Below, piece by piece: positions 1 through 64,000 of a stretch of 64,000 bases of DNA. The translations under genes and the position numbers were made by a program. This DNA comes from Sphingobacteriales bacterium UTBCD1. GTDB lineage: Bacteria; Bacteroidota; Bacteroidia; Chitinophagales; Chitinophagaceae. The stretch is taken from contig MWTC01000044.1 of NCBI GenBank assembly GCA_002066995.1, forward strand, positions 1 through 64,000, written 5' to 3'. Position 1 is the first letter of the stretch. Each line of letters starts with the position of its first letter. The notes beneath the pieces were generated by a model that was not told the DNA's origin, made no database searches, and saw only the letters and a list, made by a program, of their open reading frames with translations.

Positions 1-32
1 AAAATTAATGATGTTGATACATCTCCCGGAAC

Positions 33-40
33 TATTTTTG
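33..40 (+). promoter_or_regulatory. Promoter -7 box of tRNA-Ser(UGA)
   Basis: The octamer TATTTTTG fits the Bacteroidota -7 consensus TAnnTTTG. It ends only 4 bases before the mature 5' end of the tRNA at 45. A TTG at 14-16 lies 16 bases upstream of the box, closer than the usual 19-21, so the -33 part is uncertain. Confidence 0.55.
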
Positions 41-44
41 CGCC

Positions 45-129
45 GGAGAGATGGCAGAGCGGTCGAATGCGGCGGTCTTGAAAACCGTTGAGGTGAAAGC
101 CTCCGGGGGTTCGAATCCCTCTCTCTCCG
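45..129 (+). tRNA. tRNA-Ser, anticodon UGA
   Basis: A long-variable-arm (type II) tRNA. The 7-bp acceptor stem pairs GGAGAGA (45-51) with TCTCTCC (122-128), followed by discriminator G129. The anticodon loop CTTGAAA (77-83) carries TGA at 79-81, which reads UCA and other UCN codons. The T-arm has the standard TTCGAAT loop. CCA is not encoded and must be added after transcription. A second tRNA-Ser follows 121 bases downstream. Confidence 0.97.
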
Positions 130-134
130 CATTT

Positions 135-167
135 ATCCTCCTAAGCTTCAGCTTAAGAGGATTTTCG
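135..167 (+). terminator. Terminator after tRNA-Ser(UGA)
   Basis: A hairpin pairs ATCCTC (135-140) with GAGGAT (157-162), continues past one C/A mismatch into TAAGC/GCTTA, and is followed by a T-rich stretch. It begins 5 bases after the tRNA ends, so the tRNA is probably a single-gene transcript. Confidence 0.6.
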
Positions 168-206
168 TTTCTTAGCTTCGGTGAAGGTGGGGTGAATAAT
201 AAACGT

Positions 207-229
207 GCAGCTCCGGGGCTGCTTTTTTA
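207..229 (+). terminator. Second hairpin terminator between the tRNA genes
   Basis: GCAGC (207-211) pairs with GCTGC (218-222) around a 6-base loop, followed by six T residues. It would insulate the second tRNA gene from read-through. Confidence 0.6.
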
Positions 230-235
230 TTTCCT

Positions 236-243
236 TACTTTTG
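236..243 (+). promoter_or_regulatory. Promoter -7 box of tRNA-Ser(CGA)
   Basis: TACTTTTG matches TAnnTTTG exactly and ends 7 bases before the tRNA at 251. It sits directly after the hairpin at 207-229, so this tRNA has its own promoter. Confidence 0.55.
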
Positions 244-250
244 AAATTCT

Positions 251-337
251 GGAGAGATGCCAGAGTGGTTGAATGGGACGGTCTCGAAAACCGTTGTACA
301 GGCAACTGTACCGAGGGTTCGAATCCCTCTCTCTCCG
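251..337 (+). tRNA. tRNA-Ser, anticodon CGA
   Basis: A type II tRNA with the same acceptor stem as the first gene: GGAGAGA (251-257) with TCTCTCC (330-336), discriminator G337. The anticodon loop CTCGAAA (283-289) carries CGA at 285-287, reading UCG. The variable arm (GTACAGGCAACTGTAC region) forms a strong stem. CCA is not encoded. The acceptor and T arms are almost identical to the first tRNA-Ser, suggesting duplication and anticodon divergence. No clear terminator was found after it. Confidence 0.97.
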
Positions 338-471
338 CTTATATATTCTATGGCTTCAGTGAAGGAAGATTCACGTTCAGAAACATCAGCGAAGGATCTT
401 TTATTTTTTTCTCAAATAAAATCTGAAATCGAATTTCCTTACTTCAGCTAATTTCGTAGCAAATACTTTTC

Positions 472-2307
472 TTGAAGCATCTAAAAAGCCTTTATAAATA
501 TTTCTGGAAATACCGCATCCGTCTCAGTATTGGAATTGCGTTTGTCTTTTTATCCAACTATTTCAATGTTCTTTCACCCCAGGTTACAGGCTTTGTCATA
601 GATTTTGTGGAAAAGTCACTTAAGCTGCCCGATTATCACCCCTCCAAAACGCCTCCCGATTATGACATACTTGTTCAAAAATTCATTCATAAAGTAGAAA
701 ACTCAAATTACAGCCTGGCATCCATTGTAGCATTATGCGGTATTACGATCCTGGTACTCGCATTATTGAGAGGCTTCTTTTTATTCCTGATGAGGCAAAC
801 CATCATTGTGATGAGCCGGCATATAGAATTTGATCAGAAAAATGAGATCTACCGGCATTATCAGAGATTAGATACTGCTTTTTTCAAGTCACATAATACC
901 GGCGACCTGATGAACCGCATTTCCGAAGACGTCAGCAGGGTGCGTATGTTCACCGGTCCGGCTATCATGTATCTTGCCAACCTTATTGCTGTTATTTCTT
1001 TGAGCGTATTCTTTATGCTGAAAAGAAATGTGGAACTCACCTTATATGTACTGGCACCACTCCCCTTACTGGCTATCACAATATATTTTGTCAATAATAT
1101 TATTAATAAAAGAAGCGAAAAGATACAGGCTTTATTATCCGATCTTACCACCAATGCACAGGAATCTTATTCGGGGATCCGTGTCATTAAATCATTTGTC
1201 CAGGAAAGGGCCATGCTCGGTTTCTTCAGCAAGAACAGCGAAGAGTACCGGAAAAATGCCGTGGGGCTGGCAAAAGTGGAAGCTATCTACTTTCCTTCCA
1301 TTACATTGCTGATCGGCCTCAGCACCCTGATGACAATAATGATAGGCGGCCTTTATTATATCTATGGTGACAGGAATATCGGGATAGATGCCATCGTTGA
1401 ATTTGTGATGTATATCAATATGCTCACTTTTCCGGTCAGCGCCATCGGACTTACTGCCAGCATGATACAACGGGCAGCCGCATCGCAAAAAAGGATCAAT
1501 GAATTTCTGATGTCAGAACCTGCTATCCGTGATAATGATTCTTCAAAAGAGGTGAAGCTGCAGGGCAATATCAGTTTCCGCAATGTGAATTTTGTTTATC
1601 CCCACACAGGTATTCATGCCTTAAAGAATTTTAATCTCGAAATAAAAGAAGGAGAAAAAGTGGCAATAGTCGGCCGTACCGGCAGCGGGAAATCTACCGT
1701 AGCACAGCTGTTATTGAGAATGTATGATGCATCAGATGGGGAAATAAAACTGGATGGCCATGATATTCGTGAAATCAGTATAGAGACATTGCGGGAACAG
1801 ATCAGCTATGTTCCGCAGGACGTCTTTCTCTTTAGTGATACAGTAGAGAACAATATACTTTTCGGGATGAAAGGAGGAGAACGGAGTGCAGTGGTCCAGG
1901 CTGCCCGCCAGGCCAGCGTTGAGAAAGAGATAGATGCCTTTCCCCGGCAATATGAGACTATGATCGGTGAACGAGGTGTTACTCTGAGCGGGGGACAAAA
2001 GCAAAGAATATCCATAGCAAGGGCATTGATCAAAAACCCCAACTTCATTGTTTTCGATGATTGCCTGAGTGCTGTGGATGCGAAAACGGAGAACGAAATC
2101 CTTGGTAGTTTGTACGGATACCTCAGGGAGAAAACAGCAATTATCATTACCCACCGGATTTTCTCCTTGTTCAATTTTGACAAGATCGTGGTATTAAAAG
2201 ACGGAGAAATAGTGGAAAAAGGAACTCACAGCGAGCTGATAGACGCCAATGGCTATTATGCCGGCCTTTATGCCCGCCAACAGGAGCAGGAAGATGACAT
2301 GGATTGA
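472..2307 (+). CDS. ABC exporter half (MsbA/BmrC-type, ATPase fused to permease)
   Basis: A 611-residue inner-membrane exporter subunit. The first ~330 residues hold the six-helix ABC transmembrane domain and the rest the ATPase. Visible motifs are Walker A GRTGSGKST near residue 401, signature LSGGQ near 505, Walker B FIVFDD near 525 and the switch histidine in ITHR. The catalytic glutamate after Walker B is replaced by aspartate (FDDCLSAVD), as in the degenerate-site half of heterodimeric exporters such as BmrC/YheI, but no partner half lies nearby. The start is TTG at 472: an in-frame TAG at 457 excludes anything much further upstream, and the next ATG would delete the first helices. Substrate unknown. 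Confidence 0.9.
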   Translation: MKHLKSLYKYFWKYRIRLSIGIAFVFLSNYFNVLSPQVTGFVIDFVEKSLKLPDYHPSKTPPDYDILVQKFIHKVENSNYSLASIVALCGITILVLALLRGFFLFLMRQTIIVMSRHIEFDQKNEIYRHYQRLDTAFFKSHNTGDLMNRISEDVSRVRMFTGPAIMYLANLIAVISLSVFFMLKRNVELTLYVLAPLPLLAITIYFVNNIINKRSEKIQALLSDLTTNAQESYSGIRVIKSFVQERAMLGFFSKNSEEYRKNAVGLAKVEAIYFPSITLLIGLSTLMTIMIGGLYYIYGDRNIGIDAIVEFVMYINMLTFPVSAIGLTASMIQRAAASQKRINEFLMSEPAIRDNDSSKEVKLQGNISFRNVNFVYPHTGIHALKNFNLEIKEGEKVAIVGRTGSGKSTVAQLLLRMYDASDGEIKLDGHDIREISIETLREQISYVPQDVFLFSDTVENNILFGMKGGERSAVVQAARQASVEKEIDAFPRQYETMIGERGVTLSGGQKQRISIARALIKNPNFIVFDDCLSAVDAKTENEILGSLYGYLREKTAIIITHRIFSLFNFDKIVVLKDGEIVEKGTHSELIDANGYYAGLYARQQEQEDDMD

Positions 2308-2324
2308 CGAAAAAGCCATCAGGA

Positions 2325-2355
2325 TTTGGCTGTTTCAGAAACATTAATATATTTG
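2325..2355 (+). promoter_or_regulatory. Canonical Bacteroidota promoter for the DUF3276 gene
   Basis: TTTG (2325-2328), a 19-base spacer, and TATATTTG (2348-2355) fit the TTTG-N19-21-TAnnTTTG rule completely. It begins 18 bases after the ABC exporter stop codon, so the next gene is transcribed on its own, with an untranslated leader of about 45 bases. Confidence 0.75.
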
Positions 2356-2404
2356 TAAATCCGCAAACCAAATCATTGATTTTAAAACTGTAAAATTTAT
2401 AACT

Positions 2405-2836
2405 GTGGCTTACGAGAATAATAATGACAAAAAAATGGAGAGCATTTACAGCAAACGTATTCGTGCAGGTAAGAGAAGAACTTACTTTTTTGATGTAAGA
2501 GCAACCCGGGGTAATGATTATTACCTTACTATTACTGAAAGCCGGAAGCGCTTTAATGATGACGGGTACGACCGGCATAAGATCTTTCTGTACAAAGAAG
2601 ACTTTAATAAGTTTATTAAGGCATTAAACGAGACTGTTGATCATGTGAAAACAGAATTGATGCCGGATTTTAATTTTGATGCATTCAATCACGATGAAGT
2701 GACAGTCGAAAATGACGGCGAGGCGGAAACAGCTGCTGTTGCTGCTGAACAACAGGCAAATAACACCGCTTCATCAAATGAAGAAATAAAAGATGCCGGT
2801 TCTGCACCGGGTGAAGAAGAAGTGGATAAATGGTAG
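2405..2836 (+). CDS. DUF3276 / PUR-domain nucleic-acid-binding protein
   Basis: A 143-residue protein of the Bacteroidota DUF3276 family, related to the PUR-alpha single-stranded DNA/RNA-binding fold (BpuR-like). The conserved part starts near residue 11 with SIYSKRIRAGKRRTYFFDVR and runs to about residue 85. The remainder is an acidic, Ala/Glu-rich tail ending EEEVDKW, typical of the family. The start shown is GTG at 2405, which keeps a short polar N-terminus; ATG at 2435 is an alternative that would still keep the whole domain. Exact targets are not known. Confidence 0.85.
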   Translation: MAYENNNDKKMESIYSKRIRAGKRRTYFFDVRATRGNDYYLTITESRKRFNDDGYDRHKIFLYKEDFNKFIKALNETVDHVKTELMPDFNFDAFNHDEVTVENDGEAETAAVAAEQQANNTASSNEEIKDAGSAPGEEEVDKW

Positions 2837-2857
2837 TGCAACCGAAACCAAATGCTG

Positions 2858-2886
2858 AATGCTTCCCCTGCGGGAAGCATTTTTTA
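2858..2886 (+). terminator. Strong terminator after the DUF3276 gene
   Basis: A perfect 10-bp stem (AATGCTTCCC at 2858-2867 with GGGAAGCATT at 2872-2881) and a 4-base loop, followed by a T run. It lies between convergent genes and touches the stop codon of the minus-strand gene that ends at 2884. Confidence 0.85.
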
Positions 2887-3315
2887 TTTAGGATCATCAG
2901 GTATGATCTTCCGGGGATAAGCCGGGTTAGGTATTGATTTCAAAGGGTCTCTGAAATATTTTTGTAAGCTTTCGGGCAGCCTGTATTTAATTGAAAGCCG
3001 GGGCATATTATCAGCATAATTGTTTTTATCCGGAACAATGCAAGGCATATTGTCTGTTGGTAAGATATATACTTTATCGCCATCAGGTAAAACATGAGAT
3101 AGTTTTGCCTGCGGGGTTGTGACTTTAGGTAAATTTTGAAATGACTTTACTACCGGATTTTGGGGGCTGGAAGGTAGGAACCGTTCTACTAACTTTTCCG
3201 ATCTCTCTCTGGCTTCTTTCTGTTGCAGATGTTTTTGAATGTCAAAAAGATTATTCTGCTGGGCGCCAGCAAATAGAAATGAAGCAAGACCTGCCACCAG
3301 GGAATACTTTTTCAT
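2884..3315 (-). CDS. Small secreted protein, function unknown
   Basis: 143 residues with a short signal peptide (MKKYSLVAGLASFLFAGAQ) and a predicted cut before QNN. The mature part is polar and basic, with a Lys/Glu-rich stretch at residues 25-45 and several prolines toward the C-terminus (IPNPAYPRKIIPDDPK). No family was recognised. It starts 25 bases after the stop of pgi on the same strand, so it is probably the last gene of the ltaE-pgi operon. A periplasmic or surface location is inferred from the signal peptide only. Confidence 0.7.
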   Translation of the reverse strand: MKKYSLVAGLASFLFAGAQQNNLFDIQKHLQQKEARERSEKLVERFLPSSPQNPVVKSFQNLPKVTTPQAKLSHVLPDGDKVYILPTDNMPCIVPDKNNYADNMPRLSIKYRLPESLQKYFRDPLKSIPNPAYPRKIIPDDPK

Positions 3316-3340
3316 AACAGCTTTTAATGTCTTATTAAAG

Positions 3341-4999
3341 TTAACCCTTTTTACGCATTTCTTTAAACGAGTTGATCAGGCCGTTGGTGGAAGAATCATG
3401 CCCGGTTATCCTTTCTTCATTTTGCAACTCAGGAAGGATCTTGTTTGCAAGTTGCTTACCCAGTTCCACACCCCATTGATCAAAGCTGAAGATATTCCAG
3501 ATCACGCCCTGTACAAATATTTTATGTTCGTACAAAGCGATCAGCATCCCCAGATTATATGGAGTAATCTTTTTTACCAGGAAAGAATTAGTGGGTTTAT
3601 TTCCCGAAAAGACTTTGTAGGGGAGGAGCTTTAAAATATCATCTTTATTTAATCCTGTTTTTTCCATTTCTTTGTTGGCCTCTTCAGAAGTTTTCCCGTT
3701 CATCAGAGCTTCAGTCTGTGCAAAAAAATTAGAAAGTAATTTTTGATGATGATCTCCAATAGGATTGTGACTCTGAGCCGGTGCAATAAAATCGCAGGGG
3801 ATTAATGGCGTGCCCTGGTGTATCAACTGGTAAAATGCATGTTGCCCGTTTGTTCCCGGCTCTCCCCAGATTACAGGACCTGTGCTGTAGTGTACAGGAC
3901 TGCCGCTTCTGTCCACACTTTTACCGTTACTTTCCATATTACCCTGCTGGAAGTAGGCGGCAAAACGGTACATATATTGGTCATAGGGGAGTATGGCTTC
4001 GCTTTGAGCCCCAAAAAAATTTCCGTACCATAAGCCGGTCAAAGCCATGATCACAGGAATATTTTTTTCAAAAGGAGTATTGCGGAAATGAAGGTCTGAT
4101 GCAAAAGCTCCTTTTAGTAAGTGCTCAAAATTTTTATAGCCAATGGTGAGTGCAATAGAAAGCCCGATCGCACTCCAGAGAGAATACCTGCCGCCCACCC
4201 AATCCCAGAAACCGAACATATTTTTTTTATTGATGCCGAATTTCACCACTTCTTTTTCATTGGTGGATAAGGCTACAAAATGGCTGGCAATGTGTTTTTC
4301 ATTTTTTGCTTTTTTCAAAAACCATTCTCTTGCCGTATGCGCATTGGTCATGGTCTCCTGCGTGGTAAATGTTTTGGATGCGATCAGGAACAGGGTTCTT
4401 TCGGGATTCACCTGTTTCAAAGTTTCCACAATATGAGTTCCGTCAACATTGGAAACAAAAAATGCCTGCATGTCATCTGACCAGTATGGTTTCAGTGCGG
4501 CCGTTACCATCTGCGGGCCGAGATCGCTGCCCCCGATACCGATATTCACAATGTATTTTATTTTTTTGCCGGTATAGCCTCTCAGTGTTCCATCATGGAT
4601 AGCATTGCAAAATGACTTCATTTTTTTCAACGTTCTTTTTACTTCTGGCATTACATCATTGCCTTCGGAAAAAACGGGCTGACCGGAAAAATTTCTCAGC
4701 GCAGTATGTAAAACGGAACGATGTTCTGTTTCATTGATGATGTCGCCATGGAACATGGCATTGATGGCTTCTTTCACCTTGCATTCCCCCGCAAGCCGGA
4801 ATAAAAGATCCATTGTCTTATTATTGATCCTGTTCTTGGAATAGTCGAATAAAATATCTTCGATCCGCAAAGAATATCTGCTGAATCTTTCAGGGTCATC
4901 CCGGAACAATTCTTTCATTTGCACATCTTTCATTTCAGTAAAATGTTCGTGCAACTGCTGCCATGATTTTGTTGTTGCAGGGTTTATATTGTGTAACAT
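3341..4999 (-). CDS. pgi: Glucose-6-phosphate isomerase
   Basis: Interconverts glucose 6-phosphate and fructose 6-phosphate in glycolysis and gluconeogenesis; cytoplasmic. At 552 residues it matches the long (E. coli-like) form. Visible markers are the sugar-phosphate-binding segment [11 protein letters not shown] near residue 152, the family signature around [18 protein letters not shown] near 380, and [10 protein letters not shown] near 505. The ATG lies 2 bases after the stop of the threonine aldolase gene, so the two are co-transcribed and probably translationally coupled. Confidence 0.97.
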
Positions 5000-5001
5000 G
5001 A

Positions 5002-6024
5002 TTATAATGTTTTAAAAGTATTTACTGTTTTCTCCACCATCTCTTTAGAAATATCCAGGTGCACAACCAGCCTCACCCTGTTGGGTGAAATGGCATAGCC
5101 AAGAATGTCATGTTCTTTGAGTTTTGCTACCAATGCCGGCGCAGATAAAGAATCGCTCAGTTCAAAAATGATGATATTGGTTTCTACCGGCAACACTTTT
5201 TTTACAAAGCTTTTTTTAGTTATTGATTCTGAAATCATCCTTGCATGTGCATGATCTTCTGAAAGGCGGTTAATGTTGTTTTTTAAAGCAAAAATGCCCG
5301 CTGCTGCAAGAAAACCGGCTTGCCTCATGCCGCCGCCGAATACTTTGCGTACTCTTCTTGCCTTTTTGATAAAATCTTTTTTTCCCAGCAACACACTTCC
5401 GACAGGGCAACCAAGACTTTTGCTAAGGCAGACGGAGATACTATCAAACAATTCGCCGTATTGCCTGGGCTTTTCTTTTTTTTCGACAAGCGCATTAAAA
5501 AGCCTTGCACCGTCCAGGTGAAATTTCAGATTATTGTTCCGGCACACTTTGCAGATTTGTTTTATTTCTTCAAAATCGTAACAACTGCCGCCGCCACGGT
5601 TAGAGGTATTTTCCAGGCAAACCAATGAACTGTGTGCCCGGTGTGGATCATCCGGATTTATAGCTGCAGAAACCTGGTCAGCCGTAATGCGCCCGAGGTT
5701 TCCGGGCAATAATTTTACAGAAGCGCCTGAATTGAATGCAATTCCGCCACCTTCATATTGATAAACATGAGCATTTTCATCGCAGATCACTTCATCTCCG
5801 GGCAGAGTATGGCATTTTATGGCTACCTGGTTGGTCATGGTACCCGAAGAACAAAAAAGCGCTGCTTCCATTCCAAACATTTCTGCTGCATATCTTTCCA
5901 ATTCATTTACAGAAGGGTCTTCTCCAAATACGTCATCACCCACCTGCGCTGACATCATTGCTTCCCGCATTGCAGGAGTTGGTTTTGTAACTGTATCTGA
6001 TCTGAAATCAATAGTCATTGTCAA
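5002..6024 (-). CDS. ltaE: Low-specificity L-threonine aldolase
   Basis: A 340-residue PLP enzyme splitting L-threonine or L-allo-threonine into glycine and acetaldehyde. It opens with the family start [12 protein letters not shown], followed by [10 protein letters not shown] and the segment [11 protein letters not shown]. The likely PLP-binding lysine is in [12 protein letters not shown] near residue 200. Two in-frame ATG codons (6024 and 6018) are equally possible starts. It is the first gene of an operon with pgi. No exact TAnnTTTG box was seen upstream on this strand. Confidence 0.93.
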
Positions 6025-6502
6025 ATTTTTTGCAATATACTCTCTTCAATAAATAAAAACTTTTTGATGCCATTTTCGCAACTCTCCGATCTCTTTGTTT
6101 CATACCCGGTAAAGTGCTCAGAAGGGTTTCATTAATTGTGATTTTCAAAACAGGTATGGAATAATTAATATTTAAAAGGTATGTACAGAACATAAAAATT
6201 ATTTGGAACAATACTCAATCCACAAATAAGATTCGCAGCAGCAATAGAACAGTGATTCAGTTTTTTTGTTCACGGATCAGAAAACATATTGCAAATAAAC
6301 CATTCATTTCAAATGACAGCCTTTCATCCCAAATAAAGTGGTAGCTGTAACCCTTTTTTAAAGGGAGCGTCAAACTTTTATCTGTGCTAACGGCCATTTA
6401 TCATTGATCCCGGCCGTTTAATTTAAAATACTGTACTATATAATATATAGTACTTAATTTTGAGCCGTAGTTTCTAAAGTATATAACCATAAAAAATAAA
6501 AA
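6025..6502. other. Gene-free 478-bp divergent intergenic region
   Basis: AT-rich, with no credible reading frame. It separates ltaE (minus) from an outer-membrane barrel gene (plus). It holds an inverted repeat of 7-bp arms, AACGGCC (6389-6395) and GGCCGTT (6412-6418), and the palindrome-containing promoter described at 6433-6462. Confidence 0.6.
6433..6462 (+). promoter_or_regulatory. Promoter with palindromic operator for the barrel gene
   Basis: TAATTTTG (6455-6462) is an exact -7 box, 40 bases before the ATG. Immediately upstream sits a perfect inverted repeat: GTACTATAT (6433-6441), spacer AAT, ATATAGTAC (6445-6453). It fills the spacer where RNA polymerase would bind, which is the position of a repressor operator. 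The binding protein is not known and no regulator gene is adjacent. Confidence 0.65.
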
Positions 6503-8962
6503 ATGAGAAAGATTTTCCTAATTATTGCTATTCTAATTGGCTCATTGCCAGTTGATAGCAGTGCTCAAACAACTGCAGGAAGAGTAATCGGAACAGTGAC
6601 TGATGGGGATGTGAAAACAGTAGAATCTGCAACGATAACCCTTTTAAAAGCCTCAGATTCCACCATTTCAAAGATGGGGGTAGCAGATAAGGCAGGCAAG
6701 TTTATAATGGAAGGCATTCCTTTTGGGAAGTACCTGGTGTTAGTCAGTGCGGTGGGCCACCAAAAGGGGTATTCAGATATGTTTGAGATCAGCGCTTCTA
6801 AACCGGAAGTTGAGTTAAGCGCTATTCAACTGAAGCAGGAAGAAAAATCTTTAAGAGCCGTGACCATTGTTTCCAGAAAACCACTGGTGGAACAGAAAGT
6901 GGACAGGACCGTTGTCAATGTGGATGCATCCATCACCAATGTGGGCAATTCAGCGCTTGAAGTTCTGGAAAAAGCGCCGGGAGTGTCCGTGGATAAAGAC
7001 GGCAATATTTCCTTAAAAGGAAAACAGGGAGTGCAGGTTTATTTAGATGGGCGTCCTTCTTATTTATCAGGGTCAGATCTTGCCAACATGCTTCGCAACA
7101 TGAATGCCAGTCAGTTGGATCAGATCGAGATCATGACCAACCCGCCTGCTCAATATGATGCTGCCGGCAATTCCGGGGTGATCAATATTAAGACAAAGAA
7201 GAACAAGCAGTTTGGTTATAACGGAAGTATAACTGCCGGATATGCCCAGTCATATTATTCAAGAGCAAATGGAAATTTTAATTTCAATTATCGCACCGGG
7301 AAGATCAATATTTTCAGCAACGTTGGTTATAATTACAGCGAGCGTCACCAGGTCCTTTATATGTACAGGAATTTCAGGGATGAAAATTCCAAGAATATAT
7401 TGTCCAGCCTGGATCAGGCGGCTTACATGAAATCTTCCAGTAAATACTTAAGTGCAAAAGCCGGGCTTGATTATTTTGTCAGTAAAAGAACCACAATGGG
7501 AATTGTAGTGAATGGTTATAACAATCCAACATTGTGGAAGAGCAACACGGATGCTTTCATTAAAGATTCAAACGGTTCTTTGATGAGCCAGACCAAAGCA
7601 TATTCTGAAAATGATCAAAAGACAAAGAACTTCAGTACTAATCTGAACTTCCGTACCCAGTTAGATTCTGCCGGACAAGAGATCAGTGCCAATCTTGACT
7701 ATATTCAATATAAGACAAGAACCGGTCAACCGCTTATCAGCAGTTATTATGATAAAACCGGCATACTGTTGAAAACACCGGACACACTGATGGGAAGCCT
7801 TCCTCAAAATATTAATGTCTATAGCGGCAAAATTGATTATACTCTTCCTTTAAAAAAAGGGGCAAAATTTGAAGCAGGTGTAAAAGCCAGTTATGTAAAA
7901 ACAGACAACGATGCCCGCTATGACAGCCTGTTAAACGGACAATCAATTCCGGATGCCAACAGGAGTAATCATTTCGTGTATGAAGAAAATATCAATGCTG
8001 CCTATCTTAATTATACAAGGCCATTGAGTAAAAAGTGGAGCGGTCAGGTCGGGCTGCGGTTTGAAAATACCGTTGCAAAAGGAAATCAGCTTACAACAGG
8101 AGAGACCTTCACAAGGAATTATTCGCAGCTTTTCCCGACTGCATATCTTCAATATGCTGCTAATGAAAAGAATCAGTTTGTGATTAATTACGGAAGAAGG
8201 ATACAAAGGCCTGACTATTCGGATCTGAATCCGTTCATTCTTTTCGTGGACCGGTACACCATTCAGACCGGAAATCCTGAACTGGCGCCTCAGTTCTCCA
8301 ATAACATTGAGCTGACTCATACATACAATAATTTTCTCAGCACTACATTGAATTACAGTGCTACCAAAAATATCATTCAGCAGGTGGTCGAGCAGGATGA
8401 AACTACCAACGAAGGCATTTTGAAGTACACTAATATTGCCAACATGCACCAGATCGGCATTTCTGTAAATGCATACAAACAAATTAATAGTTGGTGGAGC
8501 AGTAATGCGTATGTGAACGGATACAGCAATCATTTTAAAGGAATAGTGAATAATGATCTTATTTCCCTGGGAGTAACCGGGGTGATGGTGCAGTTGCAGG
8601 AACAATTCAAATGGGGTAAAGGATGGGGAGCGGAAGTAAGCGGTTTTTACAGAAGTAAGGGATTGGAAGGGGTGATCTATATAAGATCCATCACTAAAAT
8701 AGATGCCGGGTTCAGCAAGCAGGTCTTAAAGAACAAAGGAACGATAAAACTGAATTTCTCAGATATTTTGAACGGACTGAATATAAAAGGATATAGCAGA
8801 TATGGCGCTGTGGATTTTCATTTCAGGAATGATAACTATGCTCAGTCGGTGGGTATCAATTTCACCTGGAGGTTCAATAAAGGGAAATTAAAAGCGACCG
8901 GCAACGGCAGGGAAGGAAGCGCCACTGAAGAACTGCAGCGTATCAAAGGAGGAAATAATTGA
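6503..8962 (+). CDS. TonB-dependent receptor-like outer-membrane barrel protein (OMP_b-brl_3 type)
   Basis: 819 residues: signal peptide ending near SSAQ (residue 22), a carboxypeptidase-regulatory-like beta-sandwich at about 27-110 (GRVIGTVTDGD), a plug region at about 130-235 (LEKAPGVSVDKDGNISLKG, VYLDGRPSYLSG), and a C-terminal beta-barrel rich in alternating aromatic strands. This layout fits the outer-membrane beta-barrel family PF14905, which Bacteroidota use in large numbers for uptake or unknown envelope roles. No SusD partner is adjacent, so it is not a standard glycan-uptake pair. Control by the palindrome at 6433-6453 is likely. Confidence 0.88.
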   Translation: MRKIFLIIAILIGSLPVDSSAQTTAGRVIGTVTDGDVKTVESATITLLKASDSTISKMGVADKAGKFIMEGIPFGKYLVLVSAVGHQKGYSDMFEISASKPEVELSAIQLKQEEKSLRAVTIVSRKPLVEQKVDRTVVNVDASITNVGNSALEVLEKAPGVSVDKDGNISLKGKQGVQVYLDGRPSYLSGSDLANMLRNMNASQLDQIEIMTNPPAQYDAAGNSGVINIKTKKNKQFGYNGSITAGYAQSYYSRANGNFNFNYRTGKINIFSNVGYNYSERHQVLYMYRNFRDENSKNILSSLDQAAYMKSSSKYLSAKAGLDYFVSKRTTMGIVVNGYNNPTLWKSNTDAFIKDSNGSLMSQTKAYSENDQKTKNFSTNLNFRTQLDSAGQEISANLDYIQYKTRTGQPLISSYYDKTGILLKTPDTLMGSLPQNINVYSGKIDYTLPLKKGAKFEAGVKASYVKTDNDARYDSLLNGQSIPDANRSNHFVYEENINAAYLNYTRPLSKKWSGQVGLRFENTVAKGNQLTTGETFTRNYSQLFPTAYLQYAANEKNQFVINYGRRIQRPDYSDLNPFILFVDRYTIQTGNPELAPQFSNNIELTHTYNNFLSTTLNYSATKNIIQQVVEQDETTNEGILKYTNIANMHQIGISVNAYKQINSWWSSNAYVNGYSNHFKGIVNNDLISLGVTGVMVQLQEQFKWGKGWGAEVSGFYRSKGLEGVIYIRSITKIDAGFSKQVLKNKGTIKLNFSDILNGLNIKGYSRYGAVDFHFRNDNYAQSVGINFTWRFNKGKLKATGNGREGSATEELQRIKGGNN

Positions 8963-9028
8963 CATAGTCATAAGAAGTAAAGCCATAAAGAATACATAAT
9001 AACCGGGGTACTCTATTAAAAGCCGGAT

Positions 9029-9062
9029 GCCGCTCCATATTAAAATGGGGCGGCTTCTTTTA
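9029..9062 (+). terminator. Terminator after the barrel gene
   Basis: GCCGCTCCAT (9029-9038) pairs with ATGGGGCGGC (9045-9054) with one T-G wobble and a 6-base loop, followed by TTCTTTTA. The yajQ -7 box starts at 9061, right at the end of this tail. Confidence 0.7.
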
Positions 9063-9068
9063 TCTTTG
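9061..9068 (+). promoter_or_regulatory. -7 box of yajQ
   Basis: TATCTTTG matches TAnnTTTG and lies 18 bases before the ATG at 9087. No TTG is visible at the expected -33 distance, which is occupied by the upstream terminator stem. Confidence 0.55.
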
Positions 9069-9086
9069 CAACATAAATTTTTTATC

Positions 9087-9578
9087 ATGCCATCATTTGA
9101 TATAACCAGCAAAGTGGATGCTCAGGCATTGGATAATGCCGTAAACGTTACCGCCCGTGAACTTTCCAACCGTTTCGATTTTAAATGTTCCCATCTTGTC
9201 ATTGTGCTAGATAAAAAGGAATTCAAAATAAATATTGAAACAGAAGATGAAATGAAAATGAGGCAGCTATGTGATGTATTGATGAGCCGGGCTATGAAGC
9301 AGGGAATAGATCCAGCAGCATTTGATTTTTCAAAAGATGCCTACCAAAGCGGCAAGGTCATGAAAAAAGAAGTGCCAGTTAAGAACGGGCTAGTCCAGGA
9401 GGATGCCAAAAAAGTGACCAAATTGATCAAAGATTCTGGATTGAAGGTACAAGCCCAGATCATGGATGACCTTGTGAGAGTGACCGGGAAAAAAATTGAT
9501 GACCTGCAATCAGTCATTCAGCTTTGCAAAACCTCTAATCTGGGATTGCCCATGCAATATGTGAATATGAGAAGCTGA
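9087..9578 (+). CDS. yajQ: YajQ family cyclic-di-GMP-/nucleotide-binding protein
   Basis: 163 residues beginning MPSFDITSKVD, the standard family start; the frame is open 60 bases further upstream, but those codons are not conserved and overlap the terminator and promoter. YajQ/DUF520 proteins have two tandem RNP-like ferredoxin folds; some bind c-di-GMP and act as transcriptional co-regulators, others bind nucleotides or RNA. Conserved family segments seen here are NRFDFK, the KVMKKEV region and RVTGKKIDDLQ near the C-terminus. Actual ligand here is unknown. Confidence 0.93.
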   Translation: MPSFDITSKVDAQALDNAVNVTARELSNRFDFKCSHLVIVLDKKEFKINIETEDEMKMRQLCDVLMSRAMKQGIDPAAFDFSKDAYQSGKVMKKEVPVKNGLVQEDAKKVTKLIKDSGLKVQAQIMDDLVRVTGKKIDDLQSVIQLCKTSNLGLPMQYVNMRS

Positions 9579-9624
9579 TCGTATTAACAACCCCGTTTGT
9601 ACAGAATTTTTTTGTGAATAAAAC

Positions 9625-9680
9625 GGTTGAAAAGCCGTGAACAACAGGTGGAAAAGAACAGGTTGAAAAATTTGGAAAAG
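9625..9680. repeat. Cluster of short direct repeats (GGTKGAAAA type)
   Basis: GGTTGAAAAG (9625), GGTGGAAAAG (9647), GGTTGAAAAA (9661) and TTTGGAAAAG (9671) recur within 56 bases. The middle two are part of a 14-bp tandem unit starting AACAGGT (9643-9656 and 9657-9670) with two mismatches. Function unknown. Confidence 0.55.
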
Positions 9681-9898
9681 GGTAATTGGTAATCTTATCT
9701 TCGGTTTACAACTGCACAAATTTTGGCAACAAAATGAAATGCAAAAAGGATAGCAGAAGTCCTTAAAAAGACAGAAGCTACTCCGGGAAGCATCAGGTAA
9801 GTAAATATAGTAGCGAAAGCTATTGTAAATATGAAGCCCGATGCTTCTTCATTTTAGGGCTGTGTATCAGGTACTTCATTATTGTTTCAGCATAATTA

Positions 9899-9925
9899 AC
9901 CGGGTTCTGCCCGGTATTCTTTTCA
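9899..9925 (+). terminator. Terminator-like hairpin upstream of rpmE2
   Basis: ACCGGG (9899-9904) pairs with CCCGGT (9910-9915) around a 5-base loop; ATTCTTTTC follows. It may end an untranslated RNA or insulate rpmE2. Confidence 0.45.
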
Positions 9926-9932
9926 AGTAATA

Positions 9933-9964
9933 TTTGGATAAAATCGTTATCAGGCCTACCTTTG
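9933..9964 (+). promoter_or_regulatory. Canonical promoter of rpmE2
   Basis: TTTG (9933-9936), 20-base spacer, TACCTTTG (9957-9964): a full match to the Bacteroidota vegetative promoter. The ATG follows 21 bases after the box. Confidence 0.78.
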
Positions 9965-9985
9965 CCGACTTCAAATCAAAGAATT

Positions 9986-10237
9986 ATGAAAAAGGGCATT
10001 CATCCTGAGAGTTATCGGCTCGTTGTTTTTAAAGACATGAGCAACGGATATACTTTTTTGAGCAGGTCAACTGCAGCATCAAAAGAAACAGTAAAATGGG
10101 AAGACGGGAAAGAATACCCGTTGGTTAAACTGGAAATATCCAATACTTCGCACCCATTCTTTACCGGGAAAAACATGTTGGTGGATACGGCAGGGCGCAT
10201 TGATAAGTTTAAAAAGAAATATGAAAAAAAGAAATAA
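9986..10237 (+). CDS. rpmE2: 50S ribosomal protein L31, type B
   Basis: 83 residues from [22 protein letters not shown] to a Lys-rich end. It lacks the CxxC zinc ribbon of the ordinary (C+) L31, so it is the zinc-independent type B paralogue that can replace the zinc form in the ribosome during zinc shortage. In many Bacteroidota it is the main L31. The ATG at 9986 is chosen over an upstream in-frame ATG (9962), which lies inside the promoter box. Single-gene unit with a terminator after it. Confidence 0.95.
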
Positions 10238-10290
10238 TTCCTTAGTTTTATAATAGAAGATTTTTTTTGTTTTTCATGGCTATACTTTAG

Positions 10291-10316
10291 ACCTCCTGAC
10301 TTTTCGGGAGGTTTTC
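10291..10316 (+). terminator. Terminator of rpmE2
   Basis: ACCTCC (10291-10296) pairs with GGAGGT (10307-10312) around a 10-base loop, with four T residues after it. It lies about 55 bases after the stop codon. Confidence 0.65.
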
Positions 10317-10768
10317 TTATGTTTATAAGAAAATCATTTTATGTGGCATAAGATTTCTTTCTAAAATAATTTTCATCCTGAATAACGGGAGGCTCATAAC
10401 AATACGGGAAACCAGGTTCTTCACTTCATAATCGTAGTTTCTTTTATATTTTTTTTCCCGGCTTTTTTCTCATGAATTGCTGATTTGCAGTCATGTCTAT
10501 CCTGCGGGAAATTTTATTATGGGCTTAAGGTATCATTATGTACAAGGCTATAAAAATTCCGGGAGCGGCGCCCCGGTTCTCTGTGGTCTATGTATGGCAT
10601 GCTTTTCTTTGATACCTTCAGGATCCGTATTCATTAAAGAATGATCAAGCGCTTCAGGGATAAATCTTTTTATAAGTTCCTGCTTGCCTGATCAGGAATA
10701 ATTGTCCGGCTTCAGTTAGTTGTCACAGTTCCTTTTGTTCTTCTCAGGTTAATTGGAATAGTTTTAGA

Positions 10769-10776
10769 TAACTTTG
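10769..10776 (+). promoter_or_regulatory. -7 box of the phosphatase gene
   Basis: TAACTTTG, an exact TAnnTTTG match 68 bases upstream of the ATG at 10845. No well-spaced TTG was found. Confidence 0.45.
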
Positions 10777-10844
10777 GCTATATCACAGAGCGGAAACCTG
10801 TCAGGGGTTCTTGCTACCGTATAAAAAATTAACGTTGCAGAGTC

Positions 10845-11969
10845 ATGAAAAAACCGGTTATTTTACTTATCCCCTTTTTTATAAGCAGTTTTATAATTAC
10901 CAGAGAAGGAAATCAATCTTTTTTAAAAGCCGGCATAGATTCAGTTTATCAGGTTGATGGGCCTTATATTTTGTATCAGAAAGATTCCATCCTGGTTACA
11001 TACCTGTACCAGGATGGTGAGAAGATTTATCCGGCAACGGAAAGATATTTGCTTACTGAAAAAGAGAAGATCAAACTCCATGTTAATACGGATGAAAGCG
11101 GAAAAACCTTCCCGGTTTATTTAAAACCAAAACTATCAGAAGAGAAATCTGAATATAAAAGAGTTTCCCGTTTGTTTATCTTATCCGATCTTGAAGGAAA
11201 TTTTACAGCTTTCCGGAAATTGTTGCAGGCAGGCGGAGTGATGAATGAAAACTACGACTGGACATTTGGAAAAGGAGCATTGGTGTTAATTGGTGATTTT
11301 TTTGACCGGGGATCTCAGGTCACAGAACTGCTCTGGCTGATTTATTCGCTGGAAGATAAGGCAAGTGCTGCCGGGGGTAATGTACATTTCATCCTGGGCA
11401 ATCATGAGATCATGAATATGAGTAATGATCTGCGGTACCTGAATGAAAAATATTTGCAAACCACGAAGACATTCAATGTGCCGTATGTATCACTTGTCGG
11501 GGAAAACTCCGAAATCGGCAGATGGCTTCGTACAAAGAATGTGATCGAAAGGGTGGGAGATATATTGTTTGTTCACGGAGGCATTTCGTCAGAAATGAAT
11601 AATGTTAACCTGACTCTTGAAAAATTCAACGAACTGGCGAGACCATTTTATGCGGACACGACTTATCATTATCCTTATGTAGAAACAGATCTGTTATTTA
11701 GCGAAAATGGCCCTTTTTGGTATCGGGGATATTATATGGGAAAACAGATGGCAACTGATGAACAAGTGGACAGCACCCTGGATAAATTCTACGTAAAGCA
11801 TATAATAACCGGCCACAGCATTGTTGCGGATACGATAAGCGTATTGCGAAGAGGAAGGCTTTTCGATACGGATGTTCATCATGCAGGTGGAAAGTCGGAA
11901 GCGCTGCTGGTAGAGAATAAAAAATTTTACAGGGTAAATCAAAACGGCGAGAAGAAACTTATTTATTGA
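10845..11969 (+). CDS. Secreted calcineurin-like metallophosphatase
   Basis: 374 residues with an N-terminal hydrophobic segment (residues 4-18) that looks like a signal peptide. Metal-binding motifs are in the usual PPP order: SDLEGNF near residue 115, GDFFDRG near 153, GNHEIMN near 185, VHGG near 243 and TGHS near 322. This resembles the Shewanella-like phosphatase group. The first motif carries Glu where PPP enzymes have His (D-x-H). It probably hydrolyses phosphoesters in the periplasm; the substrate is unknown. It converges with the CAP gene, 6 bases between stop codons. Confidence 0.85.
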   Translation: MKKPVILLIPFFISSFIITREGNQSFLKAGIDSVYQVDGPYILYQKDSILVTYLYQDGEKIYPATERYLLTEKEKIKLHVNTDESGKTFPVYLKPKLSEEKSEYKRVSRLFILSDLEGNFTAFRKLLQAGGVMNENYDWTFGKGALVLIGDFFDRGSQVTELLWLIYSLEDKASAAGGNVHFILGNHEIMNMSNDLRYLNEKYLQTTKTFNVPYVSLVGENSEIGRWLRTKNVIERVGDILFVHGGISSEMNNVNLTLEKFNELARPFYADTTYHYPYVETDLLFSENGPFWYRGYYMGKQMATDEQVDSTLDKFYVKHIITGHSIVADTISVLRRGRLFDTDVHHAGGKSEALLVENKKFYRVNQNGEKKLIY

Positions 11970-11975
11970 GATCAT

Positions 11976-12698
11976 TTAATTCTTTTCTCCGAAATCCTGT
12001 ATCCAGCGATACATGCCGTCATGAAGTCCATCAGTAAAACAGGCTATATGCGTCCAAATCGGGCTCAATAAATTCTGCCGGTGCCCGTAACCGGGAATCC
12101 CGTCATCTACCAGTAATTGGATCACAACTTCTCTCGGTGTAGGTTTTGGATAAGTTCCCGCAATATTTTCCCCGGTCGCCATGATGGAGGGAACAAATTT
12201 TTTAATCCTGTCACTTGGTTCGGAGCCGTCACTTCCGGTATGCAGCAACGTCCACTGATGAGCTTCCTGGTCCAGTGCATGTTGCCGGGCGGCTTTATAA
12301 ATGCCGGGATCAGGTTTCAGTACCCGGAGTGGTTTGGTTTTTTTCAGTTCATCTACCAGGGTTCTTAAAGCATTCAGCTTTTCTTCATTTGAATAATACC
12401 AATTAGTATCAATGGAAACAATCTGATCATTACCTCTCTTTTCAGTCCTGTATGAGAGGCTGTATTCCCGGCTTCCTTTACCAAAGTTCTTTTCAATATT
12501 TTCCTGCTCTTTTAACAGGGGCTCTATATAAACCAGGTAAGAAGCCGGGTTGCTTCTCAGCCGGTTGATCTCATCAATCATTTCTCTTTCTTCAGGTTTC
12601 ATATAAGTGCTGTTTCCTGCGGTATGGGTTAAGCCGGTCAATTGCACATTTGACTGGAAAAGAAAAAGTACCGAAAAAAGGATGAATAAAGCTTTCAT
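11976..12698 (-). CDS. CAP/SCP domain secreted protein
   Basis: 240 residues from the preferred ATG at 12698 (MKALFILFSVLFLFQS gives a clean signal peptide; the reading frame is open to an ATG at 12722). The C-terminal half has CAP-superfamily motifs: AARQHALDQ near residue 137, the GENIAG segment near 178 and GHRQNLLSPIWTHIAC near 208. CAP proteins (YkwD-like) are extracellular or periplasmic, with no single known enzymatic role. An N-terminal part around EMIDEINRLRSNPASYL is also typical. Confidence 0.85.
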   Translation of the reverse strand: MKALFILFSVLFLFQSNVQLTGLTHTAGNSTYMKPEEREMIDEINRLRSNPASYLVYIEPLLKEQENIEKNFGKGSREYSLSYRTEKRGNDQIVSIDTNWYYSNEEKLNALRTLVDELKKTKPLRVLKPDPGIYKAARQHALDQEAHQWTLLHTGSDGSEPSDRIKKFVPSIMATGENIAGTYPKPTPREVVIQLLVDDGIPGYGHRQNLLSPIWTHIACFTDGLHDGMYRWIQDFGEKN

Positions 12699-12931
12699 GA
12701 AATGTTCCTGAACGTAATTCATTAACGTTATTATCCGGAAAATGTTATCCGGTAGTTAAATCGGAGAATTACTATAATATGGCGGGTGCTTGTACGTTTT
12801 AAAAATGTTCTTAAATGTGTTTCTTTGTTTCACAGATTTATTTATTAAAAAAAATCCATCATCCTTTAAACTTAATTGCCGGGGCACAGTCAATTCCCCT
12901 GACAATTTCCAAAAATCAAAAACAAAAATTT

Positions 12932-13867
12932 ATGAAAACTAAACTTCCCGTATTAGCTGTACTCGCTTTGTGCACAGCTTTGATTTTTAATGCTTGTAAA
13001 AAAGATTCTTCATCTTCTTCATTACCGAATGAGACCACACAGGTATCAACAGAAGCAGATGATCAGACCACTGTATCTAATGAAGTGGACAATGCTGCAA
13101 ATGATGTGAACCTGATGGTAGAAGCCAGCGCTTCTTTTTCCGGAAAAGGTTATGAGATCCAATCCCTCATTTGCGACGCTACAGTAGCAGCCGATACGAG
13201 CAGCGGCACCTGGAAACTTACCTTCACTTTTAATGGCAGCAATTGTCTTGGCAATCGTACCCGTAACGGTGTTATTGTCGTTTCAACCCCTGCACATACT
13301 CATTGGAAAAATGCCGGAGCGGCTATTACAGTAGCGTTTCAGGATTATAAAGTTACCCGCACAAGTGATAATAAGAGTGTTACGTTGAATGGTTCAATTG
13401 TATTTACTAATCAGTCAGGCGGCTTATTGCTGAACCTTCCAACTTTGGGAACCATCACTCACAGCATCACCAGCAGCGGTATGACCATTACATTTAATGA
13501 CGGAAGCCAGCGTACCTGGCAAATAGCTAAACAAAGAGTATTCACATACAGTAATGGATATGTAATCACTGAAACAGGAACTCATACAGATGGTAATACT
13601 ACAGGAATTGCTATCTGGGGAACCAACCGTTATGGAAAATCATTCACCTGGCAGATTACCCAACCCCTTGTTGTTCGCCAGGATTGCAATTTCAGAGTTG
13701 TGAGTGGCCAGGTTGTAAACACAAGACCTGCAGTTACCGCTACTGCAACTTTTGGGTTGGATTCAGCCGGCAATCAGACAACATGCCCGGGTACAGGAAC
13801 TTACTATATGAAGATTGTTTGGGTTGATGCAAGTAACGTTACCCGCACCGTTATCCTGCCTTACTGA
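12932..13867 (+). CDS. Lipoprotein of unknown function, Thr/Ser-rich
   Basis: 311 residues starting MKTKLPVLAVLALCTALIFNAC: the lipobox FNAC with lysines after the cysteine indicates a membrane lipoprotein. The frame is open to an ATG at 12815, but that extension has no signal character. After a low-complexity Ser/Thr/Asp linker (residues 23-60), the remainder is rich in beta-strand-like Thr/Gly segments. No domain recognised. Two pairs of cysteines in the mature part could form disulfides. Ends in a strong terminator, so it is a single-gene unit. Confidence 0.8.
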   Translation: MKTKLPVLAVLALCTALIFNACKKDSSSSSLPNETTQVSTEADDQTTVSNEVDNAANDVNLMVEASASFSGKGYEIQSLICDATVAADTSSGTWKLTFTFNGSNCLGNRTRNGVIVVSTPAHTHWKNAGAAITVAFQDYKVTRTSDNKSVTLNGSIVFTNQSGGLLLNLPTLGTITHSITSSGMTITFNDGSQRTWQIAKQRVFTYSNGYVITETGTHTDGNTTGIAIWGTNRYGKSFTWQITQPLVVRQDCNFRVVSGQVVNTRPAVTATATFGLDSAGNQTTCPGTGTYYMKIVWVDASNVTRTVILPY

Positions 13868-13895
13868 TCTTAAAAAGATATAAAGCATATTTTTG

Positions 13896-13926
13896 ACCAT
13901 CCTGTTCATTCAGGATGGTTTTTTTA
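13896..13926 (+). terminator. Strong terminator before hutI
   Basis: A 9-bp perfect stem, ACCATCCTG (13896-13904) with CAGGATGGT (13911-13919), a 6-base loop and a run of eight T residues. Confidence 0.88.
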
Positions 13927-13933
13927 TTATTCC

Positions 13934-13941
13934 TATCTTTC
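13934..13941 (+). promoter_or_regulatory. Probable -7 box of hutI, start-codon proximal
   Basis: TATCTTTC differs from TAnnTTTG at the last base only and lies 4 bases before the ATG at 13946. If used, transcription would start at about the first base of the start codon. Confidence 0.45.
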
Positions 13942-13945
13942 AGGC

Positions 13946-15187
13946 ATGGCAGCTACATTGATCACAAATATTAAAGGACTTGCCGGTGTTAAAAACAAGA
14001 ACAAATTGCTCAGGGGGAAGGAACTGGCTGATCTGAATATCATCCCTGAAGCCTTTCTGTTAGTGGAGGATAAAGAAATCGTATCATTCGGGAAAATGGA
14101 AGATGTGGGGACTTCTACAGCTAATGTTCAGCAAAAAGTTAATGCTTCGGGCCGGTTTGTTCTTCCATGCTGGTGCGATTCACACACTCATCTCGTCTTT
14201 GCTGCCAGCCGTGAAGAAGAATTCATTGATAAAATAAAAGGGAAGAGCTATGCTGAGATTGCAGCAAAGGGAGGAGGAATTTTAAATTCTGCAGCAAAAT
14301 TAAATGCAGCCACTGAAGATGAGTTATTTCATTCCGCATGGGAACGTTTGGAAGAAGTGAGCCGGCTGGGTACAGGTGCGATTGAAATAAAAAGCGGTTA
14401 CGGCCTGTCCGTAGCAGGTGAATTAAAGATGTTGCGTGTGATAAAAAGGCTCAAAGAAAAATCCGGGCTTTTTATCAGGTCAACCTTTCTCGGTGCGCAT
14501 GCTTTCCCGTTAGAATTTAAAGATGATCACCGGGGATATATTGATTGTATTATTCATGAAATGTTGCCCGTCATTGCGAAAGAAAAGCTCGCGGATTATA
14601 TTGATGTGTTTTGCGAAAAAGGATTCTTTTCCCCGGAAGAAATGGAGATCATTGCGAAAGCAGGGATGCAGTACGGATTAAAACCCAGGCTTCATGTAAA
14701 TCAATTGAATTCCATTGGCGGAATTGAAACAGGAATAAAGCTGGGTGCCATCTCCCTGGATCATCTTGAAACAATGAGTGAAAAAGATATTCGGATGATC
14801 ACCGAATCGCATACTATCGGAACATTATTACCGTCTGCAGCTTTCTTTCTGCGGATGGCTTATCCGCCTGCACGGAAATTAATTGATCATAACGGAGCAA
14901 TTGCACTTGCCAGCGATTATAATCCCGGCTCATCACCAAGCGGTAATATGAACCTTGTAGTTGCCATGAGCTGCATTCAGATGAAAATGCTGCCTGAAGA
15001 AGCTATCAATGCCTCAACGATTAACGGAGCTTGTGCTATGGAATTGGAAAATGAAACAGGAAGTATTATGGCGGGGAAGCGGGCGAATATTTTTGTAACC
15101 AAACCCATTCCATCACTTGCTTATTTGCCGTACTCTTTTGGCTCGGATCTTATTGAAAAAGTGATGATCAATGGGGAATGGTTATAA
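13946..15187 (+). CDS. hutI: Imidazolonepropionase
   Basis: 413 residues of the amidohydrolase fold. It hydrolyses imidazolone-5-propionate to N-formimino-L-glutamate, the third step of histidine degradation. Metal-binding SHTHLVFA is near residue 78, followed by the substrate-contact segment IEIKSGYGL near 149, HVNQLNSIGG near 252 and DYNPGSSPSGN near 326. The product is the substrate of the FtcD enzyme encoded at 19671. hutH and hutU are not in the window. Confidence 0.95.
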   Translation: MAATLITNIKGLAGVKNKNKLLRGKELADLNIIPEAFLLVEDKEIVSFGKMEDVGTSTANVQQKVNASGRFVLPCWCDSHTHLVFAASREEEFIDKIKGKSYAEIAAKGGGILNSAAKLNAATEDELFHSAWERLEEVSRLGTGAIEIKSGYGLSVAGELKMLRVIKRLKEKSGLFIRSTFLGAHAFPLEFKDDHRGYIDCIIHEMLPVIAKEKLADYIDVFCEKGFFSPEEMEIIAKAGMQYGLKPRLHVNQLNSIGGIETGIKLGAISLDHLETMSEKDIRMITESHTIGTLLPSAAFFLRMAYPPARKLIDHNGAIALASDYNPGSSPSGNMNLVVAMSCIQMKMLPEEAINASTINGACAMELENETGSIMAGKRANIFVTKPIPSLAYLPYSFGSDLIEKVMINGEWL

Positions 15188-15210
15188 AGTTTTTCTGCTA
15201 ATTTTAGTAG

Positions 15211-16440
15211 ATGGGTCAATTAAATTCAGAACAGATACTGATAGCGCTGTGCAGTCTTGTGGTCTTGTCCTACGTGTTTTCGATCATCGGCCGGTATTTC
15301 AGGGTACCCTCGGTTTTATTACTTTTATTTGCCGGCATATTGTTCCGTATCATAGCCGATCATTATAGTGTACAGTTGAATTTTTCTGCAAAGCTGGTGG
15401 AGACACTTGGAGAAGTGGGGATCATCATGATTGTACTTGAGGCAGGGCTTGATCTCAGACTGGGGAAAGAAAAAATCAAACTAATCCGCAATTCCTTTTT
15501 GTCTGCCCTTGTGATCATGGCGCTGTCAACTGCATCTGTTGCCGGTATTCTATTTTATTGGCTGCAGGAACCCATTCATCAATGCCTGGTATATGCGATC
15601 CCGCTTTCCGTAATGAGCAGTTCGATTGTACTTCCCAGCCTGCATCCCCTGACGGAGCAGAAAAAAGAATTTTTAGTGTATGAAGCGTCCTTCTCTGATA
15701 TATTGGGAATTCTTGCTTTCAACTATTTCACTGCTGAGAATTCAATGACATGGAGCTCTGCTGCAACTCTTGGTTTCAGTATTGTAATTTCAGTGATTTT
15801 ATCTGTTATATTATCTTTTATATTATTCCTTATCCTCGCAAAAACAAAACTGGACATTAAGTTCTTTCTCATTTTTGCCTTGTTGGTACTGATTTACTCC
15901 GGCGGCAGGATGTTGCAACTTCCTTCATTGCTGATCATACTTGTATTCGGATTATTGATCAATAACTGGGATAAAGCGCCTTCAGTAAAATTGCAGCGCT
16001 TCTTCCCGATCACCGAAGTGGATAAGATCAGGCATTTGCTGCATTCCATAACGGCAGAATCATCATTTCTTATCCGCACATTTTTCTTTGTTCTCTTCGG
16101 TTTTTCTATATCTTTAAAATTTCTTGGTGATCAGGAAATAATTATGGTAGGCAGTTTCCTAGTTGCAACTCTATTTGTTGTGCGCCTTTTATACCTGCGT
16201 TTTTTTCTGCATACAAATGTTTTCCCCGAATCCTATTTTATCCCGAGAGGATTGGTCACCATTGTGCTGTTTTATAAAATTCCGGAAAGCCTGAAACTCG
16301 GTTCATTCAACGACGGACTACTTTTTTTTATCATTGTTGTTACCGGCATCATCATGACATTGGCAATGATCTTTTATAAAAAGAAGCCGCAACAAATTGT
16401 GGAAGAAGAACAATTTGCTGAACGCAACCAGGAACCCTGA
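15211..16440 (+). CDS. Cation:proton antiporter (CPA family)
   Basis: 409 residues, about 11-12 hydrophobic segments, with no C-terminal RCK/TrkA-N domain. The pattern of the first helices (GRYFRVPSVLLLLFAGILF, then LGEVGIIMIVLEAGLDL) is that of the Na+/H+ exchanger domain PF00999. A likely ion-site acidic residue is in EASFSDILGI near residue 157. It begins 23 bases after hutI on the same strand and may be co-transcribed, though a near-box TAATTTTA lies just before it. Transported ion (Na+ or K+) cannot be told. Confidence 0.85.
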   Translation: MGQLNSEQILIALCSLVVLSYVFSIIGRYFRVPSVLLLLFAGILFRIIADHYSVQLNFSAKLVETLGEVGIIMIVLEAGLDLRLGKEKIKLIRNSFLSALVIMALSTASVAGILFYWLQEPIHQCLVYAIPLSVMSSSIVLPSLHPLTEQKKEFLVYEASFSDILGILAFNYFTAENSMTWSSAATLGFSIVISVILSVILSFILFLILAKTKLDIKFFLIFALLVLIYSGGRMLQLPSLLIILVFGLLINNWDKAPSVKLQRFFPITEVDKIRHLLHSITAESSFLIRTFFFVLFGFSISLKFLGDQEIIMVGSFLVATLFVVRLLYLRFFLHTNVFPESYFIPRGLVTIVLFYKIPESLKLGSFNDGLLFFIIVVTGIIMTLAMIFYKKKPQQIVEEEQFAERNQEP

Positions 16441-16451
16441 TATTTTATAAT

Positions 16452-16958
16452 TTACTTTTTGTCGTACACGGATTTTGTGGTCATATCACCGAAATCGGAA
16501 GATGAATTATTTTCCACAACCAGTGTTTTGCCGTCATTGGCCAGGCTCCATTTCTCCGTCCCTTGTATTACCATCTGCTGCCCGTTGAAATCAAGATTTA
16601 GTGTATAAGTGATCGAGAAAGATTGGCCGTCATCAGTCCATTTCATTTTGGATTTCTTGGATGACTCGCCAATCAATTTTGTAGCAGTTTCTTTTCCGTC
16701 AAATGTGAGTGTCTCGCTGGTTGTATTTTCATCGCCCTGAAAAGAGGGCGCTGTCCTGGCAATGATAATGGCATCGTTGGACTGGTCAGTTTTTATTGAG
16801 GTTGTGGCAAAGTTGGCAAACTGGCCCAAATCACTTTTATCGGGGTTTAATTTCCATTCGCCCGAAAAATTTACCCGGTCGGGTAATGAAGTGAATGAAA
16901 GCAGGAAAGCAGGAGCCAAGACAAGGATAAGCAGTTGCGTCAGTAATGATTTTTTCAT
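16452..16958 (-). CDS. Secreted lipocalin-like protein, function unknown
   Basis: 168 residues from ATG 16958 (MKKSLLTQLLILVLAPAFLLSF, a good signal peptide); an upstream in-frame start at 17012 would bury this peptide. The mature protein opens with FSGEWKLNPDKSD and alternates short polar beta-strands, a pattern common to small Bacteroidota lipocalin-like proteins. No specific family recognised. It converges with the antiporter (11 bases between stops). Confidence 0.75.
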   Translation of the reverse strand: MKKSLLTQLLILVLAPAFLLSFTSLPDRVNFSGEWKLNPDKSDLGQFANFATTSIKTDQSNDAIIIARTAPSFQGDENTTSETLTFDGKETATKLIGESSKKSKMKWTDDGQSFSITYTLNLDFNGQQMVIQGTEKWSLANDGKTLVVENNSSSDFGDMTTKSVYDKK

Positions 16959-17078
16959 AAAAAAATATTTAGGTGCTAAATTTAGGAAGAAGATTTTAAA
17001 CATAATGACCATTCATAATAATTTTATGAAGGAAAATTAATGTTGGGCCCGAATATTTTCAAAGATCATAATTTGGTT

Positions 17079-17086
17079 TATGTTTG
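17079..17086 (+). promoter_or_regulatory. -7 box upstream of the DUF6786-like lipoprotein gene
   Basis: TATGTTTG, exact TAnnTTTG match, 78 bases upstream of the ATG at 17165. No TTG at the proper distance. Confidence 0.4.
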
Positions 17087-17164
17087 GAGACAATTGAATG
17101 CATTTTTGGTATATTCGGCTTCAGTTCTGCACTTTTAATTCATCTAAAAAAATAAATTCCGGTT

Positions 17165-18403
17165 ATGCATAATTATATTCTAATCGTTGCAGCAGTGTTC
17201 ATTCTGTCTTGTAACAATCCGGACAAAGACGGATCACAATCACAGCAGCCTGATAAGGGAAAATATGAAAAAGGAAGTTTCGGATATGATCTTATGCTCC
17301 TGAAAAAATTTCATAAGGACCTGGTTGTTCTTGGCAATGATAGCTCCGGCTCAGCTGTTATTATTGCTCCTGCCTACCAGGGCAGGGTAATGACTAGCAC
17401 TGCTTCGGGGAGTAGCGGGTTGAGTTTTGGCTGGGTCAATCAGGATTTAATCGCATCGGGCAAACCTGCTGCGCACATGAATGCTTATGGCGGAGAAGAC
17501 CGCCTTTGGCTTGGGCCGGAAGGCGGACAGTTTTCAATTTTTTTTAAAAAAGGATCTGAGTTCGTCTATGATAATTGGTTTGTTCCTAAAGAGTTTGACA
17601 CAGAACCTTTCAATTTGATTTCATCTGATCGCACACAGGCAAAATTTGAGCGGCTAATACACCTGGAAAATTATTCAGGCACTCAGTTTGATCTCAGGTT
17701 GAACAGGGATATTCATCTACTGGACAAAAATGAAATTGACAGTGCATTGGGAATTTCTTTACCGGCAGGTTTGAAAGTTGTGGCGTTTGAATCTGATAAT
17801 GCTATCACCAACCAGGGTAAGAAAGCCTGGGATAAGAAAACCGGTATGCTTTCACTTTGGATTCTTGGGATGTTGAATGCTACTGAAAAAACAACGGTGG
17901 TTGTGCCATACAAGCTTGGTGATTCATCGAAGTTGGGAAAAATCGTTACAACAGATTATTTCGGTAAGATTCCTTCAGACAGGTTGAAAGTGGAGAACGG
18001 ACTGATATTCTTTAAGGCTGACGCAAATTACCGGAGCAAAATCGGGATATCTCCTGCAAGAGCTTTACCTGTACTTGGGAGCTATGATCCTGAAAATAAT
18101 GTGCTGACAATCGTACAATTTGATTTGCCTTCAGGCGCTAAAGACTATGTCAACTCATTGTGGAAGCTACAGGATCATCCGTTTTCAGGAGATGCCGTAA
18201 ATTCTTATAATGATGGCCCGATTGACGGGAAACAAATGGGAAAGTTTTACGAGGTGGAGAGTTCATCTCCTGCTGCCGCCCTGGCTCCCGGAGCCACTCT
18301 TACTCACCGTCAATGCACGTTCCATTTGCAGGGAGAAAAAAAAGACCTGGATGAGCTTGCAAAAAAGATTTTTGGCATAGGGGTGGATGCTGTTCATTTA
18401 TAG
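17165..18403 (+). CDS. Lipoprotein, DUF6786-like (mutarotase-like fold suspected)
   Basis: 412 residues; MHNYILIVAAVFILSC has a lipobox ending at Cys16, so it is a membrane-anchored lipoprotein. The body has motifs HMNAYGGEDRLWLGPEGGQFSIFF near residues 105-128 and regular beta-rich segments to the end. I associate this pattern with the Bacteroidota family DUF6786; the GEDRxWxGPEGG segment also recalls galactose-mutarotase-like sandwich proteins, which is inference. Role unknown, perhaps carbohydrate-related. It lies 65 bases upstream of the DUF2911 gene. Confidence 0.7.
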   Translation: MHNYILIVAAVFILSCNNPDKDGSQSQQPDKGKYEKGSFGYDLMLLKKFHKDLVVLGNDSSGSAVIIAPAYQGRVMTSTASGSSGLSFGWVNQDLIASGKPAAHMNAYGGEDRLWLGPEGGQFSIFFKKGSEFVYDNWFVPKEFDTEPFNLISSDRTQAKFERLIHLENYSGTQFDLRLNRDIHLLDKNEIDSALGISLPAGLKVVAFESDNAITNQGKKAWDKKTGMLSLWILGMLNATEKTTVVVPYKLGDSSKLGKIVTTDYFGKIPSDRLKVENGLIFFKADANYRSKIGISPARALPVLGSYDPENNVLTIVQFDLPSGAKDYVNSLWKLQDHPFSGDAVNSYNDGPIDGKQMGKFYEVESSSPAAALAPGATLTHRQCTFHLQGEKKDLDELAKKIFGIGVDAVHL

Positions 18404-18468
18404 ACGAGAATAAGAAAAAATGTAACTTTAGTCAGCGATAATTTATTTTTAAAATAAAAAAGTTTAAA

Positions 18469-19008
18469 ATGAAAAATTCAACGATCAGGTATTGCAGGAT
18501 TCTTGCAATTGCTGCTTTTATTTTACCATCAGTAGTTTTTGCACAGGGAGATAAATCAAAAAGAGCAAGCCCGCCTGCTACTGCCACAGGCAAGTTTGGA
18601 GAAGCAACTGTTACTATCAATTACAGCAGTCCTTCTGTGAAAGAAAGAAAAATCTGGGGCGATTTAGTTCCTTATGGCCAGGTATGGAGAGCCGGTGCTA
18701 ATGAAGCTACAGTATTTTCAACTGATAAGGATATTAAGGTGGAAGGAAAATCTTTGCCAGCTGGAAAATACAGTTTGTATGCTATTCCCGGTGAAAAAGA
18801 ATGGACGATCATCTTCAATTCACAAACGGGGCAATGGGGAATTAAAATGAGTGGTGAGACAACTGAAGATCCCGCAAAAGATGTCTTACGGGTAACTGTG
18901 ATACCCCAAAAAGCAAAAAGCTTTACTGAACATTTGACTTATGCCATCGACAAAAATGGTTTTGCCCTGGTTTGGGAAAACTTGGAAGTACCCGTATCTG
19001 TAAAATAA
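18469..19008 (+). CDS. DUF2911 family secreted protein
   Basis: 179 residues with a signal peptide ending around VVFAQG (residue 25). The body is the full DUF2911 domain: VTINYSSPSVKERKIWG, YGQVWRAGANEAT near residue 78, LPAGKYSLYAIPG near 103 and WTIIFNS. The domain is widespread in Bacteroidota envelopes, with no known biochemical role. A near-match -7 box TAACTTTA lies at 18423-18430. Ends at a strong terminator. Confidence 0.9.
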   Translation: MKNSTIRYCRILAIAAFILPSVVFAQGDKSKRASPPATATGKFGEATVTINYSSPSVKERKIWGDLVPYGQVWRAGANEATVFSTDKDIKVEGKSLPAGKYSLYAIPGEKEWTIIFNSQTGQWGIKMSGETTEDPAKDVLRVTVIPQKAKSFTEHLTYAIDKNGFALVWENLEVPVSVK

Positions 19009-19029
19009 TTTCTGAAAAATAAAATACTT

Positions 19030-19063
19030 ATGCCGGAGTTGTAAAAAACTCCGGCATTTTTTT
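19030..19063 (+). terminator. Terminator of the DUF2911 gene
   Basis: An 11-bp perfect stem, ATGCCGGAGTT (19030-19040) with AACTCCGGCAT (19047-19057), a 6-base loop and seven T residues. Confidence 0.92.
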
Positions 19064-19207
19064 ACAAAAATGACCAGGTATCAGGAGTCTTTTCTGTTTA
19101 AGAAGCAAGTGCAGGGCAAAAAAATATTTTACAGGCATCGTTATTGATGCCTGCAAAATATGTTGCATTGATCAATAGTGAAATTCAAATAAGCCGGGAA
19201 GCAGCCG

Positions 19208-19489
19208 CTACTTTTTAATTGCTTTTTTAATGAAACCTATAATGGCCATAAGAATTCCACCTCCGACTCCTCCACCAAGTACATTAGTCAGAATACTGGT
19301 TATGTCCAGTGAGCCATTGCCGGTGGGCAGACCTAATGGCCCGAGGAGCTGTCCTCCTAATCCACCACCCAATATGCCGACAATAGAATTCCCGATGGTT
19401 CCCAGTGAGAATTTTTTCATGATACCGCCGGCAACATTTCCGCCAACGGCGCCGCCTGCTAATTGAATAAGTAATGAAGTAATGTCCAT
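19208..19489 (-). CDS. Small glycine-rich membrane protein
   Basis: 93 residues, dominated by Gly, Ile, Leu and Val, with GGxxGG patterns (GGAVGGNVAGG, GGGLGGQLLG, GGGVGGG) typical of glycine-zipper membrane segments, and a basic tail IKKAIKK. Probably two or three membrane-associated helices. Similar small proteins occur in Bacteroidota without a defined role. Located between convergent and divergent neighbours as a single gene. Confidence 0.7.
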   Translation of the reverse strand: MDITSLLIQLAGGAVGGNVAGGIMKKFSLGTIGNSIVGILGGGLGGQLLGPLGLPTGNGSLDITSILTNVLGGGVGGGILMAIIGFIKKAIKK

Positions 19490-19670
19490 AACTGTAGTTT
19501 TGGTTCAATTAAAAATAATACATATTATGGAAATCCGGTATTTTTCTTTAAAGAAATGCCTGTTTGAGTATTCAAACTACATGAATAGCCAAAGCTTTTT
19601 TGCGGCAGGGTACAATTGCATCTTATCAGCACAATCCCTGATATAAAATCCTTTACAATATCTTCGCAGT

Positions 19671-21350
19671 ATGCAACAATTAATAGAATGTGTTCCCAAT
19701 TTCAGCGAAGGGAATGATATGGGAATCATTAAGCAGATCACTGATCAGATAGAATCAGTAGAAGGCGTTCGTCTGCTAAATGTAGATCCCGGTAAAGCCA
19801 CCAACAGAACGGTGGTAACTTTTGTTGGAGAGCCAAGGGCAGTAACAGAAGCTGCTTTTCGTGCCATTAAAAAGGCAGGAGAACTGATTGACATGAGCCG
19901 GCATAAGGGAGAGCACCCGAGAATGGGAGCTACAGATGTTTGCCCTCTGATACCGGTTTCAAACATTTCCATGGAGGAAACCGCCACATATGCACAACAA
20001 CTGGCAAAAAAAGTGGGAGAAGAGTTAAAGATACCGGTGTATTTGTATGAGGCAGCACAGCCTGATAAAAAAAGGAGCAACCTTTCAATAATCCGTGCCG
20101 GTGAATATGAAGGATTTTTTAAAAAAATAAAAGAACCGGAGTGGAAGCCAGATTTTGGGCCTGTTGAATTTGATGCTAAAAGAGGCGGCACTGTAATCGG
20201 GGCAAGAGATTTCCTGGTGGCATATAATGTGAACCTGAATACAACATCAGTACGCCGGGCCAATGCTATTGCATTTGATGTAAGGGAAGCAGGAAGGAAG
20301 TCAAAAACCGTGGTTAAGGATGAGAAAGGAAATGAGGTTGAAATTGAAAAAAATCAACCCGGCACATTAAAATCTGTAAAAGCCATTGGCTGGTTCATTG
20401 AAGAATATGGGATTGCCCAGATATCCATGAACCTTACCAATATCAATGTGACTCCTGTTTATATAGCATTCGATGAAGTATGTAAAAAAGCCGGTGATCG
20501 TGGTATCCGGGTTACGGGAAGCGAACTGGTTGGGTTGATCCCATTGAAAGCAATGACTGATGCCGGAAAATATTTTTTAAAAAAACAAAAAAGATCGGTT
20601 GGCGTTTCGGAGAAGGAATTGATCCGGATTGCAATAAAATCTATGGGGCTTGATGAGTTGACGCCGTTCAAACCGGAAGAGAAGATCATTGAGTATATGC
20701 TGCGGGATCCCGCCGAAAGTAAATTGGTACGCATGACCCTTGCTGATTTTGCCGATGAAACGGCAAGTGAAAGTCCAGCACCCGGCGGTGGTTCTATTTC
20801 ATCTTATGTAGGTGCATTGGGAGCATCACTGGCAGCAATGGTGGCAAATTTATCTTCACATAAAAAGGGATGGGATGATCGTTGGGAAGAATTCAGCAAC
20901 TGGGCGGAAAAAGGCCAACAGTATAAAGATGAAATGATCCGGTTGGTGGATCAGGATACGGAGGCTTTCAATAAAATTATGGAAGCATTTGCTTTTCCTA
21001 AAGCGACTGAAGATGAAAAAAGGACCCGGAAAGAAAAAATACAAAGTGCAACGAAAACAGCAATTGAAATCCCATACAAAGTGATGCAGACTGCTTATGC
21101 AAGCATGGAAGTAATCAAAGAGATGGCAGAAAAAGGGAATCCTAATTCAGTATCGGATGCGGGTGTTGCCGCATTATGTGCCCGGAGCGCCGCGATGGGG
21201 GCATTCCTGAATGTCCGGATTAACACTGCAGGTTATGAGGATAAAAAATTTGTTGCTGATGTTATTTCAAAAGGGGAAGAATTGGAGTTGAAAGTTATTG
21301 CTTTAGAAAATGAAATCCTCAGGATCGTCCATTCAAAGATCAGGCCTTAG
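19671..21350 (+). CDS. ftcD: Glutamate formimidoyltransferase / formimidoyl-THF cyclodeaminase fusion
   Basis: 559 residues combining two enzymes. Residues 1-~300 are the formiminotransferase (ECVPNFSEGND start; MSRHKGEHPRMGATDVCP with the catalytic His near 79), moving the formimino group of formiminoglutamate to tetrahydrofolate. Residues ~355-559 are the cyclodeaminase (ADFADETASESPAPGGGSISS near 360), releasing ammonia to give methenyl-THF. It uses the product of HutI (13946). A near-match box TATCTTCG precedes the ATG. Its stop overlaps the stop of the convergent ABC-F gene by 4 bases. Confidence 0.95.
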   Translation: MQQLIECVPNFSEGNDMGIIKQITDQIESVEGVRLLNVDPGKATNRTVVTFVGEPRAVTEAAFRAIKKAGELIDMSRHKGEHPRMGATDVCPLIPVSNISMEETATYAQQLAKKVGEELKIPVYLYEAAQPDKKRSNLSIIRAGEYEGFFKKIKEPEWKPDFGPVEFDAKRGGTVIGARDFLVAYNVNLNTTSVRRANAIAFDVREAGRKSKTVVKDEKGNEVEIEKNQPGTLKSVKAIGWFIEEYGIAQISMNLTNINVTPVYIAFDEVCKKAGDRGIRVTGSELVGLIPLKAMTDAGKYFLKKQKRSVGVSEKELIRIAIKSMGLDELTPFKPEEKIIEYMLRDPAESKLVRMTLADFADETASESPAPGGGSISSYVGALGASLAAMVANLSSHKKGWDDRWEEFSNWAEKGQQYKDEMIRLVDQDTEAFNKIMEAFAFPKATEDEKRTRKEKIQSATKTAIEIPYKVMQTAYASMEVIKEMAEKGNPNSVSDAGVAALCARSAAMGAFLNVRINTAGYEDKKFVADVISKGEELELKVIALENEILRIVHSKIRP

Positions 21351-23344
21351 GAATTTGATTCAAGATTCATAATTTTTTCGAAAACCTGTTCGTATTGTTT
21401 ATTAAGTTGTTCTAATTCGGCAGCTACTTTTTTATAGGCGGCTTCTGTTTTCAGAAATTTTTCTTTGTTGGCATAGGTACCCGGTTCAGCCAAAGCCGTT
21501 TCCAATAATTGTTTTTGTTCATTGAGCCCGGTGATCTTTTCCTCCAGTTGCTGAAAAATACGCTGTTGCTTTTGCAATTCTTTTTTGCCTTCCCGGCCCC
21601 CAGAAGGCGAGGCGCCGGAGTTATTTAATTCAGCTTTGTTTGGTTCTTTTGCAGGTTTCTTTTCAGATTTGTTTGATCTGTTCAATTCTTTTGACTTTTC
21701 TGCTTCCTGGCTTGCATTACCTGCTGGCAGGCTTTGTGATAAAGATCCCTGCCGCTCTTTCCATTCCGCCCATTCTTTGTATCCGCCTTTGAATTCTTTG
21801 ATGTCATGATCTGCAATCTCCCAGATCTTGTTGGCAGTCTGAGAAATAAAATAGCGGTCATGGCTGACCAGGATATAACTGCCTTCATATTTATTTAAAG
21901 CTTCGGCCAGCAATTCGCAACTGTGCATATCCAGGTGATTGGTCGGCTCGTCAAGCAATAAAAAATTTGCCCTGCTGATAATTGTTTTTGCCAATGCCAC
22001 CCTTGCCTTTTCACCGCCACTCAGTACTTTGATCTTTTTCTCTACATCGTCGCCGCTGAATAAGAAGCAGCCAAGAAGAGTTCTTAGCTCAAGTTCTGTT
22101 TTCTGGCTACCGCATTCCATCATTTCTTCAATGACAGTGTGTTCCAGATTCAATGCTTCCAATTGATGCTGTGCATAAAAACTTTCTTCAACATTATGAC
22201 CCCATTTTCGTTCGCCGGAAAAGGATTCCGTACCTGCGATCAGGCGAAGCAATGTTGATTTCCCTTTTCCATTTGCCCCTATCAAAGCAATTTTATCACC
22301 CCTGGTTATTTCAGCTGATGTATTTTTTACAATGACATTTTCTCCAAAAGTTTTTGTAACATTTTTTAATTCAACCAGGACCTTGCCGGGTACCTTGTCC
22401 ATCCGGAAGTTGATCCTGATATTAGGGCGTTCTGTTTCCGGCTCTTCGATCCGATCCAGTTTTTCAAGTTTTTTGATCAGGCTTTGCGCCATGGCAGCTT
22501 TGCTTGCTTTGGCCCTGAAACGTTCTACTAATCTTTCATTTTGCCGGATATAATCTTGCTGATTTTCGTAAGCCCTTTGCTGAATTTCAATCCGTTCTTC
22601 TTTTTCCTTTTCATAAAAATCGTAATTACCATTGTAAATATGAATATGCTTTTGATACAGCTCGACAATTTTGGTCACCATCCGGTTCAGAAAAAATTTG
22701 TCATGGCTGACAATTACCACAGCACCCTGGTAGTGCTGGAGATATTTTTCCAGCCATTCAATAGAAGGGAGGTCGAGGTGGTTGGTAGGTTCATCCAGTA
22801 ATAAAAGATCAGGTTGTTGCAGTATCATTTTTGCCAGCAGCACTCTCATTCTCCAGCCTCCGCTGAATTCCCGGTATGAACGGCCCAGATCGTTATTGGC
22901 AAAGCCAAGACCCTGCAGCACCTCTTCTGTTTGATGATGAATATTATAGCCGCCGAGAATTTCCAGTTCATGCAGTTTGTCTGAATAATCATGAACCAGT
23001 TTGTCATCAGGATTTTTTTCTAATTCTTTTCCTAATTCTTCAATTTGTTTTTCTAACTGCAAAATTTTTTCAAATGCTCCCAGCGCTACTTGTAAAATTG
23101 ATTGATTTGTATCGAAGCTTAACAGGTCCTGGTGCAGGTACCCGATAGTAGTGTTACGGCCTTTCTCTATTGTTCCTTTTGAGGGAGAATATTCTCCTGC
23201 CAGCAATTTTAAAAGAGTAGATTTACCGGTTCCGTTAAAACCAATAAGCCCGATGCGTTCGTTAGGCTGTATATGCCAGGTAGCATCCTCTACAATAGTA
23301 CGGGCGCCAAATTCAAATGTAACATTTTGTAAACCTGCCAGCAT
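21347..23344 (-). CDS. ABC-F family ATPase (Uup-like)
   Basis: 665 residues with two ATPase domains and no membrane segments. Domain 1: GFNGTGKST near residue 36, FSGGWRMR near 148, LLLLDEPTNHLD near 171. Then the helical linker, and domain 2: GANGKGKST near 352, LSGGEKAR near 437, LLLDEPTNHLD near 459. A charged coiled-coil C-terminal extension (about 590-660) resembles the Uup DNA-binding tail. ABC-F proteins act on the ribosome (translation rescue or antibiotic protection) or, for Uup, in transposon precise excision and ribosome assembly. A housekeeping role is more likely than resistance here. Confidence 0.92.
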   Translation of the reverse strand: MLAGLQNVTFEFGARTIVEDATWHIQPNERIGLIGFNGTGKSTLLKLLAGEYSPSKGTIEKGRNTTIGYLHQDLLSFDTNQSILQVALGAFEKILQLEKQIEELGKELEKNPDDKLVHDYSDKLHELEILGGYNIHHQTEEVLQGLGFANNDLGRSYREFSGGWRMRVLLAKMILQQPDLLLLDEPTNHLDLPSIEWLEKYLQHYQGAVVIVSHDKFFLNRMVTKIVELYQKHIHIYNGNYDFYEKEKEERIEIQQRAYENQQDYIRQNERLVERFRAKASKAAMAQSLIKKLEKLDRIEEPETERPNIRINFRMDKVPGKVLVELKNVTKTFGENVIVKNTSAEITRGDKIALIGANGKGKSTLLRLIAGTESFSGERKWGHNVEESFYAQHQLEALNLEHTVIEEMMECGSQKTELELRTLLGCFLFSGDDVEKKIKVLSGGEKARVALAKTIISRANFLLLDEPTNHLDMHSCELLAEALNKYEGSYILVSHDRYFISQTANKIWEIADHDIKEFKGGYKEWAEWKERQGSLSQSLPAGNASQEAEKSKELNRSNKSEKKPAKEPNKAELNNSGASPSGGREGKKELQKQQRIFQQLEEKITGLNEQKQLLETALAEPGTYANKEKFLKTEAAYKKVAAELEQLNKQYEQVFEKIMNLESNS

Positions 23345-23357
23345 ATCAGAAAAGCTG

Positions 23358-23365
23358 CAAATTTA
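23358..23365 (-). promoter_or_regulatory. -7 box of the ABC-F gene
   Basis: CAAATTTA on the plus strand is TAAATTTG on the minus strand. It lies 13 bases upstream of the start codon at 23344. No clear -33 element. Confidence 0.45.
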
Positions 23366-23419
23366 ATTACAATTAACAGTTATTGGAAAAGTAAGTACGA
23401 TTGATCCTCCGATCATGGT

Positions 23420-23427
23420 TATTTTTG
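23420..23427 (+). promoter_or_regulatory. -7 box of the DUF3347 gene
   Basis: TATTTTTG, an exact match 19 bases before the ATG at 23447. A TTG at 23401 is 16 bases upstream, shorter than the usual spacer. Confidence 0.5.
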
Positions 23428-23446
23428 CAGAAATTAATCGGCTTAT

Positions 23447-24184
23447 ATGAAAAAAATACTGGATTTACTAGCAATTATTTTACCATTGATCCTGTTATTT
23501 CTCCCTTTACTGGGAAAGCTTTATACGGGCAGGCCAAAAAAAAATGCAGAATCCGTATTACGCTCTCCATGGATCATCCGTTTTATCAGCACTTTTTTGG
23601 TCGTTACGTTATTATTGACCGGCATTATCCGCTATGTTTTTTTCAGTAATGCATCTTCCGGTTCTGGTGATTCAATACCGGAGCCTCTTTCTGTCAGCAA
23701 GCACAGTTCTGATTTTAATGAATCACTGCAAAATGTTTTGAACGCCTATTATAATCTGGCAGGCGCATTTGCTTCCGGTGACACTTCTTCCATCCACACT
23801 ACGGCTGTTGCACTAAAAAATGCATTTGGAAATTTTAAAATGGAAGAGCTGAAACAGGACTCCACCATTTACCTGACAGCCATTGACCCGGTCAGTAATT
23901 CAAAGGCGGAGTTGGAAAGTATTTTAATTGATCCGTCCATGGACGAAAAACGTGGATCCCTGAATATTTTATCTGATAACCTGCGCAACCTGTTGGTGGT
24001 GGTAAAATATGATCTTACAAAAGTGTATTGGATGCAATGCGATCAGGCTTTTGGAGAAAATAAACCAGGGAACTGGCTGAGCAGGTCAATTGATTCAAAA
24101 AATCCTTATTCATTGAAAGATGGCAAGCCCTGCGGGTTTCCCAAAGACACACTCAACTATATGCAACAGGAACCGGTAAAATAA
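23447..24184 (+). CDS. DUF3347 domain membrane protein
   Basis: 245 residues: two hydrophobic helices (residues 5-23 and 45-66), then a soluble DUF3347 domain at about 85-235. Family features visible are the helical start LQNVLNAYYNLAGAFASGD, VYWMQCDQAF near 198 and the ending WLSRSIDSKNPYSLKDGKPCG. DUF3347 domains occur next to heavy-metal efflux proteins and in envelope proteins, with proposed metal (copper) binding; two cysteines are kept. It begins a two-gene unit with the TonB receptor 29 bases downstream. Confidence 0.8.
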   Translation: MKKILDLLAIILPLILLFLPLLGKLYTGRPKKNAESVLRSPWIIRFISTFLVVTLLLTGIIRYVFFSNASSGSGDSIPEPLSVSKHSSDFNESLQNVLNAYYNLAGAFASGDTSSIHTTAVALKNAFGNFKMEELKQDSTIYLTAIDPVSNSKAELESILIDPSMDEKRGSLNILSDNLRNLLVVVKYDLTKVYWMQCDQAFGENKPGNWLSRSIDSKNPYSLKDGKPCGFPKDTLNYMQQEPVK

Positions 24185-24213
24185 TAATTCTGTTGTTATG
24201 ATGTATTAGACCA

Positions 24214-26586
24214 ATGAGAAAGAACATTTTTATTGTACTGGTATTAATAATTTCTGTTTACGCTCAAGCTCAGAATAAGACTCCGCACAGTGGCAGGTTC
24301 ACATTGAATGGATATGTCCATGACAGCCTTTCAGGGGAAACCATTATTGGTGCTTCGATAATCGTTAACGGGGAATCAAGAGGTGTCCTGAGCAACCAAT
24401 ATGGGTTCTATTCAATTACTCTTGATTCTGGTTCCTATGTACTCAATGCTTCGCATATCGGATATAACACAAAATCCGTGCAGGTAAATCTTGACAGCAG
24501 CCTTTCCTACAATTTTGAAATGATCCCTAAATCAGCAGCGTTGAAAGAGGTAATTGTTTATTCCAGACGACGTGATGGGAACGTAAAGAATGCGCAGATG
24601 GGAAAAATTGATCTTTCTATAGGGCAGGTCAGAAATATTCCGGCTTTATTAGGAGAAGTGGATATTTTAAAAGCGATCCAGCTATTACCGGGCATTCAAA
24701 ATGCAGGAGAAGGGAATGCGGGCTTTTATGTCAGGGGAGGGGGACCCGATCAAAATCTTATCATGCTCGATGATGCGGTAGTGTATAACACAGGGCATTT
24801 GTTTGGATTTTTTTCCATTTTTAATTCTGATGCCATCAAAGATGTATCGTTGATCAAAGGGGGAATGCCTGCCCAGTATGGTGGGCGATTGTCATCGGTG
24901 CTTGACATCACTATGAAAGATGGCAATATGAATAATATGGAAATGGAGGGAGGTATCGGATTAATTGCTTCCCGTTTTTCCATACAGGGGCCGGTAAAAA
25001 AGGATAAATCGTCTTTCATGCTGTCTGCCCGTCGCACATATATTGATGCCCTGGTAAAACCATTCATAAAAAAGACCAGCAGCTTTCATGGCTCAGGGTA
25101 TTATTTCTACGACCTGAATGCAAAAGCCAATTACCGGTTTTCAGAAAAGGACCGTTTATATCTCAGCGGATATTTTGGAAGAGATGTATTTGATTTCAGA
25201 GACAGGGATCAGTCATTTGCAACAAACATTCCCTGGGGGAATTCTACGGCCACATTACGGTGGAATCATGTATTTAACCGGAGATTATTTGCCAACACTA
25301 CTTTGGTGTATAACAATTATAAGTTCCGTTTTGATGCCATGCAGGAAAACCTGGCATTAAACCTCTCGTCCGGAATCCGCGACGGGAATATGAAAATTGA
25401 TTTTGATTATTATCCCCTGCCTCAGCATAAATTGAAGTTTGGCGGGTTGGTCACTTATCACAAGTTTATACCTAATGTGGTATCCGGTCACCAGGATTCA
25501 ATGATCTTTCATCCCAACAATGAAAACAACAAGTATGCAATTGAAAATGCGGTATACCTGCAGGATGACTGGGAAGTCAGCAATAAGATAAAAATCAACT
25601 ATGGACTTCGCTGGAGCGGCTTCACGCAGATCGGACCTTACATCAAATATGTCCGTGATATTAACCGGAATAAAACAGACAGTACTGTTTATAAAAGTTT
25701 TCAGCCGGTAAAAACCTATGGGGGACCTGAGCCCCGTATTACTGTTCGCTATTCATTGAATGATGAAACTTCACTGAAAGCAGCCGTTACACGAAATTAT
25801 CAATACATTCATTTGGTGAGTAATTCAGGCAATACGCTCCCTACTGATCTTTGGGTACCGAGTACTTATATCGTAAAACCTCAGATGAGCTGGCTTTATT
25901 CTGCAGGGGTATTTAAGAATTTCAGCAATAATCAATATGAAACATCGCTGGAGCTGTATTACAAGGTTATGAAAAACCAGATTGAATACGGTAACGGGTA
26001 CACCCCTTCACTTTCCGATCCTGAAACGGAATTTGTTTTTGGAAAGGGGTGGAGTTACGGTTCTGAATTGTTCATCAATAAAGTGAGGGGAAAGTTTACC
26101 GGGTGGATCGGTTATACCCTCTCATGGACCTGGCGTAGATTCAGGGATTTAAATAACGGACAAAAATATCCTGCAAAATATGACCGGAGGCATGATCTGA
26201 GTATTGTAGCTAATTATGAAAAAAATAATAAATGGAAGTTTGGGTCAGTTTTCGTGTTTGGTACCGGAAATGCGATCACACTCCCGGAACAGTTTTATGT
26301 GATCAGTGGTGTGCTGACGCAGGAATACAGCCGGCTGAACCAGTACCGGATGAAACCGTACCATCGTCTTGACCTTTCAGCAACTTATACTCCGGTTCCA
26401 AAAAAGAAAAGGAGAATAAAGTCTTATTGGGTTTTCAGTATCTACAACGTGTACAGCAGGATGAATCCATATTTCCTTTATTTTAGTCAGAAAGGGAGCC
26501 CGTACAACGGGACTTTGCAGATACAGGCAAAGCAGGTATCGCTTTTCCCCGTCTTACCAGCGGTAACATGGAACTTTGCATTTTAA
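24214..26586 (+). CDS. TonB-dependent receptor
   Basis: 790 residues: signal peptide (residues 1-20, ending VYAQAQ), carboxypeptidase-like domain at about 30-110 (GYVHDSLSGETIIGASI, ISTGYNTKSV-like segment SHIGYNTKSV), plug domain at about 135-235 (LGEVDILKAIQLLPGIQ, GFYVRGGGPDQNLIMLDDAVVYN), and a barrel to the terminal aromatic WNFAF, as expected for outer-membrane insertion. This receptor type is usually encoded beside a DUF4249 lipoprotein; here the only DUF4249 gene is at 52596. Substrate unknown. Confidence 0.92.
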   Translation: MRKNIFIVLVLIISVYAQAQNKTPHSGRFTLNGYVHDSLSGETIIGASIIVNGESRGVLSNQYGFYSITLDSGSYVLNASHIGYNTKSVQVNLDSSLSYNFEMIPKSAALKEVIVYSRRRDGNVKNAQMGKIDLSIGQVRNIPALLGEVDILKAIQLLPGIQNAGEGNAGFYVRGGGPDQNLIMLDDAVVYNTGHLFGFFSIFNSDAIKDVSLIKGGMPAQYGGRLSSVLDITMKDGNMNNMEMEGGIGLIASRFSIQGPVKKDKSSFMLSARRTYIDALVKPFIKKTSSFHGSGYYFYDLNAKANYRFSEKDRLYLSGYFGRDVFDFRDRDQSFATNIPWGNSTATLRWNHVFNRRLFANTTLVYNNYKFRFDAMQENLALNLSSGIRDGNMKIDFDYYPLPQHKLKFGGLVTYHKFIPNVVSGHQDSMIFHPNNENNKYAIENAVYLQDDWEVSNKIKINYGLRWSGFTQIGPYIKYVRDINRNKTDSTVYKSFQPVKTYGGPEPRITVRYSLNDETSLKAAVTRNYQYIHLVSNSGNTLPTDLWVPSTYIVKPQMSWLYSAGVFKNFSNNQYETSLELYYKVMKNQIEYGNGYTPSLSDPETEFVFGKGWSYGSELFINKVRGKFTGWIGYTLSWTWRRFRDLNNGQKYPAKYDRRHDLSIVANYEKNNKWKFGSVFVFGTGNAITLPEQFYVISGVLTQEYSRLNQYRMKPYHRLDLSATYTPVPKKKRRIKSYWVFSIYNVYSRMNPYFLYFSQKGSPYNGTLQIQAKQVSLFPVLPAVTWNFAF

Positions 26587-26728
26587 AAAGGGGCAACAAT
26601 ATTTATTGGCCCGGATTTATTTTAATCATTTATACTGAAATTATTTTTAATGATTGATTAATTTAGCGAGCAGTTGAACCGGTTAAATACGATAATATAA
26701 TAACCAAATTGTAAAGACTTTAAGTTTC

Positions 26729-27472
26729 ATGCCATTTACTTTTTCACATCCTGGCGCTGTTTTGCCTCTTGGTTATCTTCCCAGGCGTTATTTTTCCATG
26801 ACGGCTCTTGTGATTGGCAGTATAGCCCCTGATTTTGAATATTTTTTCAGAATGGCCGCCAACAGTTATTACAGCCATAGATGGTCGGGTTTGTTCTGGT
26901 TTGATCTTCCATTAGTGATCGTACTTGCATTTGTTTATCATGAAGTGGTACGTGACAAACTGATTGATAATCTTCCGGCAATTCTGGCAAAAAGATTACA
27001 GGCATTTAAAAAATTTAACTGGCCGGCCTATTTTAAGAAAAACGTACCAGTGGTCATTGTTTCTGCTATCATCGGTACTGCCTCACATATTCTTTGGGAT
27101 GCATTTACCCATGAGCAGGGGATCTTTAATACGGAATTTGAAAGGCTGAAGGAAATTTACAACATATCAAACCATCACCGGTTTGCTACTTACAATTTGT
27201 TACAACTGATCAGTTCCATTGCGGGTATGCTCATTGTACTTTATGCTTTATTACGCCTTCCCCCCGATAAAAATTATAAAAGAACTACGTCCATCCTTCC
27301 TTTCTGGTCTTTGATCATTGTTGTTACACTGATGACACTTGGGATAAGGCTTCTCACCGGCCTGCACCTGCGCTATTACCGGAATGTTGTGATGACCGTG
27401 ATATCAGGAAGTTTGATCGGGCTTTTATTAGCCTCCATTTTTTTCCCGGGGGGAGAAAAAAATAAGGCTTAG
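26729..27472 (+). CDS. DUF4184 family membrane protein
   Basis: 247 residues with about six hydrophobic segments. The N-terminus MPFTFSHPGAVLPL and ALVIGSIAPDFEYFF near residue 30 are hallmarks of DUF4184, and ASHILWDAFTHEQG near 118 carries conserved His/Asp residues that could bind a metal, as in related YdjM-type membrane hydrolases. Function not established. Apparently a single gene. Confidence 0.88.
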   Translation: MPFTFSHPGAVLPLGYLPRRYFSMTALVIGSIAPDFEYFFRMAANSYYSHRWSGLFWFDLPLVIVLAFVYHEVVRDKLIDNLPAILAKRLQAFKKFNWPAYFKKNVPVVIVSAIIGTASHILWDAFTHEQGIFNTEFERLKEIYNISNHHRFATYNLLQLISSIAGMLIVLYALLRLPPDKNYKRTTSILPFWSLIIVVTLMTLGIRLLTGLHLRYYRNVVMTVISGSLIGLLLASIFFPGGEKNKA

Positions 27473-27604
27473 GTATCTTCCTTTTTAAAAACAGTGATCG
27501 TCGCCTGATTTTTCCTGACCATACTCAATAGGGCAGATGACCGGGTTCATTTTAAATTTTCAGAAAAAAATGAAAATTTGTTCTGAATAAATTTCTAAAG
27601 GATC

Positions 27605-27850
27605 ATGGGTAAATCTTTTTATGAGTCATTCAAAGTTGACGGCGAAAATTTGCTGAAGAAAATCAAGGAACTGATCAAAGAAGGTAATGTCCGGAGGATC
27701 ATTATTAAAGATAAGCAGGATAAGGAGCTGATTGTGTTTCCTCTTACGGTTGGCGTTGTCGGCACCGTACTTGCACCGGTGCTGGCAGCTGTTGGTGCTA
27801 TGGCCGCACTGATCGGTGAGTGTACTATTACTGTGGAGCGGGATGCCTGA
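27605..27850 (+). CDS. DUF4342 domain protein
   Basis: 81 residues. An amphipathic N-terminal half with ENLLKKIKELIKEGNVRRIIIKD, then one hydrophobic segment (FPLTVGVVGTVLAPVLAAVGAMAALI, residues 44-70). This matches DUF4342, a short domain thought to be membrane-associated and sometimes attached to UBA-like helices. Role unknown. Only two bases separate its stop from that of the convergent DedA-like gene. Confidence 0.85.
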   Translation: MGKSFYESFKVDGENLLKKIKELIKEGNVRRIIIKDKQDKELIVFPLTVGVVGTVLAPVLAAVGAMAALIGECTITVERDA

Positions 27851-27852
27851 TA

Positions 27853-28467
27853 TCACACGGGGGGTAAATTTTTCTTCCAGATATTAAAATGAATCCTGAA
27901 TTTTTTCTCGATCAGCAATTTCCTCCAGTCAACGAACAGGAAAAAACATATCAGCAGGACACCAAGCGTTGTGCCCAATACTGTTTTCCAGGACAGGAAA
28001 CTGTGTCCTATATTTTCAATATTTGTTACTACATAATCACCCGTGATCACCATCACGGCATCACTAATAAATTTTCCGGCAAAAAAGGCAGGAATGATGT
28101 AAATGGCTTTTATCCTTGCCACTCCTGCAGCAGTAAACAGGGGGGTGGAAGGCATTGGTATTAAAGTATATAAGAATACAAAGAGATGTATTTTCCAGCT
28201 TTTGGATGAAAGTTTTTTACCGATAAAATGCAGGTCTTCATTTTTTTCTTTTTTAATAAATCTTTTAGAGAAAACAGGTACATACAGGCTGTAAAAATAT
28301 CTTCCTATTGTAGAACCAATGACACCTACTATCAGTACGATCCATATATCAAGCTGGTACCTGACCTGGAAGAAAACCATAACCGTCCATGCCGGGGGGC
28401 CTATCAACGGAACAATATCCACTAACAAAGAACCCAGAAAGACAAGACCATAAATTAAAATATTCAT
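27853..28467 (-). CDS. DedA/VTT-like membrane protein
   Basis: 204 residues from ATG 28467; a TTG at 28485 in frame is a weaker start. About five hydrophobic segments. VIGSTIGRYFYSL near residue 55 and YTLIPMPSTPLFTAAGVARIK near 110 resemble the re-entrant-loop motifs of the DedA/VTT (SNARE-associated) family, some of which flip lipids such as undecaprenyl phosphate or phosphatidylethanolamine. Assignment is by motif resemblance; the exact subfamily is unclear. Confidence 0.7.
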   Translation of the reverse strand: MNILIYGLVFLGSLLVDIVPLIGPPAWTVMVFFQVRYQLDIWIVLIVGVIGSTIGRYFYSLYVPVFSKRFIKKEKNEDLHFIGKKLSSKSWKIHLFVFLYTLIPMPSTPLFTAAGVARIKAIYIIPAFFAGKFISDAVMVITGDYVVTNIENIGHSFLSWKTVLGTTLGVLLICFFLFVDWRKLLIEKKFRIHFNIWKKNLPPV

Positions 28468-28600
28468 TCTGTAATATGTAGGCAATGTCTAAAATGAAAC
28501 ATGATTTTTATAAGCTGAAGATATGATTTTGATTCGGCGTATTAGGGTACTTAATTAAATAATAATAAGAATTCATTTTATAGATATTGTATGTTGTACT

Positions 28601-28608
28601 TAAATTTG
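28601..28608 (+). promoter_or_regulatory. -7 box of the phosphodiesterase gene, start-codon proximal
   Basis: TAAATTTG, an exact match that ends 4 bases before the ATG at 28613. This spacing predicts transcription beginning at or next to the A of the start codon. Confidence 0.5.
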
Positions 28609-28612
28609 AATA

Positions 28613-29878
28613 ATGAAAAGGATCGTTTTACTCACATTATGGACATTCAGTTTATTCGGTGCCTGGTCTCAGAATATTCCGGATTCTACGCAAAAAATTA
28701 TTGCGGGAAGAACAAACAGTCCCGAACAGCAGCAAAAGCCTTATGTGATCATGATCTCGGCTGATGGATTCAGGTATGATTATGCAGAAAGATATGATGC
28801 AAAGAACCTGCTTGCTTTCAGTAACGGGGGTATAAGGGCAGCATCCATGATCCCTTCTTATCCTTCATTGACTTTCCCTAACCATTATTCCTTAGTCACC
28901 GGGTTATATCCTTCACATCACGGGTTGGTCAACAATTATTTTTATGACCGGGACCGTAAAGCATTTTATTCCATGCGGGATCCGAAGACCATAAGAGACG
29001 GCAGTTGGTACGGCGGGGTACCTTTATGGGTTTTGGCCGAACAACAACAAATGCTTACAGCCAGTTTTTATTGGGTTGGATCAGAAGCGGATATTAATGG
29101 CATTCGCCCGACTTATTATTTTAATTACAACGAAGCTATTCCAATTGACCGGCGTATTCAGATCGTGAAAGAATGGTTGCAGTTGCCACCCGACCGGCGA
29201 CCCCATTTTATCACTTTTTATTTTCCTGAGGTAGATCATAGCGGCCATAATTACGGGCCGGATTCACCGCAAACCGAACAAGCTGTCAAATGGCTGGACT
29301 CAAGTATTAAAAAATTTGTTGACACCGTCAATACAACAGGATTACCGGTAAATTTTATTTTTGTTTCGGACCACGGAATGACCCGGATTGATACCGGCAA
29401 TACTTTATCAATGCCCGCAGCTGTGGATACCAGCAAATTTATTATTCCCCGCGGCTCCGAAATAGTGGAACTGTATGCAAAAAATAAAAATGATATTGCT
29501 GATACTTATGCCAGACTGATGCAGGAGGCAAATGGATATAAAGTTTATCTGAAAGAAAATATGCCCGCAAGGATTCATTATGGGGCTGAAGATGATGTGT
29601 TCAACCGTATTGGTGATATTATCCTGATACCCGATTGGCCGAAGGTGTTTAATTTTTCTTCGGGCAAAGAACAACCCGGCGCACATGGATTTGATCCATA
29701 CCTGGTGAAAGATATGCAGGCAACTTTCTTTGCATGGGGGCCTGCATTCAAGAAAGGAGTTACCATCCCCTCTTTTCAAAATGTACATGTGTACCCGGTT
29801 GTGACAACCATTTTAGATTTAATATTTACAGGCAAAACAGATGGTACGCCAACAATCGCCAATGAGATACTGAAATGA
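28613..29878 (+). CDS. Secreted nucleotide pyrophosphatase/phosphodiesterase (ENPP type)
   Basis: 421 residues with signal peptide (to WSQN, residue 21). Alkaline-phosphatase-like fold of the ENPP family: ISADGFRYDY near residue 50 (metal Asp), PSLTFPNHYSLVTGLYPS near 84 with the nucleophilic Thr, PEVDHSGHNYGP near 205, VSDHGM near 252, and GAHGFDP near 359. It hydrolyses phosphodiester or pyrophosphate bonds of nucleotides or related compounds in the periplasm. The likely leaderless start is discussed in the findings. Confidence 0.92.
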   Translation: MKRIVLLTLWTFSLFGAWSQNIPDSTQKIIAGRTNSPEQQQKPYVIMISADGFRYDYAERYDAKNLLAFSNGGIRAASMIPSYPSLTFPNHYSLVTGLYPSHHGLVNNYFYDRDRKAFYSMRDPKTIRDGSWYGGVPLWVLAEQQQMLTASFYWVGSEADINGIRPTYYFNYNEAIPIDRRIQIVKEWLQLPPDRRPHFITFYFPEVDHSGHNYGPDSPQTEQAVKWLDSSIKKFVDTVNTTGLPVNFIFVSDHGMTRIDTGNTLSMPAAVDTSKFIIPRGSEIVELYAKNKNDIADTYARLMQEANGYKVYLKENMPARIHYGAEDDVFNRIGDIILIPDWPKVFNFSSGKEQPGAHGFDPYLVKDMQATFFAWGPAFKKGVTIPSFQNVHVYPVVTTILDLIFTGKTDGTPTIANEILK

Positions 29879-30028
29879 TCAGTTGATTGCATCAATACTG
29901 TATCCAGGAAGTAATATTTATCCCTACAGTTTTACACATTAAAAATAATATTGCTGCCACTTAGTAAAGCTGCATTAATTTTTTTGAAAGAAAAATCTTT
30001 ACCTTCCCTCTTACTAAAATTTACTGCA

Positions 30029-31621
30029 ATGAAAAAAATTCTTACAATTATCCCTGCACTGCTGTTTGTATTACAACTGTCTGCCCAGGAAAAGCTGGAC
30101 ATGGACATGCTTGGAAAAATCAGAAAAGAAGGTTTGGAGAACTCACAGGTAATGGATATTGCATTTCACCTTACTGATGCCAATGGCCCGAGACTTACCA
30201 GTTCGCCCGGTTTCTTCCGTGCTGCTAACTGGGCAAAAAATCAACTGGCTCAATGGGGCCTGGTGAATGCTGCATTAGAACCCTGGGGAACTTTTGGAAA
30301 AGGATGGGAACTGAAAAAAAGCTATGTGGCAATGACTGCACCGTATTACCGTCCTTTGATTGCTTTTCCTAAGTCATGGACTATGGGAACAAAAGGCCTG
30401 AAAAATGCGGAAGTATTGCTGATTGATGCAAAAGATTCAACTGATCTTGTAAAATACGAAGGTAAGTTAGGCGGGAAAGTATTAATCCTTTACCGTGCAG
30501 ATACATTAAAGCAAAGTTTTAAACCTGATGCGGAAAGATATACTGATGAAGAACTGGAGAAAATGGCAAAGGCTGAACCGCAGCAACAACGCCAGTTTCA
30601 ACCGGGAGATACAGCTGCACAAAGAAGATTCAGAGAACAATTTCAGCGGAATCGGGGGCCGATGCGTACACTTACCTTGTTGAGGGATATGGCAATGAAA
30701 GAAGGCGCTGTTGCTATTTTAAGTACATCCAGGGGCCAGGACGGAACCGTTTTTGTGCAAGGTGGCGGTTCTTATGCTGCAGGTGCTCCTGAAAATTTCC
30801 TGGACATTGTCCTTGCAATGGAGGACTACCTGAGTTTGCAACGGGTGGTAAAAGCAGGCATACAGGTAAAACTGGATTTAGATGTGCAAACCGAATTCAG
30901 CAATCCTGATTCGAAAGCTTATAACATAGTGGCAGAAATAAAAGGCACCGATCCCAAACTTAAAGACGAACTGGTGATGCTCGGCGGACATTTTGATAGC
31001 TGGCATGGTGCTACCGGTGCAACGGATAATGCTGCGGGAAGTGCCGTAATGATGGAAGCGGTAAGGATTTTAAAAGCATTAGGAGTGAAACCACGCCGTA
31101 CTATTCGCATTGCATTATGGAGTGGTGAAGAACAGGGATTACTGGGCTCCCGTGCTTATGTTAAAAATCATTTTGCTGAGGTCGATACCGCTACTAAAAA
31201 ATGGATACTGAAACCTGAGTATGATAAATTTTCAACGTATTTCAACATTGATAACGGCACCGGGAAAATCAGGGGAATTTATCTGCAGGGGAATGAAAAG
31301 GAAAGCGATATTTTCCGGCAATGGTTCGAGCCATTTAAAGATCTTGGGGCTACCACGGTTACTATATCTAACACTGGCGGCACAGATCATCAGTCTTTTG
31401 ATGGCGTAGGGTTACCCGGTTTTCAATTCATCCAGGACCCTATCGAATATGATACAAGAACACATCATACCAACATGGATACTTATGATCATTTGATACC
31501 TGCCGATTTAAAACAGATTGCAACCATTGTTGCTTCCTTTGTATATAATGCGGCCATGCGTGATGATAAGCTCCCGAGAAAACCGATGCCGGAACCAAGA
31601 GTTGGCGGGTTTGGATTTTAA
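30029..31621 (+). CDS. Secreted M28 family zinc aminopeptidase with PA domain
   Basis: 530 residues from ATG 30029 (MKKILTIIPALLFVLQLSAQ signal peptide); the frame is open to 29951, but without coding character. Residues ~130-270 form a protease-associated insert with a Gln/Arg-rich loop (EPQQQRQFQPGDTAAQ). The M28 catalytic domain follows with Zn ligands in GGHFDSWH near 330, TDNAAGS near 344, SGEEQGLLGS near 374, NIDNGTG near 410 and GTDHQSFD near 454. It releases N-terminal residues from peptides in the periplasm or outside the cell. Confidence 0.92.
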   Translation: MKKILTIIPALLFVLQLSAQEKLDMDMLGKIRKEGLENSQVMDIAFHLTDANGPRLTSSPGFFRAANWAKNQLAQWGLVNAALEPWGTFGKGWELKKSYVAMTAPYYRPLIAFPKSWTMGTKGLKNAEVLLIDAKDSTDLVKYEGKLGGKVLILYRADTLKQSFKPDAERYTDEELEKMAKAEPQQQRQFQPGDTAAQRRFREQFQRNRGPMRTLTLLRDMAMKEGAVAILSTSRGQDGTVFVQGGGSYAAGAPENFLDIVLAMEDYLSLQRVVKAGIQVKLDLDVQTEFSNPDSKAYNIVAEIKGTDPKLKDELVMLGGHFDSWHGATGATDNAAGSAVMMEAVRILKALGVKPRRTIRIALWSGEEQGLLGSRAYVKNHFAEVDTATKKWILKPEYDKFSTYFNIDNGTGKIRGIYLQGNEKESDIFRQWFEPFKDLGATTVTISNTGGTDHQSFDGVGLPGFQFIQDPIEYDTRTHHTNMDTYDHLIPADLKQIATIVASFVYNAAMRDDKLPRKPMPEPRVGGFGF

Positions 31622-31643
31622 TATAAATTGACTAAAATTGAAG

Positions 31644-31680
31644 TATGCCATGGTTTCAAATGCTATGGCATATTTTTTTT
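31644..31680 (+). terminator. Terminator of the M28 peptidase gene
   Basis: TATGCCAT (31644-31651) pairs with ATGGCATA (31665-31672) around a 13-base loop, then eight T residues. It overlaps the last codons of the convergent gene that stops at 31663. Confidence 0.75.
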
Positions 31681-32508
31681 ATTTCTTTTTGGATTTTCAT
31701 ATAAAAACCTGACCAATGCATTTTTCTTTTCATCCGATACCAGATACAAAAGATAGCGTTCTTCACCTGCAGTTACGATCATCAAAGCAGTATTGGGCGG
31801 AATACTTCCAAGATTCTCTCCAACCATGATCACTTCCTGTTCCGGTTTATTAAGCTCTATCCTGACATAAGTGGTGATAGGTTTGGTGGTCAGCATTTTG
31901 TTAGTGATAACAGGTATATTGTTTACATACACTGATATAGAATCGCCGTCTATGATGCCGTTGTCATAAAAATCAAGGCGTATGGTGCCTGTGTCCACTT
32001 TAATCTCTTTTACCAGTTCATTTTTTCGCTGAGTCAGCGTTGACGGTAATTTAATTTCGGGCTTAAAATCAGGTTGAACAGTCCTGGTCAAAACCAAAGT
32101 TCCCGGAGGGCAGGTGGTTTTATTACCTAATGTGGTACCGCTCCAGCTACCTCGCAATTGCTCTTCATTTCCGCCTTTATGAAAACTCAATGAATAACTT
32201 TTGATGCAGGGCACACAATCGTAAGGGATGTGAAAGGAGATCATATTTGTTTCATTAATCAGGATCTCATTTTTTAACGGATCATACGTGCCTTCAAATT
32301 CCTCTCTAACAAAATTGCTGGTATCGGCATAGTGGTATGATGTTCCGGTAATTCTTGTAGCAGCTATTTGAATATGCATTTCGATATTGTAAACCGGGAA
32401 ACATCCTCCCGGTCCCTGTACCAGTCTTCCTTTCCAGATTCCATTAATGTTTTGAGAACTGCAGGTCACACAAAAAAGTAAACAGGTTATAAAAGTTGAA
32501 AAGCGCAT
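31663..32508 (-). CDS. Secreted protein, short paralogue of its neighbour
   Basis: 281 residues, signal peptide MRFSTFITCLLFCVTCSSQ. The N-terminal half begins NINGIWKGRLVQGPGG and looks lipocalin-like. The C-terminal ~110 residues share a clear pattern with the gene at 32624: YDNGIIDGDSISVYVNN, then ENLGSIPPNTALMIV, then KNALVRFLYENPK. The two genes are tandem paralogues. Six or more cysteines in the mature part suggest disulfides. Function unknown. Confidence 0.8.
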   Translation of the reverse strand: MRFSTFITCLLFCVTCSSQNINGIWKGRLVQGPGGCFPVYNIEMHIQIAATRITGTSYHYADTSNFVREEFEGTYDPLKNEILINETNMISFHIPYDCVPCIKSYSLSFHKGGNEEQLRGSWSGTTLGNKTTCPPGTLVLTRTVQPDFKPEIKLPSTLTQRKNELVKEIKVDTGTIRLDFYDNGIIDGDSISVYVNNIPVITNKMLTTKPITTYVRIELNKPEQEVIMVGENLGSIPPNTALMIVTAGEERYLLYLVSDEKKNALVRFLYENPKRNKKNMP

Positions 32509-32623
32509 TAAGATTGAAAATAAAGGAAAAGTGTCAATGAGTGCTGAAAAGTAAAAAAACGGAAGAATAATTTTTTGCTCCCGGCCCGTTCACCCTGGTT
32601 AAAAAAGCCGGAGATCAATCTCG

Positions 32624-33835
32624 TCAGGGATCTTTTGGTTTTTGATACCTGAATCGTACCACAGCGTTCTTTTGTTCATTGGAAGATATGAATACATTAA
32701 ACCGCTGATCACCGCATTCAACGATCATTAATGAAGTGTTGGGCGGTATGCTGCCCAGGTTTTCGGCAACCATTGTCACTTCATGTTCATCATTATCATT
32801 CTCCATCTTCAGTTTGAAAATTATCGGCTTTTCGCTCAGCCCTTTATTGTGCAGCACTAATTTTTTATCAACATATACGGAAATTGTATCTCCATCCACC
32901 ACCCCGTTATCATACACTTTGATAGTCACATCGGGATTGTTAACAATCAGCGTTTTCACCAATGCATTTTCCCTGTTTTTGATCACATCGGGAATGGAGA
33001 ATGAAGGCTTTTGAATGGTTTCATTTATTCTGGGTTCTTCGATTTGAGCTGCTGAATCACGAATTTGCTTTTCAACGGGATTATTCTTGGAGATACCTTC
33101 AGGCGGTTTGATGCCGGGTTTTGATATTTTGGTGATGTCGCTGTTGGGCGTATTAATCGTAACCGGTGGGTTTTTTTTCACAGTTGTCCTGTTGATTGTT
33201 TCATGGGGTTTTTTTTTCACTACCGGCTTATTGATCTTTTCAGGAACAGCCTTTTTTGTTGCAGGATTCTTAACCGGGGGCCTGGCAGTTGTGACGGTTT
33301 CCTTTTCCTTTGGTACAGCAGACTTGATGGAGTCTGCCTTTAATTTACTTCTCAAAAAAGGTTCAACATAAAAATCAGAAGTTGTAACTTTTCTCAGGTA
33401 CACTTTTCCTCCGCCGCAATTACCGCCTTTTTTTGAACCGATACCGTCTTTTTCAAACTTACTGGTGAATGTGCCTTCCAGAAATTGTTCTCTGCCCGAA
33501 ACAGCATATTGAAATTCGCATTTCATAATGCATGTAGTGGAAAATGAACTCATACGTACTTCAACTGTTTTAATCTCACTGATCAATGCCTTTTTCTCCT
33601 GCTTGTTATAATTCCCTGTCAGCACGGCCTTACCGTAAAACACGGTTGAGAGGTAGGAATAAGACACACCGGATATCCTGTTTCCGTTTTGATCAACCTG
33701 TAATTCAAATTTATACTGGTCATCATTTTCCGTAATGAAATAACCCCGCCATATCCCGGTGAGATTCTGAGAATGCAAAATAGAAGAGATCAGAAATGTA
33801 AACGATAGAAATATCCAGCGTAACATCAGTTTCAT
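32624..33835 (-). CDS. Secreted protein, long paralogue with Lys/Pro linker
   Basis: 403 residues, signal peptide to LHSQN (residue 23). N-terminal NLTGIWRGYFITEN matches the start of the paralogue at 31663, and the C-terminal domain (YDNGVVDGDTISVYVDK, ENLGSIPPNTSLMIV, KNAVVRFRYQKPK) matches it closely. The difference is a 100-residue disordered-looking linker (about 165-275) rich in Lys, Pro, Thr and Asn, with loosely repeated units such as KKKPHETIN and KKNPPVTIN. Such linkers often span the cell envelope. Function unknown. Confidence 0.8.
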   Translation of the reverse strand: MKLMLRWIFLSFTFLISSILHSQNLTGIWRGYFITENDDQYKFELQVDQNGNRISGVSYSYLSTVFYGKAVLTGNYNKQEKKALISEIKTVEVRMSSFSTTCIMKCEFQYAVSGREQFLEGTFTSKFEKDGIGSKKGGNCGGGKVYLRKVTTSDFYVEPFLRSKLKADSIKSAVPKEKETVTTARPPVKNPATKKAVPEKINKPVVKKKPHETINRTTVKKNPPVTINTPNSDITKISKPGIKPPEGISKNNPVEKQIRDSAAQIEEPRINETIQKPSFSIPDVIKNRENALVKTLIVNNPDVTIKVYDNGVVDGDTISVYVDKKLVLHNKGLSEKPIIFKLKMENDNDEHEVTMVAENLGSIPPNTSLMIVECGDQRFNVFISSNEQKNAVVRFRYQKPKDP

Positions 33836-33842
33836 TGCAAGC

Positions 33843-33850
33843 CAAAACTA
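33843..33850 (-). promoter_or_regulatory. -7 box of the long paralogue
   Basis: CAAAACTA on the plus strand reads TAGTTTTG on the minus strand. It ends 7 bases from the start codon at 33835 and is divergent to the thrS promoter, so two promoters share the 94-base gap. Confidence 0.45.
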
Positions 33851-33895
33851 ATAAATTCATCCTGACACTGCGATGGAAGGCTGGCAAAAGAGTGT

Positions 33896-33903
33896 TAATT
33901 TTG
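33896..33903 (+). promoter_or_regulatory. -7 box of thrS
   Basis: TAATTTTG, an exact match 26 bases upstream of the ATG at 33930. It falls inside the in-frame extension from 33873, which argues against the longer start. Confidence 0.5.
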
Positions 33904-33929
33904 CACTTCAAAAAATACAGGATATTAGT

Positions 33930-35867
33930 ATGAAGATCCATATAACGTTTCCCGATGGTGCCGTACGTCAATATGAAAAAGGAACAACAGCATTGGATGT
34001 AGCCCGCTCTATTTCAGAAGGCCTTGCAAGGAAAGTGCTGTCTGCATCGGTCAACGGGCAGGTATGGGATGCAACACGCCCCATCAATGAAGATGCTGCA
34101 TTGAAACTGCTTACCTGGAATGATACTGATGGCAAGAGCACATTCTGGCATTCATCTGCTCACCTGATGGCAGAAGCTGTAGAGTCAATGTTTCCGGGAG
34201 TAAAATTCTGGGTTGGCCCGCCGGTTGAGAATGGTTTTTATTACGACATGGACCTTGGTGATAGAAAATTGAGCGAAGAAGATCTTGGCAGGCTGGAAAA
34301 GAAAATGAATGAACTGGCAAAACAGAATAATACATACATCAGAAAAGCAGTTCCTAAAAAAGAAGCGGTGAAATATTTTTCCGATAAAGGGGATGAATAT
34401 AAACTGGATCTGCTGCAAGGGCTGAATGATGGTGAGATTACTTTTTACACCCAGGGAAATTTTACTGATCTCTGCCGCGGGCCTCATATACCGAATACCG
34501 GGTTTATCAAAGCAATCAAATTGACAAATATTGCAGGTGCCTACTGGAAAGGGGATGAAAATAATAAAATGCTGACAAGGATCTATGGAATCACATTCCC
34601 TTCTCAAAAAGAATTGGATGAATACCTGCACATGCTGGAAGAAGCAAAGAAGAGAGATCACAGAAAACTGGGTAAGGAACTGGGCATCTTCACTATGGAT
34701 GATGATGTTGGTCCGGGTTTGGCCTTGTGGATGCCTAATGGAGCGATTATTATTGAAGAATTGGAAAAATTAGCCAAGGAAACAGAGCTGGCTGCTGGTT
34801 ATAAAAGAGTGGTTACTCCCCATATTGCCAAAGAAAATTTGTATCTCACAAGCGGGCATTTACCCTATTACCAGGACAGTATGTACCCCCCGATGGAACT
34901 GGAAGGAATAAAGTATTACCTGAAGGCAATGAATTGTCCTCACCATCACAAGATCTATGCGGCAGAGCCGAGGAGTTATAAAGATTTGCCGTTGCGCTTA
35001 GCTGAATATGGAACCTGCTACCGTTATGAGCAAAGCGGGGAATTGTTTGGCCTGATGCGTGTCCGCTGCCTTCATATGAATGACGCACATATCTATTGCT
35101 CCAAAGAACAATTTTACGAAGAGTTCAAAGCAGTGAACGATATGTACCTGAAATATTTTAAGATATTCGGAATTGAAAAGTACATAATGAGGTTATCGCT
35201 TCATGACCCCGCAAAGCTTGGAAAGAAATACGTGGATGAGCCCGGATTATGGAAAGAGACTGAAGCAATGGTACGAGACGTGCTGATCAAAACCAATACA
35301 CCCTATGTAGAAGTGCCGGATGAAGCGGCGTTCTATGGTCCGAAAATTGATGTACAGATATGGAGTATCATTGGCAGGGAGTTTACTTTGGCTACCAACC
35401 AGGTCGATTTTGCACAGGGCAGGCGCTTTAAGCTTGAGTTTACCACTCAGGATAATAAAGCGGAAACACCTTTGATCATTCACCGGGCACCGTTGGGAAC
35501 ACATGAAAGGTTCATAGGATTCCTGCTGGAGCATTATGCAGGAAAATTCCCCTTGTGGCTGGCGCCGGTACAGGTGAAAGTGCTGCCGATCAGTGATAAA
35601 TTCCTTGATTATGCTAAATCTGTTTCGCAGCAACTAAAAAATGCAGATATTCGTGCAGAAGTTGATGACAGGAATGAAAAGATCGGGAAAAAGATCCGTG
35701 ACACAGAATTAATGAAAGTTCCTTATATGCTTGTTGTCGGAGAAAAAGAAATGAATGAAAATAAAGTATCAGTCAGGCGTCATGGAAAAGGGGACACAGG
35801 GTCTGAAGATATTCCGGGATTCATCAAACGTATTTCAGCAGACATTAAAGAACGAAAAAGTGAATAA
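33930..35867 (+). CDS. thrS: Threonyl-tRNA synthetase
   Basis: 645 residues, class II synthetase charging tRNA-Thr. TGS domain at 1-60 (MKIHITFPDGAVRQYEKG), editing domain with HSSAHLMAEAV near 72, catalytic core with the zinc Cys in KAMNCPHHH near 335 and RLAEYGTCYRYE (motif 2) near 365, further zinc His near 515 (HRAPLGTHERF, motif 3), and a C-terminal anticodon-binding domain. Full length for the family. It heads the translation block thrS-infC. Confidence 0.97.
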   Translation: MKIHITFPDGAVRQYEKGTTALDVARSISEGLARKVLSASVNGQVWDATRPINEDAALKLLTWNDTDGKSTFWHSSAHLMAEAVESMFPGVKFWVGPPVENGFYYDMDLGDRKLSEEDLGRLEKKMNELAKQNNTYIRKAVPKKEAVKYFSDKGDEYKLDLLQGLNDGEITFYTQGNFTDLCRGPHIPNTGFIKAIKLTNIAGAYWKGDENNKMLTRIYGITFPSQKELDEYLHMLEEAKKRDHRKLGKELGIFTMDDDVGPGLALWMPNGAIIIEELEKLAKETELAAGYKRVVTPHIAKENLYLTSGHLPYYQDSMYPPMELEGIKYYLKAMNCPHHHKIYAAEPRSYKDLPLRLAEYGTCYRYEQSGELFGLMRVRCLHMNDAHIYCSKEQFYEEFKAVNDMYLKYFKIFGIEKYIMRLSLHDPAKLGKKYVDEPGLWKETEAMVRDVLIKTNTPYVEVPDEAAFYGPKIDVQIWSIIGREFTLATNQVDFAQGRRFKLEFTTQDNKAETPLIIHRAPLGTHERFIGFLLEHYAGKFPLWLAPVQVKVLPISDKFLDYAKSVSQQLKNADIRAEVDDRNEKIGKKIRDTELMKVPYMLVVGEKEMNENKVSVRRHGKGDTGSEDIPGFIKRISADIKERKSE

Positions 35868-35878
35868 ATAAGAAAGGG

Positions 35879-35962
35879 ATCAACACACTGCCGGAAATTT
35901 CCGGCCCTGTTATTCGGTAACTGATGTAACCTGAATTTCAGAAAATGTGTGTTGATTTTTTT
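35879..35962 (+). ncRNA. Branched RNA structure with U-tract before infC (terminator or leader)
   Basis: A 10-bp outer stem, ATCAACACAC (35879-35888) with GTGTGTTGAT (35947-35956), encloses three small hairpins: GCCGGA/TCCGGC (35890-35905), GTTA/TAAC (35909-35921) and CTGA/TCAG (35931-35941). Seven T residues follow from 35956. The layout is cloverleaf-like and more elaborate than a plain terminator. Placed between thrS and infC it could be a thrS terminator, an attenuator, or a protein-sensing leader. Confidence 0.55.
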
Positions 35963-35965
35963 GTT

Positions 35966-35983
35966 CCTCAATCCCTGTTGAGG
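35966..35983 (+). promoter_or_regulatory. Second hairpin in the infC leader
   Basis: CCTCAA (35966-35971) pairs with TTGAGG (35978-35983) around a 6-base loop. It follows the U-tract of the branched structure and lies about 60 bases before the infC start, where it could serve as an alternative or ribosome-access element. Confidence 0.4.
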
Positions 35984-36044
35984 AATTAAAAATGAAAATT
36001 AAAATTACTCTTGCAGGGAAAAGAGTTTCATTTAAACAATTTCA

Positions 36045-36647
36045 ATGGCAGTACCACAAAAAGGCGGATTTAACAGGCCATCCGGCGGAAATTTCAACAG
36101 GGGTGGTTTCAGGGGGAGATTTGTTCCCCGTAAAGAAGCAGAACACAGGATCAATCATTTTATCCGAGTCCCACAGGTTCGGCTAGTAGGTGAAAATGTT
36201 GAAGTGGGCATTTATAGTACCCAGGATGCATTAAAGATTGCCCAGGAACATGGATTGGATCTGGTAGAAATATCTCCGCAGGCAGATCCACCTGTATGCA
36301 AAGTGATTGATTACAACAAGTTCCTTTATGATAAGAAGAAGAAGGAAAAAGAGATGAAGGCTAAAAGTAAAGTATCCGAAGTGAAAGAGATACGGTTTAC
36401 GCCCAATACAGATGAACATGATTTCAATTTCAAAGCCAAGCATGCGGAGAATTTTTTGAAAGAAGGCAATAAGGTGAAAGCCTATGTGCAGTTCAAGGGC
36501 AGAGCTATTCAATTCAAGGATCGTGGCGAATTGTTGTTATTAAAATTTGCAGAAAGGCTGGCTGAGACAGGTACGCTGGAAAACTTACCTAAAATGGAGG
36601 GCAGGAGGATGTTGGCAATTTTTACTCCAAAAGGAAAAAAGAAATAA
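36045..36647 (+). CDS. infC: Translation initiation factor IF-3
   Basis: 200 residues. A Gly/Arg/Phe-rich N-terminal tail (residues 1-30) precedes the IF-3 N-domain (RINHFIRVPQVRLVGENVEVG) and the linker (KKKKEKEMKAKSK, residues ~100-113), then the C-domain ending MLAIFTPKGKKK. IF-3 keeps 30S subunits free and checks start-codon pairing. The start is ATG at 36045; E. coli infC uses AUU, but an ATG is present here. A 64-codon frame starting at 35992 overlaps it in another frame and is not supported. Confidence 0.95.
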   Translation: MAVPQKGGFNRPSGGNFNRGGFRGRFVPRKEAEHRINHFIRVPQVRLVGENVEVGIYSTQDALKIAQEHGLDLVEISPQADPPVCKVIDYNKFLYDKKKKEKEMKAKSKVSEVKEIRFTPNTDEHDFNFKAKHAENFLKEGNKVKAYVQFKGRAIQFKDRGELLLLKFAERLAETGTLENLPKMEGRRMLAIFTPKGKKK

Positions 36648-36672
36648 CCGAAAAATCATATATAGAATATAC

Positions 36673-36700
36673 AAAGGGCAAAGAGATGCCCTTTTTTGTT
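36673..36700 (+). terminator. Terminator after infC
   Basis: AAAGGGCA (36673-36680) pairs with TGCCCTTT (36687-36694) around a 6-base loop, with a T-rich tail. It ends the thrS/infC unit before the metalloprotease gene. Confidence 0.78.
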
Positions 36701-36818
36701 TTGCAGATTGACTGGTCTGCCATCTTCCCGGAACCGTTTATATAAAAATTGCCGTATTCAAATTTATTGAGGGCATCTTTACTTATATTCGGGCTTAATT
36801 TTTATTAAAACTAATGAT

Positions 36819-39365
36819 ATGAAAAAATTTTTGATAAAAGTTACTGCGGCATTCTTTGCGGTAACTTTATATTCATCTGCTTTTTCGCAACAGAAAGACA
36901 CTACACGCCCCGGTGGTTTAAACGCAGTTCTTAACGGAAGGCAGCAGCCATCAGCAGCAGTACCAAAGCCCTATAGTGAAGTGATTACAAAAAATGCCAT
37001 TACTTATAACGGCTATTTCAAAGTACATAAGGTTGAAGACAAATATTATTTTGAGATCCCCGATAGTTTATTGGGACGGGATATTCTTATGGTAAACCGT
37101 CTTGTACGAACACAGGAAGGTGTCGGTTATGGTGGCGACCAGATCGGCCAAAATGTTATTCGTTTTGAAAGAGGGCCAAACCATAAGGTATTCCTGAAAA
37201 AAATATCTTATGCAGTTTATGCAAAAGATTCAACTTCGCCCATGTTTAATTCAGTAAGGAACTCCAACCTTCAGCCGATAGCAGCGTCATTTGATATAAA
37301 AGCATTTTCAAAAGATTCAACCGGTTCCGTTATTGATATGACAGAGTATATCAGCGGTGATAATGATATTTTATATTACAGCAGTTTTGCTAAAACTTCC
37401 TTACGCATCGGCTCGCTCCAGTCAGACAAATCCTATATCGTTTCCGTAAGGTCATACCCGATAAATATTGAGATTACTGCTGTAAAAACATACAGCAGAA
37501 TGCCGGCACAGGCTACAACAGGTACAGGTGGTTTCGGCGCTGCCCAGGCAGCAACGGGAAACTTGACCGTTGAGTTGAATAGCTCTATGGTACTTTTGCC
37601 CAAAGAGCCTATGCAGTCAAGATATTATGATGACAGGGTTGGGTATTTTACCGTTGGATATACTGATTTTGATGCAAACCCGCAGGGAGTAAAGAGCATT
37701 CAGCTTGCAAAACGCTGGAGGCTGGAACCCAGGCCCGGCGATATGGAAAAATATAAAAGAGGTGAACTGGTGGAACCGCAAAAGCCCATTATTATTTATA
37801 TCGATCCTGCTACACCTAAAAAATGGATACCTTATTTGATAGATGGCATTAATGACTGGCAGGTGGCTTTTGAGCAGGCAGGCTTTAAGAATGCAATTTT
37901 TGGCAAAGTGGCTCCTACAAAAGAAGAAGATAGTACATGGAGCCTCGAAGATGCACGGCATTCCGCTATTGTTTATAAACCTTCAGATATAGCAAACGCA
38001 AGCGGGCCAAGTGTGGCTGATCCAAGAAGTGGTGAAATCATTGAAACACATATCAACTGGTACCATAACGTAATGCAATTGATCCGGGACTGGTATATGA
38101 TTCAGGCCGGGCCGAATGATCCTGCAGCAAGGCAAATGGTATTTCCTGATGAGTTAATGGGTCAGTTGATCCGTTTCGTGTCATCTCATGAAGTCGGTCA
38201 TACTATGGGATTACGTCACAATTTTGGATCAAGTTCAACAGTACCTGTGGATTCTTTGCGCAACAAAAAATGGGTGGAAGCAAATGGACATACGCCTTCT
38301 ATCATGGACTATGCCCGTTTTAACTATGTGGCCCAACCTGAAGATAATATCAGTGAAAAAGGATTGTTCCCAAGGATCGGAGATTATGATAAATGGGCAA
38401 TTGAATGGGGGTACAAACTTTATCCCCAGTTCAAAAGCCCTGATGAGGAAAAAGGTTTTTTGAATCAAATCGTGATCGGGAAACTAAAGAATCCCCGCTT
38501 GTTTTGGGGCGATGGTGAAAGCAATCAGGATGATCCCCGCTCACAAACTGAAGACCTGGGCGATGACGCAATGAAGGCAAGCGCTTATGGTATCAAAAAT
38601 TTGCAACGTATCATGCCACAATTAATGACCTGGTCGAGAGAGCCGAATGATGACTACTCAAATCTTGAAGAAATATATGGCCAGGTAACTGCACAATTCA
38701 ATCGGTATATGGGGCACGTAACCCGAAATGTAGCCGGCATATACAGAACTCCTAAAGTAGTGGAGCAGGCCGGACCTGTGTATGAATTTACCCCCAGGTC
38801 AAAACAGGTAAATGCAATTGCATTTCTGAATCAGCAATTGTTTGCTACACCTACATGGCTTATCAGCAGTGAAGTCAATACCAGGACCGGAGGAAATCCT
38901 TTAGTAATTATCGGGAATATGCAGTCGTCTGTTTTGAACCGCCTTTTCAACAATGTTGTTTTGGGAAAATTGATTACTGCTGAAGCAGAACTCGGAAACA
39001 ATGCTTATAAAATGACTGATCTGTTCGGCGATCTAAAGAAAGGTATCTGGTCAGAGTTGACAACCAGAAAGCCTATAGATGTTTATCGCAGAAATCTGCA
39101 GAAGTCTTATGTTGAGATTCTCATTAATCTTTTGAATCCTCCTGCCGCTGCCACGGTTACTGTAACAGTCAGCAGGGCAGGTGCGCCGGCTACACCTTCT
39201 TTGAATTTCAATAATTCGGATATTAAAAGTTTAGTGAGAGCACATTTAACTGCATTGAGGGCAGAGGTCATCTCTGCATCAGCAGCAACTGCTGATCCAT
39301 TGAGTAAATACCATCTTCTGGATATTGCGAAACGAATAGACAATGCGCTGAATCCTAAACAATAA
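36819..39365 (+). CDS. Secreted zinc metalloprotease (DUF5117/DUF4953 type)
   Basis: 848 residues with signal peptide (to AFSQQ, residue 25). The N-terminal half (DUF5117-like) is followed by a metzincin-like zinc site, SSHEVGHTMGLRHNF near residues 454-468 (HExxHxxGxxH), and a Met-turn-like SIMDYARFNYV near 494. This large protease family is common in Bacteroidota envelopes, where it is predicted to act on proteins in the periplasm or outside the cell. It splits the usual infC-rpmI neighbourhood and is bounded on both sides by terminators, so it is expressed on its own. Confidence 0.9.
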   Translation: MKKFLIKVTAAFFAVTLYSSAFSQQKDTTRPGGLNAVLNGRQQPSAAVPKPYSEVITKNAITYNGYFKVHKVEDKYYFEIPDSLLGRDILMVNRLVRTQEGVGYGGDQIGQNVIRFERGPNHKVFLKKISYAVYAKDSTSPMFNSVRNSNLQPIAASFDIKAFSKDSTGSVIDMTEYISGDNDILYYSSFAKTSLRIGSLQSDKSYIVSVRSYPINIEITAVKTYSRMPAQATTGTGGFGAAQAATGNLTVELNSSMVLLPKEPMQSRYYDDRVGYFTVGYTDFDANPQGVKSIQLAKRWRLEPRPGDMEKYKRGELVEPQKPIIIYIDPATPKKWIPYLIDGINDWQVAFEQAGFKNAIFGKVAPTKEEDSTWSLEDARHSAIVYKPSDIANASGPSVADPRSGEIIETHINWYHNVMQLIRDWYMIQAGPNDPAARQMVFPDELMGQLIRFVSSHEVGHTMGLRHNFGSSSTVPVDSLRNKKWVEANGHTPSIMDYARFNYVAQPEDNISEKGLFPRIGDYDKWAIEWGYKLYPQFKSPDEEKGFLNQIVIGKLKNPRLFWGDGESNQDDPRSQTEDLGDDAMKASAYGIKNLQRIMPQLMTWSREPNDDYSNLEEIYGQVTAQFNRYMGHVTRNVAGIYRTPKVVEQAGPVYEFTPRSKQVNAIAFLNQQLFATPTWLISSEVNTRTGGNPLVIIGNMQSSVLNRLFNNVVLGKLITAEAELGNNAYKMTDLFGDLKKGIWSELTTRKPIDVYRRNLQKSYVEILINLLNPPAAATVTVTVSRAGAPATPSLNFNNSDIKSLVRAHLTALRAEVISASAATADPLSKYHLLDIAKRIDNALNPKQ

Positions 39366-39387
39366 GCAGTTTTGATCAGAATTTTTT

Positions 39388-39413
39388 AAGGGGTCGTATC
39401 AGGCCCCTTTTTT
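39388..39413 (+). terminator. Terminator of the metalloprotease gene
   Basis: AAGGGG (39388-39393) pairs with CCCCTT (39404-39409) with a run of six T residues. Confidence 0.8.
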
Positions 39414-39424
39414 ATTAATTTGAC

Positions 39425-39455
39425 TTTGTTAGTTAAGGCTCATCGCCTATCTTTG
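39425..39455 (+). promoter_or_regulatory. Canonical promoter of rpmI-rplT
   Basis: TTTG (39425-39428), 19-base spacer, TATCTTTG (39448-39455). A complete match to the Bacteroidota consensus. Predicted transcript start about 39460, giving a leader of roughly 110 bases before rpmI. Confidence 0.8.
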
Positions 39456-39505
39456 CAGCCCATTCAAAAAAGTTCTTTTCTTGTTTGACTGGAAAAATTG
39501 CTGAA

Positions 39506-39543
39506 AAGGCCCGACAAGGATTCCGGCTGTACGGAAACGCCTT
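39506..39543 (+). promoter_or_regulatory. Structured leader of rpmI-rplT (possible L20 autoregulatory site)
   Basis: An outer stem AAGGC/GCCTT (39506-39510 with 39539-39543) encloses TTCCG/CGGAA (39521-39525 with 39532-39536) and an internal loop on the 5' side. L20 represses its own operon in several bacteria by binding a leader that mimics its 23S site. The fold here is by eye, and its match to that site was not tested. Confidence 0.45.
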
Positions 39544-39569
39544 AAAGCGTAATTTAAAAAGCATGTAAA

Positions 39570-39767
39570 ATGCCTAAGGTAAAAACAAACTCCAGTGCCA
39601 AAAAGCGCTTCAAAGTGACAGGCACGGGAAAGATCACTTATCAAAAGAGCTTCAAGCGTCACATTCTGACAAAGAAATCCAAAAAGCGAAAACGTAATTT
39701 AAGAAAGGATGGAGTTGTGGATAAAGCCAACTTGAATTTTGTTAGACGTCTTCTCAGGTTAAAATAA
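39570..39767 (+). CDS. rpmI: 50S ribosomal protein L35
   Basis: 65 residues, highly basic ([21 protein letters not shown] start, RLLRLK end), full length for L35. It is followed by rplT after 47 bases, the usual pairing. The upstream part of the conventional operon (infC) lies 2.9 kb away behind the metalloprotease gene. Confidence 0.97.
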
Positions 39768-39814
39768 ACTGCCCCGTTATTAAATCAAACTTTTTAATCT
39801 AAAATATTTAAGAT

Positions 39815-40159
39815 ATGCCACGTTCGGTAAATGCGGTTGCGAGTAAAGCCCGCCGTAAAAAAATATTAAAGCAGGCCAAAGGATTTTATGGGAAAAGAAA
39901 AAATGTTTTGACCGTTGCGAAAAACGTTGTTGAAAAAGGGATGACCTACATGTATGTAGGCCGCAAGCTTAAAAAAAGGGAATACCGCCAGTTATGGATT
40001 GCCCGTATCAATGCAGCCGTGAGGGCTGAGGGTATGACCTATTCTTTATTTATCAGCAAATTACAGGCTAAAGGAATTGAGCTGGATAGAAAAGTGCTGG
40101 CTGATCTTGCCATGAATCATCCGGAAACTTTTAAAAACCTTGTGGCTGAAGTGAAATAA
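39815..40159 (+). CDS. rplT: 50S ribosomal protein L20
   Basis: 114 residues with the basic N-terminal helix ([26 protein letters not shown]) that threads into 23S rRNA and the conserved [13 protein letters not shown] near residue 50. Needed early in 50S assembly. In other bacteria L20 represses the infC-rpmI-rplT operon; here such control could act only on rpmI-rplT unless the infC leader also responds. Confidence 0.97.
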
Positions 40160-40182
40160 TCTCCTGACGGAGACGAAAAAAG

Positions 40183-40215
40183 CATCCTGCAAACTGAATG
40201 CAGGATGTTTTTTTT
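40183..40215 (+). terminator. Terminator of rpmI-rplT (possibly bidirectional)
   Basis: CATCCTGCA (40183-40191) pairs with TGCAGGATG (40199-40207), a 7-base loop, then eight T residues; an A run (40176-40181) precedes it. The convergent gene stops at 40229, so it may work in both directions. Confidence 0.9.
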
Positions 40216-40228
40216 GATCAATACCTGA

Positions 40229-40792
40229 TCATAAATTTTGGAAAAAGGAAACATCACCATCTGTACTTATCTGGATGACCAGGTTTTTAGTACCATTGCT
40301 TATTTCAGCAAAATAACTGTCCTGATCCTCGAATTGTGTTGAATACAGGTTCATGTCCGTGTCATTATACTCGTTGTCTTTAAAAAATATAACCCTGTTT
40401 ATCTGGTAACCCGGATAATCCCTGTTGATCTTTTCCTGTGCTTTTTCCGACAGGTTGGATATGGAAACGTCTTGTGTAGTTCCTACCAGGTCATTATTGT
40501 CATCATAGTAAGCTGTTTCGAAAGTGCCCCCGCTGTTAAAAGTGGCTTCGGCAAAATCACCCTCATACCAGGTTACATCTGTTGCCTGGGGAAAATCCAG
40601 TGCAAATTGCTGTGCAGTCTGATAATTAACCCAATCATGATTCTTCATCTTTCTGAAATGTAAACCGGCACTTTTCATATTATCGTTTACGATTTTGTGG
40701 CCTATACCGGCAATTGGAAAACCTCCTGCGTAAGCAGGTATCAGGATGGCTGACATGAATATGATCTGCGTTGCAAAAATTATCTTTTTCAT
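40229..40792 (-). CDS. Secreted PepSY-like (BLIP-fold) domain protein
   Basis: 187 residues with signal peptide (to AYAGG, residue 23). The mature part contains a pattern of the PepSY-like/DUF2874 family: FALDFPQATDVTWYEGDFAEATF near residue 64, TAYYDDNNDLVGTT near 93 and a second half LSEKAQEKINRDYPGYQINRVIFF near 113. These domains occur in periplasmic proteins of Bacteroidota, with proposed inhibitor or binding roles. Acidic overall. Single gene. Confidence 0.78.
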   Translation of the reverse strand: MKKIIFATQIIFMSAILIPAYAGGFPIAGIGHKIVNDNMKSAGLHFRKMKNHDWVNYQTAQQFALDFPQATDVTWYEGDFAEATFNSGGTFETAYYDDNNDLVGTTQDVSISNLSEKAQEKINRDYPGYQINRVIFFKDNEYNDTDMNLYSTQFEDQDSYFAEISNGTKNLVIQISTDGDVSFFQNL

Positions 40793-40967
40793 AGCTTGAT
40801 TTTTTTTAAGTTTATTAATCAGATTTCTACATTATGACGATGCAGCTGATGAATCATTGCTCTTGTTAAGCCACTTAACCGGCACTTAACAGCAGTTAAC
40901 GAAAGCATGAGAAATCAGGTAACGGATAATAAAATTTTATATACTCTTTACACAGGCTGATAAAAAT

Positions 40968-41000
40968 TTTGTATATGAAATATCAAACACATTACATTTG
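40968..41000 (+). promoter_or_regulatory. Canonical promoter of the arginine decarboxylase gene
   Basis: TTTG (40968-40971), 21-base spacer, TACATTTG (40993-41000). Full consensus match; ATG follows at 41027. Confidence 0.78.
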
Positions 41001-41026
41001 TATCCATTAAAAATCACTTAAGCAAA

Positions 41027-42442
41027 ATGCCTACCGAACAAAATGTCACCAACACTTATTTTGAACTGGTAAATCAAACATTTAATTTTCCCCAGGAAGG
41101 ATTGGAAGTTCATGACAACTCCCTTTGGTTTAATGATATTGACATTAAAGCATTGGTAGAAAAATACGGAACTCCCCTAAAACTAAGTTATCTGCCTAAG
41201 ATCGGTAAGCAGATTAAGAAAGCCAAGCAGATGTTTGCATCCGCTTTTAAAAAATACAAATACGAAGGCAAATACTTTTATTGTTACTGTACCAAGAGTT
41301 CTCATTTTTCTTTTGTAGTGGAAGAAGCTTTGAAGCATGAAGTACACCTGGAAACTTCTTATGCTTATGACATTGAGATCATCCGGAAGCTATATGAAAA
41401 ACGAAAGATCACAAAAGACATTCATATAATTTGTAACGGATTTAAGCAAAAAGGCTATGTCCGCAGGATTGCAAGCTTGCTTAACTCAGGATTTCAGAAT
41501 GTGATACCGGTTTTGGATAATAAGGAAGAACTGAGGGAATACACCAAAGCGGTAAGAGTTCCCTTTAAATTAGGAATACGTGTAGCAGCCGAAGAGGAGC
41601 CTACTTTTCCGTTTTATACATCAAGGCTTGGTATTCGGGCAAAAGACATTCTGGAATTTTATGTGGACAGGATAGAAGGTTACGAAAGCAAATTTCAGTT
41701 AAAGATGCTGCACATCTTTTTGAACAAAGGGATCAAGGATGACATTTATTATTGGAGCGAACTGAACAAGATCATAAACCTTTATTGCCAATTAAAGAAA
41801 ATCTGCCCTGAATTGGATTCAATTAATATTGGTGGCGGTTTTCCGATCAAGCACTCTCTGGGGTTTACCTACGATTACCAGTTTATGATCAATGAGATTG
41901 TAAGGAATATCAAAATTGCCTGTAAGAAAGCCAGGGTTCCCGTACCAAATATCTTCACTGAATTTGGCAGCTACACAGTTGGAGAAAGCATGGCTCATAT
42001 TTACAGCGTGATCGGTCAGAAAATTCAGAATGAACGGGAGATCTGGTACATGATTGATTCATCATTCATCACTACGCTTCCGGATACCTGGGGCATTGGC
42101 GAAAAATTTTTAATGTTGCCGATCAATAAATGGGATCATGAATACCAACGGGTAGTTTTGGGAGGAATGACCTGTGACAGTCATGATTACTATGATTCGG
42201 AAGAACATATCAATGAAGTGTTCCTTCCGAAATTTAACGGAGGCGAACCTTTATATGTGGGATTTTTTCATACCGGTGCTTACCAGGACCAGATCAGTGG
42301 TTATGGTGGTATCAAGCATTGCCTGATTCCTTCACCCAAGCATATTATTATTGATTATGATAAAAACGGGAAACTAACTGACTGGCTTTATGCCAAACAA
42401 CAATCAGCCCAGAGCATGTTGAAAATTCTTGGGTATAAATAA
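41027..42442 (+). CDS. Arginine decarboxylase-like PLP enzyme (alanine-racemase fold)
   Basis: 471 residues of the group IV decarboxylase type, in the form Bacteroidota use in place of the larger E. coli SpeA. The PLP lysine is in YCYCTKSSHF near residue 90, the phosphate-binding glycines in SINIGGGFPI near 268 and the catalytic Cys in MTCDSHDYYD near 385. It probably makes agmatine from arginine for polyamine synthesis; diaminopimelate, ornithine or carboxynorspermidine decarboxylases share the fold, so the substrate is assigned by overall resemblance. It stands alone, with no agmatinase gene nearby. Confidence 0.85.
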   Translation: MPTEQNVTNTYFELVNQTFNFPQEGLEVHDNSLWFNDIDIKALVEKYGTPLKLSYLPKIGKQIKKAKQMFASAFKKYKYEGKYFYCYCTKSSHFSFVVEEALKHEVHLETSYAYDIEIIRKLYEKRKITKDIHIICNGFKQKGYVRRIASLLNSGFQNVIPVLDNKEELREYTKAVRVPFKLGIRVAAEEEPTFPFYTSRLGIRAKDILEFYVDRIEGYESKFQLKMLHIFLNKGIKDDIYYWSELNKIINLYCQLKKICPELDSINIGGGFPIKHSLGFTYDYQFMINEIVRNIKIACKKARVPVPNIFTEFGSYTVGESMAHIYSVIGQKIQNEREIWYMIDSSFITTLPDTWGIGEKFLMLPINKWDHEYQRVVLGGMTCDSHDYYDSEEHINEVFLPKFNGGEPLYVGFFHTGAYQDQISGYGGIKHCLIPSPKHIIIDYDKNGKLTDWLYAKQQSAQSMLKILGYK

Positions 42443-42522
42443 GAAAAAACCTACCGGCTGAAGTTGCTGAAAAGAGTCAGTGATGTTCAAAAACCTGATC
42501 AGCAGGAGAGGGACTGTTTCTG

Positions 42523-42858
42523 TTAGTAATAACGCCTTCCATAGAATCTTCTGCCGCCATTTCTCCATTCTCTGTACTCTCTTTTATCATAATGTATTTT
42601 TCTGATATAAGTTCTGTCAATATAATACCTGTTGTCCCATCCTCTCCAGTAAATATATCCTTCCGGGCTGCGGTAATAGAATCGGCCATCCGGGTAGCGG
42701 CTGATCACAAAACCTGGATGGGCACTGATGATCAGTGATACAGAAACATTGGATGAGGGATGGCGGTCATAAAAGTATTCACGGCCGGGACTGCAACTAA
42801 CAGCAAGAGCATAAATTGTTATGAGTAGTACTGCCTGTAAAGTTTTTATTTTGTTCAT
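42523..42858 (-). CDS. Small Tyr/Arg-rich lipoprotein
   Basis: 111 residues; MNKIKTLQAVLLITIYALAVSC gives a lipobox ending at Cys22. The mature part is very rich in Tyr and Arg (FYYRSPEGYIYWRGWDNRYY, ending RRFYGRRYY), with no recognised domain. Likely an outer-membrane lipoprotein. Function unknown. Confidence 0.72.
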   Translation of the reverse strand: MNKIKTLQAVLLITIYALAVSCSPGREYFYDRHPSSNVSVSLIISAHPGFVISRYPDGRFYYRSPEGYIYWRGWDNRYYIDRTYIRKIHYDKREYREWRNGGRRFYGRRYY

Positions 42859-42991
42859 GATGAGTATTTTTATATATAAAAAATCAATTCATTTGCCGGG
42901 AAAACTTAAACAGTATTAACAGGAAACATTTTCTGATATTGTTAACAGCAAATTTTGATTCCGGTAAAAAAATATTTTCTTCATTAGAAAG

Positions 42992-43018
42992 AAAAACCCC
43001 ATCGTGGAAACGACAGGG
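42992..43018 (-). terminator. Terminator of hsp20
   Basis: On the minus strand, CCCTGTCGT pairs with ACGATGGGG (two G-T wobbles) around a 4-base loop, followed by five T residues. It lies about 35 bases after the hsp20 stop. Confidence 0.68.
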
Positions 43019-43052
43019 TGTAAACCAAAACCAACTGCTTATGAGAAAGTAT

Positions 43053-43499
43053 TTAGCGAATTGTAATTTCTTTTTTTGCTTCTTTGACTTCTTCTTTCCT
43101 GGGAAGGTTTAATGTTAATATCCCATTAATGTAATTTGCTTCTATATGATCACTGTCAATGTTCTCATCCAATGTAAAGGATCTTTTTACTGAACGGTAA
43201 TCATATTCTTTCCTCACCTGTTTTTCATCTTCTTTTTTTGTTTCGGTTCTCTTTTCAGCCGAAATGGTCAGAATGTTCTGGTCAATGTTTACTTTAAAAT
43301 CATTCTTTTCAAATCCGGGGGCTACCACGTCAAGAATATAACTTTTTTCAGTTTCCCTGATATTCACCGGTGCTAACCCTTTCCATGCAGAATCATTGAA
43401 GTCATTCTTATATAAGACGGGTATTTCGGAAAAAAAGTCTTCAAACAAGCTGTTAAAACTCTTGTCAAATGGTTTTCTGTTGAATTTTACTAGTGTCAT
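43053..43499 (-). CDS. Small heat-shock protein (Hsp20/alpha-crystallin)
   Basis: 148 residues, an ATP-independent chaperone that holds unfolding proteins. The alpha-crystallin domain spans about 40-140: PVNIRETEKSYILDVVAPGF, VNIDQNILTISAEKR near 78, YRSVKRSFTLDENIDSDHIEA near 103 and YINGILTLNLPRKEE near 125. N-terminal segment FNSLFEDFFSE is typical. No exact vegetative -7 box upstream, consistent with heat-regulated transcription, though not proven. Confidence 0.95.
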   Translation of the reverse strand: MTLVKFNRKPFDKSFNSLFEDFFSEIPVLYKNDFNDSAWKGLAPVNIRETEKSYILDVVAPGFEKNDFKVNIDQNILTISAEKRTETKKEDEKQVRKEYDYRSVKRSFTLDENIDSDHIEANYINGILTLNLPRKEEVKEAKKEITIR

Positions 43500-43697
43500 A
43501 AAATTTTGTTTTCTGGTTTAAAAATTAATTTGATATAAGCAGGAATCAAATGATATACCGCATGATTTTTATTAAAATTTTCATGACAATTCCTGCAATA
43601 ATTCCTTTCTGAAGAGACATTATTTCCGAACACGGTAATTTTTTGTGACAGATTTGCCTTAAAGTATAGTTTTGAAAGAAGGACAGATTTTTTCTTT

Positions 43698-43705
43698 TAA
43701 ATTTG
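43698..43705 (+). promoter_or_regulatory. -7 box of the bacilliredoxin gene
   Basis: TAAATTTG, an exact match 25 bases before the ATG at 43731. TTTG at 43671-43674 lies 23 bases upstream, slightly longer than usual. Confidence 0.55.
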
Positions 43706-43730
43706 CACTTCAATTTTAAATCATACAAAT

Positions 43731-44147
43731 ATGTATCCTGAAGAGTTTGTAATACCCATGAAGGAAGAGCTGACTGATATTGGTTTCTCCGAACTTCTGA
43801 CCCCCGAAGATGTAGAGGCCCAGTTGGCAAAAAAAGGTACCACGCTGGTTATGATCAATTCTGTTTGTGGCTGCGCTGCCGGCACAGCAAGACCAGGTTT
43901 GATAATGGCAATGGCGAATACAGCCAAAAAACCGGATCATCTTGCCACAAGTTTTGCAGGTTTTGATATTGAAGCCGTGCAGGCATTGCGCCAACACCTG
44001 TTGCCGTATCCTCCATCTTCTCCTTCCATAGCATTGTTTAAGGATGGAAAGTTAATTCACTTTATCGAGCGTCATCAAATGGTAGGTATGCCTGCACAGG
44101 CCATTGCAAGTAATCTTGTTAGTGTATTTGAGGAGTATTGCAATTAA
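43731..44147 (+). CDS. Bacilliredoxin (BrxA/BrxB, YphP/YqiW family)
   Basis: 138 residues, thioredoxin-like fold with the unusual CGC active site in MINSVCGCAAGTARPG near residue 46. In Bacillus these proteins remove bacillithiol from mixed disulfides on proteins. Whether this organism makes bacillithiol cannot be seen from the window; the genes for it are not here. Starts MYPEEFVIPMKEELT, typical for the family. Confidence 0.93.
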   Translation: MYPEEFVIPMKEELTDIGFSELLTPEDVEAQLAKKGTTLVMINSVCGCAAGTARPGLIMAMANTAKKPDHLATSFAGFDIEAVQALRQHLLPYPPSSPSIALFKDGKLIHFIERHQMVGMPAQAIASNLVSVFEEYCN

Positions 44148-44256
44148 TCTTTCTGATAAGCAATTCCCGTTGACGGCAAAGCGGAACTCAAATTTAAAAT
44201 AGATCTGATTCAGTTGTATATTCGCTTTAACTTAAAACAAGCAACCGGCTGGCAGT

Positions 44257-45444
44257 ATGTATCCAAATCTGTATTATGCTTTCAAAGATCTGTTTGGAGT
44301 TGAGTGGAAATTTCTTCGATTTGTAAACTCCTTTGGTTTTTTTGTTGCCATTGCATTCATTCTTGCAGCCATTGTGCTGGCTGTTGAATTGCGCCGAAAA
44401 AGCAAGCAGGGACTTTTACAACCTACTGAAATGACGGTGATGGTGGGCCAGCCTGCAACAATCAGCCAATTATTGCTGAATTTTTTATTCGGATTTTTAT
44501 TCGGGTATAAAATCCTGGCGTTGTTTCTCATGAACAGCTCCGCTACGGAAGATCCACAGGCTTTTATTTTTTCACCAATGGGCAGTTGGCCTGCGGGCAT
44601 TGGCCTGGGGCTTTTGTTTGCAGGATTGAAATGGTGGGATAAGCATAAACAAAAGTTGCCTAAACCGGAGCAAAGAAAAATCAGGATTTGGCCACAGGAC
44701 AGGGTAGGAGAGATAGTGATCATCGCCTTGGTGTTTGGGCTATTAGGTGCTAAACTCTTTGATATTTTTGAAAACTGGGAGGCATTCCTTCAGCATCCTT
44801 CTGACTTTATTTTCTCCCGTGCAGGCCTCACATTTTATGGAGGATTGATCTGTGCTGCCCTGGCTATCTGGTGGTATGCAAAAAAGCACAAGATCGGATT
44901 CTGGCATTTGAACGATGCTGCGGCACCCGCACTGATGCTTGCTTATGCAGTGGGCAGGATAGGCTGCCAGGTAGCAGGAGATGGAGATTGGGGAATTGTA
45001 AATAATAAACCCAAGCCCTTTAGCTGGCTACCGGATTGGATGTGGTCATACACATTTCCGCACAATGTCAATGAGGCGGGAATAAAAATCCCCGGGTGTA
45101 ATGATCCCAAATATTGCTTTCAGTTGGAACATGGAGTTTTTCCGACTGCATTTTATGAGACAGTTGCCTGCCTGATCCTGTTTGCAGTTATTTGGTCTCT
45201 AAGAAAAAAGTTCAGGGTACCGGGAACCCTATTTGCATTTTATCTGGTACTGAATGGTATTGAAAGATTCCTGATTGAGACTATTCGGGTAAATGTGAGA
45301 ATGGATTTTTTCGGCCTTCATCCTACTCAGGCAGAATTGATTTCTTCTCTTTTATTCATCTCCGGTGTGGTGCTCTGGGTTGTGTTGCAACGCAGGGCTG
45401 CCAGGCAAAAAACGGTTGTTAGTTCAACAAACGGAAATACCTGA
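44257..45444 (+). CDS. lgt: Prolipoprotein diacylglyceryl transferase
   Basis: 395 residues, seven or more membrane segments. Lgt attaches diacylglycerol to the lipobox cysteine of the pre-lipoproteins, several of which are encoded in this window. Recognisable parts are GLTFYGGLICAA near residue 189 (E. coli HGGL, with Tyr in place of the essential His), AVGRIGCQVAGDGDWG near 230 and FPTAFYET near 291. Longer than the ~290 residues of E. coli Lgt because of extra sequence near residues 60-150, as in other Bacteroidota. Confidence 0.92.
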   Translation: MYPNLYYAFKDLFGVEWKFLRFVNSFGFFVAIAFILAAIVLAVELRRKSKQGLLQPTEMTVMVGQPATISQLLLNFLFGFLFGYKILALFLMNSSATEDPQAFIFSPMGSWPAGIGLGLLFAGLKWWDKHKQKLPKPEQRKIRIWPQDRVGEIVIIALVFGLLGAKLFDIFENWEAFLQHPSDFIFSRAGLTFYGGLICAALAIWWYAKKHKIGFWHLNDAAAPALMLAYAVGRIGCQVAGDGDWGIVNNKPKPFSWLPDWMWSYTFPHNVNEAGIKIPGCNDPKYCFQLEHGVFPTAFYETVACLILFAVIWSLRKKFRVPGTLFAFYLVLNGIERFLIETIRVNVRMDFFGLHPTQAELISSLLFISGVVLWVVLQRRAARQKTVVSSTNGNT

Positions 45445-45583
45445 ATGAAATTGACGATTATTGCCACATGACGAAACCTATATCAGGAAAGGGTTTTATC
45501 ATTTTTTTTACAGCCGGGCATATTGAGTAAAAGCTGTGTGTAATTTTTGCGTCCAATCACTATGATATTCCGAGTTTACGTAG

Positions 45584-45591
45584 TATTTTTG
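45584..45591 (+). promoter_or_regulatory. -7 box of the sigma factor gene
   Basis: TATTTTTG, an exact match about 107 bases upstream of the ATG at 45699, implying a leader of ~100 bases. No TTG at the expected -33 spacing. Confidence 0.45.
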
Positions 45592-45698
45592 CAGACGGTC
45601 GAGGACGGTAAATTCACAACATTAGCAATTAACTATCCATTTGCAACTTTCTGCAAACGAAGACTGACATTTATTCGTTTTAATAAAAATTTGTACTT

Positions 45699-46559
45699 AT
45701 GCGGCAGCTGAAAATTGCCACCCAGATTACGAACAGAGATTCACAAGCTGTTGAGAAGTACTTGCAGGAAATCTCCAAGATTTCAATGATCACTCCCGAG
45801 CAGGAGACCACGCTTGCCCAGCGTATTAAAATGGGCGATCAGAGAGCTTTGGACAAACTAGTGCAAGCCAATCTCCGGTTCGTGGTATCTGTTGCCAAGC
45901 AGTATCAGCATCAGGGTTTATCGCTTAGCGACCTGATCAATGAGGGGAACCTCGGATTGATAAAAGCGGCACAGCGCTTCGATGAAACCAAGGGGTTCAA
46001 ATTTATTTCTTACGCTGTCTGGTGGATTCGCCAGTCCATCCTTCAGGCGTTGGCAGAGCAGGGCAGATTAGTCCGCCTGCCTCAAAACAAAATTGGCACT
46101 TACAACAAGGCTAATAAAGCATATATGGCTTTCGAACAGGAACATGAAAGAGAGCCTTCTACTGAAGAATTAGCTGAATTACTGGAAATGAGTGAAACTG
46201 AAATCAACAATATTTTCCAGAGCAACACACGTCACACTTCATTGGATGCACCTGTGCACGAAGCAGAGGATGTGGCAATGGGTGACCTTTTGGAAGGAGG
46301 CGATGATACGGACGATGATGTGATGAAAGATTCTTTGCGGAATGAGATCAGGAGGGTATTAAGGTCTCTTTCCCCCAGAGAAGCAGAGATCGTAAACGCT
46401 TATTTTGGCCTTGATGGTGAAAATGGAGTTACGATCGAACAGATTGGTCAAAAATATGATCTGACCAAAGAACGTATCCGCCAGATTAAAGAAAGGGCGA
46501 TAAAACGTTTACAAAAAGCCCGTTACAGTAATGCATTAAAAGCTTACCTGGGTCAATGA
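45699..46559 (+). CDS. rpoD: Primary RNA polymerase sigma factor (sigma-70, Bacteroidota type)
   Basis: 286 residues: sigma region 1.2 from RDSQAVEKYLQEISKISMIT, region 2 (ANLRFVVSVAKQYQHQGLSLSDLINEGNLGLIKAAQRFD, then SYAVWWIRQSILQALAEQGR), region 3 and region 4 ending in the helix-turn-helix LTKERIRQIKERAIKRLQ. It lacks region 1.1 and the large non-conserved insert, as in the short primary sigma of Bacteroidota, which recognises TTTG / TAnnTTTG. About twenty promoters of that form are annotated in this window. Confidence 0.95.
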   Translation: MRQLKIATQITNRDSQAVEKYLQEISKISMITPEQETTLAQRIKMGDQRALDKLVQANLRFVVSVAKQYQHQGLSLSDLINEGNLGLIKAAQRFDETKGFKFISYAVWWIRQSILQALAEQGRLVRLPQNKIGTYNKANKAYMAFEQEHEREPSTEELAELLEMSETEINNIFQSNTRHTSLDAPVHEAEDVAMGDLLEGGDDTDDDVMKDSLRNEIRRVLRSLSPREAEIVNAYFGLDGENGVTIEQIGQKYDLTKERIRQIKERAIKRLQKARYSNALKAYLGQ

Positions 46560-46608
46560 CTTAAAGTTCCGGCATAAATTACCGGAACAATAAGAATAGC
46601 AAATTGGG

Positions 46609-46648
46609 AAAACAGCTCTGATCAGGTGATCAGGGCTGTTTTATTTTT
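46609..46648 (+). terminator. Strong terminator of the sigma factor gene
   Basis: A 13-bp stem with one wobble (AACAGCTCTGATC 46611-46623 with GATCAGGGCTGTT 46628-46640), extended by two A-T pairs, followed by TTATTTTT. An earlier hairpin, GTTCCGG/CCGGAAC (46566-46588), has no T-tract. Confidence 0.9.
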
Positions 46649-46707
46649 AATATGTTGCCCGGTTTTTTCTATTATATATACGGAAGCAAATTGTTTTCCC
46701 ATTCCGT

Positions 46708-46715
46708 TAATTTTG
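46708..46715 (+). promoter_or_regulatory. -7 box of the RND efflux operon
   Basis: TAATTTTG, an exact match 96 bases upstream of the TolC start at 46812. TTG at 46691 is 14 bases upstream, too close to be a standard -33 element. Confidence 0.45.
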
Positions 46716-46811
46716 CTATTCTATTTTCTCAACGAAGCTGGCGGATCGGTGTTGAGGTAAATGACTTAAGTGCTATCAGAGGGTTGGGGAAAAAGGATTT
46801 CAACGAAATTT

Positions 46812-48167
46812 ATGAATCATTTTTTTGTAAAGACTCTCAGCATTTATTTTTCAAAAAAAATTTCACTTTCACTGCTGCTTATGATGTGTTGCTCATTCCC
46901 GGTGATGGCACAGCAATACACAGACAGCATCTTGAAGGAGCCAACTCTTACGAATGTCATTCAATATGCATTGAAGAATCAACCGGCAGTACAGCAGTCG
47001 CTGATAGATGAAGCCACAACTCTTTTGCAGGTAAAATCAAAACTGGCCGATTGGTATCCTCAGGTTAATTTTAATTACCTGTACCAGCACAATTTCCAGG
47101 TTCAGACGAATATCATTGGGGGCAACCCCGTAAGGCTGGGAGTTAATAACACTTCAGCATTACAATTTTCGCTGTCTCAAACTGTTTTTAACAGGGATGT
47201 GTTGCTGGCAAGGCAGACAAAAAATATTGTACTGAAACAATCAAAACAACAATCTGACAATACCAAAATTGATCTGGTGGTTGCTGTTTCTAAGACGTTT
47301 TATGATCTGCTGACGACTATTCAGCAGATAAAAGTTGCGGACCAGAATATTGACCTTCTTCAACAAAGCCTTAAAGATGCCGTGGCCCAGTACCATGCAG
47401 GTATTGTGGATAAAACAGACTACAAGAGAGCTACTATAGCCTTGAATAATGCAATAGCAACAAAAAAAGTAAATTCAGAAGCCCTTCTTGCAAAAACGGA
47501 TAACCTGAAAGCGCTGATCAATTATCCCCGGGGGGTGGAGTTAAACATTGTTTTTGACAGCTCCAGGCTGGAAAATGAATTTGCACTGGATACATTGCAG
47601 GGAGTGGATTACACCAGGCGGATTGAATACCAGATACTGGAAACGCAGAAAAAACTGCAGGAGGCGAACATGCAATATAACAAATGGAGCTACATCCCGT
47701 CATTAACGGCAAACGGCGCTTATAACCTGAACTACCTGAACAATAATTTTTCAAAATTATACAGTCAGTCTTTTCCTAATTCTTATGCAGGCCTTACCCT
47801 TTCGTTCCCGATTTTTGAAGGAGGAAAGAGGAAATACAATATTCAGCAATCGGAGTGGCAATTAAAAAGAACAGATCTTGATATTGTGAACTTTAAAAAC
47901 CAGGTGAATTCTGAATACAGCGCTGCAATGGCAAATTATAAATCGAGCCTTTCGTTTTTTTTAACGATGAAAGAAAATGTTAGCCTGGCACAGGAAGTGT
48001 TTGATGTGATCCGGCTGCAATATCGCTCTGGGGTAAAAGCTTACCTCGACCTGATCGTGTCAGAAACAGATCTGCGTACGGCACAGATCAATTATTTTGA
48101 TGCATTATTCCAGGTGATCAGCAGCAAAATTGACGTAGAGAAAAGTAAAGGTGAGATCCGTTATTAA
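46812..48167 (+). CDS. TolC-family outer-membrane efflux protein
   Basis: 451 residues from ATG 46812, which gives a signal peptide ending VMAQQ near residue 34; the frame is open to 46770 without support. Two repeats of long coiled helices: TLTNVIQYALKNQPAVQQSLID near 42 and, in the second half, LTLSFPIFEGGKRKYNIQQSE near 335. It forms the outer-membrane duct of the tripartite pump with the next two genes. 25 bases to the adaptor start. Confidence 0.93.
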   Translation: MNHFFVKTLSIYFSKKISLSLLLMMCCSFPVMAQQYTDSILKEPTLTNVIQYALKNQPAVQQSLIDEATTLLQVKSKLADWYPQVNFNYLYQHNFQVQTNIIGGNPVRLGVNNTSALQFSLSQTVFNRDVLLARQTKNIVLKQSKQQSDNTKIDLVVAVSKTFYDLLTTIQQIKVADQNIDLLQQSLKDAVAQYHAGIVDKTDYKRATIALNNAIATKKVNSEALLAKTDNLKALINYPRGVELNIVFDSSRLENEFALDTLQGVDYTRRIEYQILETQKKLQEANMQYNKWSYIPSLTANGAYNLNYLNNNFSKLYSQSFPNSYAGLTLSFPIFEGGKRKYNIQQSEWQLKRTDLDIVNFKNQVNSEYSAAMANYKSSLSFFLTMKENVSLAQEVFDVIRLQYRSGVKAYLDLIVSETDLRTAQINYFDALFQVISSKIDVEKSKGEIRY

Positions 48168-48192
48168 AATACTGAAAGAAAACATTTTTGAT

Positions 48193-49323
48193 ATGGTACT
48201 AAAACTTATTGGGAATTCTTTACAGGTGGTTGCCGTGATCAGCCTTGTATCCTGCGGCCAAAAGCAACAGCAGCAAGGGCTTCCTCCGGCAATAGCAGTT
48301 ACGGTGGATACTGTCAGCTCGGTCAATGCAGTTTATTATGACGAATATCCGGGAACCGTTGTAGCATTAAACCAGACAGATATCAGGCCGCAGGTGACCG
48401 GTTATATTACCAATATTTATTTCAAAGACGGACAAAACGTAATCAAAGGCCAAAAATTATATTCTATTGATCAGCAATTGTACAATGCCAATTACCAGCA
48501 GGCAATAGCAAACCTTCAGGTACAACAAACCAACCTGGTAAAGGCGCAAAAGGATGCCGACCGTTATCATGAGCTGGACAAACATGATGCTATCGCAAAA
48601 CAGCAGGTTGATTATGCAGATGCTGCCCTGGAAGCAGCAAAAAAGCAGGTGGCAGCAGCACAGGCAAATGTGGAGGCAGTGAAAGCAAACCTGAATTTTT
48701 CTATCATACCTGCACCTTTCAGCGGAACAATAGGGATTTCACAAGTGCGCCTGGGGACTTCGGTTGTTGCAGGGCAGACCATCTTAAATACGATCTCAAC
48801 GGATAATCCGGTGGCAGTGGATTTTGCAGTGGATCAAAGTGAAGTTTACCGGTTCTCACAACTGCTGCAACAGGGACAGCGTGTGAATGATTCAACTTTC
48901 TCTATTGTATTCGGTAATGATGTTTACCCTTCTTACGGAAAAATCAGTTTGCTTGACCGGGCTGTGGATCCGCAAACGGGCACTATAAGGACAAGATTGA
49001 TTTTCCCTAACGATAAAAGTTTATTAAAATCCGGTATGACCACTACTGTAAAGGTTTTAAATAATACATCGAAAAAAGTAATTACAATTCCTTACAAAGC
49101 AGTAACGGAGCAACTAGGAGAATTCTTTGTCTATATTCTGGGCGACAGCAGTAAGGTAACACAGACTAAAGTTACATTAGGACGAACTATTGGGGCATCT
49201 GTGATTGTAAAAGATGGTTTAAAGGGCGGTGAGATCATTGTGGTTCAGGGAGTGCAAAACCTTCATGAGGGTTCCGTGGTTTCCGTTTCAAATTCTGTAA
49301 CAACTGCGGCCGGAAAGCCATGA
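48193..49323 (+). CDS. RND efflux periplasmic adaptor (membrane fusion protein)
   Basis: 376 residues from ATG 48193; the lipobox ISLVSC places the lipid anchor at Cys21. An in-frame GTG at 48151 inside the TolC gene is less likely. Barrel-sandwich/lipoyl segments (DIRPQVTGYITNIYFKDGQNVIKGQ near 62 and IPAPFSGTIGISQV near 173) flank a coiled-coil hairpin (about 95-165, Ala/Gln-rich). A Gln-rich patch KQQQQG follows the anchor. It links the pump to TolC. Confidence 0.93.
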   Translation: MVLKLIGNSLQVVAVISLVSCGQKQQQQGLPPAIAVTVDTVSSVNAVYYDEYPGTVVALNQTDIRPQVTGYITNIYFKDGQNVIKGQKLYSIDQQLYNANYQQAIANLQVQQTNLVKAQKDADRYHELDKHDAIAKQQVDYADAALEAAKKQVAAAQANVEAVKANLNFSIIPAPFSGTIGISQVRLGTSVVAGQTILNTISTDNPVAVDFAVDQSEVYRFSQLLQQGQRVNDSTFSIVFGNDVYPSYGKISLLDRAVDPQTGTIRTRLIFPNDKSLLKSGMTTTVKVLNNTSKKVITIPYKAVTEQLGEFFVYILGDSSKVTQTKVTLGRTIGASVIVKDGLKGGEIIVVQGVQNLHEGSVVSVSNSVTTAAGKP

Positions 49324-49386
49324 TCTTAATGATGGGTAAATTGAAAAAGAAGAATAGAGAATATAAAAAATGACTCTTTCTAAATA

Positions 49387-52300
49387 ATGATAGCAGATAC
49401 ATTTATAAAGCGGCCGGTAACAGCGATGGTCATTTCCATTGTGATCGTGCTGGTTGGTATTATTTCAATGCTGAATCTTCCTGTTGCCCAGTTCCCCGAT
49501 ATCTCACCGCCTACAGTTTCCATAAGCGGAAATTTTACGGGAGCAGATGCCCAGACGGTGGAACAAACCACAACAACCGCAATCGAAACGCAGGTGAATG
49601 GCACACCAGGGATGACCTACATGAGCAGCAACAGCAGCAGTAACGGGTCGAGCAGCATAACGGTAAATTTTGATGTCGGGACAAATATAGATATCGCCGC
49701 ATTGGATGTTCAGAACAGGGTGAGTGTTGCAGAGCCTGCTTTGCCTGATGCCGTGAAAAGATTGGGACTTACTGTTCGTAAGCGTAATCCGAGCATTATG
49801 CTGGTAATGGCTTTTTATTCGCCCAATGGCACACACGATACAAAATTCATCGGCAATTATGTGAGCTTATTTGTAAAAGATGCACTGCTTCGTGTCAAAG
49901 GTGTCGGCGATGTATTTACAAGAGGATACGATTTTGGAATGCGGATCTGGCTTAAGCCTGATAAACTTGCTGCGATGAAAATGACGCCGGCAGATGTCAA
50001 CGCTGCATTGCAGGAACAGAATTTACAGGTAGCAGCAGGAACAATCGGCGGTAACCCCCAACCGGGCCAGCAGGCTTTTGAATACAGCGTACTCACCAAT
50101 AGCAGGATCAATACAAAGGAACAGTTTGAAAATATCATTGTGCGTTCTAATCCATCAGCGGGCAGTGTGGTTTATCTGAAAGATGTTGCCCGTGTTGAAT
50201 TAGGCCAGTTTGATTACAGTGTCAATTCATTTGTGAATGGAAAACCTGCTTCGTATTTATTGATCTATCAGGCTCCCGGGGCTAATGCACTGGAGACCTA
50301 TGACGGTGTTATCAAAGCACTGAATGACCTCAGGAAAACTTTCCCCAAAGACATAGACTTTCTGATTCCCTCGGAAACAATATCCGTAGTAAAGGCTTCG
50401 ATTGCAGAGGTTGTAAAAACTTTATTGATCGCCCTGGCCCTTGTCGTACTGGTTGTTTTTCTTTTTTTACAGAGTTGGCGTGCTACCCTGATCCCTGTAC
50501 TTGCTATCCCTGTTTCAATCATCGGTACGTTTATTATGTTTGAAGCATTGGGCTTTACTATAAATACGCTAACCTTATTTGCCTTTGTGCTGGCTATCGG
50601 AATTGTTGTGGATGATGCCATCGTGGTAATAGAAGCGGCCCAGCATAATATTGATTTTGAAAAAATGTCCCCGAAAGAGGCTACGCAAAAGGCAATGAAA
50701 GATATTTCCGGGCCGGTAGTTGCAATTGCATTAATATTGGCGGCAGTGTTTATACCGGTTGGGTTTATACCAGGAATTGTTGGCCGGCTGTATCAGCAGT
50801 TTGCTATCACTATAGCAGTCTCCGTTATTATATCCGCATTTGTTGCATTGTCTCTAACACCTGCATTGTGCACCTTGATGCTGAAGCCGGCAAAAGATGA
50901 AACAGCGAGGAAGAGTCTTTCAGATAAATTTTTTGAGGGATTCAATAATGCTTTTGCCCGGATAGTAGACCGGTATGCCAAAGGAGTGAAAGGATGGATC
51001 AGGAAAACACCTTATGTGCTCATCATGCTTGCTGTACTCATTACAGGTCTGATATTTCTTTTTAAGAATAAACCAACAGCCTTTCTCCCTAACGAAGATG
51101 AAGGCCGCTTGTATGTAACTTATGAAATGCCCGAGGCCACTTCCACTACAAGGAGCGTTCAGTTGCTGGATACTCTTGTTTCCAGGATAAGGCGGATCCC
51201 TGAGATCAATGTCATCGGCGGACTGGCCGGAATAAATTTTGCCAGTTTCTCTTTCAAGGCAAACACGGGTACTGTGTTCATTATGCTGAAACCATGGGAT
51301 CAGCGTAAAGGGAAAGGACAAACTGCCCAGGATGTGGCTGATAAGATTCGTGCTTTGACATCCGGTATAAAAGAAGCAAGAATTTTGGCACTGTTACCGC
51401 CATCCATTCCCGGTTTGGGCGCTACTTCGGGTTTTACATTCGAATTGCAACAGACCAGCAGCACCGATGATATCAAGCAATTTGAAAAAGTGGCAAATAA
51501 TTTTATTGACAGGCTGAATCAGCGGCCGGAAATCGGGGCGGCTTATACTTTCTTTAATGCACGAACACCGAGCTATAATATTGATGTGGATAAAGAACAG
51601 GCAAAAAAGTTAGGTGTGTCAGTGTCAGATGTGTTTAACACTTTATCCACATTCCTGGGCAGCAGTTATGTTAACGATTTTAATCTTTATGGACGAAATT
51701 TTCACGTGATGTCACAGGCGGATACAAATTACCGGAGTTCTTTAGCTGGGATTGATAAATTTTATGTTCGTAATGCACAGGGAAACATGATTCCTCTTGG
51801 TTCTTTGATAACTGCCAAAGTGATTGAAGCACCTTCTACAATTACCCACTATAATATTTTCAGATCCATTGAGATAACGGGCACGTCAAAACCCGGTTTT
51901 TCCAGCGGGCAGGCAATTGATGCACTGAAAGATGTAGCGCAGACATTACCGGCAGGTTATGGCTATGAGTTTTCGGGAATGAGCCGGGAAGAAATTAATG
52001 CGGGCAATCAGCAAACAAAAATATTTTTTATATCCGTCATATTTGTCTTCTTGTTTCTTGCGGCATTGTATGAAAGCTGGTCGGTACCCTTTTCAGTATT
52101 GTTTGCAGTGCCTATTGGTGTATTCGGAGCTATTCTTACACTCACTTTGCTGCCGGGTATATCTAATAACGTTTATGCACAGATCGGCCTGATAACACTC
52201 ATTGGCCTTGCCGCAAAGAATGCCATTCTTATCGTGGAGTATGCCAAAGAAAGAGTGGACAGGGGCGTGGAAGTGGTTGCAGCTACATTACAGGCGGTAC

Positions 52301-52581
52301 GATTGAGGTTCAGGCCAATCGTAATGACATCGCTGGCGTTTATTTTTGGCGTTTTGCCATTAGCGTTCGCTTCCGGCGCTGCGGCTGAAAGCCGTAAAAC
52401 GATCGGATGGACTGTATTTGGAGGTATGCTTGCGGCAACTTCACTTGCAATATTTGTTGTTCCGGTACTGTTTGTTCTGATCACTAAGTTTTCCTATGGC
52501 AAAAAATTGAAAACGTTGCGGGAAGAACAAGAGAAGCAAAACAAAATTGACCAGGAAATTGCAGATAACCGGATAGGGTAA
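49387..52581 (+). CDS. RND multidrug efflux permease (HAE1/AcrB-like)
   Basis: 1064 residues with 12 membrane helices and two large periplasmic loops. Proton-relay residues are present: the Asp pair in IGIVVDDAIVVIE near residue 409 and Lys in LAAKNAILIVEYAKE near 937. Starts IADTFIKRPVTAMVISI, a signature of the HAE1 drug-pump group, so substrates are probably organic compounds rather than metal ions. Third gene of the operon; 63 bases after the adaptor. Confidence 0.96.
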   Translation: MIADTFIKRPVTAMVISIVIVLVGIISMLNLPVAQFPDISPPTVSISGNFTGADAQTVEQTTTTAIETQVNGTPGMTYMSSNSSSNGSSSITVNFDVGTNIDIAALDVQNRVSVAEPALPDAVKRLGLTVRKRNPSIMLVMAFYSPNGTHDTKFIGNYVSLFVKDALLRVKGVGDVFTRGYDFGMRIWLKPDKLAAMKMTPADVNAALQEQNLQVAAGTIGGNPQPGQQAFEYSVLTNSRINTKEQFENIIVRSNPSAGSVVYLKDVARVELGQFDYSVNSFVNGKPASYLLIYQAPGANALETYDGVIKALNDLRKTFPKDIDFLIPSETISVVKASIAEVVKTLLIALALVVLVVFLFLQSWRATLIPVLAIPVSIIGTFIMFEALGFTINTLTLFAFVLAIGIVVDDAIVVIEAAQHNIDFEKMSPKEATQKAMKDISGPVVAIALILAAVFIPVGFIPGIVGRLYQQFAITIAVSVIISAFVALSLTPALCTLMLKPAKDETARKSLSDKFFEGFNNAFARIVDRYAKGVKGWIRKTPYVLIMLAVLITGLIFLFKNKPTAFLPNEDEGRLYVTYEMPEATSTTRSVQLLDTLVSRIRRIPEINVIGGLAGINFASFSFKANTGTVFIMLKPWDQRKGKGQTAQDVADKIRALTSGIKEARILALLPPSIPGLGATSGFTFELQQTSSTDDIKQFEKVANNFIDRLNQRPEIGAAYTFFNARTPSYNIDVDKEQAKKLGVSVSDVFNTLSTFLGSSYVNDFNLYGRNFHVMSQADTNYRSSLAGIDKFYVRNAQGNMIPLGSLITAKVIEAPSTITHYNIFRSIEITGTSKPGFSSGQAIDALKDVAQTLPAGYGYEFSGMSREEINAGNQQTKIFFISVIFVFLFLAALYESWSVPFSVLFAVPIGVFGAILTLTLLPGISNNVYAQIGLITLIGLAAKNAILIVEYAKERVDRGVEVVAATLQAVRLRFRPIVMTSLAFIFGVLPLAFASGAAAESRKTIGWTVFGGMLAATSLAIFVVPVLFVLITKFSYGKKLKTLREEQEKQNKIDQEIADNRIG

Positions 52582-52595
52582 AGACCTTATATGCT

Positions 52596-53483
52596 ATGAA
52601 AGGAATCTATTGGATAAGCAGTTTTACAGTACTAATGGTTCTGTACGGTTGTGAAAAAAATATAAATATCAGGCTGAAAGCTTCCGAACCGGAATTAGTG
52701 GTTGAAGCTACCATAGAAAACGGGCAACCGCCGGTTGTAATTCTTTCACAAAGCATCAATTATTTTTCCAGGATCACCCCTGCGATTTTGGAAAACAGTT
52801 TTATTCATGATGCTTCGGTATTTGTTTCTGACGGATCATTGACGCATCATCTGAAAGAATATAAAATTTCTTTGGGCAGCGGCTATAATGTTTATTATTA
52901 TTCAATAGATTCATCAAACCTTGCTACGGCTTTTACCGGCCGGTTACATTCTGCATATTCACTGCGCATCAATTGGAAAGGGAATGACTATACGGCCACA
53001 ACTACAATCCCGAAAATCACAAAGAAAATTGATTCATTATTTTGGGAGCCGGCTCCCGGTAACAACAAGCCTGGCAAAGTGGCCCTGATGATCAGGGCAA
53101 CTGACCCTCCGGGTCTTGGGGATTATATACGTTATTTCACAAAGAGGAACAGTGAGCCTTTTTATCCGGGACTGACCTCTGTCTTCGATGATCAGATCGT
53201 TGACGGAACCACTTATACTGTTCGTATTGATCGTGGTGTGGATCGTAATGCCAGCCGCAGCGATGATTACATGTATTTTGATAAAGGCGACACCATTACG
53301 CTGAAACTGTGCAATATTGACAAAGCCACTTTTGATTTTTGGAGAACAATGGAATTTAATTATGCTACTGCCGGAAATCCTTTTTCATCGCCTACCCAGG
53401 TGGTAAACAATATCAGAGGGAATGCTTTAGGTTATTTTGGCGGATATGCCGCTCAATACCATACGATCATTGTTCCCAGGTAG
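52596..53483 (+). CDS. DUF4249 family lipoprotein
   Basis: 295 residues; lipobox VLYGC at Cys19 gives a membrane lipoprotein. The domain shows the family pattern PELVVEATIENGQPPVVILSQS near residue 31, INWKGNDYTATTTIP near 128, and a terminal GNALGYFGGYAAQYHTI. DUF4249 proteins usually sit beside a TonB-dependent receptor of the type at 24214 and may assist it at the outer membrane. Here it follows the RND pump by 14 bases and is probably co-transcribed with it. Confidence 0.85.
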   Translation: MKGIYWISSFTVLMVLYGCEKNINIRLKASEPELVVEATIENGQPPVVILSQSINYFSRITPAILENSFIHDASVFVSDGSLTHHLKEYKISLGSGYNVYYYSIDSSNLATAFTGRLHSAYSLRINWKGNDYTATTTIPKITKKIDSLFWEPAPGNNKPGKVALMIRATDPPGLGDYIRYFTKRNSEPFYPGLTSVFDDQIVDGTTYTVRIDRGVDRNASRSDDYMYFDKGDTITLKLCNIDKATFDFWRTMEFNYATAGNPFSSPTQVVNNIRGNALGYFGGYAAQYHTIIVPR

Positions 53484-53528
53484 AGACAATACTAATATCA
53501 CTTTTAAAATTTATTGCCTGATTCAATT

Positions 53529-53536
53529 TATTTTTG
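53529..53536 (+). promoter_or_regulatory. -7 box of trxB
   Basis: TATTTTTG, an exact match 22 bases before the ATG at 53559. No TTG at the proper distance. Confidence 0.5.
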
Positions 53537-53558
53537 TAAAATTTTAATCAATTAAGGA

Positions 53559-54506
53559 ATGGAGACAAACGCAAGCGAAAAATTAAGTTGCCTTATAATC
53601 GGTTCCGGACCGGCAGGGTACACTGCTGCTATTTATGCAGCAAGAGCAAATTTAAAACCTGTTTTATACCAGGGCATTCAGCCCGGAGGGCAATTGACCA
53701 TCACAACAGAAGTGGAAAACTATCCCGGTTATCCTGAAGGAGTGATGGGGCCTGAAATGATGGTGGATTTTGAAAAGCAGGCTGCAAGGGTGGGAGCTGA
53801 TATTCGTTATGGTATTGCCACTAAAGTTGATTTTTCATCTTCTCCTCATAAGGTATGGATAGACGAAAATAAATTGATCGAAACACATACCGTCATCATC
53901 GCTACCGGGGCATCTGCCAAATGGCTGGGATTGGAGAGTGAGCAGCGTTTAAATGGATTTGGTGTAAGCGCCTGTGCTGTTTGTGATGGTTTTTTCTTCA
54001 AGGGAAAAGAAGTGGCTATTGTAGGCGCCGGCGATACAGCTGCAGAAGAAGCTTTATATCTTTCTAAACTTTGTACTACTGTCCACATGTTTATCCGCCG
54101 GGATCAAATGCGTGCAAGTAAAATCATGCAGGAAAGGGTGATGAATGTCACCAATATAAAAATTTACTGGAATACTGATACGGAAGAAATACTCGGCGGC
54201 AATAATGTCACAGGTGTCCGGATAAAGAATAATAAGACCGGAGAATTGCAAACCATACTGGTCAGCGCTTTTTTTGTTGCAATAGGCCACCAGCCTAATT
54301 CTGATATTTTTAAGGGCTGGCTGGATATGGATGATGCCGGATATGTCAAAACAGTTCCGGGAACGTCAAAGACCAATGTGGAAGGCGTATTTGCAGCCGG
54401 TGATGTCCAGGACAAAATTTACCGGCAGGCAGTGACTGCTGCCGGAAGCGGATGTATGGCAGCATTAGATGCGGAACGCTGGCTTACAGCAAAAGGAATT
54501 CATTAA
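53559..54506 (+). CDS. trxB: Thioredoxin-disulfide reductase
   Basis: 315 residues, FAD- and NADPH-dependent reductase keeping thioredoxin reduced. FAD site GSGPAGYTAA near residue 12, redox pair in ACAVCDGFFF near 137-142, NADPH site GAGDTAAEEA near 156, and the second FAD motif FAAGDVQD near 279. Full length for the low-molecular-weight type. folB follows with 4 bases between. Confidence 0.97.
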   Translation: METNASEKLSCLIIGSGPAGYTAAIYAARANLKPVLYQGIQPGGQLTITTEVENYPGYPEGVMGPEMMVDFEKQAARVGADIRYGIATKVDFSSSPHKVWIDENKLIETHTVIIATGASAKWLGLESEQRLNGFGVSACAVCDGFFFKGKEVAIVGAGDTAAEEALYLSKLCTTVHMFIRRDQMRASKIMQERVMNVTNIKIYWNTDTEEILGGNNVTGVRIKNNKTGELQTILVSAFFVAIGHQPNSDIFKGWLDMDDAGYVKTVPGTSKTNVEGVFAAGDVQDKIYRQAVTAAGSGCMAALDAERWLTAKGIH

Positions 54507-54510
54507 TACA

Positions 54511-54879
54511 ATGCTTCAAATGAAAGAAATGATCACCATTAGGCTCAATCAGCTTCATTTTTTTGCATACCACGGATTGTATCCTGAAGAAAAAAAGATA
54601 GGGGCAGAATTTGAAATAAATCTTTTTGTTTCATTTCAACCTGGCGATACAATCACAGGTTTGGATGAAACAATAAATTATGTGAAGCTGTATCTGTTAC
54701 TGAAAGAAGAAATGCAAAAACCAAGAGAGTTGCTGGAAACATTCGTGATGGAAGTTGCCGAGATCATTCATAAATCTTTTCCATCTGTACAAAAAGTGGA
54801 GATATCCGTTGCAAAGCTACAGGCGCCGATAGCCGGATTTGCAGGGAATGTTGCTGTGCAATTTTCAAAAGAGTTTTAA
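54511..54879 (+). CDS. folB: Dihydroneopterin aldolase
   Basis: 122 residues from ATG 54511; later in-frame ATGs at 54520 and 54529 are also possible, because the conserved part begins at ITIRLNQLHFFAYHGLYPEEKKIG. The catalytic Tyr/Glu region is in that segment, and a Lys near residue 95 in VEISVAKLQAPI completes the pattern. It converts 7,8-dihydroneopterin to 6-hydroxymethyl-dihydropterin in folate synthesis. Co-transcribed with trxB; the pairing is probably not functional. Confidence 0.9.
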   Translation: MLQMKEMITIRLNQLHFFAYHGLYPEEKKIGAEFEINLFVSFQPGDTITGLDETINYVKLYLLLKEEMQKPRELLETFVMEVAEIIHKSFPSVQKVEISVAKLQAPIAGFAGNVAVQFSKEF

Positions 54880-55059
54880 AGGCTTTACACTATTGATCAA
54901 CTTTTAAGTTTTCTCAAAAACGGTGAGCTCTCGAAAAAGGATCTTAAATTATCCGGATCATTAATAATGTCATTATGTGCATGAAGACTATGAATAAATA
55001 TTATTCTTTTCACCCGGATGAATTGCACGATCAGGTCTGATTTTTTAATCGTGTCCATT

Positions 55060-55497
55060 TCGCTTTCGTACAATTGGCTTCCCTCATACAATATTGAATA
55101 TATTGCTCCTAATAATGTTATAGTAAGTTCTGAAACTACTACTACGTATAGCGTACAAGTAGAAGCTTTTGACGGATGTAAATTAAGTGACTCAATAAAT
55201 ATTGATGTTGCAAATTGTCAGGAGTTTATTTATTTCCCTTCAGGGTTTACTCCAAACAATGATGGGCTTAATGATTCATTTAAGCCGTTAACCGGAGAAG
55301 TCTTGGCAAAATAGGAACTTCAGATATATAATCGCTGGGGGCAAATTGGTTTCAGGACAACCAACAAAACTATTGGCTGAGATGGGAAATTCAACGGTAT
55401 ATTACAAGGCAATGAAACTTTTATTTATCTGTGCAAATTTCAATTTTATGGTAAACCGGAAAAAACAATCAAAGGAACTTTACTGGTAATTCGGTAG
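55060..55497 (+). pseudogene. Decayed gene end with T9SS type B sorting domain (gliding-motility-associated C-terminal domain)
   Basis: In one frame this reads as the end of a large secreted protein: a repeat-like segment (YNWLP..., SSETTTTYSVQVEAFDGCKLSDSI) followed by FIYFPSGFTPNNDGLNDSFKP, ELQIYNRWGQ, DGKFNGILQGNETFIYLCKF and TIKGTLLVIR. That order matches the CHU C-terminal type B T9SS sorting domain. Two in-frame stops interrupt it (TAG 55312-55314, likely from a Tyr codon, and TGA 55378-55380, where families have Trp). No start or upstream body is present, so this is a gene fragment and not functional. Confidence 0.8.
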
Positions 55498-55551
55498 CCC
55501 GGTCTTGCATAAAATAGTTCAAGGCTGCATTTATAATTCAGGTTATTCTTT

Positions 55552-56910
55552 TCAAATTACTTTTCCTTTCCATTTCCCACTCCTGATGTAAAAGAATGAA
55601 AGTATAAACATCCCGATCCAGTACAGCCATTCAGCCATCCACCCGTATGTAATAGGGAGAAAAAATTTTTGCAGGACAATGTACACATAAAAGCAGTAAA
55701 GTATAATGGAGAATAATTCTATCATGAAAGTCATGCGGCTGTTGCCGGTACCGGTAACGGCGCTCAGCCAGATAACGGAAAATGACATGAAGATCAAACC
55801 GCTTGATACTACTCTTAAAACCGGAATGCCTGCAATGATGAATGCTTCATCCTGCCCGAATACGGAAAGCAATTGTTTCGGAAAAATATTCATGAGTACA
55901 GCTACTACGGACGCCGCACTTGTGCTGATACGCACTATTTTCCGGATCAGGTATTGCACTTGTTCTTTTTTGCCCTGACCGATAATATTACTGACCATTG
56001 CTGTGCTGGCAGCAGCAAATGCCCAGGTGATACAACCAACTATTCCATATACGTTTCGCATAACACTGGATACTGCCAGGGCCAGCTGCCCGTGATGCTC
56101 AACAAGAATGAAAAAGAATTCCCAGCTGATTATGCTGATAGCAAGTTGAAACATCAGGGGAAGTGAAAGGGATAAAATAGGTTTAGCCCTTTCTTTATCC
56201 CATTTGAAATGGCTGAAAAGAAAAAATTTCTTTGTGATACCTTTGAAATGGATCACCAGGAAGATCACGGACATGCCTGCAAATTCAGAAATGATCGAAG
56301 AAATTGCAGCTCCGTTTAATCCCATCTCAGGGAAACCATGATGCCCGAAAATAAACAGGTAGTCAAATAAAACATTACAGGCTGTCTCAGCTATTGAACC
56401 GCTTACAAGAAACTTACTGTTATTAGTGCCTACTAACAGCGCATTCCGCATTTGATAAATATATAAAAAGGGTAGCCCCCATATCCTAATTTTTAAAAAA
56501 GTGATTGCATCTCCAGCGATTTCCGGGGAGAGGATTGCCTTTCTTAAAATGAACGGGGCGATAAACCATGTGATAAAAACGCCGATGGCAGCAATCACTA
56601 AAGAAATAAAAACTCCCTGGCCGAATACTTTGCCGATCTCATCAGGCCTGTTTTCACCGGCACGCCGGGCAATGATAGTTTGCAGGCCATTATTAAGGCC
56701 AAACCCAATCATGGCGAAGATCAGGTAATATACACCGGCAATACTGACAGTGGCAAGGGCATGCTGAGTATAGTGACCCAGGAAAATATTATTTGTAATA
56801 AAATTTATTTGCGGCACCAGGATAGCCAGGCTGATAGGAAGCGTTATTTTCAGGATCTGCCTGTTTGTGATATCCACCTGTAAGCTATTATATGCAGTAG
56901 ATGATGCCAT
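55552..56910 (-). CDS. MATE family exporter
   Basis: 452 residues with 12 predicted membrane helices. N-terminal NRQILKITLPISLAILVPQINFITNNIFLG and the repeated half-symmetry (SLSLPLMFQLAISIISWEFFFILV near 248) fit the multidrug and toxic compound extrusion fold. It would export drugs or metabolites using an Na+ or H+ gradient. Bacteroidota carry many copies; substrate unknown. Single gene, with a -7 box about 70 bases upstream. Confidence 0.93.
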   Translation of the reverse strand: MASSTAYNSLQVDITNRQILKITLPISLAILVPQINFITNNIFLGHYTQHALATVSIAGVYYLIFAMIGFGLNNGLQTIIARRAGENRPDEIGKVFGQGVFISLVIAAIGVFITWFIAPFILRKAILSPEIAGDAITFLKIRIWGLPFLYIYQMRNALLVGTNNSKFLVSGSIAETACNVLFDYLFIFGHHGFPEMGLNGAAISSIISEFAGMSVIFLVIHFKGITKKFFLFSHFKWDKERAKPILSLSLPLMFQLAISIISWEFFFILVEHHGQLALAVSSVMRNVYGIVGCITWAFAAASTAMVSNIIGQGKKEQVQYLIRKIVRISTSAASVVAVLMNIFPKQLLSVFGQDEAFIIAGIPVLRVVSSGLIFMSFSVIWLSAVTGTGNSRMTFMIELFSIILYCFYVYIVLQKFFLPITYGWMAEWLYWIGMFILSFFYIRSGKWKGKVI

Positions 56911-56979
56911 AAGTAAAATTCACAGATACCTGGTTTTTTATTTGGGTGAAATCTTGTAATGTTTCCCTGTTTGGGCGGG

Positions 56980-56987
56980 CAAACCTA
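56980..56987 (-). promoter_or_regulatory. -7 box of the MATE gene
   Basis: CAAACCTA on the plus strand reads TAGGTTTG on the minus strand. It lies 69 bases upstream of the start at 56910, in the short gap shared with the DUF3822 gene. Confidence 0.4.
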
Positions 56988-57000
56988 CAATAATTAAATT

Positions 57001-57852
57001 TTGTCTATTATTGCAGGCAATCAAAAAGAAGTTTTGGAAAGACTATTTCACATTTTGACTCACACTCCGCCATGGACAGGTGAAGAAATACTGGCATTCA
57101 GGATAGGGGAAAAGCATTGTTGTTTTGCCGTTACAGATGCGGGTGGTAAGGAACTATATGAGCTGGCATACCACACTGCCGCTGAAGTAAACGGTAATTT
57201 TATGAATCGTTTCTTTGCAGTTTACCCGGAACTGAATGGCACTTTCAGCAAAGTGATTTTGTGTTATGATTATTCTCAATTTGTTCTGGTACCCGGCAGC
57301 TATTTTATCAGCGAAAATGCCGCTGCAGTGTTGCATGCTTTACAGGGAACCGGCAGGGATGCGCCTGTACACACAGAACCAGTAACAGGAAGTAACTTGT
57401 ATATTGTTTACCCGGTGAAAGAAGAGGTCAACCAGGGGATGCTGTCAAAATTTCCCACAGCTATCTGCACTCACCGGAATAAAAATTATTTGAAAAACCT
57501 GCCTGTTGTTAATCATTCAGGCAGTTTGCGGATTGATTTTGACCCCGAATATTTCTTTGTAGTACTGTCAAAACAGGGGCAGTTGCTATTGGTACAGTCA
57601 TTCCCTTATTCCGTCCCGGATGATGTCATCTATTATCTGCTGAATATTTGCAGGCAGTTTTCATTGCCGCCTTCAGAAGTACAATTGATCATATCAGGCC
57701 TTGTTGACAAACAATCAGCATTGTTTCATGAGCTATACCAGTATTTCATGAATATAACTTTTAAAGATGCTGACTGGGCATTAAATGAGGATAATGATTA
57801 TCCGTTGCATTTCTTTTCTTCTTTAAATGAAATTATTCAATGCGGATCATAA
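57001..57852 (+). CDS. DUF3822 family protein
   Basis: 283 residues, predicted cytoplasmic, with an actin/ASKHA-like pattern that fits DUF3822 (Bacteroidota proteins usually encoded directly before rsmD). Start: an in-frame TAA at 56995 leaves only ATT (56998) or TTG (57001) before the coding sequence, so TTG is chosen; a short N-terminal region may be missing compared with relatives. The gene overlaps rsmD by 13 bases, showing translational coupling. Role unknown, perhaps linked to RsmD. Confidence 0.78.
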   Translation: MSIIAGNQKEVLERLFHILTHTPPWTGEEILAFRIGEKHCCFAVTDAGGKELYELAYHTAAEVNGNFMNRFFAVYPELNGTFSKVILCYDYSQFVLVPGSYFISENAAAVLHALQGTGRDAPVHTEPVTGSNLYIVYPVKEEVNQGMLSKFPTAICTHRNKNYLKNLPVVNHSGSLRIDFDPEYFFVVLSKQGQLLLVQSFPYSVPDDVIYYLLNICRQFSLPPSEVQLIISGLVDKQSALFHELYQYFMNITFKDADWALNEDNDYPLHFFSSLNEIIQCGS

Positions 57853-58391
57853 GCGGAGAGTTGGGAGGTAGAAGGTTCGATCCTCCGGCTAAAATGCCTT
57901 TTACCAGGCCGACGACCGATGTAGCAAAAGAAGGTCTATTTAACATCATTGAAAATAACCTGGATATTTCGTCTTTAAAGACTTTGGATCTTTTTGGAGG
58001 TACCGGCAGTATCAGTTATGAATTAGCTTCAAGAGGCGCAAAAGATCTGACCATAGTGGAAAAGGACAAGGCAATGTATGATTTTATCAGAAAGACAGCA
58101 GCAAAACTGAATCTTCCACATCTCAAAGTGATCCGTTCTGATGTATTCAGGTATATGAAGCAGTGCACAGAAAAGTTCGACTTCATTTTTGCCGGCCCGC
58201 CTTATGCCCTGGCAAATATTGATGAACTGCCTGCACTCATCTTTGAAAAACATCTATTAAATTTAAAAGGATGGTTTGTGCTGGAACATACACCGCGAAA
58301 TGGCTATAAAACATTTCCCTATTTTAAAGCCGAAAGAAATTACGGCACCACTGTCTTCTCCATATTCATTCTGCCTCCTGCTATTCCCTGA
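57840..58391 (+). CDS. rsmD: 16S rRNA (guanine(966)-N2)-methyltransferase
   Basis: 183 residues. MRIISGELGGRRF and TRPTTDVAKEGLFN are family hallmarks; the SAM-binding motif is LDLFGGTGSISYEL near residue 50. It methylates G966 of 16S rRNA using S-adenosylmethionine. Motif IV reads FAGPPY near residue 122, whereas the family has an acidic or amide residue before PPY (DPPY/NPPY). This Gly replacement of a catalytic residue is unexpected and is raised as a finding. Part of a DUF3822-rsmD-lpxK-rnr group. Confidence 0.92.
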   Translation: MRIISGELGGRRFDPPAKMPFTRPTTDVAKEGLFNIIENNLDISSLKTLDLFGGTGSISYELASRGAKDLTIVEKDKAMYDFIRKTAAKLNLPHLKVIRSDVFRYMKQCTEKFDFIFAGPPYALANIDELPALIFEKHLLNLKGWFVLEHTPRNGYKTFPYFKAERNYGTTVFSIFILPPAIP

Positions 58392-58425
58392 GTAAAAGAC
58401 TTTTAGCCTTATCAGTAATGTGTAG

Positions 58426-58433
58426 TACTTTTG
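58426..58433 (+). promoter_or_regulatory. -7 box of lpxK, start-codon proximal
   Basis: TACTTTTG, an exact match ending 3 bases before the ATG at 58437. It overlaps an in-frame TTG (58431), which argues against that TTG as start. Confidence 0.5.
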
Positions 58434-58436
58434 CCT

Positions 58437-59498
58437 ATGCTTTCCGGCTTTTTCCTGAGATCATTCAGGATCTTATTATTACCTTTTGCTTTAATTTATT
58501 GGCTGATCATCTTTATCCGGAATTGGATGTATGACAAAAAAATAATCAGCAGTGCATCCTTCGGGCTCCCGGTAATATGCGTGGGTAATCTTTCTGTGGG
58601 CGGCACTGGCAAATCTCCTATGACTGAATACCTGTTATCACATCTGCAGAACCGTTACCGGGTGGCCGCATTAAGCAGGGGTTATAAAAGAAGAACGAAA
58701 GGATATGCTTTGGCGGATGAAAATACCACAGCATTGGAGATTGGTGATGAACCTATGCAGTTTCATCTGAAATTTCCCGGGATCCCTATTGCGGTCGGGG
58801 AGAAAAGAGTGGAGGCAATTCCTGAAATATTACACGACAGGCCCGATATTCAGGTGATCATTCTTGATGATGCATTTCAGCACCGGGCAATTAAAGCAGG
58901 TTTAAATATTTTGCTAACTGATTACAATAATTTGTTCACCCGTGATTTCTACCTGCCTACAGGAGATCTGCGGGATCTGAGATCAGGATATAAAAGAGCT
59001 GATATTATAGTAGTGACCAAATGCAGGCCGGATCTTACCATTGAAGAGAAAAATAAAATAATTGAAGAAATCGGTCTGTATCCGCATCAGTCAGTATTTT
59101 TTACTGCTATTCAATATGGCGTGCCTTATCACGTTATTTCCCGGAATACAGGGGAGTTAAAGGGAAAAGATGTTTTGCTGGTTTCGGGCATAGCCAACCC
59201 GTCGCCTTTAAAAAAATTTGTTGAAACTCAAAGCGCCTGGTATGAAGCATTGATATATCCGGATCATCATATCTTCACAATTGATGACTGGGACGAAATC
59301 AATAAACGGTTTAATAAGATGGATTCAAAAAACAAACTGGTGCTATCCACTGAAAAAGACGCCGTACGATTGATGAAGTTCAAAGAAGAGATGGTGTCGT
59401 TGCCATTTTATATTTTACCGGTACAACATAATTTTTTATTCAGGGAAGGTGACATCTTTGATAAAAGGATCACTAATTTCATTGATAATTTTAAGTAA
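58437..59498 (+). CDS. lpxK: Tetraacyldisaccharide 4'-kinase
   Basis: 353 residues from ATG 58437. Lipid A pathway: phosphorylates the 4' position of tetraacyldisaccharide 1-phosphate at the inner membrane. One N-terminal membrane helix (about 10-28), then VGNLSVGGTGKSPMTEYL near residue 48 with the P-loop, SRGYKRRTKGYAL near 77, and DDAFQHRAI near 143. Supports an LPS-type outer membrane. 14 bases before rnr. Confidence 0.95.
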   Translation: MLSGFFLRSFRILLLPFALIYWLIIFIRNWMYDKKIISSASFGLPVICVGNLSVGGTGKSPMTEYLLSHLQNRYRVAALSRGYKRRTKGYALADENTTALEIGDEPMQFHLKFPGIPIAVGEKRVEAIPEILHDRPDIQVIILDDAFQHRAIKAGLNILLTDYNNLFTRDFYLPTGDLRDLRSGYKRADIIVVTKCRPDLTIEEKNKIIEEIGLYPHQSVFFTAIQYGVPYHVISRNTGELKGKDVLLVSGIANPSPLKKFVETQSAWYEALIYPDHHIFTIDDWDEINKRFNKMDSKNKLVLSTEKDAVRLMKFKEEMVSLPFYILPVQHNFLFREGDIFDKRITNFIDNFK

Positions 59499-59512
59499 AT
59501 GAAAAACTAAAG

Positions 59513-61537
59513 ATGGGTAGAAAAAATTCAAAGAAACAAAAGAAAAGGAAAAGCTCATTCGGGGAAAAAATCGTTAAAGGCGTTATGGAGATCACAAGGT
59601 CAGGAATGGGGTTTGTTACAGCAGACAATATTGAGTCAGATATACTGATCCACCAGTCTGATCTGAATTCGGCATTGCATGGAGACATTGTACGGGTACT
59701 ATTGAAAGAAGGAAAAGGGCGCCGCCTGCAGGGTATTGTGACCGGTGTGATAGAGAGAAAAAGAAGTGAATTTATCGGTCATCTTGAAATGAATACGGGC
59801 TTTGCTTTTTTTATACCTGAATCAGACAAGCCGATGCCGGATATTTTTATTCCTTTATCAAATAGCAGCAAGGCAAAAGATAACGACCGGGTGGTAGTCC
59901 GCATCACTGATTGGGGAAAAAAAGGAAAAAGACCGGTGGGTGAAGTAGTCAGCATTCTTGATCCGGGTAATGCCAATGATGCCGCAATGAAAGAGATCTT
60001 GCTGGAAAACGGATTTCCGATCGAGCTAACGCCTGATGTTCTTGAAGTAGCAGCACGGTTGCCGGACATCATTTCAAAGGATGATCTGAAAAACAGGAAA
60101 GATCTACGGAAAATTCTTACGTTTACAATTGACCCTGCCGATGCAAAAGATTTTGATGATGCTATTTCTTTTACTAAGTTAAAAAACGGAAATTTTGAGG
60201 TCGGCGTTCACATTGCCGATGTAAGTCATTATGTTGTTCCTGATACAGCATTGGACAAAGCAGCCTATCAAAAAGCAACATCTGTCTATTTACCGGACAG
60301 GGTTAATCCAATGCTGCCGGAACATATTTCCAACGAACTGTGTTCCCTGAGACCTGATGAAGATAAACTGACCTTTACGGCAAATTTTGAAATTGCTCCC
60401 GATTCGGAAGTAAAACAATTCTGGCTGGGAAAAACAATTATTCATTCCGATACCCGCTTTAATTATGAAGAAGTTCAGAAAATTATTGAGTCCGGTACCG
60501 GGCTACACCAGGAGGAGATTTTAATACTGAACGGGCTTGCACAGAAAATGCGCCGTAAACGATTTGAAAACGGTGCTATTAATTTTTCCTCGCAGGAGGT
60601 GAGATTCAGGCTGGATGAGAAAGGCGATCCCATCGGTATTGAAATAAAAGAAAGCAAAGAAGCCCACCAGCTGATCGAGGAATTCATGCTGCTGGCAAAC
60701 CGCACCGTAGCAGAATTTATTTCAAAAATAATAGTCAACAATAAACCGGTTCCTTTTCCTTACCGTATTCATGATGATCCTGATAAAGAAAAGTTGATCC
60801 CCTTTGTTTCGTTTGCAAAAAAATTCGGGTACCAGTTTGATACTTCAACACCCGAATCCATTGCTGCTTCTTTTAACCAGATGCTGAAAAAAGTTGATGG
60901 CATGCCTGAGCAGCATGTGCTGGAGCAACTGGGCATTCGCACTATGGCAAAAGCTAAATATTCAACTGACAATGTCGGGCATTACGGGTTGGGATTTGAA
61001 TATTACTGCCATTTCACTTCGCCAATACGCCGTTACCCGGATATACAGGTACACAGGATTTTGGAACAGGCGTTATACGGGAAAATCACTCCCGATAACA
61101 AGATGGAAGAAAAATGTGTACATACCAGCGAAAGGGAACGTGCCGCTATGGAAGCAGAGCGTTCTGCCAATAAATACAAGCAGGTTCAGTACATGTCAAA
61201 ATTTTTGGGTGATGAATTTGAAGGAGTGATCAGTGGTGTGGCCTCATTTGGATTTTGGGTGGAAACAGTAGAACAGAAATGTGAGGGCCTGGTAAGCATT
61301 AACAGTTTATTGGAATATGATGAGTTCAGGCATGTAGAAGATGATTACAGCTTGGTTGGCCTGAGGTCAGGCCGTAAATTCAGGATGGGTGATAAAGTCA
61401 GGATACGGGTGCTTTCAGCCAATTTATCAAGGAGGCAATTAGATTATGAATGGGTTATTGACAGCGGAAAGATAGAAGGAAAATCCGCTAAGCAGGTACA
61501 CCGGGCAGGTAAAGAAAAATTCAGGAATAAAAAATGA
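59513..61537 (+). CDS. rnr: Ribonuclease R
   Basis: 674 residues, a 3'-5' processive exoribonuclease of the RNB family degrading structured RNA. Basic start (GRKNSKKQKKRKSS), cold-shock domains at about 15-170, catalytic RNB core with the Asp cluster in FTIDPADAKDFDDAIS near 205, and a C-terminal S1 domain at about 560-650 ending in basic RNKK. Shorter than the E. coli protein (~810), as is common in Bacteroidota. Co-transcribed with lpxK and the polyprenyl synthase. Confidence 0.95.
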   Translation: MGRKNSKKQKKRKSSFGEKIVKGVMEITRSGMGFVTADNIESDILIHQSDLNSALHGDIVRVLLKEGKGRRLQGIVTGVIERKRSEFIGHLEMNTGFAFFIPESDKPMPDIFIPLSNSSKAKDNDRVVVRITDWGKKGKRPVGEVVSILDPGNANDAAMKEILLENGFPIELTPDVLEVAARLPDIISKDDLKNRKDLRKILTFTIDPADAKDFDDAISFTKLKNGNFEVGVHIADVSHYVVPDTALDKAAYQKATSVYLPDRVNPMLPEHISNELCSLRPDEDKLTFTANFEIAPDSEVKQFWLGKTIIHSDTRFNYEEVQKIIESGTGLHQEEILILNGLAQKMRRKRFENGAINFSSQEVRFRLDEKGDPIGIEIKESKEAHQLIEEFMLLANRTVAEFISKIIVNNKPVPFPYRIHDDPDKEKLIPFVSFAKKFGYQFDTSTPESIAASFNQMLKKVDGMPEQHVLEQLGIRTMAKAKYSTDNVGHYGLGFEYYCHFTSPIRRYPDIQVHRILEQALYGKITPDNKMEEKCVHTSERERAAMEAERSANKYKQVQYMSKFLGDEFEGVISGVASFGFWVETVEQKCEGLVSINSLLEYDEFRHVEDDYSLVGLRSGRKFRMGDKVRIRVLSANLSRRQLDYEWVIDSGKIEGKSAKQVHRAGKEKFRNKK

Positions 61538-61555
61538 TTCTGCTTATATTGTAAT

Positions 61556-62521
61556 ATGCAAAGCTTTGAACTACTGTCGCAGAAATTTACACTGCATTTT
61601 GATAAGACCCATTTACCGGCAACGCCGGCAAGTTTATATGAGCCGGGGGAATATTTTCTGAAGATGGGCGGTAAGAGGATCCGTCCTGTATTGTGCCTGA
61701 TGGGAAATGAGCTGGTAGATGATATAAGGCCTGATGCCTGGCATGTGGCAACCGCCATTGAGTTGTTTCATAATTTTACTCTTATTCATGATGATATTAT
61801 GGATAAGGCTCCCTTGCGCCGGGGATTTGAAACCTTACATGCGAAATATGGGGAGAATACGGCAATGCTTGCCGGCGATGTCATGTTAGTGACGGCTTAT
61901 GAGCACCTGAATAAGATTGATTCAACCTACCTGCATAAGATCCTTCATTTATTCAACCGGACCGCAAAAGAAGTTTGTGAAGGGCAGCAGACAGATATGG
62001 ATTTTGAAAAAGCGCAGGTAGTGGGTTTTGAAGATTATTTGCAAATGATCGGACAAAAAACTTCGGTGCTGCTGGCGGCGAGCCTTAAAATGGGCACAAT
62101 TTTAGGTGGCGCCGGAGAGCGAAACCAGAATCTCTTATTTGAATTTGGAAAGAAATTGGGATTAGCATTCCAGGTGCAGGATGATTACCTCGATGCTTTT
62201 GGTGATCCGGGAAAGTTCGGAAAGCAGGTAGGCGGTGATATTTTGGCAAATAAAAAAACATTCTTGCTGATTCGTGCACAGGAATCGGCTTCTGCGGCAG
62301 GGAAAAAAGAATTACAATCCCTGCTGAAATCTGATGCGCCGGGTAAAGTGGAAAAGGTGCTTCAGATATTCCGTGAGGCTAAAGTGGATGCATGGGCATT
62401 ACAACTCAAAAATAAGTTTTTAAATGAGGCATTGGCACATCTCGAGGATATAGCAGTGATCTCAAAAAGAAAAGAGCCACTCAAAGAGTTGGCTCATTTC
62501 CTGGTGGTAAGAGAATTTTAA
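61556..62521 (+). CDS. Polyprenyl (trans-isoprenyl) diphosphate synthase
   Basis: 321 residues, all-helical. First Asp-rich motif in LIHDDIMDKAPLRRG near residue 77 and second in QVQDDYLDAFGD near 206; MGGKRIRPVLCLM near 38 is the entry signature. It condenses IPP onto allylic diphosphates. Chain length (C15-C20 or longer for the quinone side chain) cannot be read reliably from the sequence. Begins 18 bases after rnr; only 6 bases separate its stop from the convergent membrane-protein gene. Confidence 0.93.
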   Translation: MQSFELLSQKFTLHFDKTHLPATPASLYEPGEYFLKMGGKRIRPVLCLMGNELVDDIRPDAWHVATAIELFHNFTLIHDDIMDKAPLRRGFETLHAKYGENTAMLAGDVMLVTAYEHLNKIDSTYLHKILHLFNRTAKEVCEGQQTDMDFEKAQVVGFEDYLQMIGQKTSVLLAASLKMGTILGGAGERNQNLLFEFGKKLGLAFQVQDDYLDAFGDPGKFGKQVGGDILANKKTFLLIRAQESASAAGKKELQSLLKSDAPGKVEKVLQIFREAKVDAWALQLKNKFLNEALAHLEDIAVISKRKEPLKELAHFLVVREF

Positions 62522-62527
62522 TAAATC

Positions 62528-62896
62528 TTATGTAAATACCGGGTACAAACTAAACCCATTGATAAAGCAGATGATTATGATCACCACATCTATTAATACA
62601 CTGATAAAAAATACCGGAATGGTGATCCTGGTTGGTAAGGATGCCAGGTAGCTGACCACAGACATTCCCATGGCACCGATTGCAAATGGCCATAAAATAA
62701 AATGATTTCCTGAAAAAATTATTGCCGTTACTGTCAGGATGGTAATGACACATCCATGCCCCAGAATGGCAAGTGATATCCACATAATGCGGTTTTCTTC
62801 CTGGGCAGCTGACCAGTTTATAAAGCGTTTCCATTTAGAAAGGTGCTGGCCGGCTGTATCTGAGGAGGTTGCAGTGTCATGGTTCATTGTTTTCAT
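62528..62896 (-). CDS. Small membrane protein, function unknown
   Basis: 122 residues, polar N-terminus (residues 1-35) then three or four hydrophobic segments (about 40-62, 66-85, 90-118). No domain recognised. An ATG at 62887 is a possible alternative start. A -7 box lies 39 bases upstream on the minus strand. Confidence 0.65.
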   Translation of the reverse strand: MKTMNHDTATSSDTAGQHLSKWKRFINWSAAQEENRIMWISLAILGHGCVITILTVTAIIFSGNHFILWPFAIGAMGMSVVSYLASLPTRITIPVFFISVLIDVVIIIICFINGFSLYPVFT

Positions 62897-62935
62897 ACCA
62901 GTAGTTTTAAAGCGTAAATTATTTTTTAATAGTTA

Positions 62936-62943
62936 CAAACTTA
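62936..62943 (-). promoter_or_regulatory. -7 box of the small membrane protein gene
   Basis: CAAACTTA on the plus strand reads TAAGTTTG on the minus strand, an exact match. Confidence 0.4.
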
Positions 62944-63063
62944 AGCGATTTTTGAATTTTGCCGGATGTCTTTTATCAACAGGCAGGCAAAAATAAAAAA
63001 ATATAATATTCCACCGCTTAATAAGGCTTTTTTCTCTATTTTGAATGATCAAAATTAATTGCA

Positions 63064-64000
63064 ATGTCAAATTCACTATTCCGGACAAAGAAGATTGGAG
63101 CAATATTATCTGATGCAGGTGATGAAGGACACAGCAGCGGGTTAAAAAGAGTGCTTACGGTAAAAGATCTTACATTTTTTGGTATTGCAGCCATCATAGG
63201 CGCCGGCAGTTTTAGCAGCCTGGGATCGGCTGTTTTCAGCGCCGGGCCCGGAGTGGTAATTTTATTTATCATCACCGGTATTGCCTGTGCTTTTACTGCC
63301 CTTTGTTATTCAGAATTTGCAAGCCGTATTCCTGTTGCGGGCAGTGCGTATACTTATGCTTATGCAAGTTTCGGGGAGTTGTTTGCCTGGATCATCGGCT
63401 GGGCATTGATCATGGAATATTCTATCGGGAACATTTATGTGGCTTTCAGCTGGAGTGATTATTTCACATCCTTTATGGATAAACTGGGGGATATAATGCA
63501 TCTGAATCTTCATGTGCCTGATTATTTTTCTAATAGTTATGCAGAAGTAAAACACGCATTGGACGCAGGTACACAGGATCCGAAAATTCTTTATGCCTGG
63601 AATCATGCTCCTGTGATCGGCGGGCTGAGGATTATTTTCGACATACCTGCTATCGTCATCAATATGCTGATCACCTGGCTTGTTTTCAGGGGTATTAAGG
63701 AAAGCAGAAATTTCAGTAATGTAATGGTGATATTAAAACTGGCGGTAATCATTATTGTGATCCTTGTGGGCGGTTCATTGATCTTTACAGGAGGGCTTAC
63801 CCACAATTGGACTCCGGTAAATGATGAAGGTGTCAGAAGCTTTATGCCCAATGGTTTTGGAGGGGTAATGGCTGCAGTCAGCGGGGTGTTTTTTGCTTAT
63901 ATTGGTTTTGATGCCGTAAGTGTATTGGCTGAGGAAAGTAAAAATCCACAACGGGACCTGCCCAGGGGAATGCTTCTTTCACTGGTCATTTGCACCATTG
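63064..64000 (+). CDS. APC superfamily amino-acid permease (partial, runs off window)
   Basis: 312 complete codons are visible from ATG 63064 with no stop before the window end. LTVKDLTFFGIAAIIGAGSFSSLGSAV near residue 32 and SEFASRIPVAGSAYTYAYASFGE near 83 are signatures of the amino-acid-polyamine-organocation superfamily, resembling cationic amino-acid transporters; FAYIGFDAVSVLAEESKNPQRDLPRG near 277 is the conserved helix 8 segment. Eight or so membrane segments are present in the visible part. Amino-acid substrate cannot be told. Confidence 0.9.
   Translation, partial: MSNSLFRTKKIGAILSDAGDEGHSSGLKRVLTVKDLTFFGIAAIIGAGSFSSLGSAVFSAGPGVVILFIITGIACAFTALCYSEFASRIPVAGSAYTYAYASFGELFAWIIGWALIMEYSIGNIYVAFSWSDYFTSFMDKLGDIMHLNLHVPDYFSNSYAEVKHALDAGTQDPKILYAWNHAPVIGGLRIIFDIPAIVINMLITWLVFRGIKESRNFSNVMVILKLAVIIIVILVGGSLIFTGGLTHNWTPVNDEGVRSFMPNGFGGVMAAVSGVFFAYIGFDAVSVLAEESKNPQRDLPRGMLLSLVICTI

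Follow-up and report, generated by a model that had tools for sequence, protein, structure and literature searches.

Why should the gene of an outer-membrane beta-barrel protein carry a palindrome directly against its promoter, and which protein would bind there? The gene in question (6503-8962, forward strand; 819 amino acids; Pfam PF14905, E 7.5e-112) lies in the window, by which we mean the whole stretch of 64,000 nucleotides that was analyzed, and its product contains the Pfam domains CarboxypepD_reg, Plug and OMP_b-brl_3 / TonB_dep_Rec_b-barrel. The PF14905 barrel family is large and its function is mostly unknown. As an earlier note on this DNA had stated, no regulator gene adjoins the barrel gene: 5002-6024 on the reverse strand encodes what its sequence suggests is a threonine-aldolase-like protein, and the next long open reading frame (ORF) downstream begins at 9027.

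In the sequence of the window, the arm GTACTATAT (6433-6441) is followed by AAT and by the arm ATATAGTAC (6445-6453), and a single T at 6454 separates the palindrome from TAATTTTG (6455-6462, forward strand), an exact TAnnTTTG -7 box that is also seen in the orthologues and that leaves 40 bases to the barrel start codon at 6503. The arms, their 3-base spacer and the exact box one base further on were all found as the earlier note had described them. According to the accessible part of a study on flavobacteria, the sigma-A -7 box TAnnTTTG sits at -12 to -5 (PMC9723704); by this yardstick the palindrome would span approximately -34 to -14. On the basis of its sequence, its position in orthologues and the promoters of padR genes, the 21-bp palindrome GTACTATATAATATATAGTAC (6433-6453, no strand assigned) is a predicted PadR operator.

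The palindrome is not a chance occurrence. In the 3.76 Mb of G000, the window's own genome, the sequence given in the earlier note had no further place at up to 2 mismatches and three chance-like places at exactly 3 mismatches, while, with up to 3 mismatches allowed, dinucleotide shuffles of the window yielded 0.02 matches on average.

The barrel promoter in orthologues

The orthologue set comprised the 30 closest barrel matches (L050-L079), and since L057 has only 71 nt upstream, 29 could be evaluated. A site of at least 10/14 was present near the gene, at the same place, in 28 of these 29, and one of at least 12/14 in 20, in a table that credits L062 with a chance window at 13, the real L062 site scoring 11; L061 shows 9/14 at the place where the other orthologues have their sites. 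The exact TAnnTTTG stood exactly 1 nt after the palindrome in 24/29 orthologues, a count taken on position-locked columns and including L061, and a box-like sequence off the exact consensus was observed there in L058, L063, L065, L069 and L076. Among shuffled upstream regions, 0.1% reached at least 12/14, and 0.05% combined 10/14 with a box no more than 3 nt away. The footprint that the earlier note had proposed to look for in relatives is therefore kept, and the site was found both upstream of orthologues and near other promoters. Because ten promoters of the 40-row column profile (L019 and nine others) were picked for having the site, the profile serves to show what the site looks like and is no independent test; L057 and L061, both poor, are also among its rows.

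Beyond the closest matches, the site was present in 10 and absent in 6 of the 16 more divergent best-per-genome barrel matches. Two of the 34 named loci had no upstream sequence; the site was found in 26 of the other 32 (19 as the top match of the script, and 7 by eye from the printed context, where the script had instead settled on a chance window further downstream) and was absent in 6, three of which are 48-49% alike. The offset of the site to the -7 box was fixed in orthologues down to approximately 46% protein identity. Among 20 paralogue promoters (approximately 40% identity or less) none exceeded 10/14 and none had the box, and the site was absent from fifteen more non-best barrel copies. 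Tandem barrel paralogues were observed at G041:C294, G053:C16, G070:C4, G030:C6 and G011:C9, where the second copies (L203, L197, L234, L206 and L201) lack an operator of their own, as if they were co-transcribed or separately controlled.

These observations bear on the notion that an AT-rich inverted repeat has arisen here by chance, or that the palindrome forms a hairpin in a transcribed RNA, to which we give practically no credence. The sequence is indeed AT-rich, and a looser scan (14 letters, 2 mismatches) gave 13 places in G000 against 26 in the control; as the looser genus scans remained at or below control level, no further regulon members are named from them. Nevertheless, the orthologue footprint already contradicts a chance origin, given the fixed offset to the box and the failure of the shuffles and reversed controls to reproduce it, and a palindrome lying upstream of its -7 box would not be transcribed from this promoter.

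The earlier note had also pointed to a second inverted repeat at 6389-6418. Its arms, AACGGCC (6389-6395) and GGCCGTT (6412-6418), are present, but as an inverted repeat they are not conserved: the repeat is exact in 2/29 orthologous promoters, one of them the window's own. It was rejected as an operator and is better read as part of a direct repeat, made up of GCCATTTAT (6393-6401, forward strand), which is LytTR-like, and GCCGTTTAA (6413-6421, forward strand), which begins 11 bp after the end of the first and takes in the greater part of the inverted repeat's right arm. Both units are supported by column conservation and by the count of CC pairs: in 23/29 barrel promoters, pairs separated by 20 nt stood at constant positions within CCnTTnA repeats, vs 0.7% at other offsets. 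In the accessible text on LytTR activators, these bind two 9-bp repeats of the ACC..TTA. type just upstream of the -35 region, with a gap that is mostly 12 bp and sometimes 11 or 13 (PMC6193735); the repeats at 6393-6421, a candidate site of this kind, are alike in form and place, with 11 bp between them. Seven LytTR-domain matches (PF04397) were found in G000, none of them linked to the barrel. Elsewhere in G000 the direct repeat had two places at 1 mismatch (L264 and L270), both within coding ORFs, so no further target is claimed for it.

On the other side of the -7 box, CGTAGT (6466-6471, forward strand) is a degenerate copy of a TGTAAT element, recognized from its count in orthologues: TGTAAT at up to 1 mismatch was observed just after the box in 25/29. 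A GTAC was also seen approximately 30 nt after the palindrome in 16/29 barrel promoters.

Copies of the site in other genomes

When 196 relatives were searched with the original sequence at up to 1 mismatch, matches appeared in 5 genomes, its own included, and the looser form GTACTA-N-TAGTAC matched in 8 genomes. The 21-bp form stood upstream of a PadR-family gene at L005, L008, L011, L012 and L014 and upstream of a barrel gene at L009 and L019; the matches at L006 and L007 sit within unrelated coding ORFs. The exact pattern GTACTATGN5CATAGTAC was found in 69 places in 61 of the 244 genomes of the family, with none for the reversed control. Classified by the gene downstream, 45 of these places precede padR, 17 a member of the barrel family and 7 another gene; 60 of the places were classified together, and the remaining nine were matched to genes by coordinates. 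Copies near regulator genes, which the earlier note had suggested searching for, were thus abundant, with 45 exact copies upstream of one PadR-family gene. Within G000, no sites other than those of the barrel and padR are conspicuous.

Six of the 7 other places precede small proteins (L155, L156, L168, L169, L176 and L177) and one a 78-aa ORF (L158). The small proteins have approximately 140-170 amino acids and mostly signal-like starts, and their six promoters share with the barrel promoter the repeats, the palindrome, the box or a near-box, and TGTAAT. In the four small secreted proteins that were scanned, no Pfam family was found at the cut-off (best E 0.0022).

Another regulator, GntR/YtrA-like or of some other kind, might bind the palindrome in all these promoters, that of padR included. 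A related palindrome, GTGTACTA-N6-TAGTACAC, lies upstream of ABC-transporter genes at three loci from three relatives (L015, L016 and L017, near position 1501 in each), and we take it to resemble YtrA-type GntR operators. This class, however, has a 6-nt center and goes with different genes, whereas the class with a 9-nt center accompanies padR or the barrel in 62/69 places; furthermore, relatives as distant as class level still have the site with padR, as expected of autoregulation. We consider another regulator very improbable.

The PadR-family regulator and its own promoter

The PadR of G000 is encoded on contig 49 (G000:C49:57896-58243) and has 116 amino acids, the size of a PadR-2 protein. 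It matches PF03551 with an E of 2.1e-16, and it is the only protein that the search with this family found in G000; G001 and G002 likewise had a single match each. Taking the PadR-2 signature with two tyrosines from the accessible portion of PMC6457526, both signature tyrosines are apparently present by inspection, as Y29 and Y50. The protein therefore has, as far as inspection goes, the PadR-2 features of approximately 100 residues, a PadR winged helix-turn-helix and the two tyrosines. Its nearest solved chain is PDB 5h20 (E 2.4e-38, residues 1-106), which we take to be BF2549 of Bacteroides fragilis, a protein reportedly dealt with by Lee et al. 2017. At E 1e-15 or better, the PadR was present in 94/119 relatives; at E 1e-20 it was found in 46/198 genomes of the phylum, all of the same class.

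An ORF located 30 nt downstream of padR encodes a protein of 728 amino acids with a HAAS domain (PF22564, E 1.2e-7) and the domain order HAAS, two PspC stretches, LiaI-LiaF-TM_PspC and Toast-rack_PspC-Cterm. A HAAS/PspC relative adjoins padR in 30/30 loci of the class-level survey. A HAAS protein neighboring a standalone PadR defines the HAAS-PadR dyad, and, judged by sequence, padR and the 728-aa gene form the arrangement that Ravi et al. 2024 predict to be an envelope-stress dyad.

The site was also found in the promoter of padR itself. In 45 of 49 padR promoters it scored at least 11/14 within 500 nt, and in 32 of those 45 the box followed 11, 12 or 13 nt after the site, the exact TAnnTTTG not being recognized in the other 13. 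The four misses within 500 nt were L022, L034, L045 (10/14) and L096, and the L022 site was found further off, at -592. In G000 the padR site is GTACTGTGTTTTGTAGAGTAC at -66, a degenerate copy that scores 12/14 and departs from the 18-letter consensus at 3 positions; the controls in this genome also reach that level (2 forward, 1 reverse). With distance, a padR-promoter site of at least 11/14 was kept in 15/18 order-level relatives and in 8/22 class-level relatives outside the order; many of the class-level misses come from one family, f25, in which the promoter of padR may lie further upstream. The barrel link was surveyed within the family and in a few more distant genomes.

An inverted repeat thus stands in the promoters of both padR and the proposed target barrel, as in a PadR regulon. 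The suggestion of the earlier note, that the palindrome could be a regulon site for a PadR-like protein encoded elsewhere, is supported, and the regulator can be named, because the same 21-bp palindrome recurs in padR promoters, in degenerate form in that of contig 49, the PadR is the sole PF03551 protein found in the genome, and it has its dyad partner. Some genomes depart from this pairing. G011 (99% complete) has a barrel site of 12/14 (L072) and no orthologous PadR, its only PadR being a different one, 39% alike; in G003 and G050 (82-83% complete) the barrel site is present and no orthologous PadR was found. The L072 barrel of G011 shows the full promoter layout, and a PadR match was obtained in its congener G110.

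The distance from the site to the box, 11-13 nt at padR and 1 nt at the barrel, differs by about one helical turn. As read from these offsets, the predicted operator covers the spacer between -33 and -7 at the barrel and the -33 region at padR, and both placements would suit steric repression. Alternatively, PadR might bind the site and activate the barrel in the fashion of MerR, by twisting the spacer of a promoter without a good -33 box. MerR operators lie between the -33 and -7 regions, as this palindrome does, and no TTTG -33 box was seen upstream of it. Against this stand the site of the padR promoter, one turn further up and over the -33 region, the existence of a separate activator-like repeat, and the fact that the PadR-2 proteins in the accessible parts of PMC6624303, PMC6457526 and PMC4534193 are repressors. 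Activation of this kind appears unlikely to us.

A proposed envelope circuit and its relation to known systems

Very likely, to judge from the sequences compared, a small repressor that is produced together with an inner-membrane stress sensor docks on the palindrome, so the outer membrane is probably tied to an inner-membrane stress circuit. Under this model, 6433-6453 would be the operator of the HAAS-linked PadR encoded on contig 49, and a PadR dimer would cover the stretch between -33 and -7 and exclude RNA polymerase from the barrel promoter. In its own promoter, which precedes padR and the haas-pspC-toastrack genes, the same PadR would also cover the -33 region and therefore repress itself. 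The HAAS/PspC/LiaF-TM/Toastrack protein of the inner membrane would sense envelope stress and change or sequester PadR, freeing both promoters, and a LytTR-type activator on the 6393-6421 repeats would supply positive control of the barrel. The site, its geometry and conservation, the identity of the regulator and its operon partner are read from the sequence; binding, repression, the signal and the activator are steps that we infer. Taken as a whole, the model of operator repression of the barrel, self-repression of PadR, release by the HAAS protein and LytTR-type activation is one that we hold with good confidence.

The predicted PadR operator and its small regulon are well supported as something new of a known kind. 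A wider proposal is that the HAAS-PadR dyad of Chitinophagaceae constitutes a cross-envelope circuit, in which the PspC/Toastrack sensor would free PadR from a dual-input promoter (LytTR repeats with an embedded PadR operator) that drives the barrel and also, in certain genera, small secreted proteins; for this proposal we see an even balance of chances. If true, it would provide the first operator and distant target for a HAAS-PadR dyad within the literature searched, and it would connect, in an unusual way, a stress sensor of the inner membrane with a protein of the outer membrane. HAAS-PadR pairs are predicted to stand in for two-component systems when the envelope is under stress, and with a conserved operator and defined targets this prediction can be tested directly. 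The results suggest that Bacteroidota couple the status of the inner membrane to the make-up of the outer membrane. No described PadR regulon of Bacteroidota with these targets was recognized in the literature searched, which covered few subscription papers, and for PadR with PspC, Chitinophaga or HAAS the PSP survey alone was relevant by title.

In that survey, the HAAS-PadR system (theme (i)) is proposed to sense membrane signals and to act through PadR, its role in envelope stress being a prediction (Ravi et al. 2024, PMC11237479, in its accessible sections). The same sections give neither an operator nor a distant target for the dyad, whereas the present analysis proposes an operator motif and a target in the outer membrane. 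In the portions available of the respective papers, Listeria PadR proteins repress genes of membrane proteins, and some are autoregulatory (Hauf et al. 2019, PMC6624303), LftR has a binding site in front of its own gene (PMC6457526), and LmrR binds its own promoter and that of a target (PMC4534193). LmrR and LftR resemble the contig-49 PadR in having approximately 110 residues and a palindromic operator, the likeness being one of size and operator form. As those texts present them, the targets of LmrR and LftR are multidrug transporters, whereas the target proposed here is an outer-membrane barrel.
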